DNA of 64,000 nucleotides from Selenomonas sp. TAMA-11512 (GTDB taxonomy: Bacteria; Bacillota; Negativicutes; Selenomonadales; Selenomonadaceae). The DNA lies in contig NZ_AP029018.1 of the NCBI RefSeq assembly GCF_037076525.1, forward strand, positions 2,154,501 through 2,218,500, written 5' to 3'. A program made the translations under genes and the position numbers. The notes beneath the pieces are model-generated. The model did not search any database. It was not told the DNA's origin and saw nothing but the letters and a program-made list of their open reading frames with translations. Below are positions 1-64,000 of this stretch, in pieces (the first letter of the stretch is position 1; each line of letters begins with the position of its first letter).

Positions 1-1
1 C

Positions 2-2539
2 GACACCGGCTCGAAGGAAAACGGCCGCATCAAGCTCCATGGCGAGCCTGTCTTTGCTCTCGACATCGGCACGCGAAGCGTCATTGGCATCGTCGCCGAG
101 AAGACGGACAGCCACATGATGCGCATTCTCGCCACGGTGCGGCGCGAGCATAAGACGCGCGCCATGCTGGACGGTCAGATACACGATGTCCCGCAAGTCG
201 CCGACATCATCCGCGAGGTCAAAAATGAACTCATCGAGCGCGTCGGTCCCCTCACCGGTGCTTCCGTCGCGGCAGCCGGCCGCGCGCTCTACACCATGAC
301 CGCCGAGACGGAGGCGGAGCTGGGCGGCATCGTGACCGATGAGGAGCAGCGCGCGCTGGACTTCGCCGGCGTGCAGGCGGCGCAGGCAAAGCTCGCCACG
401 TCCAAGATCATGGACGACCCGTCCCGCTACTACTGCGTCGGCTACAGCACCATTCAGTACACACTCGACGGCGTCCCCCTCAAGAGCCTCATCGGACAGC
501 GGGGCAAGCTCGCGAAGGCGACGGTCATCGCGACCTTTCTGCCCCGGCAGGTCATCGACTCCATGCAGTCCGCGCTGCGCGACGTTCAGCTCGATATGCG
601 TGCGCTCACGCTGGAGCCGATTGCCGCCATCAACGTCCTCATCCCTCCGACCATGCGCCATCTGAACCTGGCGCTCGTGGACATCGGCGCGGGCACTTCG
701 GATGTCGCCATTACGAAGAACGGCTCCATCGTCGCCTACGGCATGGTGCCGCTCGCGGGCGATGAAATTACGGAGGCCATCAGCCAGCGCTACCTGCTTG
801 ACTTCAATGTCGCCGAGCACGTGAAGCGCAGCGCTTCCGCCGGGCAGGCCGTGAAGTTCACCGATATTCTGGGCAGCGACTACGAGCTCTCCGCGGCCGA
901 TGTCATCAGCCCCGTCATGCCGAACATTCAATCCCTCGCGGACGCCATCGCGAAGCAGATTCTCGAGCTCAATGGCGATTCCCCGCAGGCGGTCATGCTC
1001 GTCGGCGGCGGCGCGCAGACCCCGGCGCTTTCGGCACTCGTCGCCAAGGCGCTTTCCATCCCGGAAAACCGCGTCTCCGTCCGCCATCCGGATGCCGTGG
1101 AGGGCGTGGAGAGCATTCCTCTTGAGCTGCAGACACCCGATGCCGTCACGCCGCTCGGCATCTTGAAGATCGCGTCCATCAACCTGCTCCACTTCCTGTC
1201 CGTCTACGTCAACGACGAGGAAATCAACCTCTTCAACTTCCGCGATCTCACCGTCTCCGACGCGCTTCTGAACGCCGGCATCCAGCTGAAGAAGTTCAAC
1301 GGCAAGCCGGGGCTCGGGCTCATGGTCACGGTCAATGAGGAGAAGAAGTTCTTCCCCGGGACGCTCCCCTCGATGGCGCGCGTTCTCATGGACGGCGAGG
1401 ACACGACGCTCGACACGGTCGTCAAGGAAGGCGCGCGCATCACCGTCGTGGCCGGCGACGACGGCACGACACCCGAGATCACCCTTGCCGAGGTGCTGAC
1501 CGTCGCTCCCGAATTCAAGCTCTACATCAACGGCCGCGAGAAGCGCATCCGGCAGGGCGCCGTCATCAACGGCACGCCCGCGGAGCCCGGCACACTCCTG
1601 AAGGACGGCGATGTCATCGAGAGCAAGGAGCCGCGCTCCCTCGGCGAAGCGCTCAACATCGCCGGCTATCCGCCCGCCGGACGCAAGATCAGCTACACGC
1701 TAAACGGCGTTCCTTCGCATTATACGCTGAAGCCGGAAATCATCCTGAACGACGCTCCCGCCATCCTCTCCATGCCCATCCACGAGGGAGACCATGTCGA
1801 ATATCAGACAGCCGACGAGCCGCAGCTCTCCGAGGTGCTGGATCTGAAGGAGCTCCAGACCTTCGTCCGCATCATCTACAACGAGCAGGAGTTTGAGATT
1901 CCGTCCGCATCGCTTACCCTGACGGTCAACGGACACAAGGCGTCGCCGGGAACGTATCTCGAAGACGGCGCGGATGTGCGCTACGATCTCGAAGAGCGGA
2001 AGGCGACGACGGTCAACGAAGCGCTGCTCGCCGTCGGCTTTGAACCGCCGCCCGCGACGAGCCGCGTCACCGTCTCCATCTTTGTGAATCGTCGTCCCGC
2101 CATCTTCACCGACCCGGTCAAAAACGGCGACCGCCTCGATATCGTCATCAAGCCCATTACACAGCAAAGCGGTCTTAACGACAAGGGCGGCGCGACGCCC
2201 GGCTGGCTGAAGCAGACGGCGCCGATTCCCTCGGCTTCCTCCGTCATCAAGAGCACGTCCAGCGCCGCGGGGACGGGTACGACGGAAACGCAGAGCGCGG
2301 CACTGTCATCGCCCGCACGACCGGAGAAAGACACACAAGCAGCTGCTCCCAAGAGCCGCGCCGCCGCATGGACGGCCGCATCTTCCGACACAGCTGCACC
2401 GCCGACAGAGAGCGCGCCGCGGCTGTCCGATGTGTCGTCTTCGGCATCTTCCGCTCCCGCCGGCTCCGCGCCTAAGGAAGGATATCCCAAGACGGTCTCC
2501 TGGGGCGGCATCCCGCACGACTATTCCAATCGCCGATAA
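2..2539 (+). CDS. FtsA/PilM-like actin-fold ATPase with C-terminal beta-grasp-like repeats (5' end outside window)
   Basis: The reading frame is already open at the first bases, so the true start lies upstream; at least 845 residues are visible. The first motif, FALDIGTRSVIGIV, is the phosphate-1 loop of the actin/FtsA fold. DIGAGTSDVAITKNG is phosphate-2 and MLVGGGAQTPAL is the adenosine motif, so the first 380 or so residues form an FtsA/PilM-type ATPase. The rest is far longer than classical FtsA (about 420 residues). It contains repeated units of the form VNG...LxDGDxI that resemble ThiS/SLBB beta-grasp folds, then a Ser/Ala/Pro-rich low-complexity tail. A membrane-associated role in division or envelope assembly is inferred from the fold; no FtsA-like C-terminal amphipathic helix is obvious. 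It stands alone before a terminator. Confidence 0.8.
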   Translation, partial: DTGSKENGRIKLHGEPVFALDIGTRSVIGIVAEKTDSHMMRILATVRREHKTRAMLDGQIHDVPQVADIIREVKNELIERVGPLTGASVAAAGRALYTMTAETEAELGGIVTDEEQRALDFAGVQAAQAKLATSKIMDDPSRYYCVGYSTIQYTLDGVPLKSLIGQRGKLAKATVIATFLPRQVIDSMQSALRDVQLDMRALTLEPIAAINVLIPPTMRHLNLALVDIGAGTSDVAITKNGSIVAYGMVPLAGDEITEAISQRYLLDFNVAEHVKRSASAGQAVKFTDILGSDYELSAADVISPVMPNIQSLADAIAKQILELNGDSPQAVMLVGGGAQTPALSALVAKALSIPENRVSVRHPDAVEGVESIPLELQTPDAVTPLGILKIASINLLHFLSVYVNDEEINLFNFRDLTVSDALLNAGIQLKKFNGKPGLGLMVTVNEEKKFFPGTLPSMARVLMDGEDTTLDTVVKEGARITVVAGDDGTTPEITLAEVLTVAPEFKLYINGREKRIRQGAVINGTPAEPGTLLKDGDVIESKEPRSLGEALNIAGYPPAGRKISYTLNGVPSHYTLKPEIILNDAPAILSMPIHEGDHVEYQTADEPQLSEVLDLKELQTFVRIIYNEQEFEIPSASLTLTVNGHKASPGTYLEDGADVRYDLEERKATTVNEALLAVGFEPPPATSRVTVSIFVNRRPAIFTDPVKNGDRLDIVIKPITQQSGLNDKGGATPGWLKQTAPIPSASSVIKSTSSAAGTGTTETQSAALSSPARPEKDTQAAAPKSRAAAWTAASSDTAAPPTESAPRLSDVSSSASSAPAGSAPKEGYPKTVSWGGIPHDYSNRR

Positions 2540-2553
2540 TTGCATACGCAAAC

Positions 2554-2595
2554 GGACGGCTCTTCGACATCTCGTGTCACAGAGCCGCCTTTTTT
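2554..2595 (+). terminator. Rho-independent terminator after the FtsA-like gene
   Basis: An imperfect stem pairs GGACGGCTCT with AGAGCCGCC and is followed by six T residues, 15 bp after the stop codon. Confidence 0.8.
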
Positions 2596-2758
2596 GCCTG
2601 TATACGGCTGCACCCGGACACACGCATCCCCCCGCGGCATATAAAATACAAATAATACAAATTTTCAAAAAAACCTGTCGAAATATTTAAAAAGATGTGA
2701 TAGAATAGATTCGATATTACTTACATACTTATCTCTTACAAGCAGAGGAGGAATTATC

Positions 2759-3190
2759 ATGACTGTTCGTTCCGGTAATGAAGCCATTGTCGAAGAAGCT
2801 GTACGCTTTTATGTAAAGACGGTCATCAATGCGGACGACCGACTCGCCAGCAACATTTGGCAGGACGGCCCGAAGACGACCATGATCCATCCGCGCGGTG
2901 AGGATATCGGATGGGATGCCATCCGCCAGCACTTCTACATCGATCGCCTGCAGAAGCTCTACACGGAGCGCAACTTCACGATCGAGAATCTCGACATCGA
3001 ATGCTACTCCAAGCACGCTGTCGTGACATTTACGTGGCATCTCACGGGCAAGCTGCGTTCCGACGGAACCGAAGTTGAACATCACGGCCGCACGAGCCAG
3101 ATCTATCGCCACCGCTCGACAGGCCGCTGGGAAATCATACACACGCATGTCTCCGGCATGCCCATTGCATCCGAAAGGCAGAGCATCTGA
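2759..3190 (+). CDS. NTF2-like / SnoaL-type small protein
   Basis: A 143-residue protein that starts 9 bases after an AGGAGGAAT ribosome site. Its length and pattern match the NTF2-like (SnoaL/DUF4440, ketosteroid-isomerase-like) fold: an N-terminal helix with AVRFYVKTVINADD, then strands ending in a TGRWEIIHTHVSGMP motif, which is typical of nuclear-transport-factor-2-like domains of unknown substrate. It has no signal peptide, so it is probably cytoplasmic. The upstream 200 bp is AT-rich with a TAGAAT -10-like hexamer at 2701. It is convergent with hemL and shares a bidirectional terminator with it. A ligand-binding or small enzymatic role is family-level knowledge only. Confidence 0.75.
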   Translation: MTVRSGNEAIVEEAVRFYVKTVINADDRLASNIWQDGPKTTMIHPRGEDIGWDAIRQHFYIDRLQKLYTERNFTIENLDIECYSKHAVVTFTWHLTGKLRSDGTEVEHHGRTSQIYRHRSTGRWEIIHTHVSGMPIASERQSI

Positions 3191-3206
3191 GCGGCGTTCG
3201 CCCCAT

Positions 3207-3257
3207 AAAAAAAGCGAGCGACGACGGGATATACCCCCGCTGTCGCTCGCTTTTTTG
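3207..3257. terminator. Bidirectional terminator between the NTF2-like gene and hemL
   Basis: AAAAAAAGCGAGCGAC pairs perfectly with GTCGCTCGCTTTTTT around a short GC-rich loop. The A-tract and the T-tract let it work on both strands of this convergent pair. Confidence 0.9.
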
Positions 3258-3284
3258 TTTTGCCGTCACACTTTTACATATCCG

Positions 3285-4604
3285 TTACCGCCGGCTCTCC
3301 CGCACCTTTCGGAACGCAGCGCCTGCCGCGGCAATCGTCTTCTCTATGTCCTCATCGCTGTGCGCGAGCGACATAAATATGGTCTCGAACTGCGAAGGAG
3401 CGAGATAGATGCCCTGCTCGAGCATGGCGTGGAACCAGATTTTGAACGCCTCCTGATCCGCCGCCGCCGCCGTTTCGTAGTCACAGACCTCATGCTCGGC
3501 GAAGAAGATGCCGAACATTGATCCCGCCTGATGTGCCTGTATCTTGACACCCGCCTCCTTCGCCGCTGCCGTCCATCCCATGACAACATCCTTTGTCTTA
3601 AGCGTCAGTTGTCGGCTCTTGTCGGGCTGTCCCTCTTCTTCCCGCATGAGAATGCTGAGCGTCGTGATGCCCGCCGTCATGGCGAGTGGATTGCCGGAGA
3701 GCGTTCCCGCCTGATAAACGGGGCCCGCGGGCGAGACGCAGTCCATGATCTCCGCCTTGCCGCCGTAAGCGGCTACGGGCAGACCGCCGCCGATGATCTT
3801 CCCGAGGCACGTGATATCCGCCCGGATGCCGTACGCCGATGCGGCGCCGCCCAGGGACGCCCGGAAGCCGCACATGACCTCGTCGAAGATGAGCAGTGCG
3901 CCGTGCTGCTGCGTGAGCTCGCGCAGCTTTTGGAGGTAGCCCTGCTTCGGCGGAATGCAGCCCATATTGCCCGCCACCGGCTCGATGATGACGGCGGCAA
4001 TCGCATCGCCCTGCTCTTCCATTACCTTCGTGATCGCCTCGACATCGTTGTAGGGAACGGTGATCGTATCCTTCGCGACACCGGCGGTGACGCCCGGGCT
4101 GTCCGGCACGCCGAACGTCGCCAGTCCGGAGCCCGCTTTGACGAGCAGGCTGTCGCTGTGCCCGTGATAGCAGCCGATGAACTTGACGATCTTCTCGCGC
4201 CCCGTATAGCCGCGCGCGAGGCGCAGAGCGCTCATCGTCGCCTCGGTGCCGGAGTTGACCATGCGGATGCGCTCCACGGAGGGGTAGATCTTCATGACGA
4301 GCTCGGCGAGCTCGCTCTCGATAAGCGTCGGCGCGCCGTAGCTCGTGCCGCGCGTCGCCGCTTCCTGAATCGCCTGCACGACCTCGGGATGCGCATGTCC
4401 GACGACCATCGGCCCCCACGAGCCGACGTAGTCGATGTACTCGTTGCCGTCTATATCATAGATGCGGCTGCCCTTCGCGCGCGCGATGAACGGCGGCGTG
4501 CTCCCCATACTCCGATACGAGCGCACGGGGCTGTTGACGCCGCCCGGCATCAGCTCCTTCGCAGCTTCAAACGCGGCTTCCGATTTACTGAGATTCAGAC
4601 TCAT
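3285..4604 (-). CDS. hemL: Glutamate-1-semialdehyde 2,1-aminomutase
   Basis: HemL is a PLP enzyme that moves the amino group of glutamate-1-semialdehyde to give 5-aminolevulinate, the precursor of haem and cobamides. The 439-residue product is near the family length of about 430. Visible signatures are the N-terminal [14 protein letters not shown], the aminotransferase class III segment [12 protein letters not shown], and the PLP-lysine region [18 protein letters not shown]. The start at 4604 follows a GAGGAGCG site; the same frame is open up to 4814, but that extension has no family similarity and would overlap rsmE. Cobamide supply fits the B12-dependent mutase at 60-62 kb. A solo repeat end lies just upstream. 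Confidence 0.96.
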
Positions 4605-4646
4605 ATACGCACGCTCCTCGCAAGTTGAAATCTTCTCTTCCCTGAG

Positions 4647-4686
4647 ACGCCAAGATGGCTGTGTTGCATTTATCAGTGCTTCCTTA
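4647..4686 (+). repeat. Solo right end of the 164-bp interspersed repeat
   Basis: The sequence from CGCCAAGATGGCTG to TTTATCAGTGCTTCCTT matches the right end of the full copies at 36965-37128 and 38937-39100. The left terminus and middle are absent. It lies in the hemL upstream region, 43-82 bp from the start codon. Confidence 0.85.
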
Positions 4687-4804
4687 GTTATCATACGAAA
4701 ATCATTATACGAAAAACAGGCGGCGCGCGCAAGTCTTCGCGCGCGGCAAACGTCCCGGAACGGATGATACGGCCGCGAACCGCCCCGCCGCACATGGCTG
4801 TCCG

Positions 4805-5539
4805 CTACATCCACTCGTACTGCACGACGGCGCAGGCGGCAATCGCCGCCGTCTCCGCGCGGAGGATGTTTCTGCCGAACGTGACGGGAGTGAAGCCGGC
4901 ATCCATGACCTGCTCCGCCTCGGCGGCGGAAAAACCGCCCTCGGGCCCGATGAGGAAAGCCACGGAGCCGGCACGCTCTCCCCCTTTCACAGACGCGCGC
5001 AGGACGCTCTTGACGTCGTGCTCTTCGTCCGCCTCGTAGAAGAAGAGACGCATATCCATCTCACCGCAGAGCCGCAGAGCCTCTTCCATCGGCCGGATAT
5101 CCTCCACCGTCGGGAGGGAGACTCTGCCGCACTGCTTGGCGGCCTCGACGGCGATCTTCTGCCACTTCCCGCGCTTTTTCTCCGCCTTTGCCGCGTCGTA
5201 TCGGACGACGGCATGCGCCGTCACAACGGGAAGGATGCGCGTGATGCCGAGCTCGGTCGCCTTTTGGACGACAAGATCGAGCTTGTCTCCCTTCAGAAGC
5301 GAGATGATGAGTACGCGCTCGCCCCGCTCCTCCTCCGCCTCTTCCTCAAAGAGCAGGGAGAGCCGGACAGCGTCCTCCTCGAATCCCGCGATCTCGGCTT
5401 CGGCAAGGCGTCCGTCCATAGCGCGGACACGCACACGCTCGCCGATTTTCGCCCGCAGCACGCGCGTGAGATGATGCGCGTCGTCGCCCGTGACGCGCAT
5501 CGTATCCGCCAGGGGTGTATCCAGGAATAGTCTTCGCAT
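4805..5539 (-). CDS. rsmE: 16S rRNA (uracil-1498-N3)-methyltransferase
   Basis: RsmE is a SPOUT-class, SAM-dependent enzyme that methylates U1498 of 16S rRNA. The 244-residue product opens with MRRLFLDTP, has the PUA-like HHLTRVLR segment, and carries the C-terminal SAM-binding knot with [15 protein letters not shown] and [11 protein letters not shown]-type (here [11 protein letters not shown]) motifs. The start at 5539 follows an AAGGGG ribosome site; in-frame ATGs at 5557 and 5587 are less well placed. It follows prmA by about 60 bp on the same strand, a pairing common in Firmicutes. Confidence 0.95.
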
Positions 5540-5601
5540 CGTGTAAAACCCCTTCATTCGTCTGTCTCCGTTCGGCGTATGCGCCATGGGAAACAGCCGG
5601 C

Positions 5602-6531
5602 TTATGACATACGCGCCACCATGGCGGCCCAGCCCTTGTCCAGCTCGACGGACTCGACACGGATACCGCGCGCCTTCGCCGCGGCGAGCACATCGTCGAC
5701 GCGGTCGTCGATGATGCCCGACAGCAGCATCTTGCCCCCGTCCTCCAGGTAGTCCGATACGTTTTCAAACATCCGGATGATGATGTCGGCAACGATATTC
5801 GCGATGATGAGGTCCGCCCTGCCGCTCGCCTTCTGCAGGAGGTCGCTCTCGAATACCTCGACGTTCCCGACGCCGTTGACCTCGATGTTCTCGCGCGCCA
5901 CGCGGCAGGCGATGGGATCGAAGTCCATTGCCGTGATGTCGCCCGCGCCGAGCTTTGCGGCGCAGATGGAGAGCACGCCCGAGCCTGTCCCCACGTCAAA
6001 GACGCGCATGCCCGGCTCGACAAGCCTCTCGAGCGCGCGGATGCAGAGCGCCGTCGTCTCATGCTGTCCCGTGCCGAAGGCAGCGCCCGGATCGAGGCGC
6101 ACGACGATGTCGCCCTCTTTTGCCTCATATGTTTCCCACGTCGGGGCGATGACGATCTTCTCCCCGATCTTCTCGGGATGGAAATAGGCTTTCCACGTCT
6201 CCGCCCAGTCCTCGTCCTCGACGAGTTCCTCGGTGATGTCCGCGGGCGCCGTGTCGACGCCCTTCGCCTGCAAGTCGGCGAGCCCCCGGCGAAGCAGTTC
6301 CGCCTTCTCCCGCAGCCGCTCATCGGCGGCGATGTAGGCACTGACTCGGACGACACTCGTCTCCTCCCGTTCTTCCAGGTCGGTGTAATCCCACTCGCCC
6401 GATCGGATGTACGCGTTGAGGAGCGCGGGGTCGTCGATGACCGCGCCGCCCGCGCCGAGGTCTTCAAAGAGGGAGGCGACGAGCTCGGCGGCCTCATGGG
6501 AGGTGGAAATTGTGATATGACTCCATTTCAT
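5602..6531 (-). CDS. prmA: Ribosomal protein L11 methyltransferase
   Basis: PrmA trimethylates ribosomal protein L11 using SAM. The 309-residue product has the expected length and the Rossmann motif VFDVGTGSGVLSICAAKLGA, followed by DLIIANIVADII, the family's NPPY-like active-site segment. The N-terminal substrate-recognition domain begins MKWSHITISTSHEAAE. The start chosen at 6531 sits 7 bases after AAGGGG; the ATG at 6537 is too close to it. The gene lies between rng and rsmE, apparently in one transcript. Confidence 0.95.
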   Translation of the reverse strand: MKWSHITISTSHEAAELVASLFEDLGAGGAVIDDPALLNAYIRSGEWDYTDLEEREETSVVRVSAYIAADERLREKAELLRRGLADLQAKGVDTAPADITEELVEDEDWAETWKAYFHPEKIGEKIVIAPTWETYEAKEGDIVVRLDPGAAFGTGQHETTALCIRALERLVEPGMRVFDVGTGSGVLSICAAKLGAGDITAMDFDPIACRVARENIEVNGVGNVEVFESDLLQKASGRADLIIANIVADIIIRMFENVSDYLEDGGKMLLSGIIDDRVDDVLAAAKARGIRVESVELDKGWAAMVARMS

Positions 6532-6595
6532 GTTCATGCCCCTTTTCCGCAAAGAATCTTCCCGCGATGATCGCGGGATGCGGTCGAAACACATA

Positions 6596-8035
6596 TCAGC
6601 TCTTCTGCAGTATGCTGTAGCTCTCGATGTTCATCGTTCCGACAGCCTCAAGCTCCACATCGATGGAAAGCTCTTTCCGAAGCTCCCTGAGCGGTTCTGA
6701 AGACGTCAGCGTATCGATTACGAACGGCGACACCTCGACGATATAGCCGTTGGCGGCGTGCGCTCTCGCCTCGATGCGGCGAAGGTCGCGGCAGATGCGT
6801 ATCGCCATCGTCTCCGGCGACTCGACGCGTCCGCGTCCGAGGCAGGATGGGCAGCTCGTGTAGAGGATGCTCTCGAGGTTCTGCCTCGATTTCTTCCGCG
6901 TAATCTCCACGAGGCCGAGCGCCGTGATGTCGACGATGTTCGTCCGCGTGCGCTCCTCCTTGACCTCCTCGCGGAGGAAACTGAGCAGCGCTTCCTTCTG
7001 GCTTTCCTTCTCCATATCGATGAAATCGACGAGGATGATGCCGCCGATGTCGCGCAGCCGGAGCTGTTTCAAAATCTCCTTTGCCGCCTCCAAATTCGTC
7101 CGGTAGGCTGTATCCGAGAGGTTTGTGTCACCGACAAAGCCCTTCGTGTTCACATCGATCGCCGTCAGCGCCTCGGTGTGATCCATGATGATAGAGCCTC
7201 CGGAGGCAAGCGGCACCTCGCGGTCGCCCAGCCGCTCAATCTCCTCTTCCACGCCGCAGAGAGCAAAGAGCGGCGTCTTGCCGTCATAGTATTGAATCCG
7301 ATCCGCGAGCGCCGGCGAGAGCGTCTCCGCGAGATCCTTTGCCTGCGCATAGAGCGTTCTGTCATCTATGATGAGTTCGTCTACGTCCTCCGTGAAGGAA
7401 TCGCGCATGAGCCGCACGAGCAGGTCGACGTCGCGATACAGCAGCGCCGGCGCTTTGACCCTGGACATCTTGGCGAGGAGCGACTGCCACAGGCGATGCA
7501 GATCCCCGATATCCGCCGCCAGGTCCTCCTTTGACTTCCCCTTCGCGGCGGTGCGCAGGATGACGCCCATCCCTTGGGGCACAAGCTCTTCACCGATGGA
7601 TTTCAGGCGTTCGCGCTCCTCCTCGTCCGTAATCCGGCGCGAGATGGCGATATAGGCGGCTGTCGGCAGGAGGACGAGATGTCTCCCCGGCAGCGAGATG
7701 TGGAGCGTCGCGCGCGGTCCCTTCGTACCGATGGCATCCTTCATGATCTGGACGGGAAGATTCTGTCCGACATGGATCTTCGCCTTTTCCGAGACGCCGC
7801 CCGCCGCGCCGTGCGGCAGTCCATCGCCGATGTAGAGGAAGGCGTTCTTGTCCCCGCCGATGTCGAGAAACGCCGCCTGCATCCCGGGCAGGACGTTCTG
7901 CACGCGCCCCTTGTAGATGTTGCCCACGAGGTGCTCACGAGACGGCCGCTCGACCTCAAAGGAGTGAAGGCGCTCATCGGCGAGAAGTGCCATGCGGATT
8001 TCATCGCGATCGGCACTGACCAGTATTTTCTTCAT
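6596..8035 (-). CDS. rng: Ribonuclease G/E family endoribonuclease
   Basis: RNase G/E processes rRNA precursors and initiates mRNA decay. The 479-residue product is RNase G length, so it lacks the long scaffold tail of E. coli RNase E. It has an N-terminal S1-like domain (HLVGNIYKGRVQNVLPGMQAAFLDIG) and the catalytic metal-site region ALTAIDVNTKGFVGD followed by GGIILVDFIDM. The zinc-link CPSCLGRGRVES sits near the C-terminus. The start follows an AGGGAG site. It is downstream of the radical-SAM fusion gene, which is a known neighbour in Firmicutes. Confidence 0.94.
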   Translation of the reverse strand: MKKILVSADRDEIRMALLADERLHSFEVERPSREHLVGNIYKGRVQNVLPGMQAAFLDIGGDKNAFLYIGDGLPHGAAGGVSEKAKIHVGQNLPVQIMKDAIGTKGPRATLHISLPGRHLVLLPTAAYIAISRRITDEEERERLKSIGEELVPQGMGVILRTAAKGKSKEDLAADIGDLHRLWQSLLAKMSRVKAPALLYRDVDLLVRLMRDSFTEDVDELIIDDRTLYAQAKDLAETLSPALADRIQYYDGKTPLFALCGVEEEIERLGDREVPLASGGSIIMDHTEALTAIDVNTKGFVGDTNLSDTAYRTNLEAAKEILKQLRLRDIGGIILVDFIDMEKESQKEALLSFLREEVKEERTRTNIVDITALGLVEITRKKSRQNLESILYTSCPSCLGRGRVESPETMAIRICRDLRRIEARAHAANGYIVEVSPFVIDTLTSSEPLRELRKELSIDVELEAVGTMNIESYSILQKS

Positions 8036-8063
8036 ACACGCATCTCCCTGAAGTCAAAGTATA

Positions 8064-10679
8064 TCACACAAGCTCTATGAGCGGTCTGCCCTTGCCGAGG
8101 AGCGCCGTGCGCTCGATGTCCGCTTCGGAAATATCGACGGCAAGGGAGAAATCCTCCACGAGAAGCTGGAGGACTTCTCCGGCTTTCATGCTGCCTTCCG
8201 GCAGGTTCCGGATGGCGAGCTTCAGGAGCAGGCTGCCGTCTCTGACCTCGCCCGCAAGGGAGATCAGAAAATCCTTGACGCGGATGTCTCGCGTCTTCTT
8301 CGGCGTCACGCGATGGAAGACGACATTGCCCGCGCGCCTGTAGCGGCGCAGCACTTCGTCAAACTCCGCCTGTGTTCCCGCGTAGGCGGCGGTAATCGCG
8401 TAGCGCGCCTCGTCGCACGCCGCCATGAGCGCTTCCGCCTTGCCCGTAAAGGGACGCAGGCGCAGGAGCTCGGCGCCCAGCGGAAGACAGGAGCGCAGGC
8501 GCTCAAAGACCTCGGGCTGCACAAGCGGCTTCGTGAGCTCGAAGTCCATGTACTCGGCGCGGCTCATGGTGCCGACGGCAAGCGCGGAACCGAAGTTGAT
8601 CTTGAGGTGCGGGTTGAATCCTTCGGAATACGCCGCAGGGAGGTTCGCGCGCCGAATCGCGCGGATGAAGAGCTCCGCGTAATCGAGGTGGGACAGGTAG
8701 CGAAGCTCTCTGCCCTTCGTGATCTCGGCGCGGTATTTGTACGTGACGTGCGGCGCCCCGTCCTGCTTCGGCACGGATTCTCTCTCCGCCTCTTCCCGCG
8801 CGCTCTTCGCGTCGTTCACGCGCTCCGCGTCCTCAATGTGATCTGTGACATGGACGCCGAGGGAGGGACAGACGCCGCACGCGGAGCAGGCGCTGCGCCG
8901 GCAGTCGACGGTCAGGCTCTCCGCGTATGCCTTTTTGCGCTCGCGGAGCAGGAACGCACGGGACACGCCGGGGCTCGTATGCTCCCAGGGAAACGATTCT
9001 TCGTCGCCGCGCGTGCGCTCGCTGTAGAAGGCGGGGTCGATGCCGCAGTCCGCGAACGCCTCCTGCCAGACTTCCTGCTTGAACTGATCCGACCATCCGT
9101 CGAACTTCGCGCCCTTTTTCCACGCCGTGTAAATGACATCGGAAAGCCGGCGGTCGCCGCGGGAGAGCGCCCCTTCGAGGACGCTTGCCCGCGCGTCGTG
9201 ATAGTTGAATGTAATCGACCGGTCCGTAATGGACTCTTTCAGCAGACGCTGGCGGCGCTCGAACTCCGCCTGCGGAATCTGTCCGAACCACTGGAACGGC
9301 GTATAGGGCTTCGGCACGAAGCAGGAGACGGAGACGGTGACCTTGACGCCGCGCCGGCCCTTCACTTCGGTGAACGCGTCGACGACCTTCTTCGTCAGCT
9401 CCGCGATGCCGCGGATATCGTCATCCGTCTCGGTCGGCAGCCCCATCATGAAGTAGAGCTTGACCTGCTTCCATCCATAGCGGAACGCGGCTTTGACGGA
9501 GCGGAGCAGATCCTCCTCCGTGACGCCCTTGTTGATGACATCTCTGAGGCGCTGCGTGCCCGCTTCGGGCGCGAAGGTGAGCCCGCTCTTTCGCACCTGC
9601 TGCATCTTGTGCGCCAGCTCGATGGAAAAGCTGTCGATGCGCAGGGAGGGCAGCGAGAAGCTGACCTTTTTCTCCGCCGCGTCACGCATCAGATTTGTGA
9701 CAAGCCCGTCGAGGCAGGAGTAGTCCGCCGAGGACAGCGACGTCAAGCTCATCTCGTTGTAGCCCGTGGAGTCGATGAGCTTCTTCGCCATCTCGCGCAG
9801 GTGCTCCGGACGGCGCTCGCGCACGGGGCGATACGCCATCCCCGCCTGACAGAAGCGGCAGCCGCGCGTACATCCGCGAAAGAGCTCGAGCATGATGCGG
9901 TCATGAACGACGCCGAGATACGGCACGACGGGCTTCTCTGGGAAGGGCGCCGCGTCCATATCGGCAATCGCGCGCCGATAGACTCTCGATCTGGCGTTCG
10001 CATGGAGCGGCACCACCGACTGCAATGTGCCGTCCCCGTGATACTTCACCTCGTAAAGGCTCGGCACATAGACGCCGTCAATCGCCGCGACGCGCTCGAG
10101 ATATCCGCGGCGTCCGCCGGGATAGCCCGCGTCCTTCCATGCGATGAGGGCTTCGGAGACTTCGACCGTAACCTCCTCTCCGTCGCCGAGGACGAAGAAG
10201 TCAAAGAAGTCCGCCGCCGGCTCCGGGTTGTAGACGCAGGGGCCGCCGCCGAGGACGAAGGGATCCGCCTCGGTGCGATCGCCCGCCCGGATCGGGATGC
10301 CCGCCAGGTCAAGCATGTTGAGCATCGTCGTGTGGAGCAGCTCGTATTGGAGGGAAAAGCCGAGGAGGTCAAACTGCTTGATCGCGGTCTTTGTCTCCAA
10401 GGAGTACAGGGGGATACGCCTCTCGCGCATCCGCTCTTCCATATCGAGCCACGGCGCGTAGACGCGCTCCGCAGCGATATCGTCATGCCCGTTCAGTATC
10501 TCATATAGAATTTTGAGGCCGAGATTGGACATGCCGACCTCATAGACGTCCGCCATAGCGAGCGCAAAGCGGACTTTGACAGCGCCGCCGTCCTTGACGA
10601 CGCTGTTCCACTCGCCGCCCGTGTAGCGCATCGGCTTTTCAACCTGCTGCAGGACGCTGTGCGGAATATCTATGTTCAT
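8064..10679 (-). CDS. Radical SAM protein of the TIGR03960 family fused to a DUF2344 (TIGR03936) domain
   Basis: An 871-residue fusion. The N-terminal part resembles a B12-binding-like domain (VYEVGMSNLGLKILYEIL), followed by a radical-SAM core with CTRGCRFCQAGMAYRP, whose three cysteines ligate the 4Fe-4S cluster. A second cluster CRRSACSACGVCPS near residue 610 suggests another metal site. The last 230 residues (KGRELRYLSHLDYAELFIRA) are a DUF2344 domain. These two families are often adjacent or fused next to rng and ribosomal genes, and a role in RNA or ribosome modification is suspected but unproven. The gap to rng is 28 bp. Confidence 0.88.
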   Translation of the reverse strand: MNIDIPHSVLQQVEKPMRYTGGEWNSVVKDGGAVKVRFALAMADVYEVGMSNLGLKILYEILNGHDDIAAERVYAPWLDMEERMRERRIPLYSLETKTAIKQFDLLGFSLQYELLHTTMLNMLDLAGIPIRAGDRTEADPFVLGGGPCVYNPEPAADFFDFFVLGDGEEVTVEVSEALIAWKDAGYPGGRRGYLERVAAIDGVYVPSLYEVKYHGDGTLQSVVPLHANARSRVYRRAIADMDAAPFPEKPVVPYLGVVHDRIMLELFRGCTRGCRFCQAGMAYRPVRERRPEHLREMAKKLIDSTGYNEMSLTSLSSADYSCLDGLVTNLMRDAAEKKVSFSLPSLRIDSFSIELAHKMQQVRKSGLTFAPEAGTQRLRDVINKGVTEEDLLRSVKAAFRYGWKQVKLYFMMGLPTETDDDIRGIAELTKKVVDAFTEVKGRRGVKVTVSVSCFVPKPYTPFQWFGQIPQAEFERRQRLLKESITDRSITFNYHDARASVLEGALSRGDRRLSDVIYTAWKKGAKFDGWSDQFKQEVWQEAFADCGIDPAFYSERTRGDEESFPWEHTSPGVSRAFLLRERKKAYAESLTVDCRRSACSACGVCPSLGVHVTDHIEDAERVNDAKSAREEAERESVPKQDGAPHVTYKYRAEITKGRELRYLSHLDYAELFIRAIRRANLPAAYSEGFNPHLKINFGSALAVGTMSRAEYMDFELTKPLVQPEVFERLRSCLPLGAELLRLRPFTGKAEALMAACDEARYAITAAYAGTQAEFDEVLRRYRRAGNVVFHRVTPKKTRDIRVKDFLISLAGEVRDGSLLLKLAIRNLPEGSMKAGEVLQLLVEDFSLAVDISEADIERTALLGKGRPLIELV

Positions 10680-10694
10680 GCTTCACCTTCTTTG

Positions 10695-10723
10695 ATAAAA
10701 ATCCCTCTCCTGAAAGGAGAGGG
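10695..10723 (-). terminator. Terminator downstream of rodA / candidate RNA
   Basis: Read on the minus strand, CCCTCTCC pairs with GGAGAGGG around a short loop and is followed by ATTTTTAT. It closes the long mre-min-rodA transcription direction before the radical-SAM gene. Confidence 0.85.
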
Positions 10724-10860
10724 TGTTCGCCGTAAGGGGGACGGACAAGCGCCGTCTCCCCTCTATCCTATGTCCGCCCGCGGGAGAACGGCTGCTCGCC
10801 GTTCGTCCACAGGCGGTGTTCGTTGGCGTCTCTGAACGCACGTTCATGCGCGCGGCGAAC
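10703..10860 (-). ncRNA. Candidate structured small RNA or long 3' UTR between rodA and the radical-SAM gene
   Basis: This 160-bp segment has no credible ORF. On the minus strand its ends pair perfectly (GTTCGCCG at 10853-10860 with CGGCGAAC at 10725-10732). It contains a strong internal hairpin, GAACGGC-loop-GCCGTTC, near 10796-10814, and it runs straight into the terminator at 10695-10723. A closed outer stem, internal helices and a terminal terminator are the layout of a stand-alone RNA such as a 6S-like RNA. The conserved 6S core was not recognised, so the class is open; a structured rodA 3' UTR is the alternative. Confidence 0.35.
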
Positions 10861-10900
10861 GATATTGTTTTTGGGAGGCGCGGATACGTTCCGCGCTTTC

Positions 10901-12004
10901 TCAGAACTGTAACCGCTGCTTTTTCATGTGTATATTCAAGAGGATCGTAATCGACAGTATATTCGTCGTCAGCGAGCTGATCCCGTAGCTCATCAGCGGC
11001 AGCGGTATGCCGGTGACGGGCATGATGCCTGTCGTCATGCCGACATTGACGAGGATGTGGAAGGCGAGCATCGAGGTGATCCCCGTCGCCAAGAGCCTGC
11101 CGAACGTATCGCTCGCGTCGCGCGCGATGATGATGCCGCGCCACAGAACGATGAGATAGAGCACGAGCAGGAAGGTCGCCCCGAAAAAGCCCATTTCCTC
11201 GCCGACGACGGCGAAGATGAAATCCGTATGATTCTCCGGCAGGAAGTTCAGCTGGCTCTGTGTCCCCTCAAAGAGACCTTTGCCGAAGAGCAGCCCGGAG
11301 CCGATCGCGATCTTGGACTGTATGATGTGATAGCCGGAGCCCAGCGGATCGACGGAGGGGTCCATGAAGACCTTGAGTCGCATCTTCTGGTAGTCCTTGA
11401 GGCCGTGCCACAGGAACGGCATCGCCGCAATCCCCGCCAAAAATCCGCCGGCGAGAATGCGCAGATTTACGCCCGAGACGAAGATCATGCCGAGAAAAAT
11501 AGCGATAAAGACGAGTGAGGTCCCCAGATCCGGCTGCTTCATGACAAGCAGGAACGGCACGCCGATGTAAGCGAGCAGAGGGAGGAGGTCGGAGAGCGTA
11601 TGCAGCTTCCCGACGCGCTCCTCGAGCATCGTCGCGAGGCAGATGATCATGATGATCTTCGAGAACTCCGACGGCTGTATCGCGATCGGCCCGAGCGCGA
11701 TCCATCGCTGCGCGCCGAGCGCCGACTGTCCGATGAGGAGGACGGCGAGCAGCATGACGAGGTTGAAGATGTAGAGGTTCTTCCCCTGCGCGTGGAGCGC
11801 CTTGTAGTCAAAGTTCATCAGCAGGGCGGCCAGTGCGATATTGAGGACGGCAAAGATGCCCTGCCGCATGACGAACCAGTAGCGGTCTCCGCCCTCGGCA
11901 TTGATGTGCGTCGCGCTGCCGATCGTGATCAGACTGATGACGATGATGGCAAGTGTCGCGACGATGAGGGTATAGTCCAGGCGCCGCAGCCAGCGTTTAT
12001 TCAC
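10901..12004 (-). CDS. rodA: Rod-shape SEDS glycosyltransferase RodA
   Basis: RodA is a SEDS-family polytopic membrane protein that polymerises lipid II glycan strands during elongation together with PBP2. The 367-residue product has about ten hydrophobic segments and starts MNKRWLRRLDYTLIVATLAI. The catalytic-loop aspartate region is MKQPDLGTSLVF, with the SEDS signatures AIQPSEFSKI and FIFAVVGEEMGFFG; the C-terminus has GIPLPLMSYGISSL. It is the last gene of the block containing its partner mrdA, with minCDE between them. Confidence 0.95.
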   Translation of the reverse strand: MNKRWLRRLDYTLIVATLAIIVISLITIGSATHINAEGGDRYWFVMRQGIFAVLNIALAALLMNFDYKALHAQGKNLYIFNLVMLLAVLLIGQSALGAQRWIALGPIAIQPSEFSKIIMIICLATMLEERVGKLHTLSDLLPLLAYIGVPFLLVMKQPDLGTSLVFIAIFLGMIFVSGVNLRILAGGFLAGIAAMPFLWHGLKDYQKMRLKVFMDPSVDPLGSGYHIIQSKIAIGSGLLFGKGLFEGTQSQLNFLPENHTDFIFAVVGEEMGFFGATFLLVLYLIVLWRGIIIARDASDTFGRLLATGITSMLAFHILVNVGMTTGIMPVTGIPLPLMSYGISSLTTNILSITILLNIHMKKQRLQF

Positions 12005-12050
12005 TTTGTCCCAGCCTCCTCATCGTATACGGCGCCTTGCATCCTTTCAC

Positions 12051-12317
12051 TTATCTCTTCGCTTTCATCTTGCTGACAGGGATGTTCGCGACGAGCGCAA
12101 CGGAATCCTGATCGTTCTCGAGACCGATCTCCATCTCCTGCTGATCAAATTCCATGTATTTTGAAATGACTTCAATGATGTCGTTCTTCAGATTTTCCAT
12201 GACCTCCGGCGACATGTTGGCGCGGTCGTGCATGAGCACGACGCGCAGGCGATCGGATGCAATCTGGCTCGAGGACTTTTCCGCTTTGCCGAAGATCTTT
12301 TTCAATGCTTCGATCAT
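12051..12317 (-). CDS. minE: Cell division topological specificity factor MinE
   Basis: MinE stimulates the MinD ATPase and drives Min oscillation. The 88-residue protein has the N-terminal amphipathic membrane-targeting and anti-MinCD helix (MIEALKKIFGKAEKSS, then ASDRLRVVLMHDRANMSPEVM) and the C-terminal dimerisation domain. The presence of MinE rather than DivIVA-based control fits diderm Firmicutes. The gene follows minD by 18 bp. Confidence 0.95.
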   Translation of the reverse strand: MIEALKKIFGKAEKSSSQIASDRLRVVLMHDRANMSPEVMENLKNDIIEVISKYMEFDQQEMEIGLENDQDSVALVANIPVSKMKAKR

Positions 12318-12335
12318 ATTCGTATCTCCTCTCCG

Positions 12336-13124
12336 TCAACCCTTGATTGCGTCTTTGAGTCGTGAGAACAGCCCCTTCTTCGGCGGTTCGATGAACGGGA
12401 CGTTCTCCTCTCCTTCGATGCGGCGGACGATGTTGCGATATGCTTGCCCCGCGAGGGAATCCTCCCAGACAACGACGGGCTCGCCGCGGTTTGCCGAGTC
12501 GATGACCTTCTCATCGTCCGGCACCTGGCCGATGCAGGGGATGGCCAGGATGTGATCGATCTGCTCCATGTCGAGCATCGTGCCTTCCTTGACAAGACCC
12601 GGACGTATACGGTTGACAATGAGCTTGATGTCCTTGCCGTCGGACTGCAGCTTGCCGATGATCTTATCCGCGTCCCGGACGGCCGAAACCTCCGGCATCG
12701 TGACGCAGATCGCCCAGTCGGCGGCGATGACGGCCGTCTCAAAGCCCTGCTCTATTCCCGCGGGGCAGTCGACGAGGATGTAATCGAACTCTTCCTTCAT
12801 CTCTTCGATGATCTCTTTCATCTGCTCCGGCTCAATGGCGGACTTATCCGCCACCTGCGAGGTCGGCAGCAGATAGAGATTCTCAAACTGCTTGTGCCGC
12901 ACAAGCGCCTGCGTATACGTGGCGCGCTTCTGCGCGACATCGACGAGCGTGTAGACGATGCGGCGCTCGAGCCCCAGCAGAAGGTCGAGATTGCGCAGAC
13001 CCGTATCGGTATCGACGAGCACGACCTTCCTGCCCGCCTTCGCGAGTCCCATGCCGATATTTGCCGTGGTCGTCGTCTTGCCGACGCCTCCCTTGCCCGA
13101 AGTGATTACGATAACCTGACTCAT
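12336..13124 (-). CDS. minD: Septum site-determining ATPase MinD
   Basis: MinD is a membrane-cycling ParA-family ATPase that recruits MinC to the poles. The 262-residue product has the deviant Walker A motif SGKGGVGKTTTTANIG at residues 9-24, the switch segments DTDTGLRNLDLLLG and ILVDCPAGIEQGF, and a C-terminal amphipathic membrane-targeting helix (KKGLFSRLKDAIKG). minC lies 7 bp upstream and minE 18 bp downstream, consistent with co-translation. Confidence 0.97.
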   Translation of the reverse strand: MSQVIVITSGKGGVGKTTTTANIGMGLAKAGRKVVLVDTDTGLRNLDLLLGLERRIVYTLVDVAQKRATYTQALVRHKQFENLYLLPTSQVADKSAIEPEQMKEIIEEMKEEFDYILVDCPAGIEQGFETAVIAADWAICVTMPEVSAVRDADKIIGKLQSDGKDIKLIVNRIRPGLVKEGTMLDMEQIDHILAIPCIGQVPDDEKVIDSANRGEPVVVWEDSLAGQAYRNIVRRIEGEENVPFIEPPKKGLFSRLKDAIKG

Positions 13125-13131
13125 ATATATC

Positions 13132-13788
13132 CTACCTTTCCAGAGGTTCGATTACGATATGTCCGTCCTTGATGGAGGCTTTCTCCGCTTTCTTCGGCTT
13201 CTCGACGTAGTCCGGAGCCTGCGCGATGAGGTCGGCAATGCGCACCTGCGTCGGCATGAGCTTATCCGCGATGATGAACGCATCCCGGTTTCCCCACGCG
13301 CCCGCGTGAACGACGCCCTGGCACACGCCTCTGATGTCGATGCTGCCGCCGGCGACGACTTCCGCGCCGGGGTTGACATTGCCCATGATGAGCACGGAGC
13401 CCTTCGTCTGAATCGCGTGGCCGCTGCGCACGGTCTTGTCGACGATCAGCATCTCGACCGCCTCGCCGGCGGCTGCGGCGGAGGCTGCCGGCTTATGCTT
13501 GCCGGCAGTTCCTGCCGATGCGGCGGCCGGCTTCGCCGTACGCCGGACCGGGTCGCTTTTCGGACGAAAGACGATGCCCGCCCGCTTGAAGAGCTCCGCC
13601 AATCTTCCCCATTCTTCCTCCGTGACGGTCTCACGGTCAAGCTCAATGGCGGTGCCGCGCTTGAAGGCGCCTGTGGAGAGTCGGTCGACAATCTCCTCTT
13701 CGACGGCGTCGAAGTCTTCCTTTGCCTCCGGATGGATGACGAGTAAGAGGCCGTCACCGATGCCTCTGATTTTAATCTTCTCTTTCAT
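13132..13788 (-). CDS. minC: Septum site-determining protein MinC
   Basis: MinC inhibits FtsZ assembly away from midcell. The 218-residue product has an N-terminal FtsZ-inhibitory domain (about 1-85), an Ala/Lys-rich linker (about 85-110) and a C-terminal right-handed beta-helix that binds MinD. The beta-helix carries the family pattern KTVRSGHAIQTKGSVLIMGN, then VNPGAEVVAGGSIDIRG and GVVHAGAWGN. It is the first of the minCDE set and lies downstream of mrdA, separated by a shortened copy of the interspersed repeat. Confidence 0.95.
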   Translation of the reverse strand: MKEKIKIRGIGDGLLLVIHPEAKEDFDAVEEEIVDRLSTGAFKRGTAIELDRETVTEEEWGRLAELFKRAGIVFRPKSDPVRRTAKPAAASAGTAGKHKPAASAAAAGEAVEMLIVDKTVRSGHAIQTKGSVLIMGNVNPGAEVVAGGSIDIRGVCQGVVHAGAWGNRDAFIIADKLMPTQVRIADLIAQAPDYVEKPKKAEKASIKDGHIVIEPLER

Positions 13789-13821
13789 ACGTTCTCTACC
13801 CTTTTTAGGAAATGTTGGATC

Positions 13822-13907
13822 AGGGAAACACGGATATGTGCAGCACAGCCGTCTTGGCGCATCTTTTCTACACCAATCGGACCGGCTTCCTTTTATCAGC
13901 GTTTCCT
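13822..13907 (-). repeat. Internally deleted copy (86 bp) of the interspersed repeat
   Basis: Both ends of the repeat are present (minus strand: AGGAAACGCTGATAAAA at the mrdA side, ATATCCGTGTTTCCCT at the other), but about 77 bp of the middle is gone, joining GGTGTAGA directly to AAAGATGCGCC. The lost part is the stem-loop core seen in the full copies. The first A of the element is the third base of the mrdA TGA stop. Confidence 0.85.
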
Positions 13908-15760
13908 CAGGATTTGCGGCGAATCGCCACTTCCTGCATGACAGCTTCCGTTTCCGGCGTCTTGAGGTTGAACGCCGCGTCTAAAATCTTCTTCGCGATC
14001 GGCACGGCCGACTGCGAGCCGAACCCGCCCTGCTCGACGACGACAGCGATGACGATCGTCGGGTTTTCCACGGGCGCGTAAGCGACAAACCAGCCGTGAT
14101 CCCGGCCGTGCGGATTTTCCGCCGTACCCGTCTTACTCGCGATCTTCACGGGATAGTTCGGCCCGAACTGCCCCGCCGCCGTGCCGTAGCTCGCCACGTC
14201 TTCCAAGCCCTGACGGACGACGGCGATGACCTCCGGCCGCACATCGAGCTTGCTCAGGAGCTCCGGCTTGAACTCCCGGATGATGTGCCCGTCGGCAGCC
14301 CGGATGCGGTTGACGAGGTGCGGCTTATATCGATTGCCGCCCGAGGCGATCTGCCCCATGATCATCGCCGCCTGCAACGGCGTTACGAGGTTAAAGCCCT
14401 GCCCGATCGCGGCGTCGAATGTCTCGGAGATATACCAGTCGTCCTCGTAGTTCGCCTTTTTATACGCCTTGGACGGCGCAAGTCCCTCGGACTCATAGGG
14501 CAGGTCGATGCCCGTCTTCTCCCCGACGCCGAACATGCGCGTGTACTTTTCGAGGAGATCGACGCCGAGCCGGTATCCCATCTCGTAGAAGTAGACATTG
14601 TCCGAGTGCGCCAGCGCCTGCACGAAGTTGATGGCTCCAAGCGCCTCGCCGCCGGCATTTGTCTTCGGGATGAGCCAATGATACCCGGGATCATATATGA
14701 TCTCCTGCGGCGTGACCTTTCCCTCCTCGAGTGCCGCCGTACCCGTGACGATCTTGAACGTCGAGCCCGGCGGATACTCGCCCGTAATCGCCTTGTTGTC
14801 CATCGGATGGTACGGGTTTTCGTTGATGGCCTTCCAATTCTTCTCGGAGATGCCGTTGACAAAGAAGTTGGGATCGAAGGACGGATTCGAGGCAAGGGCG
14901 AGCACCTCGCCCGTCTGCGGATTCATGACGACCGCCGCGGCTGCATGGGCGCCGATGGCTCCCAGCTGCTGCGCGATGGCGCGCTCCGCCGCAACCTGTA
15001 TCCTCGCGTCGATGGTAAGCTCGAGATCCGCCCCCGCGACGGGCGGCTGCGTGCCGAGGTTCTGCACGGGCTTGCCCGTGACATCGACCTCGACCTGCCG
15101 GCCGCCGTTGACGCCGCGGACATCCGTATCATAGACGCGTTCGAGGCCGAATTTCCCGATGATATCGCCCGACTTATAGCCCTGGTCCTTCTTGGCCTCC
15201 AGCTCCGCCTCGCTGATCTCGCTGACGTAGCCCAGCGCGTGCGCGCCCCATGTATGATAGATGTAGTCGCGGATCGGCTGCACCTCGACGATGACGCCCG
15301 GATAGAGCGAGCGCTGCTCTTCGAGAATCGTGACAAGCTCCGGACCGAGATCCTGCTTGATGCGTATCGGGTCAAGCCCCACGTGCGAGTCAATCTTCTT
15401 CTGTATCTCTTCCGCGGGAACCTGCAGCAGCACGGAGAGCCTGGACAATGTCTCCTTCGTCGGGGGCTCCGAGAGCGGCAGCAGCGACGCTGTGAAGCTC
15501 GGCCGATTCACGACGAGCGGCTCGCCGTTTCGGTCGTAAAAATTGCCGCGCGGCGCGACGCTCGGGATGATGCGGATGCGGTTTCCGTCCGCCAGCCGGG
15601 CATAGTAAGCGCCGTCGTAGACCTGCAGGTAGACAAGACGCACGATCAGCACGATGATGATGCCCGTCACAATCGCTCCGAGGATCCGCACGCGGCCCGT
15701 GTAGTCGTCTTCCGGTTCCGGTATAGGCACTCTTTGTGTCGGTACCTTATCCTTCCTCAC
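13907..15760 (-). CDS. mrdA: Penicillin-binding protein 2 (elongation transpeptidase)
   Basis: PBP2 cross-links peptidoglycan during side-wall growth, paired with RodA. The 617-residue product has a cytoplasmic N-terminus, one membrane anchor at about residues 27-50 (ILGAIVTGIIIVLIVRLVYL), a pedestal/dimerisation domain, and a class B transpeptidase domain. The catalytic motifs are STFK (in PPGSTFKIVTG), SDN (in ALAHSDNVYF) and KTG (in ASKTGTAENP). It is encoded after mreD with a 14-bp gap. Its stop codon is contiguous with a repeat element. Confidence 0.95.
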   Translation of the reverse strand: MRKDKVPTQRVPIPEPEDDYTGRVRILGAIVTGIIIVLIVRLVYLQVYDGAYYARLADGNRIRIIPSVAPRGNFYDRNGEPLVVNRPSFTASLLPLSEPPTKETLSRLSVLLQVPAEEIQKKIDSHVGLDPIRIKQDLGPELVTILEEQRSLYPGVIVEVQPIRDYIYHTWGAHALGYVSEISEAELEAKKDQGYKSGDIIGKFGLERVYDTDVRGVNGGRQVEVDVTGKPVQNLGTQPPVAGADLELTIDARIQVAAERAIAQQLGAIGAHAAAAVVMNPQTGEVLALASNPSFDPNFFVNGISEKNWKAINENPYHPMDNKAITGEYPPGSTFKIVTGTAALEEGKVTPQEIIYDPGYHWLIPKTNAGGEALGAINFVQALAHSDNVYFYEMGYRLGVDLLEKYTRMFGVGEKTGIDLPYESEGLAPSKAYKKANYEDDWYISETFDAAIGQGFNLVTPLQAAMIMGQIASGGNRYKPHLVNRIRAADGHIIREFKPELLSKLDVRPEVIAVVRQGLEDVASYGTAAGQFGPNYPVKIASKTGTAENPHGRDHGWFVAYAPVENPTIVIAVVVEQGGFGSQSAVPIAKKILDAAFNLKTPETEAVMQEVAIRRKS

Positions 15761-15774
15761 GTCTGCAAGCCTCC

Positions 15775-16281
15775 CTATTCATCCTTCGCCTTGATCTTTG
15801 CCTCCATCCACGAGGTCCCGCGATGTACGGGATACGTCAGCGCCAGATTCCATATCAGCATCGGAAACAGCACGCCGGCTGCGTGCGCAATGAGATGAAA
15901 ATGATACCCCAGCGCGTACATGACGCCATACGTCATTGCATAGCTGAACATCGTCGCCATCGTCACGGTCGTCACGGTCAGCAGAAAGGAATCCCGATAG
16001 ACGCCCTCCGACAGGTGACCGCAAAAGAAGGCAACGAGCATCTTCGCGCACGTGGCGACACCGAAGAACGTCCCCGTCGCGAGATCCGACAGGAGCCCGA
16101 CGGCAAACGCCGCCAGCACGCCCAAGCGCGGCCCCTTCAAAAAGCTGAAGGATATGACAAACAGCAGGAGCAGATCCGGCGCTATCCCGTGCCATGAGAA
16201 GAAGGGAAAAAACGAGGTCTGCATGACATACAAGAGGAGGACGTACACGCCCCACAGCCAGTTTTTCTTCGTTCGCATCAA
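15775..16281 (-). CDS. mreD: Rod shape-determining membrane protein MreD
   Basis: A 168-residue hydrophobic protein with five or six predicted membrane segments, beginning NWLWGVYVLLLYVMQTSFFP. Length and position after mreC identify MreD, which links MreC and the synthases RodA/PBP2. Its start overlaps the mreC stop codon (ATGA-type overlap at 16278-16281), indicating translational coupling. Sequence conservation in this family is low, so the identification rests largely on context. Confidence 0.9.
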   Translation of the reverse strand: MMRTKKNWLWGVYVLLLYVMQTSFFPFFSWHGIAPDLLLLFVISFSFLKGPRLGVLAAFAVGLLSDLATGTFFGVATCAKMLVAFFCGHLSEGVYRDSFLLTVTTVTMATMFSYAMTYGVMYALGYHFHLIAHAAGVLFPMLIWNLALTYPVHRGTSWMEAKIKAKDE

Positions 16282-17357
16282 CGGGCACCTGCCTGTCTCT
16301 GCGCTCCGGGCGCGGCCGGCGGCTGCTGTGCGCGAGCGCCGTTCGCGGCATTGGCTGCGGCCGCCTGCTGACGCGCCGCCTCCGCTGCCGCGGCTTCCGC
16401 GGCAGCCTTTTCAGCCTCCTCCTTGGCAGCCTTTTCCGCGGCGATGACGGCTGCCGGATCCGTCTCGGTGCCCGGCGTCTGCGGCGGCGGTGTCAAGGGC
16501 GCAGGAGGCGCCTCACGCGACGCCACGATGACGGCTACATCCTCCAGCTTTTGGAAGTCGACGGCCGCCTCTATGGAGGCGACCTTCAAAAGCCCGCCCT
16601 CATCGTTTTCCAGCTTCGATACCGTTCCGACGAGGATGCCCTTCGGATAGATGCCGCCGAAGCCCGACGTCACAATCGTATCGCCTTCCGCAATATCCGC
16701 CGCCTTCGGGATATTGATCATGCGAGGCGACACCGGGTCTCCGGGATTACCCTCGACGATGCCGGCGACTCTCGATTCCGGGCGCTGCACAAGCGTCCCC
16801 ACCGCGACGCGGGGATCGAGGATCAGGCGCACCTTGGACGAATACGGACCCGCCTCCGCGACGACGCCCACAAGCCCTTTTGCCGTAACAACCGGCATGT
16901 TTTCCTGCACGCCGTGCATCGTGCCGCGGTTGATGACGATCATCGCCGACCACGTCGCCGACTCTCTGCCGATGACGCGTGCCGTGACGATATCAAACTG
17001 GGCGGCTGTCTGCTTATAGTCCAGGAGGTCATGCAGCCTGGCATTCTCCGCCACGGCTTCCGCCGCACGCAGATTCTGTACGCGAAGCTCCTCGACCTCC
17101 CGGCGAAGCTGTGCATTCTGATCGTAGACGGCATAGATGTTCCACAGCCATTCTCTCGTCGAGGACAGTGTCTCCGCGACGTAGGAGACCGGCCTTTGGA
17201 AAGGCGAGGTCACAAGGGCGGCTGCCTGATTCAGAAGCGGCGAGCTGAAGCGCCCGCTTGCCGAGAAGAAAATCAGACAAAAGACAATAACGATCGCGAC
17301 AACGAAGAGCCATATCCTGCGATCGGGATCACCCTCATCACGTCGTATTCTGTTCAT
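16278..17357 (-). CDS. mreC: Rod shape-determining protein MreC
   Basis: MreC is a bitopic protein that organises the elongasome on the periplasmic side. The 359-residue product has an N-terminal membrane segment (IWLFVVAIVIVFCLIFF), a coiled coil at about 65-100 (NAQLRREVEELRVQNLRAAE), and the double beta-barrel core with GTMHGVQENMPVVTAKGLVG and SGFGGIYPKGILVG. The last 85 residues are an unusual Ala/Glu/Pro-rich low-complexity tail. The start codon directly follows the mreB stop. Confidence 0.95.
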   Translation of the reverse strand: MNRIRRDEGDPDRRIWLFVVAIVIVFCLIFFSASGRFSSPLLNQAAALVTSPFQRPVSYVAETLSSTREWLWNIYAVYDQNAQLRREVEELRVQNLRAAEAVAENARLHDLLDYKQTAAQFDIVTARVIGRESATWSAMIVINRGTMHGVQENMPVVTAKGLVGVVAEAGPYSSKVRLILDPRVAVGTLVQRPESRVAGIVEGNPGDPVSPRMINIPKAADIAEGDTIVTSGFGGIYPKGILVGTVSKLENDEGGLLKVASIEAAVDFQKLEDVAVIVASREAPPAPLTPPPQTPGTETDPAAVIAAEKAAKEEAEKAAAEAAAAEAARQQAAAANAANGARAQQPPAAPGAQRQAGAR

Positions 17358-18398
17358 TTAGGATCTCAACTTCTTGGAAATCATGACAACGCGCTTCAAA
17401 AGCTCGATGTTCTCCAGGGACTTGCCCGTTCCTTCGCCGACACAGGATAGCGGGTCTTCGGAGATGAGTACGGGCATGCCCGTCTCATTCGAGAGCAGCT
17501 TATCCAGATTGGACAGGAGCGCCCCGCCGCCCGTCATCATGATCCCGTGATCCATGACATCCGCCGCAAGCTCCGGCGGCGTCTTCTCGAGCGTGCTCTT
17601 GACGGCGTCGATGATCTTGTAGATCGGCTCGTGGAGGGCATCACGGATCTCGCTTGCGCGGATGGTGAGCGTCTTCGGCAGACCGGAGACGAGGTCGCGG
17701 CCGCGAATGTCCATCTCCTTATCCGTTTCCGGACGCACGATCGCCGAGCCGATGGAGATCTTGATCTCCTCCGCCGTGCGCTCGCCGATCATGAGGTTGT
17801 ACATGCGCTTGATGTACTGCACGATGGCGGAGTCCATCTCATCGCCGCCGATGCGGATGGAGCGGCTCGTAACAATGCCGCCGAGCGAGATGACCGCGAT
17901 CTCCGTCGTGCCGCCGCCGATGTCGACGACCATGCTGCCCGTCGCCTCTTCGACCGGCAGACCGGCTCCGATTGCAGCCGCCATCGGCTCTTCAATCAGA
18001 TACGCCTCACGCGCCCCCGCCTGCTGCGCCGCGTCGATGACGGCGCGCTTCTCGACCTCGGTGACGCCTGAGGGGACGCCGACGACGACGCGCGGACGCA
18101 CGAACGATTTCGTATTCATCGCCTTGCGGATGAAGTACTTGAGCATCGCCTGCGTGACATCAAAGTCCGCGATGACGCCGTCCTTCATCGGACGGATGGC
18201 GATGATATTGCCGGGAGTTCTGCCGATCATGCGCTTCGCGTCCTCACCGACAGCCAGCACTTCGCCGGAGTCGCTCTTGATGGCAACAACCGACGGCTCA
18301 CGCAGAACGATACCCCTGTTCTTTACGTGCACCAGCGTATTCGCCGTACCCAAATCAATCCCCATGTCACGCGACAGCCCACCAAACAAGCTCCACAT
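17358..18398 (-). CDS. mreB: Actin-like rod shape protein MreB
   Basis: MreB forms membrane-bound filaments that guide side-wall synthesis. The 346-residue product has the actin-fold motifs [15 protein letters not shown] (phosphate-1), [19 protein letters not shown] (phosphate-2) and [10 protein letters not shown] (adenosine). An N-terminal MWSLFGG peptide may aid membrane contact. The start is set by ATG after a CAGGAAA site. It is the first of the mreBCD-mrdA run; the 186-bp gap before it holds its likely promoter and a mini-copy of the repeat. Confidence 0.96.
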
Positions 18399-18542
18399 TT
18401 TCCTGAAAAACTCCCTTCAAATATATCAAGATCTACACACTGTACCCTCTATCAGCTTTCTCCATCCTCCGCATCCGGCTCCCGCCTCCGCGGCGAATCC
18501 GCCTGCGGCAAGGGGAAGAAGCGCCATGCGGGCTTCTTCTGT

Positions 18543-18573
18543 AAGGAAACACGGATACATGCGGCGCTTCCTT
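18543..18573. repeat. 31-bp mini-copy of the interspersed repeat
   Basis: AAGGAAACACGGATACATG joined to GCGGCGCTTCCTT: only the two termini of the element remain, flanked on both sides by TA. It lies between radC and mreB, 12 bp from the radC stop codon. Confidence 0.65.
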
Positions 18574-18584
18574 AAAAAGCCCTT

Positions 18585-19262
18585 CTATTTTATCACACCT
18601 TGCTCTGTAATGGAAATAAATTTATCGTCTCCGATGATAATATGGTCAATTATGTCTATGCCCATGATTTTCCCGGCGTCCACCATCCGCTCTGTAAGCG
18701 ATATGTCCTCACCGCTCGGCTCCGGATCGCCGCTCGGGTGATTGTGGCAGAGGATCATGGCTGCCGCGTTGTACTCGATGGCGCAGCGAAAGACCTTGCC
18801 AACGTCCACGACCGTGGCCGCCAGTCCGCCGACCGACAGTGTGTGAAAGCCCAAGATCGCGTTCTTCCGGTTCAGCAGCAGGACGCCGAAGCGTTCCTCG
18901 CGCACAAAGCGCAGGTACGGCATGACGTACGCCGCGGCGTCCTCCGGGTGCCCTACGCGAACTCTTTCCGGAGCCGTCTGCATCTGGAGACGCCGCCCGA
19001 GTTCAACGGCGGCGAGAATCGTCGCCGCCTTGGCGTCCTTGAGTCCCCGGATGCTCTTGAGCTCCGCCGCCGTCACCTGCGCCAGCGTCTTGTGACGATA
19101 GCGGGAAAGCACCTCCTCCGCCATGCGCTGCACGGGGAGCTCCGCTGTCCCGACGCCCAAGAGCACCATGACGAGCTCCGTTGTCGAAAGGGCTCCCGCA
19201 CCGTCCTTCAGCAGACGTTCCCGCGGCCGCTCATCCTTCGGGATATCCTGCATATCCGTCAT
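18585..19262 (-). CDS. radC: RadC-family JAB/MPN-domain protein
   Basis: A 225-residue RadC protein. A helix-hairpin-helix-like N-terminal half (IRGLKDAKAATILAAVELGRR) precedes the JAB1/MPN metalloprotease-like domain, with the metal motif HNHPSGDPEPSGEDISLTER and the downstream VDIIDHIIIGDD. Originally called a DNA-repair protein, its true substrate is unknown. Its start overlaps the maf stop codon (ATGA), a gene pairing seen in many bacteria upstream of mreB. Confidence 0.93.
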   Translation of the reverse strand: MTDMQDIPKDERPRERLLKDGAGALSTTELVMVLLGVGTAELPVQRMAEEVLSRYRHKTLAQVTAAELKSIRGLKDAKAATILAAVELGRRLQMQTAPERVRVGHPEDAAAYVMPYLRFVREERFGVLLLNRKNAILGFHTLSVGGLAATVVDVGKVFRCAIEYNAAAMILCHNHPSGDPEPSGEDISLTERMVDAGKIMGIDIIDHIIIGDDKFISITEQGVIK

Positions 19263-19831
19263 GCGAGGCTCACCCCCGCCTCGCGGGCAAGCTCACGAAG
19301 CGCGTGAAGCGGCAGCCCGACGACGTTCGAATACGAGCCCTCGATCCGCTCAATGTACATGGCGGCACGTCCCTGCACCGCGTAGCCGCCGGCCTTGTCG
19401 AGAGGCTCGCCCGTTGCCGCGTATGCGTCGATCTCCGCCTCCGACATGGACGCGAAATACACACGCGTGGCGACGGTCTTCTCGTAGAGCTTTCCCTCGC
19501 AGAGAAGCGCAAGTCCCGTCACGACCGTGTGCGCTCTGCCGGCGAGCGTGCGAAGCATCGCCTTCGCGTCTTCCGCATCCTGCGGCTTGCCATAGATCCT
19601 GCCGTCGAGCGTGACAATCGTATCGGCGGCCAGAACCGGGAGCGGCTGCTCCCCTCTTTCCGCCCGGTGCCGCGCTGTCGCTTCCGTTTTCTTTCTCGCA
19701 TTGCCGCACGCGATCTCCTGCGGCTCGCCATCCATACACTCCTCCGCGGCGCTTGTCTCCACAATGAACGCGCAGCCGATCTGCGCGAGCAGCTCGCTGC
19801 GTCTGGGAGACGCCGATGCCAATACAATCAT
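19259..19831 (-). CDS. maf: Maf-type nucleoside triphosphate pyrophosphatase
   Basis: Maf enzymes hydrolyse non-canonical or modified NTPs to NMPs and also affect septation. The 190-residue product begins MIVLASASPRRSELLAQIG, the Maf signature, and has the second active-site segment VLAADTIVTLDGRIYGKP and the C-terminal GSYSNVVGLPL. The start at 19831 is 10 bases after GAAGG; the ATG at 19840 is too close to that site. It overlaps DUF4321 upstream and radC downstream. Confidence 0.94.
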   Translation of the reverse strand: MIVLASASPRRSELLAQIGCAFIVETSAAEECMDGEPQEIACGNARKKTEATARHRAERGEQPLPVLAADTIVTLDGRIYGKPQDAEDAKAMLRTLAGRAHTVVTGLALLCEGKLYEKTVATRVYFASMSEAEIDAYAATGEPLDKAGGYAVQGRAAMYIERIEGSYSNVVGLPLHALRELAREAGVSLA

Positions 19832-19832
19832 A

Positions 19833-20078
19833 TCACGCATACCTTCTATGGATGTAGAGCGCCAATAAGATGCCGATAATGCTCATCAAATTCGGCGTAA
19901 ACGAAAATCCGAATGTCACCGTCACGACGAACAGCGACAGCTCCACCGGCGGCAGTACAAAGACCGGGGTTGTCGAAACAAGATACGGCATCAGACTGCT
20001 CAACGCCGATACGTCGGACAGGATATTCCCCAAAAAGCCGCCCAGCAAGGCGCCGAGAACTACGTATAAAACACGCAT
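19833..20078 (-). CDS. DUF4321 small membrane protein
   Basis: An 81-residue hydrophobic protein with two or three membrane segments (LYVVLGALLGGFLGNIL; SLFVVTVTFGFSF; LMSIIGILLALYI). Size, N-terminal glycine pattern and position directly upstream of maf match the DUF4321 family of Firmicutes, whose function is unknown. Its end overlaps the maf ATG region, and a placement before maf-radC-mreB suggests an envelope role by association only. Confidence 0.8.
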   Translation of the reverse strand: MRVLYVVLGALLGGFLGNILSDVSALSSLMPYLVSTTPVFVLPPVELSLFVVTVTFGFSFTPNLMSIIGILLALYIHRRYA

Positions 20079-20261
20079 ACATGAACCTTCCTTCCATTCC
20101 CTGCAGATGTGCCTTCACACGACACGCATCCGGTATACAGGAAGCACTTCTTTCCAATGGATGCAAAATATATCCGCGATTCCTATAGTATAGCAAAAGC
20201 ACAGACCCTATGCAAATTCATTCACCGCCTGCCGTCCTCTCGTGAAAACTCGCCGGCACAC

Positions 20262-20300
20262 AAAAAGCCGCCGACAAAATGATCACATTTCGTCGACGAC
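20262..20300 (-). terminator. Terminator after the DUF2325 gene
   Basis: A 14-bp stem (GTCGTCGACGAAAT with ATTTTGTCGGCGGC, including one G-T pair) is followed by TTTTTGTG on the minus strand, 29 bp after the stop codon. Confidence 0.88.
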
Positions 20301-20328
20301 TTCTCTCCGTAGCTTCTCTTTCTCTCGA

Positions 20329-20625
20329 TCAGGCCACACTTCCCGTATGCTCCTCAAGGACGGTCTGCAATGCCGCCATGGAAGCGTTGTGGCAGTATAT
20401 AATCTTCGCGTTCGTGCGCTTTGCCTCCTCCGCCGCGTGCATCGCAAGCTGGTGAGAGACCGTATTCGTAAAAAGCACGATGATATCCGGCGAACCGATC
20501 TTGCGTCCGATATCCCGCTTCATCTTCGGAAACACCTTCGCCTTGAAGCCGAATTTTTTACAGACGTCTCTGTAGCGGCATTCCATACATTCATTGCCGC
20601 CGAGTATCACTGCGTGAGCAGCCAT
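20329..20625 (-). CDS. DUF2325 family protein
   Basis: A 98-residue cytoplasmic protein with two CxxC-like cysteines near the N-terminus (ECMECRYRDVCKKFG), then DIIVLFTNTVSHQLAMHAAE and AKIIYCHNAS, the hallmarks of DUF2325. The family is widespread in anaerobic Firmicutes and its function is unknown; the cysteines could bind metal or be redox-active. The start at 20625 follows GAGAGGGGAATATAT; an in-frame ATG at 20724 would add an unrelated AT-rich segment. A Fur-like palindrome lies 115 bp upstream. Confidence 0.8.
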   Translation of the reverse strand: MAAHAVILGGNECMECRYRDVCKKFGFKAKVFPKMKRDIGRKIGSPDIIVLFTNTVSHQLAMHAAEEAKRTNAKIIYCHNASMAALQTVLEEHTGSVA

Positions 20626-20738
20626 ATATATTCCCCTCTCTGCAAAGACTTTTTTGCGATATTTCCCCTCTCGCAAAATATTTAAAAGCACTGATAAATG
20701 AAATGCGTTATCAACTCTATTCATAATGATACCCTAAA

Positions 20739-20753
20739 TGAAAATGAATGTCA
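20739..20753. promoter_or_regulatory. Possible Fur-family (7-1-7) operator upstream of the DUF2325 gene
   Basis: TGAAAATGAATGTCA matches 11 of 14 informative positions of the 7-1-7 Fur-family consensus TGATAAT-N-ATTATCA. It sits in an AT-rich stretch 115-130 bp before the DUF2325 start. Confidence 0.3.
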
Positions 20754-20929
20754 ATGATATTAACGGAATATAATTTGCCTTACAGAGCGCGCTGAACCGC
20801 ATTCTCGCAGGACTTTCGCCTCTATTTTCGGAAGGTGTCGCTGTGGTATCCGCATTGTCCCCCTTGACACATCCGAGCCTCATCACAAAGAAAACCCTGT
20901 GTGTCAAATGGCGTGACAGCCCCTGCGCA
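20754..20929. other. Intergenic stretch without a credible gene
   Basis: It holds an inverted repeat, TTGACACA at 20864-20871 with TGTGTCAA at 20900-20907, of unknown purpose. A 72-codon minus-strand frame here has no family features and is not called. Confidence 0.5.
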
Positions 20930-20977
20930 AAACAAAAACAGGACTGCCGCACAAAATTCAGCCTTGTGCAACAGTCC
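20930..20977 (-). terminator. Terminator after the NarL-type response regulator
   Basis: GGACTGTTGCACAA pairs with TTGTGCGGCAGTCC and is followed by TGTTTTTGTTTT on the minus strand, 14 bp after the stop codon. Confidence 0.9.
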
Positions 20978-20990
20978 CATATATTTACTT

Positions 20991-21662
20991 TTATTCAAGC
21001 GTCATGATTTTATGTTTCAGAACGTAAATGAGCGCCTGCGTGCGGTCATTTACGTTGAGCTTCCGGAAGATGTTCGTCAGATGGTTCTTGACCGTCTTCT
21101 CGCTGACAAAGAGCGCCTGTGCGATATCCTGGTTGGAGAAGCCCTTCGCGATACAGGAAAGAACATCCATTTCACGCGAGGTCAGACGCTCCGACCGGCT
21201 TTCACGCCACATCTGCGCGGCGCGATCCTTGAGGTTTTCATTCTCGCTGACGCCGCCGAAAAGACGCTCGGCAAGCTTCGGATAGACGAATGCGTTGCCC
21301 TCGTTGACAACGTGAATCGCGCGAATGAGCATGGACGGTTCGACATCCTTCAAGAGGTAACCGAGCGCGCCGTTCTTCAAAAGTTCAAGGACATAGTTGT
21401 CGCTGTCGTGAATCGTGAGGACGACGATCTTTGTCTTCGACTTGGCCGCCTGCAGCTGGTTGGCGACTTCCAGCCCGCCGAGTCCCGGGAGATTGAGATC
21501 GAGCAGAAGGATATCCGGCTGTAAGACGAGTGTGCGTGCAAGCGCCTCCTGTCCGTCTTCCGCTTCTCCGATGACCTCGAGATCATCCTCAAAGTTCAGT
21601 ACACGCTTAACACCTTGACGCACAAGTGCGTGATCGTCTGCGATTAGAATTTTAATTGCCAT
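20991..21662 (-). CDS. NarL/FixJ-family response regulator (orphan)
   Basis: A 223-residue transcription factor. The receiver domain (1-120) has the acidic pocket DDH, the phosphoacceptor in ILLLDLNLPG, the conserved Thr in VVLTIHD and the Lys in YLLKD. The C-terminal LuxR-type HTH (about 155-215) has LTSREMDVLSCIAKGFSNQD and SEKTVKNHLTNIFRKL. No histidine kinase is adjacent. It lies only 20 bp after the secretin gene on the same strand, so it may be co-transcribed with that secretin and regulate envelope or pilus functions; this is inference from context. Confidence 0.9.
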   Translation of the reverse strand: MAIKILIADDHALVRQGVKRVLNFEDDLEVIGEAEDGQEALARTLVLQPDILLLDLNLPGLGGLEVANQLQAAKSKTKIVVLTIHDSDNYVLELLKNGALGYLLKDVEPSMLIRAIHVVNEGNAFVYPKLAERLFGGVSENENLKDRAAQMWRESRSERLTSREMDVLSCIAKGFSNQDIAQALFVSEKTVKNHLTNIFRKLNVNDRTQALIYVLKHKIMTLE

Positions 21663-21682
21663 ACTCGTCTCCTTCTATAACT

Positions 21683-23122
21683 TCAAGGTCCAAGGGGCGT
21701 TTCGTGCGCCGCCTTGCCTTGCGGCTCCCGTTCCGATAATGCTTCTGTTTTTATGCTTTCGCTTTTATCGTCAATTATGTTTGCCGTCAGGAAGATCATA
21801 ATTTCCGATTCCGACTTGCTCTTTCTTTCACTCCGAAAAAGAGCTCCCAATAAAGGCAAATCCCCTAAGAAGGGAATCTTGGAGAGGGACTTTGTCTCCT
21901 CGCTGCCGATCAGTCCGCCGATGACCATCGTCTCACCGCTCTTTAGCCGAACGGTCGTATCCGCCGTGCGCTCCTCAAAGCGATATGCCTCCAGTGCATC
22001 CACATACACAGGAGAGGACACCTCCGTATGTACCGTTGCCGTGATGTAGCCGTCGTCATGAACGCGCGGCGTATAGCGGAGAATGATGCCCGCATCGCGG
22101 TAGTCGATAGAATTCGTAACCGTTGCGTTCGTCGTCTCCCGCTTCACGACGGGAACCTTGCCGCCGATGTTGATGACGGCTTCTTTTCCCTGCAGCGTCA
22201 TGATGTTCGGCCTTGCCAGAATTTCCGCCTTGCCGTCCGTGATGAGTGCGGATAATTTCGCGCTGTAATAGAACTCGAACGGATATCCCTCAGGCCCTCG
22301 CCCGAAGCTCACAATCCCCGGGATGTGTTTCGAACCGTTGATGCCTGTCCGATTACTCTGGATCTCGGGAATTTGTCTCCTCGATGTCTCATAGACCCCG
22401 GGCGATATCTCCGTGCGGCGTGTCACCGTCGTATAATCGACCGTGTACGGATACTGCGGAAGCTCTGACCAGCTCCAATCCACCCCGAGCTCCTTCGCTG
22501 CGGACTTGGATATCGCAATCACCTTTGCTTCCAATGCGACCTGCTTCGTCGGCACATCCAGTGACCGCAGGAGGTTCCGCGCGGCTTGCGCCTCATCCTC
22601 CGTTCCATACAGCAGCAGGGCATTCGTGCCCGGATCAATCAGCACCCGCTCGGCAAAGGGCGCACTCTCGGCCCTTCCTTTTCCATCGCCGTCGGTACTT
22701 TTATTCTCTGTACTCGACGAAATTCCTGCATTAAAAATGGCTAAATTTACTGTCTTCAACAGTGTATGTGGGTCTCCATATCGAATCGGTATTACATGAG
22801 TCCTATATAAACTTCTTGCTCCTTCACCTGCACTCTTTATTAAATAAGTAGTTCCTCGCCGCTCCAATATAAGTCCCTTTGCCGCGGCTATAAGTTCTAG
22901 GACTTCTGTTGGTTCTTTCTGTGACAGGGACAGGGTAATCGTCCCCGTGACCGAATCATCCACCAGCAAATTCAATCCGCCGCTCCTTGCCACACCTGAA
23001 AGCAATGTCACAATACCCGCATTTTCAACATGCACATCCATCGGTTTTGCGTATGCGGGCGTATGAATAAAAAGACCGAGCCAAAGAAGCATCAGGATAT
23101 ACTTCCCACTCCCAAACGGCAT
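21683..23122 (-). CDS. Outer-membrane secretin (PilQ/GspD family)
   Basis: Secretins form outer-membrane channels for type II secretion or type IV pili. The 479-residue protein has a signal peptide (MLLWLGLFIHTPAYA), an N-terminal STN/N0-like domain (GLNLLVDDSVTGTITLSL), one N1-type domain (about 110-200, with NALLLYGTEDEAQAARNLLRSLDVP), and a C-terminal secretin domain with VPVVKRETTNATV and KSGETMVIGGLIGSEE. It is short for PilQ, having few N-domains. An outer-membrane channel in a Firmicute supports a diderm. The PilP-like gene is upstream; no pilM/N/O or assembly ATPase is nearby. Confidence 0.88.
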   Translation of the reverse strand: MPFGSGKYILMLLWLGLFIHTPAYAKPMDVHVENAGIVTLLSGVARSGGLNLLVDDSVTGTITLSLSQKEPTEVLELIAAAKGLILERRGTTYLIKSAGEGARSLYRTHVIPIRYGDPHTLLKTVNLAIFNAGISSSTENKSTDGDGKGRAESAPFAERVLIDPGTNALLLYGTEDEAQAARNLLRSLDVPTKQVALEAKVIAISKSAAKELGVDWSWSELPQYPYTVDYTTVTRRTEISPGVYETSRRQIPEIQSNRTGINGSKHIPGIVSFGRGPEGYPFEFYYSAKLSALITDGKAEILARPNIMTLQGKEAVINIGGKVPVVKRETTNATVTNSIDYRDAGIILRYTPRVHDDGYITATVHTEVSSPVYVDALEAYRFEERTADTTVRLKSGETMVIGGLIGSEETKSLSKIPFLGDLPLLGALFRSERKSKSESEIMIFLTANIIDDKSESIKTEALSEREPQGKAAHETPLGP

Positions 23123-23145
23123 GCGCTTTCCTCCCCTTTTCGACT

Positions 23146-23203
23146 AAGGACGCACGGATAAAGTGAAGTCCGTCCGAGCGGACTGCCTTTATCAGCGATT
23201 CCT
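23146..23203. repeat. 58-bp internally deleted copy of the interspersed repeat
   Basis: The left end AAGGACGCACGGATAAAGTG plus AAGTCCGTC aligns with the full copies. It then jumps to the right terminus TTTATCAGCGATTCCT. It separates the secretin gene from the PilP-like gene. Confidence 0.75.
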
Positions 23204-23266
23204 CAAGATATTTCCCGGCGGCAGTCATTCTCCTCTATATGGCCGGCAAGCCCGGCCTTCACTCTC

Positions 23267-23794
23267 TCAGCCGCGCACCGGTATCCGTATCCGCTCGCCC
23301 CGCACTTCCATGAGCGCCTGCTTCCCCTCCAGACCTATAACTCGCACACCGTGCCTGCTCTCTCCGATGCCGAGCGTAAAATCCTGCTGCCCGTCGTTTA
23401 AAAACAGGACGATTTGCGCATCCGTTCGCAACATGCCCTTGCAGATCAGAGGCGCTGTCTTGTGTGCCGTTCCGATACTCTGCCCCGCGCTCTTCACCGG
23501 CATCACCGCTGCAGACTCCGTCTTCTCCGGCACTGCCGCCGGCCGCACCGCATTCTCCCCGTTTGCAAACGGTGAGGAAAGCGTCCGCTTCAACGGCTTG
23601 ACCGATGCAATCTTACGTCCTTCGTCACCTTCTCCGACATGCAGAGCGAATGCGGTCGCCGCCGTGCCGCCCGTATGCTCTGCAAGGATACGCTCCTCGT
23701 CATCCGACGCCGCATCGAGCGCATAGAATAAAAAGCCGCATATCGGCACCGCAAGGAGATACACACAGCTTCTCGGCACATTCTCAAAACGCAT
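23267..23794 (-). CDS. PilP/GspC-like inner-membrane partner of the secretin
   Basis: A 175-residue protein preceded by a strong AAGGAGGTGCGCG ribosome site that fixes the start at 23794. One N-terminal membrane segment (VYLLAVPICGFLFYAL), a long polar linker, and a C-terminal small beta-domain (MLRTDAQIVLFLNDGQQDFTLGIGE-type region, ending RIRIPVRG) are the architecture of PilP or GspC proteins, which connect the inner-membrane platform to the secretin. Sequence identity is too weak to choose between them. It is the gene just upstream of the secretin, separated by a repeat remnant. Confidence 0.55.
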   Translation of the reverse strand: MRFENVPRSCVYLLAVPICGFLFYALDAASDDEERILAEHTGGTAATAFALHVGEGDEGRKIASVKPLKRTLSSPFANGENAVRPAAVPEKTESAAVMPVKSAGQSIGTAHKTAPLICKGMLRTDAQIVLFLNDGQQDFTLGIGESRHGVRVIGLEGKQALMEVRGERIRIPVRG

Positions 23795-23904
23795 CGCGCA
23801 CCTCCTTGCAGGCAAACTGCACACACAATCATTCGGCTTGCATACAGGATTCGCGCCGCCTCCACAGATTATAGGAAACGCCGGCTCCTCACTTTTTCAC
23901 AGAA

Positions 23905-23940
23905 AAAGAGGCTGCGGCACACAGAGTGCAGCAGCCTCCA
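23905..23940 (-). terminator. Terminator after pgi
   Basis: GAGGCTGC pairs with GCAGCCTC, followed by TTTTTC on the minus strand. The same GAGGCTGC stem occurs at the cupin/galE terminator at 30656-30694. Confidence 0.88.
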
Positions 23941-23973
23941 CCAATGTGCGATATTCTCTTCGCGTATATCCTT

Positions 23974-25428
23974 TTACTTGCCCGCCTTGAGCTCTTGGAG
24001 CATCGGGCCCATGATGCGCTTATACGCCTCAACGCCCGGCTGGTTGAACGCATCCACGTCCGCGAGCTCGCCCTCGTAGGCGACGGACATGGCAAGCAGA
24101 TAGAGGAGTTCACCCAGATGGTACGGGCTGAGTGTCGGCAGGGAGAAGAGCGCGCTGAAGCGCTTGTTCGAGGAGAGCGCATTCGCGTTGGACTTGCGTG
24201 CGACATCGAGCGCGTCGCCGAGGTTGATCCCCGAGATATCCGCGAGCTTCTGCACATCCGGGAACACATTCGGTATCTCGATGTCGTTATCCCATTTCTC
24301 CAGGCGGATGAACTGGACAACCTTGTTGAGCTTGCCCTCCTGGTGCTGCTGCGTCTGCGCGTGCATATCCGTCGTGCCGACGGCAACGACCGGCGTGCGC
24401 CCGTAGCAGACCTCTTTGCCCTCCTTGTTGAACTGCTTGCCGAGCGATTCGGCGAGCAGCTGGATGTACCACTCGGAGACGGACTTCAGGTAATCGCCGT
24501 AGGGCATCATGACTTCGATGTCACGGCCGTATTTTTCGGAGGCGATAAACTTCAGAACGGCATTGAGCATCGCCGGATTCTGCCAGATGTCTTCCGTTTG
24601 GCAGGCCTCATCCATCGCCCTCGCTCCGTCCAGGAACGATTTGATATCAAAGCCGATGCATGCCGCAAGCGACAGGCCGACCTCCGTGAATATCGTGAAG
24701 CGCCCGCCGACTCCGTCGGGAACGGCGTACGTCTCCCAGCCCTGATCCATGGCGAGCTTCTTGAGGAGCGTCGGCTTCTCTTCGTTCGGGTCGGTGACCG
24801 CGATGACCTCCACATCGATGTTCGCGTCGTCCTTCAAAGCCTTGTAGATGACCATGAATCCGGACATCGTGTCGAGCGTGCCGCCGGACTTCGAGATGCA
24901 GAGCAGGATGACGGAAAGCTTCTCTCCGCCGTGCATCCTCTTGATCTCCGCCTGGTGCTTGAGCGTGTGAATGAGGTCGCCCGTCGAACGCGGATCGATG
25001 TTATTTCCCGAAAAGTAGACCTTCGGGAAGCCGCTCCTCTCCTCCACGGTCTTTTCGTTCCAGTAGGCGCCGCACGTAACGTCAAAGAGCACCTTGTTGC
25101 CGAGGAAGGAGCCGCCGATGCCCAGCGAGACGACCGCGTCCACCTTGTTTTTGACGCGTGCCGTCAGATCGTCGAGGCGCTTCAGGGATGTAGGCGAATT
25201 GATATTTCCCTCTTTAATGTAGGGCGTCTGCGAGAAGAGCACCTTCTCCGGCTCGCCGTCCTTGGACAGATGCGCGCGGATGATCCCCGTCTCGCGCATG
25301 ACCTTCATCGCCTCATGCGCCTTCTTGTAGGCAGCCTCATAGCTTTTTACATCGGCTTCGGTGACCTTTCCGTCGCCAAACAAATTATCGTAATCAAAGG
25401 AAAAACCGGATTTCAGTTTCAAGCTCAT
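23974..25428 (-). CDS. pgi: Glucose-6-phosphate isomerase
   Basis: Pgi interconverts glucose-6-phosphate and fructose-6-phosphate. The 484-residue product has the SIS-fold sugar-phosphate site VVSLGIGGSFLGNKVLFDV, the segment LCISKSGGTLDTMSGF, the catalytic-glutamate region DGVGGRFTIFTEVGL, and a C-terminal QPGVEAYKRIMGPM. The start at 25428 follows AAGGAG; the frame is open to 25476 but that extension is not conserved. It precedes galU and a phosphohexomutase in a sugar-nucleotide supply region. Confidence 0.95.
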   Translation of the reverse strand: MSLKLKSGFSFDYDNLFGDGKVTEADVKSYEAAYKKAHEAMKVMRETGIIRAHLSKDGEPEKVLFSQTPYIKEGNINSPTSLKRLDDLTARVKNKVDAVVSLGIGGSFLGNKVLFDVTCGAYWNEKTVEERSGFPKVYFSGNNIDPRSTGDLIHTLKHQAEIKRMHGGEKLSVILLCISKSGGTLDTMSGFMVIYKALKDDANIDVEVIAVTDPNEEKPTLLKKLAMDQGWETYAVPDGVGGRFTIFTEVGLSLAACIGFDIKSFLDGARAMDEACQTEDIWQNPAMLNAVLKFIASEKYGRDIEVMMPYGDYLKSVSEWYIQLLAESLGKQFNKEGKEVCYGRTPVVAVGTTDMHAQTQQHQEGKLNKVVQFIRLEKWDNDIEIPNVFPDVQKLADISGINLGDALDVARKSNANALSSNKRFSALFSLPTLSPYHLGELLYLLAMSVAYEGELADVDAFNQPGVEAYKRIMGPMLQELKAGK

Positions 25429-25507
25429 ATATACATTTACTCCTTTACATTTTCCCGAAATTACTCTTTCATGCATTCGTTTCCACCTGCGCGAACACGC
25501 TTGCGCG

Positions 25508-26392
25508 TCAGCGCTTCCCTAGCATGGGACCGATCGTGTTCGTGAGATAAGAGAGGAACGGATCTCGAAGCTCGGGACGCTTCAGCGCGTACTCGACCGT
25601 CGCTTCGAGGAATCCTTCCTTATCGCCGATATCATAGCGGCGCCCTTCAAAGGCATAGGCGAAGACTGCCTCCTTTGTCGAAAGGCGGCTGATCGCGTCC
25701 GTGAGCTGTATCTCTCCGCCGGCGCCCGGCTGCGTCTTCTCCAGAAGGTCAAAGATCGCGGGTGTCAGCACATACCTTCCGAGCACCGCCAGCTCCGACG
25801 GCGCGTCCTCCGGACTCGGTTTCTCGACGAGATCGAGCGCCTGCCAGACGCGCGGTTTAACGGACTTGGGGCGGACGATGCCGTAGCGGGAGACATCCTT
25901 GCTGGCGACCTTCTGCACGCCGAGGATGCTGCCCCCCATGTCATCGTACGCCTGTATGAGCTGCGCAAGCGCCGGGACCTTCGCGTCCACGAGATCATCT
26001 CCGAGGAGCACCGCAAAGGGCTCCTCGCCGATGAACTGCTTCGCGCAGAGCACGGCATGCCCCAGCCCCTTCGCCTCTTTTTGGCGGACAAAATGCACCT
26101 GTATGTCCGATATCTCCTCGATCATCTTGAGCTGGTCGTACTTGCCCTGTGCTTTGAGCTGCAGCTCCAGCTCGAGCGAGCGGTCGAAGTGATCTTCAAT
26201 GGACCTTTTGTTGCGCCCCGTGATGATGAGGATCTCCTCGATCCCGGAGGCGATGGCCTCCTCGACGATGTACTGAATCGCCGGCGTATCGACGATGGGA
26301 AGCATCTCCTTGGGCTGTGCCTTCGTCGCCGGCAGGAACCTCGTCCCCAGCCCCGCAGCCGGAATGACGGCTTTTTTGATCTTCTTCATCAT
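25508..26392 (-). CDS. galU: UTP-glucose-1-phosphate uridylyltransferase
   Basis: GalU makes UDP-glucose from glucose-1-phosphate and UTP for envelope polysaccharides. The 294-residue product has the nucleotidyltransferase motif IPAAGLGTRFLPATKAQPKE and the VLLGDDLV metal/sugar segment. The ATG overlaps the TGA of the upstream phosphohexomutase gene, so translation is coupled; an adjacent second ATG at 26389 is equally possible. The gene pair supplies glucose-1-phosphate and then UDP-glucose. Confidence 0.95.
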   Translation of the reverse strand: MMKKIKKAVIPAAGLGTRFLPATKAQPKEMLPIVDTPAIQYIVEEAIASGIEEILIITGRNKRSIEDHFDRSLELELQLKAQGKYDQLKMIEEISDIQVHFVRQKEAKGLGHAVLCAKQFIGEEPFAVLLGDDLVDAKVPALAQLIQAYDDMGGSILGVQKVASKDVSRYGIVRPKSVKPRVWQALDLVEKPSPEDAPSELAVLGRYVLTPAIFDLLEKTQPGAGGEIQLTDAISRLSTKEAVFAYAFEGRRYDIGDKEGFLEATVEYALKRPELRDPFLSYLTNTIGPMLGKR

Positions 26393-27744
26393 CAGCCACG
26401 AATAACGGCCAGAAGCTCGTCCGTCTTTTCCTTCAGAAGGGCCGCGTCCTGCTTTGTCTCAACGTTGAGACGGATGACCGGCTCCGTATTCGACATGCGG
26501 AGATTGAAGCGCCATTTGTCGTAATCGACGGAAAGCCCGTCGATCTTTACGACCTTGCCCGACGGTCCGTACTGCGCCTCGACCTTCTCCATGACGGCTT
26601 TCGCGTCGGCGACCTTGGAGTTGATCTCGCCCGAGATCGGATAGCGCTCCATGCGGTACTTCATCAGCTCGGAGAGCGTCTTGTCCGTCTGGCTCATGAG
26701 CTCGAGCATGAGGAGCCACGGAATCATGCCGCTGTCGCAGTAGAAGAAATCACGGAAGTAGTGATGTGCGCTCATCTCGCCGCCGTAGATGGCATTGACC
26801 TCGCGCATCTTGTCCTTGATGAAGGCATGTCCCGACTTGCAGATGACCGCCTCGCCGCCGAGCTCCTCGGCGATTTCAATCGTATTCCATATAAGGCGCG
26901 GATCGTAGATGACCTTTTCGCCCTTGCTCTTCTTAAGAAACGCTTCCGCGAGGAAGCCGACCATGTAGTAGCCCTCGATAAATCCGCCCTTTTCATCAAA
27001 CATGAAGCAGCGGTCGAAGTCGCCGTCCCACGCGATGCCGCAGACCGCCCCCGACTCGCGGACGACCTTTGCCGTGGCCTCGCGGTTCTCCTGCAGAATC
27101 GGATTCGGGACACCGTTCGGGAAGCTGCCGTCCGGCTCGTTGTAGACCTTCACGATATCGAAGGGAAGATGCTTTTCCAGTGCGTTGATAATCGGGCCCG
27201 CCGCGCCGTTGCCCGTGTTCGCGACAATCTTGAACGGCTTGAGCTTCTTGATATCGACATACGTCAGGATGTGTGCGACGTACTCGTCCAGGATATCCTT
27301 CTTCTCCACCTTGCCGAGCGTGCGGCCGAGCGGCTCGCCGGAATCCGCAAGCGCCGCCTTCTCGATGTCCTTCAGCCCCGTATCCGAGGAGATGGGGCGC
27401 GATCCCTTGCGCACAAACTTCATTCCGTTGTACTGCTTCGGATTGTGGCTCGCGGTGATCATGATACCGCCGTCCAGCTCGTAGTGCCCCGTCGCGAAGT
27501 AGATCATCTCCGTGCCGCACTGTCCGATGTCCATGACATCCGCACCGGCTTCCGTGAGGCCGCGCACAAGCGCTTCCTGTATGGAGGGACCCGAGAGACG
27601 GATATCGTGACCGACAGCGACCTTCTTCGCCTGAAACAGATCGACAAAGACCCGACCGACACGATACGCGAGCTCCTCATTGACCTCGTCCGGATAAACC
27701 CCGCGTACATCATAAGCTCCGAAACCTTTACCAGTCAGATTCAT
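26392..27744 (-). CDS. Phosphomannomutase/phosphoglucomutase
   Basis: A 450-residue alpha-D-phosphohexomutase that moves phosphate between C6 and C1 of glucose or mannose. The catalytic phosphoserine loop is GGIMITASHNPKQYNGMK, the metal-binding loop AWDGDFDRCFMFDE, the sugar-binding GGEMSAHHYF, and the phosphate-binding RMSNTEPVIRLNVE. The start at 27744 follows AGGGGGGTC. Substrate preference cannot be read from the sequence, though coupling to galU favours phosphoglucomutase activity. Confidence 0.93.
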   Translation of the reverse strand: MNLTGKGFGAYDVRGVYPDEVNEELAYRVGRVFVDLFQAKKVAVGHDIRLSGPSIQEALVRGLTEAGADVMDIGQCGTEMIYFATGHYELDGGIMITASHNPKQYNGMKFVRKGSRPISSDTGLKDIEKAALADSGEPLGRTLGKVEKKDILDEYVAHILTYVDIKKLKPFKIVANTGNGAAGPIINALEKHLPFDIVKVYNEPDGSFPNGVPNPILQENREATAKVVRESGAVCGIAWDGDFDRCFMFDEKGGFIEGYYMVGFLAEAFLKKSKGEKVIYDPRLIWNTIEIAEELGGEAVICKSGHAFIKDKMREVNAIYGGEMSAHHYFRDFFYCDSGMIPWLLMLELMSQTDKTLSELMKYRMERYPISGEINSKVADAKAVMEKVEAQYGPSGKVVKIDGLSVDYDKWRFNLRMSNTEPVIRLNVETKQDAALLKEKTDELLAVIRG

Positions 27745-27943
27745 AATGACCCCCCTATCCTTACATACCACGTTCGGCATCGATCCATATCGAATCGATA
27801 ATTATGGTAATTATTTCTTCGATTTGCACGCTAATTCCTGCTTGAATCGCACGGGGATTTGTATTTTTATGAAAATCTTGTAATTTTTTCGTCTTTTTCT
27901 CATGCACGCCGCTTGGTGTACCCACGGCTTGTTGAGACGGCGC

Positions 27944-29332
27944 TTATTCCGCCCCCGCATCCGAGCGCCGTCTTGCCAATCGCTCTTCCCGCTCCGCTCG
28001 CTTCAGGAGCAGCCGCTCCACGCGATAGTAAGCGATGAGCAGCGGCACGCAGGATCCGATCCACGCCAGGGGACTTGCCCACGAGGCGCCGACAAATTGG
28101 AAGGCCTGCACGAGGAAGAACGCCGCCACACCGCGCATGACGAGCTCCATCACGCCGGCAAACGTCGGTGCGAACGTATACCCCAGGCCCTGCAGCGTAT
28201 AGCGATAGATGAATAAAAGAGCCAGTACCCAATAGCAGCTTCCCTGAATGACGAGGTAGGTCTGCCCGTAGTCGATGACCTCCAAGGCGTGCGCGTCTCC
28301 CGCGACGAAGACCGCGATGAGATCTTTGCCGAAAAGCGCGTTCAAAAGGCCGGTCACGACAGCAAAGCCGACCGATATACAGATACATTGGCGGACGCCG
28401 GAGACGATGCGATCAAAGCGCTGCGCTCCGTAATTTTGCGCTGTATACGTCGCCATCGCCATACCGAAGCTCATCATCGGCATCATGGCAATCGCATCCA
28501 CCTTCATGGACGCCGCGTAGGACGCGACCGCGACCGGACCGAGTCCGTTGAGCGCCCACTGCATGAAGAGCGCACCGATGGCGATCAGCGTCGATTGAAA
28601 TCCCATGGGCAGTCCAATTTTCAAATGCTCCATGATGATCCTGCGGTCGAGCCGAAAGTCGGAAAGGCGCACGCGCAGCATGGGAAAGTGGCGGTAAATA
28701 TAGTACTGTCCGTGGAGAATCGCCGCGAACTGCGCCACGAGGATCGCCGCGGCCGCCCCCACCACGCCCCATCCGAAAACAAGGAGAAAGATCATCTCCA
28801 CGATGATATTGACCACGAGCCCCGTCGACAGAATGATGGTGGGATGCTTGCTGTCACCAAGCGCTCGTATCAGATTCTGCGTCATGGTGAACACCATGAG
28901 GATGGGGATGCCGGCAAAGATCACCTGTATGAACGCGCGCGCATCGTCGTATATGTCCGCCGGCGTATTGAGCACCGTCAGAAACGTATCCAACAGCAAG
29001 AGACTCACGGCGAGCAGCACGATGCCTGCGGCAAAGGACAGAAAAAAACAGGCCGCCGCACTCCGGCGCACGCCCGCCTCATCCTTCGCCCCGAATCGCT
29101 GCCCCGTGCAGATGGAGAGCCCCGCGGAAAACCCCATGACAAAACCGACGGAGAGAAACATGAGGCCGCCCGTTGACCCGACGGCAGCCAGCGCCTCCAC
29201 GCCGAGAAGACGGCCGACGAGCAGCGTGTCCACAAAGCCGTAGAGCTGCTGAAAGATATTGCCCGCAATCAGCGGCAGCGCAAAGAGGAGAATGAGCCTG
29301 GCGGGACTGCCCGCGGTCATATCCTTCGTCAA
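27944..29332 (-). CDS. MATE-family multidrug/toxin efflux protein
   Basis: A 462-residue membrane protein with about twelve hydrophobic segments in two homologous halves. It begins SPARLILLFALPLIAGNIFQ, and GFVDTLLVGRLLGVEALAAVG is the typical first-half MATE motif; the second half repeats it with PVAVASYAASMKVDAIA. MATE pumps export cationic drugs or metabolites using Na+ or H+. It is followed upstream by a DUF218 gene 12 bp away on the same strand. The substrate is unknown. Confidence 0.92.
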   Translation of the reverse strand: MTKDMTAGSPARLILLFALPLIAGNIFQQLYGFVDTLLVGRLLGVEALAAVGSTGGLMFLSVGFVMGFSAGLSICTGQRFGAKDEAGVRRSAAACFFLSFAAGIVLLAVSLLLLDTFLTVLNTPADIYDDARAFIQVIFAGIPILMVFTMTQNLIRALGDSKHPTIILSTGLVVNIIVEMIFLLVFGWGVVGAAAAILVAQFAAILHGQYYIYRHFPMLRVRLSDFRLDRRIIMEHLKIGLPMGFQSTLIAIGALFMQWALNGLGPVAVASYAASMKVDAIAMMPMMSFGMAMATYTAQNYGAQRFDRIVSGVRQCICISVGFAVVTGLLNALFGKDLIAVFVAGDAHALEVIDYGQTYLVIQGSCYWVLALLFIYRYTLQGLGYTFAPTFAGVMELVMRGVAAFFLVQAFQFVGASWASPLAWIGSCVPLLIAYYRVERLLLKRAEREERLARRRSDAGAE

Positions 29333-29344
29333 TCGAGATGCCCC

Positions 29345-30100
29345 CTATTCCATATATCTTGTCACAAAGGTACGCAGGTATTCCCGCAGGACGAGAATAT
29401 TTCCCTGCAGCGCATCTGCTGACGGAGCCAGCTTCACATAGTGAAATATCGGCTGACGGGCGGAGAGATAATCCGCCGGATACGGCGTCACCGCAATGCC
29501 ATGTTTTTCATAGTTCAGGACGGCACGCGGCAGATGAAAGGCGCTCGTCACGAGAATCGGATGCGACAGGCCGTGTTCTTTGAGCAGCCTTGCCGAGAAA
29601 GCCGCGTTTTCCGTCGTGTTCTGACTCCTGTCCTCGACGATGATCTGCTCTTCCGGCACGCCGAGCCCGAGGAGATAGCGCTTGGCAAGCAGCGCTTCCG
29701 TGCCGCTGTCCTGGAAGACCTTACCTCCCGAGACGAGGATGGGAATGCCGAGCTTCCTCTGCAGCCGCACGGCTGTCAGGAGGCGGTTGGCGGGGCTGGA
29801 GGTCAGTGCTCCCTCGCCGTCGACGTCAGGCACATCGGAGAACGCCCCTCCGCCGAGCATGATGATGACATCTCCCGACACCGCCTCGGGAAAGGGACAT
29901 TCACCCTCCAGATGACCCACCGTCCGTTCCGCGACGAGCGGCGAACAGAAGAGATAGGCCAGAAGCGTCAGCCCCGCGAGCAACTTCGCCCCCCTCTTCT
30001 CGCCGCGGCGGCAGAGATATACGGCGATCGCCGACATGGCTAAAATAAACAATCCCGGAGGAAAGATCCATGCAGCGCCGAATTTCAGTAAGAATAACAT
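29345..30100 (-). CDS. DUF218 (YdcF/SanA/ElyC-like) membrane-anchored protein
   Basis: A 251-residue protein with two N-terminal membrane helices (WIFPPGLFILAMSAIAVYL; LLAGLTLLAYLFCSPLVA), then a DUF218 domain with GDVIIMLGGGAF, GIPILVSGGKVFQDSGTEA, EDRSQNTTENAAFSARLL and ILVTSAFHLPRAV. The family includes ElyC and SanA, which act in envelope polysaccharide homeostasis under stress. The start at 30100 sits five bases after GGAGG; the frame is open to 30295, but that part is unrelated. Confidence 0.88.
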   Translation of the reverse strand: MLFLLKFGAAWIFPPGLFILAMSAIAVYLCRRGEKRGAKLLAGLTLLAYLFCSPLVAERTVGHLEGECPFPEAVSGDVIIMLGGGAFSDVPDVDGEGALTSSPANRLLTAVRLQRKLGIPILVSGGKVFQDSGTEALLAKRYLLGLGVPEEQIIVEDRSQNTTENAAFSARLLKEHGLSHPILVTSAFHLPRAVLNYEKHGIAVTPYPADYLSARQPIFHYVKLAPSADALQGNILVLREYLRTFVTRYME

Positions 30101-30310
30101 ATATACCTCCAACATGACCGATGACTTCGCCGTACGCGCTGCTTTTTCCGTCGCCGCACAAGAGACCCCATGTGCCTTCACCGCACACTTTCGCAAAGCG
30201 CGTTCCTCGGCGAACCCGCCTCCGCCGTAAATTTGCCAGAGAAAAAGGAGTTTCCTCTTTCCTCCACGAATATACAAGATCATAGACAATTTCAAAAAGG
30301 AGCAAACGTC

Positions 30311-30646
30311 ATGGCTGTTTTAGAAACGGAAATTGAAAAGCGTACGAATCCCGCGGGCGGCACGGGCACCATCACGCTCGAGCACTTCTACCCGAACAGG
30401 CAGTTCGGCGGCGAGGGCGCGACATTCGCAAAAGTCACCATGCCTCCGGGAGCGGGCATCGGCTACCATCAGCACGTCGGCAACGGAGAAATCTACCATT
30501 TTCTTGAAGGCCGCGGCATCTACAATGACAACGGAACGGAGATCCCCGTAACGCCCGGAATGACGACATACTGTCCGGACGGCGAATACCACGGCGTCAA
30601 GAACGACGGCGATACGGATCTCGTCTTTGTCGCGCAGATTAAGTAA
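30311..30646 (+). CDS. Small cupin-domain protein
   Basis: A 111-residue single-domain cupin. Cupin motif 1 is GIGYHQHVGNGEIYHFLEGR, with metal-ligand His/His/Glu/His, and motif 2 is YCPDGEYHGVKN. It starts after AAAGGAGC. Such stand-alone cupins bind a metal and small sugars or act as dioxygenases or isomerases; the substrate here is unknown. It is divergent from the DUF218 gene and convergent with the galE-like gene. Confidence 0.85.
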   Translation: MAVLETEIEKRTNPAGGTGTITLEHFYPNRQFGGEGATFAKVTMPPGAGIGYHQHVGNGEIYHFLEGRGIYNDNGTEIPVTPGMTTYCPDGEYHGVKNDGDTDLVFVAQIK

Positions 30647-30655
30647 GCGACTTCC

Positions 30656-30694
30656 AAAAAGAGGCTGCTGCAATAATTGCAGCAGCCTCTTTTC
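30656..30694. terminator. Bidirectional terminator between cupin and galE-like genes
   Basis: GAGGCTGCTGCAA pairs perfectly with TTGCAGCAGCCTC, with A5 before and T4 after, serving both convergent transcripts. Confidence 0.92.
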
Positions 30695-31618
30695 TTACTT
30701 TTCTAAGAAATACGCGTACGTTCGCTTCAAGCCCTCGGTAAGCGTCACCTTCGGCTCCCACCGCAGGCCTCGGCGCGCCCGTTCATTCGACAGCATGGAT
30801 TTGTAGATGTCGCCCTCACGTTCCTTGGCATATTTCGGAGTGATATCACGATCGGCTATCTTCGCGAGCTCCGAAACAAGCATGCGGAGACTCGTCTCAC
30901 TCTGCGTCGACAGGTTGTAGGCGGCATTGACCTCCTTCGTGGAGAGCGCCCGGCAGATTCCCTCGGCGATATCACCCGCGTAGATGAAGTCGCGCGTCTG
31001 CTCACCGTCGCCAAAGATGGTGATGTCCCTTCCCTCCGCAATCGCCTTCGTAAAGATGCTGATGACGCCGCCCTCGCCGCCGTCTCCCTGCCGCTCGCCG
31101 TAGACGTTGGCAAAGCGAAGGACGACATAGTCGATTCCGAAGGTCTCCTGATACAGCGCAAGGTAGCGCTCGACCGTCTCCTTGGACAGCCCGTAGAACG
31201 ACATCGGAGCAAGCTGCCTCGCCTCCTGGATGGGCAGCTCCTCCTCGCGGACATTCCCGTAGACCGCGGCCGTGGAGGCGAAAATCACGCGGGGCACGTC
31301 CCCGATGCGCGCCGCCTCCAGGACAGAGACGGTGCCGGCTATATTCTCCGAAACATCGTACAGCGGCTGTTTGATCGAGACATCGACCATCGTCTGCCCC
31401 GCCAAGTGGACCACGGCATCATAGCGACCGATTCGCACAATATTCTTGAGATTCTCATCCTGTATGTCAAGCTTAAAGAACTCGATTCCCGCGGGCACAT
31501 GCTCTCGTATGCCGCTGGAGAGATTATCGAGGACGGCAACCTCCACGCCTTTTTCCATAAGCTTTTCCACGAGGTGCGAACCGATGAATCCGGCTCCGCC
31601 CGTTACCAATACCTTCAT
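30695..31618 (-). CDS. NAD-dependent nucleotide-sugar epimerase (GalE-like)
   Basis: A 307-residue extended short-chain dehydrogenase. The NAD-binding motif VTGGAGFIGSHLVEKL is at the N-terminus, VVHLAGQTMV follows, and the catalytic YxxxK is in SFYGLSKETVERY. The sequence belongs to the UDP-glucose 4-epimerase/UDP-glucuronate epimerase group; the exact sugar is unresolved. Its stop is next to the shared terminator. With galU and rmlD nearby it probably makes envelope sugar precursors. Confidence 0.88.
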   Translation of the reverse strand: MKVLVTGGAGFIGSHLVEKLMEKGVEVAVLDNLSSGIREHVPAGIEFFKLDIQDENLKNIVRIGRYDAVVHLAGQTMVDVSIKQPLYDVSENIAGTVSVLEAARIGDVPRVIFASTAAVYGNVREEELPIQEARQLAPMSFYGLSKETVERYLALYQETFGIDYVVLRFANVYGERQGDGGEGGVISIFTKAIAEGRDITIFGDGEQTRDFIYAGDIAEGICRALSTKEVNAAYNLSTQSETSLRMLVSELAKIADRDITPKYAKEREGDIYKSMLSNERARRGLRWEPKVTLTEGLKRTYAYFLEK

Positions 31619-31705
31619 TGTATCCCACTTTTCTATGCTTGCGCTCAGAATTACTTATATAAGACAGTTTTCATTGTAGCATAAAATAAAGGTCTGTTCA
31701 ACTTT

Positions 31706-31868
31706 AGGAAACACTAATAAATGCAGCACAGCCATCTTGGCGTATCTTTTCCGCCCTCTCTGCGTCGGCAAATCCTCCTCAGAGCACCACTCTGCGTCCG
31801 GTTTGCCTCCTTGACAGAACGAAAAATCTACACCAATCTGACAGACTTCATTTTATCAGCGATTCCTT
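31706..31868 (-). repeat. Full copy (163 bp) of the interspersed inverted-terminus repeat
   Basis: On the minus strand it runs from AGGAATCGCTGATAAAATG to CATTTATTAGTGTTTCCT, matching the copies at 36965 and 38937 almost throughout. The internal stem pairs GGCAAA with TTTGCC around CAGAG/CTCTG. It begins exactly at the TAA stop of rmlD. It fills most of the rmlD-to-galE-like gap. Confidence 0.9.
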
Positions 31869-32728
31869 TATTCCAATTCCTCCAAATACCGCGCAAGGGC
31901 ATCCTGCCACGCGGGAAGTCGTGAAAATCCCCCCTCGTCAAGCGACGCTTTCGAGAGTCTCGAATTCAGCGGACGCCTCGCCGGCGTCTTGTAGTCCGCG
32001 GTCTTCTGTTCTGTGACCTTTACATCCAGCCCCTTTTGGCGGAATATCTCGCGGGCAAAATCCGCCCAACTCACGTATCCCTCATTTGTCGCTTGATATG
32101 TGCCGTACGCCTCCGTCTGCAGCATATCCGCGATGAGCACGGCGAGATCCCGCGTATACGTAGGCGAGCCTATCTGATCGGAGACAATGGCGAGTTCCCC
32201 TCTCTCGCCCGCCAGTCGCAATATCGTCTTGACAAAGTTCCCCTTGCCCGCCTTTCCGAAGACCCATGAGACGCGCACGATGAAATGCTCATCGAGCGCG
32301 TCCCGCACGACCTCCTCTCCTTCCAGCTTCGTCTGTCCGTAGACGTTCAGAGGAGCCGTTTCGTCTTCGATCTCATGGGCCTCCTCGCCCTCCCCGGCAA
32401 AGACGTAGTCCGTACTGATGTAGACCATTTTGGCTCCGACAGCGGCGCAGGCTTGCGCCACGGCACGCGTTCCATCGACATTGACAGCCCGTGCCTTTTC
32501 CGGCTCGCTCTCCGCTCTGTCCACGGCTGTATAGGCGGCGCAGTGCACAATTGCCGCAGGCTTGAATCCCTCGATAAACGCTCTTGTCTCCGCAGGATTT
32601 TCCAGCGAGAAGTTGAGGCGGGTCGTCCCCCTCGCGAGCATGTGACGAGACTCGAGCTCATCGACGACATCGGATCCGAGCTGTCCGTCGGCTCCCGTCA
32701 CCAGGATTTCACGCATCGAAAAGTTCAT
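31868..32728 (-). CDS. rmlD: dTDP-4-dehydrorhamnose reductase
   Basis: RmlD performs the last step of dTDP-L-rhamnose synthesis, the NAD(P)H reduction of the 4-keto sugar. The 286-residue product has the Rossmann motif VTGADGQLGSDVVDEL, VHCAAYTAVDRAE, and the catalytic YxxxK in NVYGQTKLEGE. The start at 32728 follows GGAAGGATAGAG and lies inside the last codons of the upstream histidine kinase gene. rmlA, rmlB and rmlC are not in the window. Confidence 0.92.
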   Translation of the reverse strand: MNFSMREILVTGADGQLGSDVVDELESRHMLARGTTRLNFSLENPAETRAFIEGFKPAAIVHCAAYTAVDRAESEPEKARAVNVDGTRAVAQACAAVGAKMVYISTDYVFAGEGEEAHEIEDETAPLNVYGQTKLEGEEVVRDALDEHFIVRVSWVFGKAGKGNFVKTILRLAGERGELAIVSDQIGSPTYTRDLAVLIADMLQTEAYGTYQATNEGYVSWADFAREIFRQKGLDVKVTEQKTADYKTPARRPLNSRLSKASLDEGGFSRLPAWQDALARYLEELE

Positions 32729-34220
32729 TCTCTATCCTTCCCTTATGTATCGGTATTTCCAATGTAAACGTCGTCCCCTTGCCGAACACGCTTCTGACGC
32801 GGATCTCTATGCCATGCTGCTCGGCAATCCACCGTGCGATTGAAAGCCCCAGCCCCGTTCCGCTTGCCTTTACACCCTTCGTTCGAGCCTCGTCGACGCG
32901 GAAGAAGCGATCAAATATCTTCTTCTGATCTTCCTCCTTGATCCCGATGCCGTCATCGGAAATCTGTACGAGCATCTTCTTTCCCGCACGCACGCTCGCC
33001 ACCTCGATATGTCCGCCCGCAGGCGTATATTTCATCGCATTCTCCAGGATGATGCGGATGGCGTGCTTCAGAAGGAGGGGATCGCCGAAGACTTCACCCA
33101 GATCATTTTCCCCCAACGTCAGCGTGTGTTCCGTCGCGATGAGCGCCATCTTTTTCTCCTCATCCTCAATGAGCTCGGAAAGCTCGATGGGAAGCTTATT
33201 TACGATCTGCCTGTTTTGGTCGGCGCGCGCGAGGAACAGCAGGCGCTCAATGAGCTCCGCCATGTCCTCCGCTTCCGAACGGATCGCGGCAACCGCTTCA
33301 TCCAGCGCCTCCGGATCCCTTCGTCCCCAGCGCTCCAGCATATCTGAATAGCCTCGAATGACCGTGACGGGCGTCCGCAGCTCATGTGACGCGCTCGAGA
33401 CAAAGACGCGCTGCTGCTCAAACCCCTGCTGGATGCGGTCAAGCATGTGGTTCAGCGTCTCCACGAGCTCCGCCAGCTCGTCGCGCGCGACCGGCATATC
33501 GATGCGCTTCGACAAATTGTCCACCTCGAGACTGCGAGCCATCTTCGTGATCGTGCGAATGGGCAGCAGCGCGCGGCGACTGACCACGTATCCCGCGACG
33601 ACGGCGAGCATGAGACCGATGAAGTTCGTCCCCATCATAAACCTGACGAGAACGGACAGGAACTGTCTCTCCGCCGTGATCGTCCGAAAGAAATGCAAAT
33701 GGTACGAACGGCTGCCCTGCCGCACTTCTACAACCTTATAGTAGATTTTCATATTTTGAATCGTCGAGACCGCCATCTCATCGCTGGCGAAAAACGGCCG
33801 CATCGTCTCCGTTGAATGCTCCTGAATCTCCTGAATGGACGGATAGTGGCTGTCCGTCTCGAAGATAATATTCTCATTCTCATCCGTAATGCGCAGGACG
33901 ACGCCCGGCATCAATATATCATCACGATAGAGAGCATAGGCAATCGGCATGCGCTTGCGAAAATCCTTCGCACTCTCGTCATAGACCTGCGTGCCGCCCC
34001 GGATATTCTCAATAACCCGCCGCGTCGACACCTCCATCTCGATTTCCGCCTGATGGTAGAGGGAAAAGTAGATGCCGAAAATGGAAACCATGCTTGTAAA
34101 AAGCAAGACGATCGCCAGAAGTCCGGCGTAGACAACAGTCAAACGCACGGAAATCGGCATCGCCATAAGGTTCTTATATGGAAAAATTGCGCATAGCTTC
34201 TCTCTAATCCCGGACGACAT
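32709..34220 (-). CDS. Sensor histidine kinase (HAMP, two membrane segments)
   Basis: A 503-residue kinase. A first membrane segment (LTVVYAGLLAIVLLFTSMVSI) and a second one near residues 195-215 enclose a periplasmic sensor of about 150 residues. A HAMP domain, the phospho-acceptor box SSASHELRTPVTVIRGYSDM, the N box ILENAMKYTP, and G1/G2 boxes DDGIGI and ASGTGLGLSIARWIAEQHG follow. It is 10 bp from its cognate response regulator. No stimulus can be inferred from the sensor domain. Confidence 0.93.
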   Translation of the reverse strand: MSSGIREKLCAIFPYKNLMAMPISVRLTVVYAGLLAIVLLFTSMVSIFGIYFSLYHQAEIEMEVSTRRVIENIRGGTQVYDESAKDFRKRMPIAYALYRDDILMPGVVLRITDENENIIFETDSHYPSIQEIQEHSTETMRPFFASDEMAVSTIQNMKIYYKVVEVRQGSRSYHLHFFRTITAERQFLSVLVRFMMGTNFIGLMLAVVAGYVVSRRALLPIRTITKMARSLEVDNLSKRIDMPVARDELAELVETLNHMLDRIQQGFEQQRVFVSSASHELRTPVTVIRGYSDMLERWGRRDPEALDEAVAAIRSEAEDMAELIERLLFLARADQNRQIVNKLPIELSELIEDEEKKMALIATEHTLTLGENDLGEVFGDPLLLKHAIRIILENAMKYTPAGGHIEVASVRAGKKMLVQISDDGIGIKEEDQKKIFDRFFRVDEARTKGVKASGTGLGLSIARWIAEQHGIEIRVRSVFGKGTTFTLEIPIHKGRIENELFDA

Positions 34221-34893
34221 AGCCTACCCCACGTACCGTGTGGATATACTTGTCTTCAAAGCGTTCATCGATTTTGGCACGCAGATAGCGGATGTAAACA
34301 TCCACGACATTCGTATCGCCGACATAGTCATAGCCCCAGACCTCGGACAGGATCTGATCGCGCGTCAGCACCTGCCGCTTGTTGCGCAGCATGTATTCGA
34401 GAAGCGAATACTCCTTCTTTGTCAGCTCGACGAGCTCGCCCTTGACACGCACCTCATAGCGCCCCGGATAGAGCACGAGATCCTTGATCTTCAGCGTCGC
34501 TATGTCCTTTTCGTCATCCTTGTTGGCGATGCGCAGAGCCGCGCGGATACGCGCAAACAGCTCCGGCGTGGAAAACGGCTTCGTCATGTAGTCATTGGCG
34601 CCGATGTCCAGCCCCTGCACCTTGTCTTCGATTTCGTCCTTGGCCGTCAACATGATGATGGGGACATCCGAGACCTGTCGTACCTTTTGGCAGATTTCAA
34701 GACCGTCCATCTCGGGAAGCATCAGATCCAGGAGAATCAGATCATAAGGCTCCTGCACGATGCGCTCATAGGCACGGCGTCCGTTCCCTTCGACCTCCGC
34801 CTGAAAGCCTTCATGCTCCATCTCCATCTGCAAAAAACGCGCGATGCGCTTCTCATCCTCCACAATCAAAATCTTCGTTTTATTTTCAGACAT
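34204..34893 (-). CDS. OmpR/PhoB-family response regulator
   Basis: A 229-residue regulator with a receiver domain (ILIVEDEKRI, phospho-Asp in LILLDLMLPEMDGLE, Lys in YMTKPF) and a winged-helix output domain ending in DTNVVDVYIRYLRAKID and YIHTVRGVGYVVRD. The start at 34893 follows TAGGGGGATTTGTC; the frame extends to 35319 without similarity. Its end overlaps the start of the kinase gene, making a coupled two-component pair. Confidence 0.95.
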   Translation of the reverse strand: MSENKTKILIVEDEKRIARFLQMEMEHEGFQAEVEGNGRRAYERIVQEPYDLILLDLMLPEMDGLEICQKVRQVSDVPIIMLTAKDEIEDKVQGLDIGANDYMTKPFSTPELFARIRAALRIANKDDEKDIATLKIKDLVLYPGRYEVRVKGELVELTKKEYSLLEYMLRNKRQVLTRDQILSEVWGYDYVGDTNVVDVYIRYLRAKIDERFEDKYIHTVRGVGYVVRD

Positions 34894-34979
34894 GACAAAT
34901 CCCCCTACCAAGGAAAACCTCATTACATGTACTATACATTGGCAAGATGGATTTTTAAAGAGTTTGCATCTATTTTTAA

Positions 34980-35855
34980 TTAAATTTTTAATTCTCTCTT
35001 CAGACAAGCAATAAAGCGGCTTGCCGCCGCAGAAAGCGGCCGATCCTTTTGCCATGAAATGACCGTGTTCGTCAGGATCTCCGGCTCTATGAGCCGTCTG
35101 CACACCATGCCGCCGGGCGTGATGAGAGACCCTGCCGAAGCCGGGAGAATGGCGGCTCCCATCCCCTGGCGCACGCACAGCAGGTCCTGTACAATGCTGT
35201 CGCTGACGCAGACGATGTACGGCTCCATGGCCTCCTTGCGGCACGCTGCGAGAAACGCCCCCTTCCATCGAAGAGGAACGATGAGCGGCACATCTTTGAG
35301 CTCCGTCAGCCGCACGCAATCGTCTGCGCCAAGAGCCGACTCCGTACGGGAGACGACGACAAGCGGCTCGTTGGACAGCTCGATGGACTCATAGTACACA
35401 GGGTCTGTCTGCGTCCTCGTGATAGCGATCTCTATGAGGCGGCGGTCGAGAAGCTCCAGTATGCGCGCGCCCTCCGCTTCCCAGACCTCAAACGTCACGA
35501 GCGGATAGTCTTTTTGGAAGTCCGTCATCAGCTTCGGCAGCATCATCGCACCCGAGCTCGTAATCGTACCGATGCGAATCTCGCCTACTTCGCCCTTTTC
35601 TATATCCGTGAGCTCACGCATCGTCCCGTCAACGAGCCCGAGAATCTGCTCGATGCGCGTTGCGAGCACGCGCCCCGCCTCCGTCAGGCGGATGCGGCGG
35701 CTGCCGCGCTCAAAGAGCTTTGTCCCGAGCGTCTCCTCCAGCTTCTTCATCTGCCGGGACAGCGCCGGCTGCGCGATGTCCAGCCGATTCGCCGCGTGGC
35801 TGATATTGCCTTCCTCGACGACCGCGTAGAAAGCCCGCATATCCTTGATATCCAT
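34980..35855 (-). CDS. LysR-family transcriptional regulator
   Basis: A 291-residue LysR regulator. The N-terminal winged HTH (1-60) reads MDIKDMRAFYAVVEEGNISHA-type sequence with AQPALSRQMKKLEETLGTKLF. A two-lobed ligand-binding domain follows, with EIRIGTITSSGAMMLPKL and ILEIAITRT-type core (here RRLIEIAITRTQ). Regulator and target are usually divergent; here the divergent side is a 290-bp gap leading to tRNA-Gly, so the target is unknown. Confidence 0.92.
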   Translation of the reverse strand: MDIKDMRAFYAVVEEGNISHAANRLDIAQPALSRQMKKLEETLGTKLFERGSRRIRLTEAGRVLATRIEQILGLVDGTMRELTDIEKGEVGEIRIGTITSSGAMMLPKLMTDFQKDYPLVTFEVWEAEGARILELLDRRLIEIAITRTQTDPVYYESIELSNEPLVVVSRTESALGADDCVRLTELKDVPLIVPLRWKGAFLAACRKEAMEPYIVCVSDSIVQDLLCVRQGMGAAILPASAGSLITPGGMVCRRLIEPEILTNTVISWQKDRPLSAAASRFIACLKRELKI

Positions 35856-36100
35856 CTGCTCTATCTCCCGTTCATCTCACGATTTCGTACCTTTATTATA
35901 CGAGCGCTGTCCACGCCTGACAAGCAAATTTTCGTGCTTCACGGATAGAAAGAGGTGTCGTCTTGCCGCGCTTGCCGTCGGGCGTGTGGCTTCCTCTTGG
36001 AAACCGGGGGCGCGGGCAGTGACGGAGACGGCGGCGCAAAACCAGCTGAAACGACGGCACAGCTGCCGCACAGCGCACACAGGCGCACAACAATTTGTTA

Positions 36101-36129
36101 TTGCCATTTTCCCCGTTCTGTGCTATACT
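36101..36129 (+). promoter_or_regulatory. Sigma-70-type promoter of tRNA-Gly
   Basis: TTGCCA at 36101-36106 and TATACT at 36124-36129 are separated by 17 bp and lie 16 bp before the tRNA 5' end. Confidence 0.8.
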
Positions 36130-36145
36130 GCATCCTGTGAGTTTT

Positions 36146-36219
36146 GCGGGCATAGTTCATCGGTAGAATGAAAGCTTCCCAAGCTTTAGAGGTGGGTTCG
36201 ATTCCCATTGCCCGCTCCA
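36146..36219 (+). tRNA. tRNA-Gly (anticodon CCC)
   Basis: The 7-bp acceptor GCGGGCA/TGCCCGC is perfect. The anticodon arm AAAGC-TTCCCAA-GCTTT gives anticodon CCC, and the T arm contains GGTTCGATTCC. CCA is encoded at 36217-36219. A single tRNA with its own promoter and terminator. Confidence 0.97.
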
Positions 36220-36230
36220 TACGAAAGAGC

Positions 36231-36258
36231 AGAGCTGTCAGAGACGACAGCTCTTTTT
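36231..36258 (+). terminator. Terminator after tRNA-Gly
   Basis: AGAGCTGTC pairs with GACAGCTCT and is followed by TTTTTG, 12 bp after the CCA end. Confidence 0.92.
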
Positions 36259-36292
36259 GCTTACAAACAGTGAAAACGGAGGTGAAAAAGAA

Positions 36293-36685
36293 ATGCCCGC
36301 ACAAAAGCGTAGGACAAAAGCAGAAACGTCTCCTCCGGCAAAACCGCTCGCGTGGTGGAAGAAGCTGCTCATCGCCGTGTTCGGGACATATCTCGCGACG
36401 AAGCTTTTCGGCATCCTCCTGCCCGATCTCGGCACCGCAGGCAATTCCCCGCAGCCGGGCGGAAGCGGCGGCGCGGAGAATACACATGCGTACTCGGGCG
36501 GGTACGGCCGCGCGGAGGAAATCGCCGCATACACAGACGAATATCCCGATGACACATGGGATTATCCGAGGGAAAACACGTACGAGGACGACTGCATTCA
36601 CGAGAACGAGGAGCCCGTGGGGGATCCCCGGTATGATGATGAAGACGATTGGAACGACGGCTACGATGACGACTATTTCAGCTAG
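36293..36685 (+). CDS. Small single-pass protein with very acidic Asp/Tyr-rich tail
   Basis: A 130-residue protein of unrecognised family. A basic, Pro-containing N-terminus (MPAQKRRTKAETSPPAKP) precedes one membrane segment (WWKKLLIAVFGTYLATKLFG). A Gly/Ser linker and an extremely acidic tail rich in Asp, Glu and Tyr follow, ending DDDYFS. The start follows an ACGGAGGTG site 11 bases upstream. The tail would sit outside the membrane if the positive-inside rule holds. It could bind cations or an envelope partner; no function is claimed. Confidence 0.6.
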   Translation: MPAQKRRTKAETSPPAKPLAWWKKLLIAVFGTYLATKLFGILLPDLGTAGNSPQPGGSGGAENTHAYSGGYGRAEEIAAYTDEYPDDTWDYPRENTYEDDCIHENEEPVGDPRYDDEDDWNDGYDDDYFS

Positions 36686-36964
36686 TCTTATGCGATTTCG
36701 ACGGTGCTTCGTTCCCCGGCACGATCGGCAACCACCGCCCCCCGGTAAATGCGCAAAGTTTTGGGCTCTTTGTCAATGTTGCGGCATCCCCCGATTGGAA
36801 ATTCTGATCGGGGGCTGCCGCAAGGCTTCATGCGGGCTGCACATTGTCATAGAGCGTTATTGCCCTAGCAACAGGGCGCGGCATGGCTCTCGAAAAAACG
36901 CTGCTATCTGTTCGGCAGGAAATGAACGAACGATTCGCACGCATTGCAGGCAATCGCTCTTTTT
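36686..36964. other. Gene-free stretch with a strong hairpin and an IS-end-like sequence
   Basis: No credible ORF. At 36781-36821 GCGGCA-CCCCCGAT pairs with ATCGGGGG-TGCCGC. It is preceded by GGGCTCTTTGTCAATGTTG at about 36763, which resembles terminal sequences of ISL3-type insertion sequences. No transposase is near, so at most a relic. Confidence 0.35.
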
Positions 36965-37128
36965 AAGGAAGCACTGATAAAATGAGGTCTATCAGATTGG
37001 TGTGGATTTTTCGTTCTGTCAAGGATGCAAACCGAACGCAGAGTGGTGCTCTGTGGAGGATTTGCCGACGCAGAGAGGGCGGAAAAGATGCGCCAAGATG
37101 GCTGTGCTGCATTTATCAGTGCTTCCTT
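36965..37128 (+). repeat. Full copy (164 bp) of the interspersed inverted-terminus repeat
   Basis: Termini AAGGAAGCACTGATAAAATG and GCATTTATCAGTGCTTCCTT form an inverted repeat of about 17 bp. The inner stem GCAAA/TTTGC encloses CAGAG-TGGTG-CTCTG. The element is flanked by TA on both sides if it is read as AGGAAG...CTTCCT. It is the best-preserved copy. Confidence 0.92.
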
Positions 37129-37188
37129 AATTCCTGTTCCAAGGTAGGGCAGGCAAGGATAACGGTCTGTGGCATAGCGATAATCCCT

Positions 37189-37380
37189 TCACGCAGTAAA
37201 CACGGATAATCCCGCGAACAGCTTGTGAAGCCTGTGCTCGTCAAAGGGCAGATATTCGGCAATGGTGAACCCGACGACATCGCCCTCCGTCGTAATCAGG
37301 CGGAGCGTATGTTCCAGCCGATCCATCCGCATCCTGCCGCCGCTGACATAGTCCGGATAAAGCAGTCGAATCGTCTTCAT
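37189..37380 (-). pseudogene. Internally deleted arginase-family remnant
   Basis: A 63-codon frame with a strong GGAGG ribosome site. Its first 15 residues (MKTIRLLYPDYVSGG) look like the N-terminus of bacterial arginase-family proteins, and from about residue 16 on it reads like their C-terminus (VVGFTIAEYLPFDEHRLHKL). The roughly 200 central residues that hold the manganese site are absent, so no hydrolase activity is expected. It lies 61 bp from a full repeat copy. The match rests on recall of the family, not on a search. Confidence 0.65.
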
Positions 37381-37491
37381 GTGAATACCTCCTTCGCGGT
37401 CAACATGCCCTTGACATATCACGGATAAAGGGCATAAAATTTGCATAGATAATGAATGTCTATATCGATGACGATGAAGGGGGTCTCTCTT

Positions 37492-38298
37492 ATGAAAATA
37501 AAGCTCAACGGTGTGGAGGAAACCCTGCTCATCGCCCTTTGGGCGCGGGCGGAGGAAACGAAGCGAGCGGACGGACTGATCCGGGACGATTTCGCCGTGC
37601 AGCTCGTCGACCGGATCGACTACGATTTTTCCAAGTTCAGCCGCGCCAAGCACTCACAGGCGGGCGTCGCTGTGCGCAGCCATATCCTCGATCGTGAAAC
37701 GACGGCCTTCATCAAAAAACATCCCGACGCGGTCTGCGTCAATCTCGCCTGTGGCCTTGACACCCGCTTTTATCGTGTCGACAACGGGCAGATCGACTGG
37801 TACAACCTTGACCTGCCGGATGTCATGAAGCTGCGCCGGAGCCTGCTGCAGGAAGAGAATGCGCGCACGCACGACATCACGGCTTCCGTTTTCGATCCCG
37901 ACTGGATCCGGCACGTCGAGCATACGGGACGTCCCGTCCTCATCCTCATGGAAGGCTCCTCCATGTACTTTACGGAGGAACAGATGCGCAGCCTCTTTTC
38001 CATGCTTGCCGATGCCTTTGCAGACGCCGTCATGCTCATCGAGATCATGCCTCCCTTCCTGATCAGCCAGCAGAAGCGCCACGACTCCGTAGATGCAAAA
38101 AAAGCGCCCTTCCAATGGGGCGTAAAGAGCGGCAAGGAGATAGAAAAACTCCATCCCTCCATCACGTTTCTCAAGGAACAGACGTTCTACGAGGGCTTCC
38201 GCCATCGCTGGGGCTTATTCGGCGTACTCTCCCTGATCCCCTGGTGGAACAGGAACTGCAACGACAAGATCGCCTGCCTGCACTTCGCGCCTCATTAA
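37492..38298 (+). CDS. Class I SAM methyltransferase, leucine-carboxyl-methyltransferase/TcmP-like
   Basis: A 268-residue protein. VEETLLIALWARAEETKR and VNLACGLDTRFYRVDNG (motif I) match the PPM1/LCMT-like O-methyltransferases related to TcmP of polyketide pathways. DWYNLDLPDVMKLRRSLL and ILMEGSSMYFTEEQMRSL follow in family order. It starts after AAGGGGGTC; an in-frame ATG at 37456 is less well placed. The substrate is unknown; these enzymes usually methylate carboxylates or hydroxyls of small molecules. It is convergent with the fluoride channel gene. Confidence 0.82.
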   Translation: MKIKLNGVEETLLIALWARAEETKRADGLIRDDFAVQLVDRIDYDFSKFSRAKHSQAGVAVRSHILDRETTAFIKKHPDAVCVNLACGLDTRFYRVDNGQIDWYNLDLPDVMKLRRSLLQEENARTHDITASVFDPDWIRHVEHTGRPVLILMEGSSMYFTEEQMRSLFSMLADAFADAVMLIEIMPPFLISQQKRHDSVDAKKAPFQWGVKSGKEIEKLHPSITFLKEQTFYEGFRHRWGLFGVLSLIPWWNRNCNDKIACLHFAPH

Positions 38299-38353
38299 AG
38301 AAGCCCTATCCGAGCATTTCCCCGGGCGCACTTCCCGCAGAACGCCGCAAAGG

Positions 38354-38719
38354 CTACACGTGCCGCACGATCATCCGGCCTGCCCAGATGCCGAGGAAGC
38401 ACGCGGCAAACGTCGCCAGCATATAAGCATAAGCTATCATATGCCGGTCATTTTCGAAGAGGGTGATCGTTTCCACACCGAACGTCGAAAGTGTTGTAAA
38501 CCCGCCGCAGAAACCGACGCGCAAAACGGTCATCGTGCGTTCGGACGCCATATTCCTCTCCACGGCGCCGACGAAGCACCCCATGATGAAGGATCCTCCT
38601 AAATTGATTAAAAACGTCGCCATCGGAAATGCCGTATGAAACGGCAGCAGCTCGATGAGATAGCGCAGCATTGCGCCGAGTCCGCCGCCGATACCGACGA
38701 GCAGTGTTGTCGTAAGCGT
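38354..38719 (-). CDS. crcB: Fluoride channel FluC/CrcB with an apparent ACG start
   Basis: FluC proteins are dimeric four-helix channels that expel fluoride. The frame from the first standard ATG (38671) gives only 105 residues and lacks helix-1 sequence. Upstream in the same frame the conserved N-terminal segment LLVGIGGGLGAMLR is encoded, preceded by AAAAGGGG and, eight bases on, ACG CTT ACG. An ACG start at 38719 gives 121 residues, the normal family length. Other hallmarks are FLINLGGSFIMGCFVG and VGFCGGFTTLSTFGVE. No ATG, GTG or TTG exists between the upstream in-frame stop and 38671, so either ACG initiates or the start codon has been mutated. Confidence 0.8.
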   Translation of the reverse strand, partial: TLTTTLLVGIGGGLGAMLRYLIELLPFHTAFPMATFLINLGGSFIMGCFVGAVERNMASERTMTVLRVGFCGGFTTLSTFGVETITLFENDRHMIAYAYMLATFAACFLGIWAGRMIVRHV

Positions 38720-38936
38720 AGTGAAAACCCCTTTTCTTCTATTCCATGGTCTTTCTCTCAGTGTAATTCAAATTGCGGCAAATGTCGACAGGAAATTCCC
38801 GACGCTTCATCAAAATCCCGAAGTCTTTCCTCATCGCCTCCCCATCTGCGGAGCGCGAAGCCTGTACGCGGACGCATAAGCGCATCTGCGCGGAAAAATC
38901 CGCTTGCAAAAGGAGCGATAAAGAGATAGAATTTTC
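38720..38936. other. Intergenic stretch upstream of crcB
   Basis: No credible gene. It probably holds the crcB promoter. No fluoride riboswitch (crcB motif) was recognised. Confidence 0.4.
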
Positions 38937-39100
38937 AAGGAAGCGCTGATAAAATGAAGTCTGTCAGATTGGTGTAGATTTTTCGTTCTGTCAAGGAGGC
39001 AACCCGGACGCAGAGTGGTGCTCTGTGGAGGAGTTGCCGACAAAAAGAGGGCGGAAAAGATACGCCAAGATGGCTGTGCTGCATTTATCCGTGTTTCCTT
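38937..39100 (+). repeat. Full copy (164 bp) of the interspersed inverted-terminus repeat
   Basis: Termini AAGGAAGCGCTGATAAAATG and GCATTTATCCGTGTTTCCTT. The inner stem is GGCAAC (38998-39003) with GTTGCC (39033-39038), whereas other copies have GGCAAA with TTTGCC, so one base pair has changed on both sides. It ends about 20 bp before the TPP riboswitch. Confidence 0.92.
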
Positions 39101-39114
39101 AACAGTGAAACTTC

Positions 39115-39205
39115 ATAAACAGGGGAGCCTGCGCGGCAGGCTGAGAGGAAGCACGGACTTCGACCCTTTGACCTGATGTGGACAATGCCACCGTAGGAAG
39201 GACGC
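39115..39205 (+). promoter_or_regulatory. TPP (THI-box) riboswitch
   Basis: The conserved elements appear in order: AGGGGAGCC (39121), GGCTGAGAGG (39139), ACCTGAT (39171) and GACAATGCCACCGTAGGAAG (39181-39200). This aptamer binds thiamine pyrophosphate. Position before thiM and the thiE-thiD fusion, with a terminator right after it, indicates transcriptional attenuation when TPP is abundant. Confidence 0.96.
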
Positions 39206-39219
39206 ACACGCTGCTGCAC

Positions 39220-39250
39220 AGAGGCATTATTCTCATAATGCCTCTTTTTC
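39220..39250 (+). terminator. Riboswitch-controlled terminator
   Basis: GAGGCATTAT pairs with ATAATGCCTC, followed by TTTTTC, 16 bp after the TPP aptamer and 106 bp before thiM. Confidence 0.93.
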
Positions 39251-39355
39251 TTATGCACGGCATAAGGCATCCGGACAAACGGCTTCGGCAGATTCCCTGT
39301 TTTCATGAGACAGACATCCGTGCAAATCGTCTATCGCGAAAAGGAGATTGTATTC

Positions 39356-40183
39356 ATGGGACTCTTTCAATGCATACGGGAGAAAAAACCTCTCATACAC
39401 TGCATCACAAACTATGTGACGGTCAATGACTGCGCAAACATACTGCTCGCTTCCGGCGCGTCGCCGGTCATGGCCGATGACACGGAAGAGGTCGAGGAGA
39501 TCACCGCCCTTGCCGATGCACTTGTCATCAATATCGGCACGCTGAACGCGCGCACGATCGAAGCGATGCTTCTGGCGGGGAAAAGAGCAAACGAACTCAG
39601 TCACCCGGTCATACTCGATCCCGTGGGCGCGGGCGCTTCCACGCTACGCACGAAGACGGCACGCCGTCTGCTCGAGGCGGTGCACTTCGATGTCATACGC
39701 GGCAACCCGTCGGAGCTGAAGGCACTCGTCGGGGAACGGGCATCTACACGGGGAGTTGACGCCGCGCCGACCGATGCCGTCCGGGCGGATAACGTTCGCG
39801 CGGCACTTGCCTTTGTCCGAGGAATTGCCCGCGAGACGCACAGCATCATCGCCATGACCGGCGCTGTCGACATCGTGGTCAGCGCAGACGGGACACGGGG
39901 CGCATCCATATACAACGGCCATCCGATGATGGCTGCCGTCACGGGCACCGGCTGCCAGCTTTCAAGTCTTTTGGGCGCGGCACTGGCAGCCGGCCGGGAA
40001 GATGCTTTTACGACATCTGTCGGCACCGTCGCGGCTATGGGCATCGCGGGAGAGACAGCGCATCGCCTCCTCACGCCGACCGACGGCAACGCGGCGTATC
40101 GAAGCCGTATCATAGATGCCGTATACAACATGACAGATGCCGAACTGGAGGAGGAATCACGATATGAAATCTGCCGATTATAG
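39356..40183 (+). CDS. thiM: Hydroxyethylthiazole kinase
   Basis: ThiM phosphorylates 4-methyl-5-(2-hydroxyethyl)thiazole, a salvage step of thiamine synthesis. The 275-residue product begins MGLFQCIREKKPLIHCITNY and has CANILLASGASPVMADD, VILDPVGAGAS, FDVIRGNPSE and the catalytic-Cys ATP motif AAVTGTGCQLSSLLGA. The start follows AAGGAGATTG. It overlaps the thiE-thiD gene by 20 bp, so the two are translated together under the TPP riboswitch. Confidence 0.96.
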   Translation: MGLFQCIREKKPLIHCITNYVTVNDCANILLASGASPVMADDTEEVEEITALADALVINIGTLNARTIEAMLLAGKRANELSHPVILDPVGAGASTLRTKTARRLLEAVHFDVIRGNPSELKALVGERASTRGVDAAPTDAVRADNVRAALAFVRGIARETHSIIAMTGAVDIVVSADGTRGASIYNGHPMMAAVTGTGCQLSSLLGAALAAGREDAFTTSVGTVAAMGIAGETAHRLLTPTDGNAAYRSRIIDAVYNMTDAELEEESRYEICRL

Positions 40184-41594
40184 AGAGAGGCTCGGGGAGC
40201 GCCTGAAGCTTTACGCCGTGACCGACCGCGTCCGCCCGGGCAGTCACAGCCTGCAGGACGACGTGGAAGAGGCGCTCTTCGGCGGCATCACCATGCTGCA
40301 AATGCGCGAGAAAACCATCTCCGACGCGGAATTTCTGACAGAAGCGCGCGCACTGCAGGCGCTCTGCAGGAAGCATGACGTGCCTTTCATCGTCAATGAC
40401 CGCGTCGACATCGCCGTACAGCTGGGCGCCGACGGCATCCATGTCGGACAGGAAGACATGACGGCGAGCGACGTCCGCGCACGCATCGGAAAGGATATGC
40501 TGCTCGGTGTATCCTGCCATTCGGTGGAAGAAGCGTGCGCTGCGGAAGCATCGGGCGCGGATTATCTCGGCGTCGGCGCCGTGTTTCAAACGACGACAAA
40601 GCCGGATACGACGCCGATTTCTGCAGATCAGCTGCAAGCCATTGTCGAGTCGGTCTCCGTCCCCGTCGTCGCCATCGGGGGAATCACGCGCGACAATATG
40701 AGCGATCTGCGGCATAGGGGGCTGGCCGGTGTCGCGCTCGTCTCCGCCATCTTCGGCGCCGCCGATATCCGCGACGAGACGAAGCGGCTGCGCCGCCGTG
40801 CGGAAGCATTGACCGTTCGTACAGCGCTCACGATTGCCGGGAGCGATTCGAGCGGCGGCGCGGGCATCCAGGCGGACCTGAAAGCCATGATGTCCAACAA
40901 CGTCTACGGCATGAGCGCGATCACGGCGCTCACCGCACAGAACACGCAGGGCGTACAGGGCATCCATGCCGTCGATCCGGACTTTATCGCGCAAGAAATC
41001 GACTCTGTCTTTACCGATATCGTTCCGGACGCTGTCAAGATCGGCATGCTTGCCAATCGGGAACTCATCACCGCCATCCGGGAAAAACTTCTCGCCTACA
41101 ATGCGCGGAACATCGTTCTCGATCCTGTGATGGTGTCCACCTCCGGCGCAAAGCTGCTGGAAGATGATGCCATCGAGACCCTGCAGGAAGCTCTTTTCCC
41201 TTTGGCAGCCGTCATCACGCCCAACATTCCCGAGGCGGAGCTCCTCCTGGGCACGAAGATCGGCACCGAAGCGGACATGGAGACCGCGGCAAAGCGACTC
41301 TATGAGGAGCACGGCGCAGCCGTCCTCCTGAAGGGAGGCCACAACGTCGCCGTCGCCAACGATGTCCTCTGCGACGCGGACGGCGTACATTGGTACCGCA
41401 GCGAGCACATTGCAAATCCCAACACCCACGGCACAGGATGCACACTTTCCTCCGCCATCGCGGCAAATCTTGCCAAAGGCTATCCTCTTTCCCTCGCCGT
41501 GCGTGAGGCAAAAGCATACGTCCATGAATCCATTCAGGCCATGCTCGACCTCGGGAAGGGCGCGGGCCCTCTCCTGCATCAGGTGCGCATGTAG
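40164..41594 (+). CDS. thiED: Bifunctional thiamine-phosphate synthase / HMP(-P) kinase (ThiE-ThiD fusion)
   Basis: A 476-residue fusion. The N-terminal 215 residues are ThiE, a TIM barrel joining HMP-PP and thiazole-P: LYAVTDRVRPG, MLQMREKTISD, FIVNDRVDIAVQLGADGIHV, GADYLGVGAVFQTTTKP and VAIGGITRDN. From about residue 225 ThiD begins with ALTIAGSDSSGGAGIQADLK and ends with the ribokinase-fold motif NTHGTGCTLSSAIAANLAKG. The start at 40164 follows GGAGGAGG. With thiM this covers salvage of both thiamine halves; thiC and thiazole synthesis genes are not in the window. Confidence 0.96.
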   Translation: MKSADYRERLGERLKLYAVTDRVRPGSHSLQDDVEEALFGGITMLQMREKTISDAEFLTEARALQALCRKHDVPFIVNDRVDIAVQLGADGIHVGQEDMTASDVRARIGKDMLLGVSCHSVEEACAAEASGADYLGVGAVFQTTTKPDTTPISADQLQAIVESVSVPVVAIGGITRDNMSDLRHRGLAGVALVSAIFGAADIRDETKRLRRRAEALTVRTALTIAGSDSSGGAGIQADLKAMMSNNVYGMSAITALTAQNTQGVQGIHAVDPDFIAQEIDSVFTDIVPDAVKIGMLANRELITAIREKLLAYNARNIVLDPVMVSTSGAKLLEDDAIETLQEALFPLAAVITPNIPEAELLLGTKIGTEADMETAAKRLYEEHGAAVLLKGGHNVAVANDVLCDADGVHWYRSEHIANPNTHGTGCTLSSAIAANLAKGYPLSLAVREAKAYVHESIQAMLDLGKGAGPLLHQVRM

Positions 41595-41737
41595 ACATTG
41601 TCCTCCGTCGCAGCCCGCTCCGAAACGCACGCGGGGGAAACGCCTCTCTTTTCGCCCGCAAAGGATTACATATGCTGTCACATGTGATATAATGTGCCAT
41701 AGGTATAGATTCTAATCAGGCAAAGAGAGGATATGTG

Positions 41738-42733
41738 ATGAATCGATTCAAGATCTCAAGGCGGGCCGTTTACGGGCTCCTCGTCTGCATACTTCTTGCG
41801 GCGGCAGCCTGCCGCACGGATAACGCATTCGTAAAAAATATGATCATCCATGTGGGTGATTCGAAGTTTACAGAGGATACCCTTGTACAGGAAGTCGTTG
41901 ACGATCCGGTTTTCGGAAGTTACGGGCGGCTCATCTTTCCCGTGGACAAAGACATTCCCGAGGGGACGCGCCTCAAGGATGCAAGCGCGCTCCTCCCCGG
42001 GTATAACTACGTAGATCCCGCGCGCACGGTGGATGTCGTCAACTATATGAAAAACGAAGTGACGCACGGCGGGACGATTTTCTTCCCCATTTACACAAGA
42101 TACGAGATGGAGCAGGAGCCCGAAAAAGAGAATGCCGGACTCTTTTTCTTTCGAGGCGAAGAGGGACGTGAGACGGCGATTGTATCCGCCGGAGGAGGTT
42201 TTTCCTACGTCGGAGCCATACACGACAGCTTTCCTCAGGCATTGGAGCTCAGCCGCAGAGGCATCAATGCGTTTGCTCTCATCTACCGTCCCGATGAAAA
42301 AAAGGGTACGGAGGACTTGGCGCGTGCAATTCACTACCTCTGCACCCACGCGGATGAGCTCGATATATCGATGGATGGCTACTCCCTTTGGGGAAGCTCC
42401 TCAGGCGCGAAACTGACAGCAGCCGTCGGGAACAGCGGAACCGGCATGTACGGTGAAGAAGATCATCCGCGCCCGTCCGCGCTCGTTCTCGAATATACGA
42501 ACATACAGGACATATCGGATAGAGAACCGCCGACGTATGCCGTCGTCGGCAGCGCCGATGACGTGACTCCCCCCGCCATCATGCAGAACCGCATCGATCG
42601 CATTCGCGAGCAGGGTACCCCTGCGGAAATCGAAGTGTTTCCCGGTCTTCTTCACGGCTTCGGCGCAGGCGACCGCACCGTCGCCGCCGGATGGATCGAC
42701 CGCTCCGTCCTGTTTTGGGAGGGGCAGCGCTAA
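41738..42733 (+). CDS. Alpha/beta-hydrolase lipoprotein
   Basis: A 331-residue protein with an N-terminal lipoprotein signal ending LLAAAAC (lipobox cysteine), so probably anchored on the periplasmic side. After a unique region of about 130 residues an alpha/beta-hydrolase (BD-FAE/esterase-like) fold follows. ETAIVSAGGGFSYVGAIHDS holds the oxyanion area, WGSSSGAKL the nucleophile elbow with serine, SADDVTPP the acid region, and FPGLLHGFGAGD the histidine. The ATG at 41738 follows AGAGAGGATATGTG. A decayed copy of its last 33 codons lies at 51130-51229. Confidence 0.85.
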   Translation: MNRFKISRRAVYGLLVCILLAAAACRTDNAFVKNMIIHVGDSKFTEDTLVQEVVDDPVFGSYGRLIFPVDKDIPEGTRLKDASALLPGYNYVDPARTVDVVNYMKNEVTHGGTIFFPIYTRYEMEQEPEKENAGLFFFRGEEGRETAIVSAGGGFSYVGAIHDSFPQALELSRRGINAFALIYRPDEKKGTEDLARAIHYLCTHADELDISMDGYSLWGSSSGAKLTAAVGNSGTGMYGEEDHPRPSALVLEYTNIQDISDREPPTYAVVGSADDVTPPAIMQNRIDRIREQGTPAEIEVFPGLLHGFGAGDRTVAAGWIDRSVLFWEGQR

Positions 42734-42744
42734 CGCGTAATGAA

Positions 42745-42788
42745 GGGGACTGTTTCGCATGGCAATTTTGCCATGTGAAACAGTCCCC
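42745..42788. terminator. Long hairpin after the lipoprotein hydrolase gene
   Basis: GGGGACTGTTTC-CATGGCAA pairs with TTGCCATG-GAAACAGTCCCC (one mismatched position), 11 bp after the stop. It lacks a T tract, so termination is likely but not certain. Confidence 0.55.
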
Positions 42789-42831
42789 TAAACGGTACGT
42801 TCGCTAAAGCTCCCCTTATCAGCTACGATGA

Positions 42832-42855
42832 CGTTCCCCAGAGGTCGGGGGAACG
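42832..42855. repeat. Small GC-rich hairpin 3' of the PRD regulator
   Basis: CGTTCCCC pairs with GGGGAACG across an 8-base loop, 85 bp beyond the regulator's stop. The role is unclear. Confidence 0.45.
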
Positions 42856-42940
42856 GAGTTGATTTTGTAACAATAATGCGAACGTGAAACACCCCCTTTC
42901 CATCCGGCACGCAGTCCTCCACTATGGGCGATTTTTGTCC

Positions 42941-44839
42941 TCACTTCCCCAAATACCGCTCCGTCACGGCGAGGAAGGTTCGGTAATCGGGATTTGCCGT
43001 GATCTTCTCAAACCAGCCGCGGGCCTTAAAGAGCTTTGCAAAGTAGTCCCACAGTTGAAACGACTGCGGATTATTTTTTCCTATATGCAGCAGGATGACA
43101 AGCCGGACGGGATTTCTCTCCTCGTCCCAGACGATCGGCGATTTGGGAATCGCAACGGCGACAAAGGTATCGGACGATACGGCCTCTAGGGGATGCGCCA
43201 TCGCAATCCCCTTTGAAAATACCGTACTGCCGATGGCTTCCCTTGCGAGAACCGCTTCCGTAAGCCCCTCCACGTCATAGATCCCCGCCGCCGCACCGGA
43301 CAGGAGCGAGAGGCACGCTTCCTTATCCTCCGGCGCCTCGGTGAAGAAGAGCGATTCGTGAAAAATCCCCACCACATCTTCCGTCGTCTTGAAACCATCG
43401 ATGAGCATCTTGATGTTTTTCCGATCGTTTTCCGTCGGAAACAGGCTGATGTGCATGGCGAGCCCGCGCTCATAAAAGAGATTTTTCTCCGTCGTCAGGA
43501 AGATATCGTAATCATCCAGGAGCCTGTCATCGACTTCGCTCTCCTGCGCGAAGTCGAGCGTCGCAATATCGTCCTTAAACCACGTAAAGAGCACCGAGCG
43601 CAAAATCACGGTCATGCTTCGCTTTAAAGAGGACAGAACCAGCACGCGCCGCTGCACCTTCTTGGCGCGGATCTCCATGAGCGCGCCGTAGAAGTGCGCT
43701 GCAATCAGGGCAATCTCATCCTCAATGAGCGCCTCGCCATACTTCTCCCGCAGGAGGAAGGCAAAGTAGGAGGCTATCTCAAAGCCGAGCATGAACTCCT
43801 CTTTGATGGAGGAGAGCGCCTGGTTCTTGACCTGGTTGTGATAGCGCATGCGAATGACGAGCGGCACGCAATGGAGCGCCAACGCGATGCGCAGGTCGAT
43901 GTTGTTCGTAAAGTCAATGCCGTAGTGCTGCTTGATCTTCTGAAAAGCCGTATCGAGAAAGGCATCCATTTCACTCGTGATGATTTCATCCGACGCATAG
44001 ACCGCCTGCCCCATCAAAAAGAGCGCGAAGCTCCTGACCTCCGCATCGGTGATTCGCACAAAGAAGCGTGCACGCAGTTCGCCCATGACGACCGCGCTGA
44101 TGGAGACGAACCGCTCCTGCGGCTCCTCCCGCCCGAGCTCCGCATCCTGTATGTAAAAATGCTGCTGGACGCGGTGCAGGATGACAGCCAGCTGCAATAC
44201 GGCGTTATTGAAGTCCATGTCGGAGATCACATACTTATGCGACATAAAGGCATCGACAAGGACGCTGCGGAGGAAGGAAATCCTCTCTAAGTCAAGCACA
44301 TCCGCTTCTCTCACCACATCTCCCAAGAGGTGCGTAAGCGCCAGGGCATTTTGTGAAAGCGCCCGACGCTTTGCCGTCTCAGAGCCCCTGATCGAAATGC
44401 GTCCGTGTTTCCGTTCCAGTCGGAGGTCAAAGCGCGACAACTCCTTCTTTGCCTCTCTCATGTCAATCGCAAGCGAGGACGAGGAGATATGCAGCGCATC
44501 CTCCAGATCGTAGAGAGAAACATCCCGGAATTTCTCCAAGAGCATATAGATCATCAGTGTCACGCGATTTTCCATCGTGTCTCTCTCCGACACACGCCCC
44601 TTGTCCAACCAGTCGAGCATCTTCGACGCATCCGTGACCTCGATGTAGGTGCCCTTCCCGCGGTCTGCGTGGAATCGGGCGAATCCCTCTCCTTCCACCT
44701 CCCTGCGGATGGACTTGAGATCATCCTGCATCGTCCGCACGCTGACCTGATATTCTTTGGCAAGGGAAGTCGCCGTATAGTACCGGCCGCTGTTTTTACA
44801 CAGTACCTCTAAAATGTCTAACTGTCTTTGGTTCAGCAA
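42941..44839 (-). CDS. PRD-domain transcriptional regulator (MtlR/LicR-like) with IIA-like domain
   Basis: A 632-residue activator controlled by PTS phosphorylation. Two N-terminal HTH domains (about 1-60 and 85-160) precede PRD1 (about 185-290) and PRD2 (about 300-400, histidines in HCVPLVIRMRY and AAHFYGALME). A IIB-like segment follows (RVLVLSSLKRSMTV); it lacks the usual cysteine. The C-terminal EIIA-like domain has its likely phospho-histidine in KGIAMAHPLEAV. The start is a TTG at 44839, eight bases after a run of ten G. As the last gene of the PTS operon it probably regulates that operon and the divergent aldolase. Confidence 0.88.
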   Translation of the reverse strand: MLNQRQLDILEVLCKNSGRYYTATSLAKEYQVSVRTMQDDLKSIRREVEGEGFARFHADRGKGTYIEVTDASKMLDWLDKGRVSERDTMENRVTLMIYMLLEKFRDVSLYDLEDALHISSSSLAIDMREAKKELSRFDLRLERKHGRISIRGSETAKRRALSQNALALTHLLGDVVREADVLDLERISFLRSVLVDAFMSHKYVISDMDFNNAVLQLAVILHRVQQHFYIQDAELGREEPQERFVSISAVVMGELRARFFVRITDAEVRSFALFLMGQAVYASDEIITSEMDAFLDTAFQKIKQHYGIDFTNNIDLRIALALHCVPLVIRMRYHNQVKNQALSSIKEEFMLGFEIASYFAFLLREKYGEALIEDEIALIAAHFYGALMEIRAKKVQRRVLVLSSLKRSMTVILRSVLFTWFKDDIATLDFAQESEVDDRLLDDYDIFLTTEKNLFYERGLAMHISLFPTENDRKNIKMLIDGFKTTEDVVGIFHESLFFTEAPEDKEACLSLLSGAAAGIYDVEGLTEAVLAREAIGSTVFSKGIAMAHPLEAVSSDTFVAVAIPKSPIVWDEERNPVRLVILLHIGKNNPQSFQLWDYFAKLFKARGWFEKITANPDYRTFLAVTERYLGK

Positions 44840-44846
44840 GATGTCT

Positions 44847-44856
44847 CCCCCCCCCC
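44847..44856 (-). promoter_or_regulatory. G10 homopolymer at the ribosome site of the PRD regulator
   Basis: Ten consecutive G on the coding strand occupy the Shine-Dalgarno position, ending 7 bases before the TTG start (GGGGGAGACATC-TTG). Such tracts slip readily, which would alter the SD spacing and the frame of an upstream TTG. Confidence 0.6.
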
Positions 44857-44869
44857 GCGATACAAGTAC

Positions 44870-46333
44870 TTAATATGGACGCAGCGCATCATGCAGGCCC
44901 TTAAACAGGCGATACTTTTGGCGGTAGCGAGCGGCAATGACGGGACAGGGCGCGTACAGGCTCCTGTCTCCCCTTTCCTTCGTCTCTACCTCCAAAGGCT
45001 CGCCGACGCAGCACCTCGCCAGCCGCACGGCGCCGAGTACGGCATCCCCGCTGCTGCCTGTCCGCACCTCTGTCTCCAGGACGTTGGCGAGGATCTCCAG
45101 CCAAAGCGGATTCTTCGCGCCGCCTCCCGTGACGAGCAGCGGCAGGAGCTTGCTCTTCGGCACCTCCATCTCCTCAACGAGGCGCTTGACACCGAAGGCA
45201 ATCCCCTCAAATATGGAAATGAGCATATCACGGCGCCTCGTCTCGGCGCCCAGTCCGATAAACGCGGCGCGGAGGCCGGGTGCCTGATAAATGGTCTTAT
45301 CCCCCATCAAATAAGGATAGAAGAGAAGCCTTCCCTCTCCCAGCTTGGAAGCATCAAACCCTGACAGCTCCTCATCAAACGACGCACCTCCCAATATTTC
45401 CTTCATCCACCAGTCGATCGTATTTCCGACCGATTGCAGGACGCCCTGCACCAGCATCCTCGGTGGCTCTCCGGAAATGGAAAAGGCGATGTGTTTTCCC
45501 TTTTTCTCAAAGTCCGCCTCTTCTCTTTCAAAAATCAATACACCTGATGTCCCAAGCGACAGGGCTGCGCGCCCCGTTCCCAGGATCCCCATGGAGAGCG
45601 CCGCTGCCGCATTATCCCCCGTGCCGACCGTGACAGGTATCGCCCCCAGACCATATTTTTCCCGGTAGGCTGGCAACAGTGTCCCTGCCGACACCCCCGA
45701 GGGGCGAATCGGCGGATAAATGTTCACGGAGAGTCCCAGCACGGCTCGCACCTCCTCCGACCACCTCTCTCGGCTGTAATCATAAAGAGACGAAGTGGAT
45801 GCATCGCAATAATCGGTAGATATTTCCCCCGTCAGTGCGTAGACTATATAGTCCGGACCGATCAAGAAATGCGCCAGCCGTTCAAAGTGGAACGGTTCCT
45901 CCTCCTTGAGCCAATAGAGGTTCATGGCAGGACTGCCTGTAGAAATCATACCATAAATGCCCGCCGGTGTCGGCGTCTCAGCGATTTTTTTTCTGACCTC
46001 CGCCACCATGTCCCTCGTGCGGACATCATTCCATAGGATGGCGGGTCGGATGCTCTCGCCGTCCCGATCCAGAAATACCGTCGTATGCATCTGTCCCGTG
46101 ACGCCGATGGCGGCGACACTTGCACGCTCTTCCGGAGAACCGCCGGCGAGGAGCTCAGAGAGCCCCTCCTCCAAAGTCTTTTGCCATACGCTTGGCGCAA
46201 TCTCATGATACTCCGTCTCCGGCACGGCATAGCGGTAAGTTTTTGAGCATTCGTTTTTTATCTCGCCCGCAGCATCCGCCCACAAGAGCTTCAAAGACGA
46301 AGTGCCTAGGTCAAGACCGATGTAGCTTTTCAT
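44870..46333 (-). CDS. FGGY-family carbohydrate kinase (xylulokinase-like)
   Basis: A 487-residue sugar kinase. IGLDLGTSSLKLLWAD is the phosphate-1 motif, IGVTGQMHTTVFLD and RPAILWNDVRTRDM the sugar-binding region, and VTVGTGDNAAAALSMG and LSLGTSGVLIF the FGGY second-domain motifs; VTGGGAKNPLWLEILANV follows. The pattern is closest to xylulokinases, so a ketopentose is the likely substrate. Its ATG overlaps the dehydrogenase TGA, showing coupling. A kinase beside a PTS is unusual because the PTS already phosphorylates its cargo. Confidence 0.85.
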   Translation of the reverse strand: MKSYIGLDLGTSSLKLLWADAAGEIKNECSKTYRYAVPETEYHEIAPSVWQKTLEEGLSELLAGGSPEERASVAAIGVTGQMHTTVFLDRDGESIRPAILWNDVRTRDMVAEVRKKIAETPTPAGIYGMISTGSPAMNLYWLKEEEPFHFERLAHFLIGPDYIVYALTGEISTDYCDASTSSLYDYSRERWSEEVRAVLGLSVNIYPPIRPSGVSAGTLLPAYREKYGLGAIPVTVGTGDNAAAALSMGILGTGRAALSLGTSGVLIFEREEADFEKKGKHIAFSISGEPPRMLVQGVLQSVGNTIDWWMKEILGGASFDEELSGFDASKLGEGRLLFYPYLMGDKTIYQAPGLRAAFIGLGAETRRRDMLISIFEGIAFGVKRLVEEMEVPKSKLLPLLVTGGGAKNPLWLEILANVLETEVRTGSSGDAVLGAVRLARCCVGEPLEVETKERGDRSLYAPCPVIAARYRQKYRLFKGLHDALRPY

Positions 46334-47382
46334 CCTGCATCTCCGAAATCCAAGAGCACCTTGTATGTGTCCGGACGCATCGCGCACGCCATCGCATCGC
46401 CGAAGTCCCTGTAGCTGTAGACCGCTTCGATGAGCGACGTCGGATCGATGATCCTCTTGGACAGCAACATCACCGACTCATGGTAGGCGCGAATCGTCGG
46501 GCTGACAGCACCTGTGATGTTGACCTGATGCGAATGGACACGTCCGAGATCTACAGGCACAGGTGTATTCGGGTGAATGGAGGAAAACATCACGACCGTG
46601 CCGCCGGGTGCCGTCATGGCGATCGCCTGTTCGGCAATCGCCGGAGCCGCCGTCGTATTATAGACGATGTCCGCGCCACGCCCGCTCGTGAGAGACGCAA
46701 CCTGCGCTTGCACATCCTCGCTGCCGGGGTCAAATGCAAAGGCTGCGCCGAGTCTCAGTGCCTTTTCCCTGCGCTCTGCCAGAGGCTCCGAGAGGATAAC
46801 GCGGGCTCCCCTGACCCTCGCTACCATCACATGGAGCAACCCCATTGTACCGCCGCCGATGACGAGAGCGTCGTCCCCCATGCGGAGAGGCGTTCGGTTG
46901 ACACTGTTGACGACGCACGCCAAGGGCTCGGTAAACGCAATTGTCTTGAAATCCGTTTCCTCGGGATAGATGAAGAGATCCTCCACTTTAGCAATCACAT
47001 ACTGTGCAAATCCCTTGTAGCCGGAGACAGCTCCCGGATTTTGGAATGTCTTGTTCGTCGGCAGCGTTTCGCAGATATTCTCCTCGCCGCGCTTGCATAA
47101 GTAGCAAGACTTGCAGTTATCTATGATATAGGCGACGGCCTTCTGGCCAGCCCTGTACCGACTGCTGTCGATGCCCTCACCGAGCTTCTCAATCGTACCG
47201 CCGTATTCATGTCCGCCGATGCGAGGATAGGTGTAGCTGCACTCACCCTTGAAGTCGCGGATATCGTTCGTGCAGATGCCGGACATCTCGATCCTGAGGC
47301 GAACCTCTCCGGGCCCCGGCTCCGGTGTCGGCAGATCGGCAATTGAAAAATCCCCTGGGCTGTTTAACAGAACTGCTTTCAT
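46330..47382 (-). CDS. Zinc-dependent medium-chain polyol dehydrogenase
   Basis: A 350-residue MDR-family dehydrogenase. The catalytic zinc site includes GICTNDIRD and GGHEYGG; the structural zinc site is CKSCYLCKRGEENIC; the Rossmann fold has VIGGGTMGLLHVMVAR. It resembles sorbitol and galactitol-1-phosphate dehydrogenases, so it probably oxidises the polyol or polyol phosphate taken up by the adjacent PTS. The start at 47382 is eight bases after AAGGGG; the ATG at 47391 is too close. It lies 12 bp from the IID gene. Confidence 0.87.
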   Translation of the reverse strand: MKAVLLNSPGDFSIADLPTPEPGPGEVRLRIEMSGICTNDIRDFKGECSYTYPRIGGHEYGGTIEKLGEGIDSSRYRAGQKAVAYIIDNCKSCYLCKRGEENICETLPTNKTFQNPGAVSGYKGFAQYVIAKVEDLFIYPEETDFKTIAFTEPLACVVNSVNRTPLRMGDDALVIGGGTMGLLHVMVARVRGARVILSEPLAERREKALRLGAAFAFDPGSEDVQAQVASLTSGRGADIVYNTTAAPAIAEQAIAMTAPGGTVVMFSSIHPNTPVPVDLGRVHSHQVNITGAVSPTIRAYHESVMLLSKRIIDPTSLIEAVYSYRDFGDAMACAMRPDTYKVLLDFGDAG

Positions 47383-47394
47383 TTCATCCACCCC

Positions 47395-48246
47395 TTAATA
47401 GGTTAGAATTCCTAGGAAACCGCACACGATCGACAGAGCGATAATGAGACCAATGATACGGATGCTGGTCCAGCGATTTTTCAACAGCCAGAAAATCCCC
47501 ATCGTAACCCCCAGAGGAAGGATATTCGGCATGACGTGATCGAGAAAGTCCTTTTGGATACTGAAGACCTGCGTCTCATTGACGATCTCGATGCCGCAGC
47601 TGACCTTGACATAGTTGACAATCAGGCCGCCCATGACCATGCATCCCATGACCGAAGCGCCTTTTAAAACCTTCTTCAAGGTGCCCTTTTCGATGAAGTC
47701 CATGATGGCATTCGCGCCCGCCCGGTAGCCGAACATGAAATTCGCATAGGAGAGGCTGTAAGCGGCAGTGACAATCGTGACGAAGTAGATGACGGCACCC
47801 CAGATATTGCCGGAGCCTGCGGTCGAGATATCAATGCATATGGCGAGGAGAATCGGGATGACCACACCCTGCCAGATGGTATCGCCAAGACCCGCGAGAG
47901 GACCCATGAGCGATGTCTTGATGTTCGTGATAAAGCTGTCGGGGATGTCTTCTCCCTTTGCCTTTTCTTCCTCCATGGCGATGATCATGCCGATGATACA
48001 GGCACCGAATTCGATATGGACATTGAAGAACTCGATCTCTCGCTTCATCAAAGCCTTGGCGGCCTCCGGATTGTGCTTGTAGAGACACTTGACGATGGGG
48101 ACGAAGACGTGCGCGACGACCTGTCCCATCATGCGCTCGTAGTTGTAGCAAGTCTGCGGGAACGTCTCCCAGATAAACCATGCCTTGCGGAGAGCTGATT
48201 TCGTGACCAGCTTTTCATCCTTTGCGATTGCGTCAGTCGTCATCAT
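47395..48246 (-). CDS. PTS mannose-family component IID
   Basis: A 283-residue membrane protein. FIWETFPQTCYNYERMMGQ and AFVMGLTAALEE-like IID core (here FGACIIGMIIAMEEEKAKGE), then SFITNIKTSLMGPLAGLGDT, are IID hallmarks; two or three membrane helices are near the C-terminus. IIC and IID form the translocation channel. The start at 48246 is six bases after AGAGGAGG; ATGs at 48252 and 48243 flank it. The start lies inside the last codons of IIC. Confidence 0.93.
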   Translation of the reverse strand: MMTTDAIAKDEKLVTKSALRKAWFIWETFPQTCYNYERMMGQVVAHVFVPIVKCLYKHNPEAAKALMKREIEFFNVHIEFGACIIGMIIAMEEEKAKGEDIPDSFITNIKTSLMGPLAGLGDTIWQGVVIPILLAICIDISTAGSGNIWGAVIYFVTIVTAAYSLSYANFMFGYRAGANAIMDFIEKGTLKKVLKGASVMGCMVMGGLIVNYVKVSCGIEIVNETQVFSIQKDFLDHVMPNILPLGVTMGIFWLLKNRWTSIRIIGLIIALSIVCGFLGILTY

Positions 48247-49018
48247 CGTCATCCTCCTCTGCAGCTGTTGTTACGGCTTCCATCGAGCTCGTGACCTGCA
48301 CGTAGATAATAGCGGTTAAGAGTGCGATCACGCCTAGGGTTAAGAGCGACAGGCCGGAGTAAACGGCTAGGATAAAGCCCAGGAACAAAAACACACGAGC
48401 CTCTCCCTTGTAGATGTACATGAGCGTGATGGCGATGCCGAGCGCCGGCATGATGCCGCCGATGACCTGGAAAATGGTGAGCGTCGTGCCCGAGAGCAGA
48501 TCGATAAATCCTTGGATGTACGCGGCTCCGAAATAAGCTGCCAGAGAGCAGGGAAGCACCGTCATGCAGAACGCCATCATCTGGGGATAGAGCACATTGG
48601 CACGCCAAATCTTATCATATTCTTCCCTCTCAATGTAGCGATCCGCCATGTGGACGAAGATGGAATCGAGGGTCATGCGGCCATACCATACGATGGTGCC
48701 AAGGACGCCGATGGGGACGGCGATGGCAAGAGCCGTCGCCGCATCCAGTCCGCCGGCGATGGCATACGTCGTACCGAGGACGCCGGCGAGCCCCATATCC
48801 GCCGGCATCGAACCGCCCGCAGACATAAAGCCGAGGTAAACGAGATTGATTGTACCGCCGACGACAGCTCCCTGCACAGGGTCGCCGAGAATGATGCCCG
48901 CAACAAGGCCGCAGACAAGCGGACGCTGCAGCGACCAGAGCCCGACAAAGGGGAGGTTACCAACAGCAAGCCAGTAAGTGATGCCGAGCAGGACGGCTTG
49001 GAAAACGGAAATATCCAT
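48233..49018 (-). CDS. PTS mannose-family component IIC
   Basis: A 261-residue polytopic protein with seven or eight hydrophobic segments. It starts MDISVFQAVLLGITYWLAVG; GLWSLQRPLVCGLVAGIILG and GTINLVYLGFMSAGGSMPAD are IIC signatures. The C-terminus is a run of acidic residues (AAEEDDDDDD) encoded by the DNA that also holds the IID ribosome site and start codons, an example of dense overlap. Confidence 0.93.
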   Translation of the reverse strand: MDISVFQAVLLGITYWLAVGNLPFVGLWSLQRPLVCGLVAGIILGDPVQGAVVGGTINLVYLGFMSAGGSMPADMGLAGVLGTTYAIAGGLDAATALAIAVPIGVLGTIVWYGRMTLDSIFVHMADRYIEREEYDKIWRANVLYPQMMAFCMTVLPCSLAAYFGAAYIQGFIDLLSGTTLTIFQVIGGIMPALGIAITLMYIYKGEARVFLFLGFILAVYSGLSLLTLGVIALLTAIIYVQVTSSMEAVTTAAEEDDDDDD

Positions 49019-49035
49019 GGATGTTCGCTCCTTTC

Positions 49036-49512
49036 TTAAACGGCAGTCATAGCTTCGATGATTTGCTGTTCAGGCACCAGTTGATAATAAACGCGCACGC
49101 CCCTCGCATCGAGACGCTTGATCGCCTCTATCTCCTCCTCGTCGCAGGCGACATTCTTGATGAATGTTCTGCGTGCGTCGCGAAGCCCCATACCGCCGAG
49201 GTTGACCTCCTTGAGCCCGATGCCGCCCTCAACGAGCCTGAGGAATGTGATCGGCGTCTTTGTTAGGATCATCATGCGCTCATCCTTCTTCGGATCGCCC
49301 TTGAGCTTCTCGACCGCCGTCGCAACGCTCCAGACAAAGCACTTGACGCCCTCCGGCGCAAGCCCCTTGATCACGCGCGTGTTGAACGCGTCCGCTGCGA
49401 CCCCGTCATCGACAACGGCAATGCGATTGACCGAGAGCGTCGGCGTCCAGACCGATACGACCTCGCCATGGATGAGCCGATCATCGACTCTTGCCAATAC
49501 CACGTTTCTCAT
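49036..49512 (-). CDS. PTS mannose-family component IIB
   Basis: A 158-residue cytoplasmic IIB. VLARVDDRLIHGEVVSVW carries the phospho-histidine at about residue 15, and KECNLGGM-type motif (here KEVNLGGMGLRDARR) follows. It accepts phosphate from IIA and passes it to the sugar in the IIC/IID channel. The gene is 17 bp upstream of IIC. Confidence 0.94.
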   Translation of the reverse strand: MRNVVLARVDDRLIHGEVVSVWTPTLSVNRIAVVDDGVAADAFNTRVIKGLAPEGVKCFVWSVATAVEKLKGDPKKDERMMILTKTPITFLRLVEGGIGLKEVNLGGMGLRDARRTFIKNVACDEEEIEAIKRLDARGVRVYYQLVPEQQIIEAMTAV

Positions 49513-49515
49513 GAT

Positions 49516-49938
49516 TCAGTCCTCCTCTGCACCGTCTGCTGCTTCCAGCATTCTTCTTACGTCTTTAATCGTACCGGCAGCCTTTGCCATCGCATCCTCG
49601 CACAGCTCCGCGGCAGTCTTTCCGCTCATGCGGCCGACCAGCATGACGACGAGGAGCGGCAGATTGATCCCGGTTATATGGTAGAAATCGAAATGCTCCG
49701 TGAGCTCCACCGCCACATTGAACGGCGTCCCGTGGAAGAGATCGGAAAGGACGATGATCTCATCTCCCTCCGCCCGGCTCTCGAGCTCCTTCCTTATATT
49801 CTCCAGCAAGACGCTTCGATCATCCTCCGGCTGCAGCCCGTAGGCGACGAGCCCCTCCTGCCGGCCCGCAAGCATCTGTGCGCTGTGCACCATGCCGGCA
49901 GCCATATTGCCGTGAGAGACAACTACCATTTTGACCAT
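49516..49938 (-). CDS. PTS mannose-family component IIA
   Basis: A 140-residue IIA. VKMVVVSHGNMAAGMVHSAQ has the phospho-histidine at about residue 9, and VLSDLFHGTPFNVAV is the second conserved segment. The start at 49938 follows AAGGGAG. It is the first gene of the operon and lies opposite the aldolase gene across a 256-bp divergent promoter region. Confidence 0.94.
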   Translation of the reverse strand: MVKMVVVSHGNMAAGMVHSAQMLAGRQEGLVAYGLQPEDDRSVLLENIRKELESRAEGDEIIVLSDLFHGTPFNVAVELTEHFDFYHITGINLPLLVVMLVGRMSGKTAAELCEDAMAKAAGTIKDVRRMLEAADGAEED

Positions 49939-50034
49939 GCGCTTTCTCCCTTTCCTCGTTTTCCTTGTCCTGCGAACCTGTCGTTTGCATGGTTGTATCT
50001 TAGCACGAGATCGGTGGCTCGTTTTATGAACTTC

Positions 50035-50053
50035 TTGCATAAACTTTACGCAA
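50035..50053. promoter_or_regulatory. Candidate operator: 19-bp inverted repeat in the divergent PTS/aldolase promoter region
   Basis: TTGCATAAACTTTACGCAA is a 9-1-9 inverted repeat with one mismatch. Its right half recurs as a direct copy, CTTTACGCAA, at 50088-50097, 44 bp away. A TATACT -10-like hexamer for the aldolase gene is at 50130. Confidence 0.5.
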
Positions 50054-50194
50054 TTTTCTAATAAAATTGAAAAGATATGTACAGCATCTTTACGCAACAA
50101 GTCAATAGCATGCATTCCTCCCTTTTCTTTATACTGATAGACAGCATCGGGGCAACGCCCCATCTCTCTTCTATAGCAAAGGAGCGAAGCATCT

Positions 50195-51028
50195 ATGAAA
50201 ATTGTCAACGGCTTTGACCTGTTCAGACACGCAAGGGAAAAAGGCTGCATCCTGCCGGCCTTCAACACGACGAACCTCGAAATGACCTACGGTATCGTAC
50301 AGGGTCTGCAGAACGCAGCGATGCCCGGCATGGTACAGATCTCAACCAACAATCTTCGCCTCTCCGATCCGGACACCATTGTCTACCTGATGAAGAAGGC
50401 GCTCTACAAAAAAGACGTCCCCGTCGCTCTCCACCTCGACCACGGCAAGAGCTATGAGAATGCCTGTGAATGCGTCGATGCAGGCTTTACCTCCATCATG
50501 ATCGACGCCTCTCACCTTCCTTTTGAAGAGAATGTCACCACGGTCCGCAAGACCGTCGAATACTGCCATTTCTACGGCGTTCCCGTCGAGGCGGAACTCG
50601 GCTGCATCGGAGGCAAAGAAGACGACATCCTAAACGAAGCCGATGCCAAAACGGATCCGGATATGGTACGGGACTTCGTTGCGCGTACAGGCTGCGATAT
50701 CCTCGCCGTTGCTGTCGGCAACGTCCACGGGCTCGACGCTGTGCCCCATATCGACCTTCCCCTCTTAGAGCAGATTTCCAAGATTTCACCCGTCCCGCTT
50801 GTCCTTCATGGAGACTCAGGCATCCCCTTTGAAATCATTCGTGAAGCCCGCAGGCACAACCTCATCAAGATCAACTACGGCGCCGATCTCCGCCGCGCCT
50901 TCGTCGCCTCCTTCGGCGAGCCTTACAAAAATCTAAAAAACGCCACGGATGTCATCAGCTACAGTCTCGCCGGCATCGCCGCTGTCGCCGAAAAGACGGA
51001 ATTCCTTGTCAAGTCCATCAACGAATAG
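50195..51028 (+). CDS. Class II ketose-bisphosphate aldolase
   Basis: A 277-residue zinc aldolase of the FbaA/GatY/KbaY family, which splits fructose- or tagatose-1,6-bisphosphate into triose phosphates. GCILPAFNTTNLEMTYGIV, ALHLDHGKSYENACECVD with zinc/catalytic residues, VEAELGCIGGKEDD and LVLHGDSGIPFEIIREA are visible, in the right order. The start follows AAAGGAGCG. It is divergent from the PTS operon, suggesting it degrades the sugar phosphate made there; fructose versus tagatose specificity is not readable. Confidence 0.9.
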   Translation: MKIVNGFDLFRHAREKGCILPAFNTTNLEMTYGIVQGLQNAAMPGMVQISTNNLRLSDPDTIVYLMKKALYKKDVPVALHLDHGKSYENACECVDAGFTSIMIDASHLPFEENVTTVRKTVEYCHFYGVPVEAELGCIGGKEDDILNEADAKTDPDMVRDFVARTGCDILAVAVGNVHGLDAVPHIDLPLLEQISKISPVPLVLHGDSGIPFEIIREARRHNLIKINYGADLRRAFVASFGEPYKNLKNATDVISYSLAGIAAVAEKTEFLVKSINE

Positions 51029-51129
51029 CTTTCAAAACCATTTTCCCTGCACGTCGAATCGTCAAGCAAAGTGCAGTGCCCGCAAAGCGTCACGTCTGCA
51101 TGATTCATTTGCCATGAAAAATATAGAGC

Positions 51130-51229
51130 TTTGTTTGACGGCCTTCTTCACGGCTTCGGCACAGGCGATCACACCGTCGCCGCCGGATGGATCGACCGCG
51201 CCGTCCTCTTTTAGCAGGGTCAGCGCTGA
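51130..51229 (+). pseudogene. Decayed 3' fragment of a paralogue of the lipoprotein hydrolase
   Basis: The segment encodes GLLHGFGTGDHTVAAGWIDR, nearly identical to the end of the hydrolase at 41738-42733 (GLLHGFGAGDRTVAAGWIDR), but an in-frame TAG interrupts it before the matching GQR end. Nothing upstream resembles the rest of that gene. Confidence 0.8.
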
Positions 51230-51274
51230 TGCGCTCGCTGCCTTTTTATACGCTGAAACCATCGATTGCATAAT

Positions 51275-51320
51275 ATGAACGCAGGAGGCTTATACAGCTG
51301 TATAAGCCTCCTGCGTTCAT
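51275..51320. terminator. Perfect 46-bp palindrome between the hydrolase fragment and the DeoR gene
   Basis: The two 23-bp halves are exact inverted copies (ATGAACGCAGGAGGCTTATA and its complement). It sits at the DeoR stop codon and after the aldolase, so it may terminate both convergent transcripts; it has no long T tract. Confidence 0.55.
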
Positions 51321-52120
51321 TATTCTATGTGTTCGGCACAATCCGCATTATGCAAAGGCGGCACCTCGATGATATCTACTTGATCGGATAGACGCTTCTT
51401 GTCTTCAAATCGAATGTTTGAATCCGTTATCAAATGGTGGATGTTTTTCCATTTCGTATATTCTACCAATGCAGAAGCCTGCGTTTTTGCACTGTGCGCT
51501 AAAACGATTTTCGTTCGGGCACGCTCCAAAATCGCACGTTTTACATCCGCATCCGTAAAATCAATGGATGTCGGACCGTTGCAGTCTTGAAAGCCGCTTG
51601 TTCCCAGAAAAGCAATGTCCACGTGAATTTGGCGCAAAAAACCGGTCGCAGCGAATCCCTCCAATGCCATAGTGATGGGATTTAGTGTCCCGCCGCTCAT
51701 GTGAAGTTTGTTTTCGCTGGAAATCAGTACATTTGCAACACTGAGCGACGTGGTAAAAATCGTCAGTCCTTTTTTCAGATAAAGGAGCCTGGCCAACGAA
51801 GTGCACGTGCTTCCCGCATCGAGAAAAATGACCGTGTTTTCTCTGATAAACCGCATTGCATATTCTGCAATGGCGGCCTTTTCCGCACTTCCTTCAGCGG
51901 TGCGGTCTTCAAGAGGACGCTCTGCAAACTCCAAGGCAGAAAGCGCTCCTCCATGACTCTTTTTTACGATGCCTTCCCTGTCAAGATAGATTAAATCCTT
52001 TCGGATGGTCTCCGTGGATACGCCGAATGTTCGTGCGAGCTCTCCGGCTTTTATGCTTCCGTTTGCTATAATATGCTCCGCAATTCGATTTCTGCGTTCT
52101 GCCGTAATCATTTTTGCCAC
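51320..52120 (-). CDS. DeoR-family transcriptional regulator
   Basis: A 266-residue repressor-type protein. The DeoR HTH is MITAERRNRIAEHIIANGSI through FGVSTETIRKDLIYLDREG, ending with the KSHGGA signature. The sugar-phosphate sensor domain follows with FLDAGSTCTSLARLLYL. The start is likely the GTG at 52120, 11 bases after GGGAGG; ATG 52111 is possible, while the frame up to 52231 runs through a hairpin and is not used. It probably controls the adjacent PTS-isomerase-epimerase operon. Confidence 0.88.
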   Translation of the reverse strand: MAKMITAERRNRIAEHIIANGSIKAGELARTFGVSTETIRKDLIYLDREGIVKKSHGGALSALEFAERPLEDRTAEGSAEKAAIAEYAMRFIRENTVIFLDAGSTCTSLARLLYLKKGLTIFTTSLSVANVLISSENKLHMSGGTLNPITMALEGFAATGFLRQIHVDIAFLGTSGFQDCNGPTSIDFTDADVKRAILERARTKIVLAHSAKTQASALVEYTKWKNIHHLITDSNIRFEDKKRLSDQVDIIEVPPLHNADCAEHIE

Positions 52121-52165
52121 AGTGATTATCACCTCCCGTCCATTATAACAAATTGAATGAAGAAA

Positions 52166-52204
52166 CGCACGAGGGAATTCTATGCATCGGAATTCCCTCG
52201 TGCG
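52166..52204. terminator. Hairpin between the PTS IICB gene and the DeoR gene
   Basis: CGCACGAGGGAATTC pairs exactly with GAATTCCCTCGTGCG, followed by TTTTATC on the plus strand and by TTTCTTC on the minus strand. It separates the PTS gene's 3' end from deoR. Confidence 0.7.
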
Positions 52205-52291
52205 TTTTATCGATTCGGTTGCCGCAGTCATCTTTCCTACGGAAGCTGCCGCATAGTCTTTTCAATGGAATGACCGGTTATGGAATCTCTC

Positions 52292-53707
52292 TTATTCTTT
52301 ATATTGCTGTATGATGGTGTTGATCAACTCTTCCACAGCCGGGTCTTCAAGATAATTTTTTATCGTGATGATTTTTGCGTCCGGAAGTCCCTGTGCGGCA
52401 CGTTCCAGCAATTTCTCATGAATCACGATGACATCGGCTTCTGCAGGAACGCTTTCTATTGCAAAGTTCTCTACACGGATGGATATTCCCGCCTTTTCCA
52501 AACGCTTTCGAATTTTCGTTGCCCCCATGGCGCTGCTTCCCATACCGGCGTCACAGGCTACGACAACGAACTTATATTTTGTCTGCAGGTCAGCGGAATC
52601 CGTCTGCAACGCAGTTTGAAGAATGGCTTTTCCCTCCGCTTTCATGGCATCGGTCTGAGACATCGAGTCAAGAAGTGATGCATCGGATTCCTTTTTCGAA
52701 GTCTTGAGAATGATGGACGTAATGCAAAAGCTTACGGCGGCAGCAACTGCCACGCCGGACAGGACTCCGATAAAATTCCCTTTGGGTGTCAGGGCCAGGT
52801 AAGCAAAGATGGAGCCCGGACTGGGGCCCGCTACAAGCCCCGCATCAAAGAACTGAAACGTCATTATCCCGCACGCTGACCCGCCGATCATGGCAAGCAG
52901 CGTGAGCGGCTTCATCAAAACAAAGGGGAAGTACATTTCATGGATTCCGCCGAGAAAGTGTATGATGATAGCGCCGGGCGCCGTGGCTTTTGCCGTGCCT
53001 GTTCCAAACAGAGAATACGCCAGCAGCAGTCCCAGTCCCGCTCCGGGATTGGATGCCAGCATAAAGTAGATGGACTTCCCTGCCTCCAGTGCGGCCTGCA
53101 TCCCCAACGGATAGTAAACGCCCTGATCAATGACGTTGTTCAGGAACAAGACCTTTGCAGGCTCGTTCACCAACGCAAGAATAGGCAGTATGCCTGTACT
53201 CATAAGACCTTTGATCATCGCGCTGAGAACCCCGTTTGCCGACTGCACGACCGGGCCGATAAACGCATTGGCAAGCAAACAGAGAACGAAGCCCAATATG
53301 CCCAGTGAGAAGTTGTTGACAAGCATCTCGAAGCCCGTAGGAATGACATGCTGAATTTGTTTGTCAAATTTTTTAATGACCCATGCACTCAGCGGCCCCA
53401 TGATCATAGCGCCCAGGAACATAGGAATATCCGCGCCGACGATTAGACCGATTGTGCCCACCGTACCGGCAATACCGCCGCGCACATCGTAAACAAGCTT
53501 GCCTCCTGCGTAGGCGAGCAAAAGAGGCAGCAGCGTGCTGACCATCGGTCCGACCAATTTGGCAAACTGCTCGTTCGGAATCCAGCCTGTCGGGATAAAT
53601 AGGGCGGTAATGAATCCCCATGCAATAAAGGCTCCCATATTCGGAATGACCATTGCCGTCAGGAATCCGCCGAAAGCTTGAATTTTAGCGCGAACTTGCG
53701 AATTCAT
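52292..53707 (-). CDS. PTS mannitol-type IICB component (no IIA domain)
   Basis: A 471-residue fusion. The IIC domain (about 1-340) has the motif GGIHEMYFPFVLMKP and the N-terminal KIQAFGGFLTAMVIPNMGAF typical of MtlA. The IIB domain (about 375-471) has the phospho-cysteine in VVACDAGMGSSAMGATKIRKR. The IIA part found in full-length MtlA is missing and no separate mannitol-type IIA gene is nearby, so phosphate must come from a IIA elsewhere. Neighbouring isomerase and epimerase genes argue against plain mannitol use. Confidence 0.9.
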   Translation of the reverse strand: MNSQVRAKIQAFGGFLTAMVIPNMGAFIAWGFITALFIPTGWIPNEQFAKLVGPMVSTLLPLLLAYAGGKLVYDVRGGIAGTVGTIGLIVGADIPMFLGAMIMGPLSAWVIKKFDKQIQHVIPTGFEMLVNNFSLGILGFVLCLLANAFIGPVVQSANGVLSAMIKGLMSTGILPILALVNEPAKVLFLNNVIDQGVYYPLGMQAALEAGKSIYFMLASNPGAGLGLLLAYSLFGTGTAKATAPGAIIIHFLGGIHEMYFPFVLMKPLTLLAMIGGSACGIMTFQFFDAGLVAGPSPGSIFAYLALTPKGNFIGVLSGVAVAAAVSFCITSIILKTSKKESDASLLDSMSQTDAMKAEGKAILQTALQTDSADLQTKYKFVVVACDAGMGSSAMGATKIRKRLEKAGISIRVENFAIESVPAEADVIVIHEKLLERAAQGLPDAKIITIKNYLEDPAVEELINTIIQQYKE

Positions 53708-53755
53708 TTCATTTTCCTCCTTTAAATGGCAGTTGCTTTCACTTCTTACTGCAAA

Positions 53756-54313
53756 TTATTCCAAGTTTGCATGGTATTGCCACAGGCTTTTCAAATCAAT
53801 CCCGCGATTGCGCTGAATCATGCAGGCAACGCTGTCTCCCCACAAGAGAAGGCTTTGCTCAAACAAGCTGGACATAGGCTGAACAGATTTTATTTCGTCC
53901 TCCAGGTATAGCTTGGTCTGAACGGGAATGCGTATCATCAGATCTGTAATCGGCGCAATCGTGCTTTGCGGATTTGAGCCGATATGAACAATGATGCCTC
54001 CCAGAGATTTTGCTTTTTGAGCAATTGCGACAGGGAAAAGTGATTCTCCGCTTCCCGATCCCACAATAAGCAAATCCCCCCTTTTCATGGCGGGCTCGTT
54101 CACGGCCCCCACCATATAAATATTGATGCCGAAATGACGCATTCGCTTTGCAAATGCTTCCAGCTCCATTTTGACGCGCCCGACGCCGATGCAGAACACG
54201 GTATCCGCGGACAACAAGAGCTGAATAAACTGCTCCGTTTTTTCACTGCTGATTTTCTCCAGGCTTTCTGCACACTCGCGCAGAACAATCTTCGACGCTT
54301 CCTGATAATCCAT
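53756..54313 (-). CDS. SIS-domain sugar-phosphate isomerase (6-phospho-3-hexuloisomerase-like)
   Basis: A 185-residue single SIS-domain protein. FCIGVGRVKMELEAFAKRMRH, DLLIVGSGSGESLFPV and GGIIVHIGSNPQSTIA resemble HxlB/PHI, which interconverts 3-hexulose-6-phosphate and fructose-6-phosphate. No hexulose-phosphate synthase is adjacent, so formaldehyde fixation is unlikely; a role in converting the PTS-imported sugar phosphate is more plausible. It is 16 bp from the epimerase gene. Confidence 0.82.
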   Translation of the reverse strand: MDYQEASKIVLRECAESLEKISSEKTEQFIQLLLSADTVFCIGVGRVKMELEAFAKRMRHFGINIYMVGAVNEPAMKRGDLLIVGSGSGESLFPVAIAQKAKSLGGIIVHIGSNPQSTIAPITDLMIRIPVQTKLYLEDEIKSVQPMSSLFEQSLLLWGDSVACMIQRNRGIDLKSLWQYHANLE

Positions 54314-54329
54314 AGGATCCCCCTTTTGC

Positions 54330-55016
54330 TCAAATTGAGTCGATTAAATCATGTAAAGCCGCCACATTTTCCTGATACGAGTGACCTTGTCGGAAAATAC
54401 TGCTAGTACCGCCGACCAGAATCTCTGCTCCTGCCTTGACAAGCTGCGGAATAGTTTCAAATCCGACGCGTCCGTCCACAATAATTTTTGCATCGGGGTG
54501 ATTCCTGTCCAAAAAGTCGCGGCATGCTCGAACCTTTTTTTCCGCATATGAAACCATAGCTTCCGATTTTCCGCCTGCATAGCCCGGGTTGATGAGCATG
54601 AGCAGGACATAATCACAGGCCTGCGCAGCATACTCGATGGACTGCAGGGATGTCGCCGGATTGAGAGCGATACCTGCTCGTATACCTGCTTCCCGTATTT
54701 TTTGGAGCATTTTTTCAATATGCAGTTCCTTCTCTGCGTGGAATGTGATACTTGCAACATGCATCTTCACAAGCTCGTCGATAAAGTACTCGTTGAGATC
54801 CGTCATGATATGGACATCGAAATCCATATTTGTACGAGATTTCAATTGCTTCACCACATCAAGGCCGATTGGCATGCTGGGGCTGAAATGCGGATCAACA
54901 AGGTCGACATGAAGTGAATGAAGCCCTGCTTTTTCTAAGATGGACACCTCTCTTTCCAAATTGCATAAATCCGCACAAATCAGGGAAGGAGACAGAACGA
55001 TATTTGCAGGATTCAT
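54330..55016 (-). CDS. Ribulose-phosphate 3-epimerase family protein
   Basis: A 228-residue TIM-barrel enzyme. LSPSLICADLCNLEREV, HVDLVDPHFSPSMPIG, ITFHAEKEL and IIVDGRVGFETIPQLV carry the expected metal and catalytic His/Asp residues of Rpe. Since it sits with a hexose-type PTS and a SIS isomerase, it may act on a hexulose-6-phosphate (as AlsE does) rather than on ribulose-5-phosphate. It is first in the operon; its promoter lies in the very AT-rich stretch after 55016. Confidence 0.85.
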   Translation of the reverse strand: MNPANIVLSPSLICADLCNLEREVSILEKAGLHSLHVDLVDPHFSPSMPIGLDVVKQLKSRTNMDFDVHIMTDLNEYFIDELVKMHVASITFHAEKELHIEKMLQKIREAGIRAGIALNPATSLQSIEYAAQACDYVLLMLINPGYAGGKSEAMVSYAEKKVRACRDFLDRNHPDAKIIVDGRVGFETIPQLVKAGAEILVGGTSSIFRQGHSYQENVAALHDLIDSI

Positions 55017-55289
55017 CTTCTAGTCACAACCTTTCGCAATTTTTATATTGTGTCTTCTTTGTTTTATGTAATTATAGATTGTGAAAGCAAGTATGTCAAT
55101 ATATAAATTGTATTATTTTTTGATTTATAAGTTTTAACATTGTTATTTATTGCGATTTTGCATGGATTTTTAAACAGACAGTCTTTTAGTTCATTGACAA
55201 CAATACTTCTTCTTTACGGCCAGGTATAAGATGTGCTTTGAACAACTTATGAAGAAAACACGTATTTTGACTGCTGTCAAATGAGAAAA
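55017..55289. other. AT-rich gene-free stretch upstream of the epimerase operon
   Basis: Much more A/T-rich than the rest of the window, especially 55060-55180. It probably holds the promoter of the epimerase-isomerase-PTS operon. No convincing ORF; the 66-codon minus frame here runs through both terminator hairpins. Confidence 0.5.
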
Positions 55290-55337
55290 GAGGGCTTTGG
55301 CCGCATCGAATTTCCGATGCGGCCAAAGCCCTCTTTT
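55286..55337. terminator. Bidirectional terminator hairpin 1
   Basis: GAGGGCTTTGGCCGCATCG pairs exactly with CGATGCGGCCAAAGCCCTC, with A4 before and T5 after. Confidence 0.9.
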
Positions 55338-55375
55338 TATAGTCCGAACCGGACACGATAAACATGTACTGCGGC

Positions 55376-55418
55376 AAGAGGGTCACCTGCCCGATTAAGC
55401 AGGTGACCCTCTTGTTTT
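55376..55418. terminator. Terminator hairpin 2, 3' of the HAD phosphatase gene
   Basis: AAGAGGGTCACCTGC pairs exactly with GCAGGTGACCCTCTT, followed by GTTTTC on the plus strand. It lies 11-52 bp from the phosphatase stop codon. Confidence 0.8.
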
Positions 55419-55428
55419 CATGAATATG

Positions 55429-56067
55429 CTATTCAGGATTCGTTGTTTCTGAGCGATCTGTCGTCTCGCTCATGATGTGCTCCAGCGTTTCGACCATGTT
55501 GTCAACATCCTGAAAATGGTAGTCGGCGACGTCGAGGACAGCTTCGGCCGGACGATGTGTGATGCCTGCCGCGACAGCAATATCGGCGAGCTCCATCGCC
55601 GATGCATCGTTGCTGCCGTCGCCGATGAAGATGACCCGATGCCCTTCCCTTTGCCAATCCCGGACGATCGCCGCCTTATCGAGAAGGGTCTCTATACCCA
55701 AGAGTCTGCCCTCTTCAAGCTTCGGCGCGGATGCGTAGACTTCGCATGGAATCCGCTCGGCAAGCCTTTCCACCCAGCAGGACAGATTGCTTGTCGCCAC
55801 GGCGCAGGAGCCGCTGTATCTCGCGATAAAGCCGATCAGTCCCTCGTATAGGGGAATGTCGTAAAGCACATCCGCGACCTCACGTACGGGGAGCGTCTTC
55901 AAGAGATGTACGCGCTTTTGAAAGGACGCCCAGAAGGGAATCTTGCCGAGCACAGCCTCGCGCGTCAGCGTTTCCATCTCGCTGCCGATGCCGAAGTGTT
56001 CGGCAATGCGCGGCAGGCTCTCTTCTCTTGTCAGAGTCCCGTCGAGGTCAAAGATGCATTTTGTCAT
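55429..56067 (-). CDS. HAD-superfamily (subfamily IB, SerB-like) phosphatase
   Basis: A 212-residue HAD hydrolase. The catalytic aspartates are in CIFDLDGTLTREES; motif II is VATSNLS; the lysine is in LLDKAAIVRDW; motif IV is IFIGDGSNDASAMELAD. The IB class includes phosphoserine phosphatase, but the specificity residues are not diagnostic. The start at 56067 is the ATG right before the conserved motif; in-frame ATGs at 56100 and 56115 are alternatives. It lies downstream of the propionate operon across a repeat copy. Confidence 0.85.
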   Translation of the reverse strand: MTKCIFDLDGTLTREESLPRIAEHFGIGSEMETLTREAVLGKIPFWASFQKRVHLLKTLPVREVADVLYDIPLYEGLIGFIARYSGSCAVATSNLSCWVERLAERIPCEVYASAPKLEEGRLLGIETLLDKAAIVRDWQREGHRVIFIGDGSNDASAMELADIAVAAGITHRPAEAVLDVADYHFQDVDNMVETLEHIMSETTDRSETTNPE

Positions 56068-56255
56068 ATATGTATTCCTACGAGCCTTTTCCGGCTTCAT
56101 GTCAGATTGGAACAATCTTTCGTAAAACTGCGGTCGTACGCATGTATTTCGAGGATTTCACACTTCTTTTGAAAATGTGCATCCGTTCAGGAGAAGGCGA
56201 TCCGCAGACAGAAAAGGCGCTGCACGGATGCGCAGTGCCTTTTGTACAATACCTT
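56068..56255. other. Intergenic stretch before repeat copy
   Basis: No credible gene. It probably holds the HAD gene promoter. Confidence 0.35.
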
Positions 56256-56420
56256 AGGGAAACGCTGATAAAATAAAGTCTGCCGGATCGACATAGATTT
56301 TTCGTCCGAACAAGGTGGCAAACCGGACACAGAGTGGTTCTCTGTGGAGGATTTGCCGCCGAAGTGCGGGCAAAAAAGATGTGCTGAAATGATCGGGCTG
56401 AATTTATCAGTGATTCCCTT
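56256..56420 (+). repeat. Full but diverged copy (165 bp) of the interspersed repeat
   Basis: Termini AGGGAAACGCTGATAAAATA and TTTATCAGTGATTCCCT. The core stem GGCAAA/TTTGCC with ACAGAG/CTCTGT is retained although flanking bases differ in many places. It abuts the TAA stop of the biotin carrier gene, whose third base is the element's first base on that strand. Confidence 0.88.
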
Positions 56421-56814
56421 AGCCGAGAACGACGAGCGCATCACCTGCAGCGACGTTCTGACCCGCTGCAACGTTGACACCCTTGACCGTGCCGGCTGCC
56501 GGAGCCTGAATCTCATTCTGCATCTTCATGGCTTCCAGGATGAGCAGGACGTCGCCGGCCTGGACAGCCTGTCCTGCCGAGACATTGACACTGATGATCT
56601 TACCGGGCATCGGAGCCGCGACGGTCGTGTCGCCTGCCGCAGCCGCGACCGGAGCAGGTGCCGCCGGAGCAGGTGCCGCAGCCGGAGCGGGAGCGGCTGC
56701 CGGAGCAGCCTTAGGCGCAGCGGCCGGAGCAGGCGCGGCAGCACCTGCGGCCTTGACTTCCTCGACCTCGACTTCGTAGCTCGTACCGTTGACAGTGATA
56801 TTGAACTTTTTCAT
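56419..56814 (-). CDS. mmdC: Biotin carboxyl carrier subunit of methylmalonyl-CoA decarboxylase
   Basis: A 131-residue biotin carrier. A short N-terminal domain (MKKFNITVNGTSYEVEVEEV) is followed by a long Pro/Ala linker (about 23-60) and the biotinyl domain with the acceptor lysine in ILEAMKMQNEI. It shuttles CO2 from the MmdA site. The start at 56814 follows GGAGG. It is the last gene of the propionate operon, and its stop joins a repeat element. Confidence 0.93.
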   Translation of the reverse strand: MKKFNITVNGTSYEVEVEEVKAAGAAAPAPAAAPKAAPAAAPAPAAAPAPAAPAPVAAAAGDTTVAAPMPGKIISVNVSAGQAVQAGDVLLILEAMKMQNEIQAPAAGTVKGVNVAAGQNVAAGDALVVLG

Positions 56815-56910
56815 ACGTGAATTACCTCCGTTATTTTCATCTACATCATATTTCACAGAAATACCTCTCCTTCCGGTGTACCTCCCTTGCAGGGATACAT
56901 CCGGACAGGG

Positions 56911-57048
56911 TCAGCAGATCTGCTGGCGGTTTGCCATCGTCCAAGCCTCAGACCGCTTGATGCGAACAGCAATGACCTTGCTGCCTGTCACGGACTGTAC
57001 CGCCGCGGTAATCGCCGCGACGACTTCCGGCTTTACTTCTTTACTCAT
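56911..57048 (-). CDS. mmdE: Small subunit resembling MmdE / the C-terminus of OadG-type subunits
   Basis: A 45-residue protein between mmdA and mmdC. It reads MSKEVKPEVVAAITAAVQSV, continues with KVIAVRIKR, and ends SEAWTMANRQQIC. The pattern of an alternating Ala/Val helix and W..ANRQ matches the small epsilon subunit of Veillonella methylmalonyl-CoA decarboxylase and the C-terminal domain of OadG-like subunits, which stabilise the complex. The second of two adjacent ATGs is used because it stands six bases from AAGGAGG. The membrane-anchor delta part is missing. Confidence 0.65.
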   Translation of the reverse strand: MSKEVKPEVVAAITAAVQSVTGSKVIAVRIKRSEAWTMANRQQIC

Positions 57049-57182
57049 CATGTACCTCCTTATAGAGCAGGTGCGCATGCGCTTTCCAAAGTCAGGCGCA
57101 TGTCACGTTGGCGAAACGGAAATTATGTATTCGCCGCCTGTCATGAGATCCGCCCTCCTTGACAGCAAAGGCGGCATCCCCG

Positions 57183-58712
57183 TTATAGAGGAATATTGCC
57201 GTGCTTTCTCGAAGGCGTTGCCTCTCTCTTGGATGCAAGCGCATTGAGCGCAGTAATGACGAGCGGTCGTGTTTCCTTCGGCTCGATGACCATGTCCGCG
57301 TAACCGCGTTCCGCCGCCTTGTAAGGCGTCGCAAACTCCTCGACATATTCCGCCGTTTTTTGATCCTTGTCCGGATCTTTACGAAAGATGATGTTCGCGG
57401 CACCGGCCGGTCCCATGACGGCAATTTCGGATGTAGGCCAGGCCATGACCTGATCGGCGCCCAGTTCACGGTTACACATAGCGATGTAGGAACCGCCGTA
57501 TGCCTTGCGCGTAATGACTGTAACCTTCGGCACGGTAGCCTCGGAATAGGCATATAGCATCTTCGCGCCATGACGGATGATACCCGTGTGCTCCTGTCCG
57601 ACACCCGGGAGGAAGCCCGGAACATCGACGAGGTTCACAATTGGGATGTTAAACGCGTCACAGAAGCGGATAAAGCGCGCGGATTTATCGGATGCGTTGA
57701 CGTCCAAGCACCCTGCCATGACGTTCGGCTGATTGGCGATGATGCCGACAGAGCGGCCGTCAAAGCGAGCAAAGCAGCAGATGATATTCTTCGCGAAGTG
57801 CTCATGCACTTCATAGAATTCGCCGTTGTCCACGATGGACTTGATGATATCCTTCATGTTGTACGGCGCGTTCGGATTGTCCGGAATGACGGTGTTGAGA
57901 CTCTCATCCATGCGGTTCGGGTCGTCGCCCGTCGCAACTTCAGGGACATCATCCATGTTGTTCGAGGGGAGGAAGGAAAGGAGGTAGCGAATCTGATCGA
58001 TACAATCCTGCTCGTTCTCTGCAGCGAAGTGAGCGACACCGGAGACGGAATTGTGGGTCATCGCACCGCCCAGCGCCTCCGCCGTGACTTCTTCCGCCGT
58101 GACGGACTTGATGACCGCAGGTCCCGTGATGAACATCTGGCTCGTGTTCTTGACCATGTAGATGAAATCCGTAATGGCGGGACTGTAGACGGCACCGCCG
58201 GCGCAGGGCCCCATAATGACGGAGATCTGCGGAATAACGCCCGATGCGGCCGTATTCCGATAGAAGATGCCGGAGTATCCCGAAAGGGCATCGACGGCTT
58301 CTTGGATGCGCGCACCGCCCGAGTCATTGATGCCGACGACCGGAGCACCGACCTTAAGCGCCAGGTCCATGACTTTCCAGATCTTGTGCGCGTGCTTCTC
58401 CCCCAGGGAACCGCCCTCGACGGTGAAATCCTGCGCATAAGCGTATACAAGACGTCCGTTGACGGTACCATAGCCGGTGACGACACCTTCGCCCGGAAGC
58501 TCTTTCTTATCCTGCCCGAAGTTTGTGCAGCGATGCTTGACGAACATATCGAGCTCAACGAAGGTGTTTTCATCAAAGAGCATCGTGATGCGCTCACGAG
58601 CGGTGAGCTTCCCCTTTGCATGCTGTTTCTCGATGGCCTTTTCGCCGCCGCCCTGCATGATGTGCTCTTTTTTGGCTTTCATTTGCTCAATTTTCTCTGC
58701 AACTGTTGCCAT
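57183..58712 (-). CDS. mmdA: Methylmalonyl-CoA decarboxylase carboxyltransferase subunit alpha
   Basis: A 509-residue carboxyltransferase that moves the carboxyl of methylmalonyl-CoA to the biotin carrier, giving propionyl-CoA. AKGKLTARERITMLFDENTF, GGARIQEAVDALSGYSG, MGPCAGGAVYSPAITDF, GIIANQPNVMAGCLDVNASD and PGVGQEHTGIIRHGAKMLYA are the family motifs, in order. Homologues are also propionyl-CoA carboxylase beta subunits; the linked small subunit and biotin protein favour the decarboxylase. Confidence 0.93.
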   Translation of the reverse strand: MATVAEKIEQMKAKKEHIMQGGGEKAIEKQHAKGKLTARERITMLFDENTFVELDMFVKHRCTNFGQDKKELPGEGVVTGYGTVNGRLVYAYAQDFTVEGGSLGEKHAHKIWKVMDLALKVGAPVVGINDSGGARIQEAVDALSGYSGIFYRNTAASGVIPQISVIMGPCAGGAVYSPAITDFIYMVKNTSQMFITGPAVIKSVTAEEVTAEALGGAMTHNSVSGVAHFAAENEQDCIDQIRYLLSFLPSNNMDDVPEVATGDDPNRMDESLNTVIPDNPNAPYNMKDIIKSIVDNGEFYEVHEHFAKNIICCFARFDGRSVGIIANQPNVMAGCLDVNASDKSARFIRFCDAFNIPIVNLVDVPGFLPGVGQEHTGIIRHGAKMLYAYSEATVPKVTVITRKAYGGSYIAMCNRELGADQVMAWPTSEIAVMGPAGAANIIFRKDPDKDQKTAEYVEEFATPYKAAERGYADMVIEPKETRPLVITALNALASKREATPSRKHGNIPL

Positions 58713-58857
58713 TTTTTCCCTCCTCTATGTATGTATGAGATGATTCCCTGTATCTTTTGACGCACTCTCGGGTCCCTCCGCAGGCAGACCTCACGGCTGT
58801 GCGAAGCATCCCCCGAAGGGAACCCGGAGGCGAGAGTTGTATGAAGAAACTGAGGGA

Positions 58858-59283
58858 TCAGCGATCTTCGTGCTCGCAGATTTCGACAAGAACGCCGTGT
58901 GAAGCCTTCGGGTGCAGGAAGGCAATCTTCGAGCCGCCGGCACCGATGCGCGGCTTCTCATCGATCATCTTGACACCCTTTGCCAAAAGATCCGCAATTG
59001 CATTCTCGATGTTGTCAACGCGAAGTGCAACGTGCTGGATGCCGCCGCGGCCGCCGTTCTTCTCAATGAATTTGGCGATGGGGCTGTCATCGGACGTAGC
59101 CTCGAGAAGCTCAATCTCCGCGCCGTTCGGCGTCGGGAAGAAGCCCGTCGTGACTTTCTGCTCCTCGACCGTGTCATCCATCGTGTGCGGGATGCCGAGG
59201 ATGCCGTTCCAGAACTTGCCTACTTCATCGATGCTGTTGACTGCAACGCCGATATGATCGACGCCTAGTACCTTAAATGCCAT
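58858..59283 (-). CDS. mce: Methylmalonyl-CoA epimerase
   Basis: Mce converts (R)- and (S)-methylmalonyl-CoA, linking the mutase to the decarboxylase. The 141-residue vicinal-oxygen-chelate protein has metal ligands in VDHIGVAV (His), GIQHVALRV (His) and GVLVEICEH (Glu). The start at 59283 follows GGAGGCAAACACT. It lies between meaB and mmdA in pathway order. Confidence 0.95.
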   Translation of the reverse strand: MAFKVLGVDHIGVAVNSIDEVGKFWNGILGIPHTMDDTVEEQKVTTGFFPTPNGAEIELLEATSDDSPIAKFIEKNGGRGGIQHVALRVDNIENAIADLLAKGVKMIDEKPRIGAGGSKIAFLHPKASHGVLVEICEHEDR

Positions 59284-59302
59284 AGTGTTTGCCTCCACTC
59301 TC

Positions 59303-60241
59303 TTATTTCAACATCTCTTTCAAGATATTGCCCGTAACCGTATACGGATCTGTCTTGCCGGCCTTGATTTCCTCGACATATCCATCAAGCCGGCCGGTAT
59401 CGACAATGTTCTTTGTAATGTAGCTGCCAATGCTGCTGTCCAAGATGTCGAGCATCTCATCTTTCGTGCGCTTCGTGCGTCTGTCAATGAGCTCGCCGGA
59501 CCTGTCGATGTAGGTTCGATGCTTCTCGATCTCGGCGACGAGTTCGTCAATGCCGATCTGCTGGTTGGCGACGACTTTCCGAATCGGAGGACGCCAGTCC
59601 TTCATCACGCCGTCGAGGTCAAGCATCATGTTGATCTCGCGCACGAGGCGGTCCGCGCCGTCAAGATCCGCCTTGTTGATGGCGAAGACATCACCTATCT
59701 CCAAGATGCCCGCCTTGATGGCCTGAATATCATCACCCATCCCCGGGATGAGGACGACCATGGTCGTATCAGCCGCCTTGACGATATCCACCTCGGACTG
59801 CCCGACGCCGACGGTCTCAACGAAGATGATATCCGAACCGTACGCATCGAGCGCCTTGACGGCATCCGCCGTCTTGTGAGAAAGCCCGCCCAGACTGCCG
59901 CGCGTACCCATGGAGCGAATGAAGACGCCGTCATCCATCGTGAGATCGTTCATGCGGATGCGATCACCGAGGATCGCGCCGCCCGAGAACGGACTCGTGG
60001 GATCGATAGCGATGATGCCGACGGTCTTTCCCTGCCGGCGGTACGCCTTGGCAAGCTTGTCCGTCAGGGTGGACTTGCCGGCGCCGGGAGGACCGGTGAT
60101 ACCGAGGACAAAGGCCTTTCCCGTATGCGGATATATGGTCTTCATGATCTCGGTCGCATGCTCCGCTTCGTTCTCAATCGCCGTAATGGCGCGTGAAAGC
60201 GCAAGGCGGTTGCCCTGCAGAAGCTCTTCGGCTATGTTCAC
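59303..60241 (-). CDS. meaB: Methylmalonyl-CoA mutase-associated GTPase MeaB
   Basis: MeaB is a G3E-type GTPase chaperone that loads and protects the B12 cofactor of the mutase. The 312-residue product has the P-loop GITGPPGAGKSTLTDKL, AIDPTSPFSGGAILGDRIRM, ETVGVGQSEVDI and the guanine motif NKAD. The best start is the GTG at 60241, seven bases after GGGAGG; another GTG at 60247 precedes it. A stem-loop separates it from the B12-binding subunit gene. Confidence 0.93.
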   Translation of the reverse strand: MNIAEELLQGNRLALSRAITAIENEAEHATEIMKTIYPHTGKAFVLGITGPPGAGKSTLTDKLAKAYRRQGKTVGIIAIDPTSPFSGGAILGDRIRMNDLTMDDGVFIRSMGTRGSLGGLSHKTADAVKALDAYGSDIIFVETVGVGQSEVDIVKAADTTMVVLIPGMGDDIQAIKAGILEIGDVFAINKADLDGADRLVREINMMLDLDGVMKDWRPPIRKVVANQQIGIDELVAEIEKHRTYIDRSGELIDRRTKRTKDEMLDILDSSIGSYITKNIVDTGRLDGYVEEIKAGKTDPYTVTGNILKEMLK

Positions 60242-60283
60242 GAGCACGCCTCCCTTCTTTTTTAGAGCGAGAAGAACTTACGT

Positions 60284-60316
60284 CACACCGGCTCTCCTTC
60301 CGAGAGAGTCGGTGTG
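60284..60316. repeat. Intercistronic hairpin between the B12-subunit gene and meaB
   Basis: CACACCGGCTCTC pairs with GAGAGAGTCGGTGTG with small mismatches. It has no T tract and may act as a processing or stability element for the operon mRNA. Confidence 0.5.
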
Positions 60317-60361
60317 CACGTGTCGGGGTACTTTGAGGAATGTACCCGAAAGGGAGGGTAA

Positions 60362-60754
60362 TTACGCCTTTGCGTGCGCCTTGATGAAATCGACGATATC
60401 GCTCGTCGGTGTTCCCGGCGTGAAGACTTCCGCTACACCGGCCGCCTTGAGCGCCGGAATGTCCCCTTCGGGAATAACGCCGCCGCCGATGATGAGCGTG
60501 TCGTCCATTCCCTGCCCGCGGACGAGGTCGACGACCTTCGGGAACAGGTGCGGATGCGCGCCGGAGAGGATGCTCATGGCGATGACGTTGACGTCCTCAT
60601 CCATAGCAGCCTTCGCAATCTGTTCCGGGGTCTGCCGGAGTCCCGTGTAGATAACTTCGAAGCCGGCGTCGCGAAGCGCGCGCGCAACAACCTTTGCGCC
60701 GCGATCATGTCCGTCCAGGCCGGGTTTTGCAACCAATACTCTGATGTTTGCCAT
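60362..60754 (-). CDS. Methylmalonyl-CoA mutase, B12-binding subunit
   Basis: A 130-residue cobalamin-binding domain. [22 protein letters not shown] has the DxHxxG B12 motif whose His is the lower cobalt ligand, and [19 protein letters not shown] and [15 protein letters not shown] follow. In many bacteria this domain is the C-terminus of the mutase; here, as in archaea and some Firmicutes, it is a separate gene, 27 bp after the catalytic subunit. Confidence 0.95.
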
Positions 60755-60781
60755 TGGAAAATCCCTCCAGATCCAGAACTC

Positions 60782-62428
60782 TTACAGGTTCGTATGTGCC
60801 TCGTACTCGCCGAAGACCTCGCGCATGACGCCGCAGATTTCACCGAGCGTCGCATACGTCTTGACAGCCGCCAAAATGTGCGGCATGAGGTTTTCATTCT
60901 CGTCGGCGCAGGCTTTCCTGAGATCGGCAAGCGCAGCCTCGACGGCCGCGTTGTCGCGCTTTGCCTTCATGGCGGCGAGCTTCTCTTTCTGCTTTTCACC
61001 GACGGATGCGTCGACCTTCAGGAGGCCCTTCGGCGGCTCCTCGTCCATCTGGAACTTGTTGACGCCGACGATGGTCTTTGCGCCGGACTCGACATCCATC
61101 TGCCACGCGTAGGCGGAATCCTGGATTTCTTTCTGGATGTAGCCCTTCTCGATGGCAGCGACGGCTCCGCCGAGATCGTCGATCTTCTTGATGTACTCCA
61201 TGGCTTCTTTCTCAAGCCTGTCGGTCATGGACTCGACATAGTAGGAGCCGGCGAGCGGATCGATGACGTCTGCGAGACCGGACTCGTAAGCGACGATCTG
61301 CTGCGTGCGGAGAGCGACCGTGACCGACTCTTCCGTCGGAAGAGCAAGCGCCTCATCGCGCGAGTTCGTATGCAGGGACTGCGTGCCGCCCATAACGGCG
61401 GCTGCCGTCTGGAGAGCGACGCGGACGATGTTGTTGTTCGGCTGCTGCGCCGTGAGCATGGATCCGGCCGTCTGCGTGTGGAAGCGAAGCATCATGGACT
61501 TCGATTTCTCCGCGTGGAAGCGGTCCTTCATGATCTTTGCCCAGATGCGGCGGCTTGCGCGGAACTTTGCGACCTCTTCGAGGACATTGTTGTGCGCGTT
61601 CCAGAAGAAGGAGAGGCGGCCCGCGAAGTCGTCGATCTTCAGACCCGCCTTGATGGCAGCCTCGCAGTACGCGATGCCGTCGGCAATCGTGAATGCGATT
61701 TCCTGCGCCGCCGTCGAGCCCGCCTCACGAATATGGTACCCGGAAATGGAGATCGTATTCCACTTCGGCACATTCTTGGAGCAGTACTCGAAGATGTTCG
61801 TGATGAGACGCATCGACGGGCGCGGCGGGAAGATGTACGTGCCGCGGGCCGCATACTCTTTGAGAATATCGTTCTGAATCGTACCCGTGAGCTTGTCCGC
61901 GGATACACCCTGTTTCTCGGCAACCGCGATGTACATGGCAAGCAGTACGGATGCCGGTGCATTGATCGTCATCGAGGTCGAAACCTTGCCGAGATCAATC
62001 TGGTCGAAAAGGATTTCCATATCTGCGAGAGAGTCGATAGCGACGCCGACCTTGCCGACTTCGCCTTCCGAGATGGAAGCATCGGAGTCATACCCGATCT
62101 GGGTGGGCAGATCAAACGCGCACGAAAGCCCCATTGCACCGTTTTCGATCAGCATGCGATAGCGCTTGTTGGATTCCTCCGCCGTGGAGAAACCGGCATA
62201 CATGCGCATCGTCCAGAAGCGTCCGCGATACATCGTCGGCTGCACGCCGCGGGTGTACGGATACTCCCCCGGGAAACCGACTTCAGCCGCATACTTCTCT
62301 CCCTCTACATCCAGAGGCGTGTAGAGGCGCTGCTTCGGAAGGTGCGGGCGCTCAGGGAATTTTGCCGTTGCCTTTTCGACAACAGCATCATACTTTGCGA
62401 GCTCTTCTCTGATTTTCTCATTGCTCAT
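60782..62428 (-). CDS. Methylmalonyl-CoA mutase, large catalytic subunit
   Basis: A 548-residue subunit that isomerises succinyl-CoA and (R)-methylmalonyl-CoA by an adenosyl-B12 radical. [71 protein letters not shown] and [20 protein letters not shown] match the TIM-barrel core. The B12 domain is encoded separately just downstream. The start at 62428 follows GAGGAGGAAAATC; the frame is open to 62602 with no family sequence there. Confidence 0.96.
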
Positions 62429-62619
62429 AAGAGATTTTCCTCCTCGTATATGCATAGACAGATGGTTAAACCCTTCAGCAGATGCTCTTTTACATCGAGC
62501 GAGATGCCGCAAACGCGGAATTAAGAAAAGCACCTGTTGTCGAGGCAGATGCCTTTGGACGTGATTTCGGCAAGTCATGTGTCGAGCATGACTCGTCCGC
62601 AAAGAAATACGTGTCGAGC

Positions 62620-63999
62620 TTACTTCTTCATCGTACCCGTCTTTACAAATCTTTCATGGAAGGAGAGCGCCTCCGAAAGGATGTGCGGCGTGTGGGCATT
62701 GCCCGTCTCCTTCACGGCGCGCTCGAAGTAGTCGCGGAGCATGGGGCGATAGTCCGGATGCGCGACATTCTCGATGATTTCCTTCGCTCTCTCCTTCGGG
62801 CTCTTATTGCGAAGGTCCGCAACACCCTGCTCGGAGATGATGATGTCGACATCCGCCTCCGTGTGGTCGACGTGCGAACAGAAGGGAACGACCGACGAGA
62901 TGGCACCATTCTTCGCAATCGACGGCGTGTAGAAGATCGTTAGGTAGGAGTTGCGCGAGAAGTCACACGAGCCGCCGATGCCGTTCATCATCTTCGTGCC
63001 GCAGATGTGCGTCGAATTGACGTTGCCGTAGATGTCGACCTCGATGGCCGTATTCATGCCGATGACGCCGATGCGGCGGACGACCTCCGGATGATTGGAG
63101 ACTTCCTGCGGGCGGAGCAGAAGATACTTCTTGTACTCCTCGACGTTCTTGTAGAAGCGCTCCATGCCTGCCGGCGATGGGGAAAACGCCGTTCCGGCGC
63201 AGAAGTCGAGCTTGCCGGCATCGATGAGATCGAGCATGCCGTCCTGAATGACCTCCGTCGAGACGATGAGATGCTCGAAGTCCGAATCGACAAAACCGGC
63301 AATGACGGCATTCGCGACGTTGCCGACACCCGACTGCAGCGGGAGCAAGTTCTTCGGCATGTGCCCCTTCCTGACCTCGTCCTTCAGGAGCTGAATCGTG
63401 AGGTCCGCCATCTTGTGCGAGTTCTCGTCGATGGGCGCGAGGTCGCGCGTCTTGTCGGTGATGTCACAGGGAACGATGTACATGATCTTCTCCGGCGTAC
63501 AGGGGATGTACGGTGTCCCGATGCGGTCATCCGGCTTGACGATCGGGATCGGCAGGCGATTCGGAGGATCGAGCGGCACGTAGACATCATGCATGCCCTC
63601 AAGCGTCAGAGGCTGTGACGTGTTGACCTCGACGATGATCTTGTCCGCCTGCTGGACATACGACGGCGCGTTGCCCAGAGACGTCGAAGGGATGATATTG
63701 CCCTCTTCCGTGATGGCAACCGCCTCGACGACACAGACATCGATATCGCCGTAAAAGCCGTAGCGCGCGTTCTGCGCCGACATGGAGAGATGGATATCCT
63801 GATAGTTGATCGTACCGTCATTGATCTGCTTGCGAACAATCGCATCCGTCTGATAGGGAATGCGATTCTTGATGCCCTTGACCTCAGCCAGTGTGTGATC
63901 GAGTTCAGGCCCCGTCGATGCGCCTGTCCACAGGTTGATCGTGAAGGGCTCCTTCTTCATGCGCTCGGCAAGAGCGATAGGTACCGCCTTCGGATAGCT
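62620..63999 (-). CDS. Acetyl-CoA hydrolase/transferase family CoA-transferase (succinate:acyl-CoA), 5' end outside window
   Basis: At least 459 residues; the frame stays open to the window edge ([14 protein letters not shown] precedes the first visible ATG), so the start is outside. [20 protein letters not shown] holds the catalytic glutamate, and [16 protein letters not shown] and [19 protein letters not shown] are class I CoA-transferase motifs. With the mutase cluster it most likely exchanges CoA between succinate and propionyl-CoA or acetyl-CoA, closing the propionate cycle. A 190-bp gap separates it from the mutase gene. Confidence 0.9.
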
Positions 64000-64000
64000 C

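Follow-up and report, generated by a model that had tools for sequence, protein, structure and literature searches.

A putative operon for import and breakdown of a hexose or hexitol other than mannitol in Selenomonas sp. TAMA-11512

A block of sugar-related genes at positions 51030-55418 of the stretch of DNA analysed here (the window, 64 kb of contig NZ_AP029018.1 from Selenomonas sp. TAMA-11512) raises the question of which compound it serves and where that compound enters metabolism. We identified four intact genes in the block, all on the minus strand, encoding an Rpe-family epimerase (RPE), a SIS-domain isomerase (SIS), a PTS component (IICB) and a DeoR-family regulator. These are the genes that a first-pass annotation had listed as a DeoR regulator, an IIA-less PTS, a SIS isomerase and an Rpe-like epimerase. 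Judging from sequence, we propose with slightly better than even confidence that this DeoR-controlled set imports a hexose, or a hexitol that is not mannitol, and converts it to fructose 6-phosphate.

Gene content, boundaries and composition of the block

The features of the block and its edges are as follows.

51132..51227, plus strand: decayed copy of the 3' end of an alpha/beta-hydrolase gene, outside the operon
51275..51320: strong hairpin at the DeoR end, called as terminator-like on the plus strand
51320..52120, minus strand: DeoR-family regulator, with a GTG start at 52120 after GGGAGG
52164..52206: terminator-like hairpin in the gap between IICB and DeoR, with a weak T tail
52292..53707, minus strand: PTS IICB of the MtlA subfamily, without a IIA domain
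53756..54313, minus strand: SIS-domain sugar-phosphate isomerase, HxlB-like, of a separate GVGRV clade
54330..55016, minus strand: RPE, an Rpe-family (PF00834) 3-epimerase of the divergent clade RPE1
55036..55051: operator-like inverted repeat ACAAT-N6-ATTGC (minus-strand reading), between the promoter and the RPE start
55071..55099, minus strand: sigma-70 type promoter TTGACA-17-TATAAT upstream of RPE, matching the consensus at 12/12 positions
55289..55334: strong bidirectional terminator between the unit and a HAD gene, T-tailed on both strands
about 55376..55415: second tandem hairpin beside the HAD gene, with a T tail on the plus strand only

The last two hairpins are the tandem terminators that had been noted at the end of the block, and they lie at the promoter end of the operon. 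No transport-type IIA was found near the operon. The gene set, here called the module, has a patchy distribution, with copies in Selenomonas infelix, Propionispira, Pectinatus, members of the Sporomusaceae and a small number of distant bacteria; within the class, 10 of 380 genomes carry it. This agrees with the accessory status proposed earlier. On balance, we regard the block as an accessory catabolic operon together with its repressor.

Both family domains were detected in the DeoR protein by profile search (PF08220 HTH, 49.8 bits; PF00455 DeoRC sensor, 145.4 bits). The longer reading frame first assigned to it runs into a hairpin, and we prefer the GTG at 52120, which closely follows a GGGAGG ribosome site. 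Because the hairpin at 52164-52206 splits IICB from DeoR, and a TATAAT-like -10 element lies just upstream of the DeoR start, the regulator is probably transcribed separately from IICB. The strict pattern ACAAT-N6-ATTGC matches once in the 64-kb window, at 55036-55051, and the repeat is equally placed in 7/7 aligned upstream regions; the pattern was picked after viewing the sequences, and a Pectinatus-group genome (G206), whose locus has lost RPE, lies outside the seven regions. We propose this inverted repeat as a candidate DeoR site, through which the protein would repress the operon from between the promoter and RPE. No DeoR operator common to the mannitol locus was detected within 2140-2156 kb.

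The description of the block as an AT-rich island proved overstated. There is a local dip in G+C (0.475 in the block versus 0.553 and 0.558 in its flanks), but 11% of background 4.4-kb windows, drawn from 300 kb of sampled stretches of the genome with a mean of 0.524, have a G+C of 0.475 or less. In composition IICB and SIS do not stand out, and RPE and DeoR fall near the 10th percentile. As the module is slightly G+C-poor relative to its host in most relatives too, the dip here is no evidence of recent import. That the block was recently acquired by horizontal transfer from an AT-rich donor, a matter of its origin and not of its function, appears rather unlikely to us. The dip itself, the patchy occurrence, module locations that differ by genus and close kin in a Bacilli MAG would fit such an event, whereas the composition is inside the normal range of the genome, the nearest kin are partly of the same family (S. 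infelix), and a non-exhaustive look identified no integrase, repeats or tRNA boundary.

A decayed gene fragment had been placed at the start of the block. The remnant does lie beyond the DeoR end, but it is on the plus strand and unrelated to the operon. Its 96 bp (51132-51227), interrupted by an in-frame stop, are 88.5% identical to positions 42636-42731 of the window, within the 3' end of an alpha/beta-hydrolase (esterase) gene at 41735-42733. In view of this match we rejected a reading of the fragment as a lost MtlD or IIA.

A transporter of the MtlA subfamily

The IICB passes the MtlA mannitol IIC model TIGR00851 (474 bits versus a subfamily cut-off of 468.4), several module copies in relatives encode an MtlD-type partner, and the S. 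infelix module adjoins mtlA and mtlD. The module might accordingly be a second system for the uptake of mannitol (or sorbitol), with SIS and RPE serving an unrelated side reaction, but we consider this quite improbable. The module IICB forms its own clade (support 100/98), apart from the canonical MtlA pair (100/99), and is 50-52% identical to canonical MtlA; neither SIS nor RPE is needed for mannitol. In each of the ten module-bearing genomes checked there is a separate MtlA with a higher score, usually with MtlD nearby, from which we conclude that the module is not the mannitol system. The mannitol PTS (MtlA IICBA and MtlD) also differs in having an MtlR-type regulator where the module has DeoR, and the module lacks its IIA and adds SIS and RPE.

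In all 21 loci in which both genes were located, the RPE1 gene is directly upstream of the SIS gene. Fuller copies, found in Pectinatus, Propionispora, Erysipelothrix and others, add a IIA and an MtlD-type enzyme, and two unrelated copies encode a sorbitol-6-phosphate-type SDR (355 bits versus a cut-off of 304) alongside a different IICB clade. The copy in the window has neither a dehydrogenase nor a IIA. Four of the checked genomes have modules without IIA and MtlD (that of the window, two of Propionispira and S. infelix), and each encodes a long-frame MtlA with a nearby MtlD elsewhere. We infer that IIA and MtlD could be borrowed from the mannitol system.

Two divergent enzyme clades

The label of PHI-like isomerase holds insofar as SIS marginally passes the HxlB (6-phospho-3-hexuloisomerase) model TIGR03127, at 165.5 bits versus a cut-off of 160. 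Its closest solved structure is YckF, and it has the SIS fold, the SGSGE loop, E152 and H181 in common with the HxlA-HxlB (HPS-PHI) system of the ribulose monophosphate (RuMP) route. However, SIS belongs to a separate clade (24 rows, support 100/100) that carries a GVGRV motif and stands apart from HxlB and YckF. In the first loop, the GRSG of HxlB is replaced by GRVK (clade pattern GRV[KML]), so the reaction known from HxlB may not hold for this protein. A role as a true 6-phospho-3-hexuloisomerase of the RuMP (formaldehyde) route would account for the HxlB score and the resemblance to YckF, but is very improbable given this divergence and the missing partner: there is no 3-hexulose-6-phosphate synthase (HPS) gene beside SIS, and the best HxlA-like gene of the window's genome adjoins another SIS, one whose motif is the canonical GRSG. 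We rejected the role on finding HxlA matches only at noise level in three of five module-bearing genomes.

RPE was described earlier as Rpe-like. The family assignment stands, but the protein fits the canonical form of neither Rpe nor AlsE. Among family models it scores best with Rpe TIGR01163, at 184.5 bits and below the equivalog cut-off of 212.6; it also fails the curated AlsE equivalog cut-off (136.9 versus 271 bits), is 26% identical to AlsE, and falls in a clade, RPE1, set apart from both. The metal ligands H36, D38, H69 and D181, with roles as in PMC5312968, are invariant. The beta-6 loop contains a 3-residue insertion. The beta-8 loop reads GTSSIF, compared with GTSGLF in AlsE and GSAIF in Rpe; it equals that of AlsE in length and exceeds by one residue the loops of E. 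coli Rpe and of the Rpe that the genome encodes itself, the length being ambiguous in six RPE1 relatives. Chan et al. (Biochemistry 2008) reportedly tied this extra residue to hexulose 6-phosphates.

The same genome contains a second copy of the SIS clade (locus 2494-2505 kb), together with AlsE (309.6 versus the equivalog cut-off of 271, which it passes), dehydrogenases and a mannose-type PTS. This SIS2-AlsE-MDR-mannose-type PTS locus also occurs in genomes G066, G081 and G206. It resembles the module in its SIS clade (with the type-1 SIS adjacent in G206), an AlsE-type 3-epimerase, polyol dehydrogenases and PTS uptake. Unlike the module, which has an MtlA-type IICB, RPE1 and DeoR, it uses a mannose-family PTS, a true AlsE, zinc MDR dehydrogenases and a LevR-type activator. 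In the Pectinatus-group genome G206, SIS and DeoR survive with remnants of RPE and IIA, beside an AlsE locus without a SIS of its own. This case, a single event, suggests that the isomerase is common to this route and an AlsE route, and such sharing narrows the chemistry.

The Rpe affinity of the epimerase allows a pentitol route, in which the substrate of IICB would be D-arabitol, xylitol or ribitol, a dehydrogenase would yield ribulose or xylulose 5-phosphate, and RPE would act as an accessory ribulose-phosphate 3-epimerase. Besides the Rpe model score, the solved-structure matches of RPE are mostly Rpe, relatives encode a polyol-phosphate dehydrogenase, and Bacillus methanolicus is known to combine a D-arabitol PTS with a phosphate dehydrogenase (PMC6685057). 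We nevertheless find this route distinctly unlikely. The score is below the cut-off and the clade is apart from Rpe; the beta-8 loop has the extra length seen in AlsE; the sister SIS has a true AlsE as its partner; the genome has another Rpe already; and the SIS enzyme would be left without a job.

A proposed route to fructose 6-phosphate

In the hexose or hexitol route that we favor, the MtlA-type IICB would import and phosphorylate the substrate, and would probably receive its own phosphate from the IIA domain of MtlA, the mannitol transporter whose gene lies 55 kb away. A hexitol would be oxidized to a ketohexose 6-phosphate by an MtlD-type dehydrogenase, which is inside the module in relatives and here is probably shared from the mannitol locus. 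SIS would then shift the carbonyl, turning an aldose or a 3-ketose into a 2-ketose and yielding D-allulose 6-phosphate or a close relative, and the Rpe-family enzyme would invert C3, as AlsE does, yielding fructose 6-phosphate. The first-pass annotation had suggested PTS import as a 6-phosphate followed by an isomerase and a 3-epimerase, and this remains the best-supported reading; as for its choice of a hexose or hexulose, a hexitol is at least as likely, because the fuller modules of relatives include a gene for a polyol-phosphate dehydrogenase.

The E. coli D-allose pathway (AlsBAC, AlsK, RpiB/AlsI and AlsE) likewise combines an isomerase with an Rpe-superfamily 3-epimerase to reach fructose 6-phosphate via D-allulose 6-phosphate, a route also described in PMC8879981. 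It relies on ABC uptake with a kinase and on RpiB, whereas the module has a PTS, a SIS isomerase and, in its fuller copies, a dehydrogenase. No named pathway fits the module, as had been surmised, and no operon with this SIS and Rpe pair and an MtlA-type PTS is described in the literature searched, a weak negative given that it covers few subscription papers. In our view the module is not so much a new kind of system as a promising candidate for a variant of rare-sugar breakdown that has yet to be described.

More tentatively, and with slightly less than even confidence, we suggest that RPE1 and the GVGRV SIS are two new specificities that evolved as a pair. The pair may define a route, not yet described, from a hexitol or rare hexose to fructose 6-phosphate. 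Its cassettes for uptake and oxidation would be interchangeable (an MtlA-type PTS combined with MtlD; another MtlA-type PTS combined with SDR; a sugar kinase together with ABC or TRAP uptake), and its range would take in Bacillota, Synergistota, Spirochaetota and Planctomycetota. If so, the database names ribulose-phosphate 3-epimerase, 6-phospho-3-hexuloisomerase and mannitol PTS would all be misleading here, and current annotation would be hiding a catabolic route. The pair would also represent two small, expressible enzymes, possible tools for the production or use of rare sugars, among them allulose, allose, altrose and allitol.

Gene block, composition and regulation

The genome is a single contig of 2.59 Mb, within which the window spans positions 2154501-2218500. 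The block under study, here called the module, is transcribed from the minus strand and opens with an Rpe-family epimerase gene (RPE) and a SIS-domain isomerase gene (SIS).

Features of the module and its borders (window coordinates)
54330-55016, minus: RPE, PF00834; first gene in transcription order
53756-54313, minus: SIS, PF01380; second gene
52292-53707, minus: IICB, PTS_EIIC and PTS_IIB, no IIA; third gene
51320-52120, minus: DeoR; fourth gene
55099-55071, for the minus-strand unit: sigma-70 promoter, 12/12 consensus positions
55289-55334: strong bidirectional terminator between the unit and the HAD gene
about 55376-55415: second hairpin, same interval
52164-52206: hairpin between IICB and DeoR
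51275-51320: hairpin closing the DeoR end
51132-51227, plus: decayed fragment, 88.5%-identical copy of 42636-42731, in-frame stop

The first-pass annotation correctly recognized a PTS without IIA and two tandem terminators, which are the hairpins on the HAD side. DeoR has its own TATAAT and GGGAGG immediately upstream. The "AT-rich island" of that annotation is indeed lower in G+C (47.5%) than its flanks (55.3% and 55.8%), but a 300-kb sample of the genome averages 52.4%, with 11% of equal-length windows at or below 47.5%. The G+C of IICB and SIS is ordinary for the genome, while RPE and DeoR lie near the 10th percentile. In most relatives the module is also slightly lower in G+C than its surroundings, regardless of host composition (28-55%). 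A genuine but local dip of this kind is little guide to whether the module was imported recently. The decayed fragment reported at the block start exists but is a plus-strand copy of the 3′ end of an alpha/beta-hydrolase gene, unconnected with the operon.

The repeat [AG]CAA[TC]-N6-[AG]TTG[CT] occurs just 5′ of RPE in 7/7 aligned upstream regions (shuffle probability 0.002-0.0075 per region), the pattern having been picked post hoc from the same sequences. In the 64-kb window the strict form has a single match, at 55036-55051, and no copy of the repeat was found near mtlA. Because the repeat sits between promoter and gene, it fits a candidate operator for repression by DeoR, which is 59-64% identical across modules.

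Directly beside the module, at 42941-51028, lies another PTS locus for a sugar or polyol. It encodes a PRD regulator with an EIIA_2 domain, an FGGY kinase, a zinc MDR dehydrogenase and mannose-family PTS IID/IIC/IIB/IIA, as well as a divergent class II aldolase (PRK07998-like, 366.8 vs 364 bits).

Distribution and relation to the mannitol system

An HMM of the SIS protein, at thresholds that also admit the related SIS2 type, identified members in 10/380 genomes of the class and 5/398 of the phylum (one genome per species). Loci were found in, among others, Selenomonas infelix, Propionispira arboris, Propionispira raffinosivorans, Pectinatus haikarae, Pectinatus frisingensis and Propionispora, and in MAGs of Bacilli, Lachnospiraceae, Erysipelotrichia, Sphaerochaetaceae, Synergistaceae and Planctomycetota. 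RPE immediately precedes SIS in all 21 loci where both were located; the surrounding genes differ. The pair is accompanied by IICB alone in the window, S. infelix and Propionispira; by IIA, IICB and an MtlD-type enzyme in Pectinatus, Propionispora and Erysipelothrix; by a different IICB clade, a sorbitol-6-phosphate-type dehydrogenase (SDR) and a distant MtlD-like protein in a Bacilli MAG, G098; by SDR and IICB in a Lachnospiraceae MAG; and by a PfkB kinase plus ABC or TRAP genes in Sphaerochaetaceae and Synergistaceae.

Some loci have other contexts. UroD/MtaA-like methyltransferase domains lie beside or are fused to the epimerase, adjoining SIS, in a Sedimentisphaerales MAG (L071 6064-9511). 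In G552 (L107 3182-8121), two seemingly identical RPE genes flank transaldolase-like, transketolase-like and SIS genes. The pair in L084 (5181-8558) lies within an apparent surface-polysaccharide locus, where inspection by eye points to KdsC-like HAD and nucleotidyltransferase-like genes, a setting which suggests that the pair may serve sugar synthesis too.

A separate, higher-scoring MtlA is present in 10/10 module-bearing genomes checked, usually with MtlD nearby; in the window genome, MtlA (IICBA, 631 aa) and MtlD (379 aa) are encoded at about 2147-2151 kb. The IICB proteins of the module fall into a clade of their own (100/98), apart from MtlA of the window genome and of S. infelix, whose module adjoins mtlR-mtlA-mtlD. 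Judged from sequence, the module is distinct from the mannitol system. Modules without IIA also lack MtlD, and both are encoded elsewhere in those genomes, so the simplest account is that these functions are borrowed from the mannitol locus.

The epimerase and the isomerase

The epimerase, previously described as Rpe-like, matches PF00834 but falls below both the Rpe and the AlsE (D-allulose 6-phosphate 3-epimerase) equivalog cut-offs and forms a clade apart from both (100/99). It retains the metal and acid/base ligands, with FVPN of Rpe replaced by FSPS(M)P and VDGG by VDGR (tetrad and phosphate motif roles as in PMC5312968). Its beta-6 loop has three additional residues, and its beta-8 loop is of AlsE length, one residue longer than in Rpe. 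Chan et al. (Biochemistry 2008) reportedly linked this added beta-8 residue with hexulose rather than pentulose phosphates. SIS, taken earlier for a PHI-like isomerase, narrowly passes the HxlB cut-off (165.5 vs 160), yet its clade is separate (100/100, long branch); the HxlB loop GRSG becomes GRV[KML], and the SGSGE loop, E152 and H181 are retained.

Sister loci and the proposed route

A sister locus at 2494-2505 kb of the window genome (L042 6424-16729) encodes SIS2, which shares 50% identity with SIS, together with zinc dehydrogenases, a mannose-family PTS and a LevR-type activator. Its epimerase passes the AlsE equivalog (309.6 vs 271) and is 50% identical to E. coli AlsE. The locus is a candidate polyol pathway forming allulose-6-phosphate. 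In G206, of the Pectinatus group (L105 6061-8250, L131), the module's RPE and IIA are remnants and IICB and MtlD are absent, with SIS and DeoR intact; this remnant directly adjoins an AlsE-containing locus of the sister type without SIS2. The simplest reading of this single case is that SIS and SIS2 perform the same reaction and that RPE is dispensable where AlsE is present.

Other loci share some of these genes. L132 47-9372 (G066 contig 51) combines a galactitol-type PTS and RpiB with a SIS of the canonical GRSG kind and two different genes of the Rpe family, and is another putative polyol locus with multiple isomerases. L075-L079 and L108 lack an Rpe-family partner for their SIS2-type genes, which occur with FGGY kinases and zinc dehydrogenases; in L077 and L108 a TIM-barrel-like protein, also encoded there, might be the epimerase. 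A short ORF near SIS2 in a Lachnospiraceae MAG (L077 8603-9043) is UroD-like by eye, with no Pfam match.

The scheme first proposed for the block, in which 6-phosphate import is followed by isomerase and 3-epimerase steps, is retained as most likely, with a hexitol case added. The substrate would be taken up by the PTS and arrive as a 6-phosphate, a hexitol being oxidized by an MtlD-type enzyme. SIS would then shift the carbonyl, by either aldose-ketose or 3-ketose-2-ketose isomerization, and RPE would 3-epimerize the product, which would enter metabolism as fructose 6-phosphate. For a hexose substrate, this predicted route would correspond to the E. coli allose route, in which RpiB is followed by AlsE (PMC8879981), with SIS replacing RpiB.
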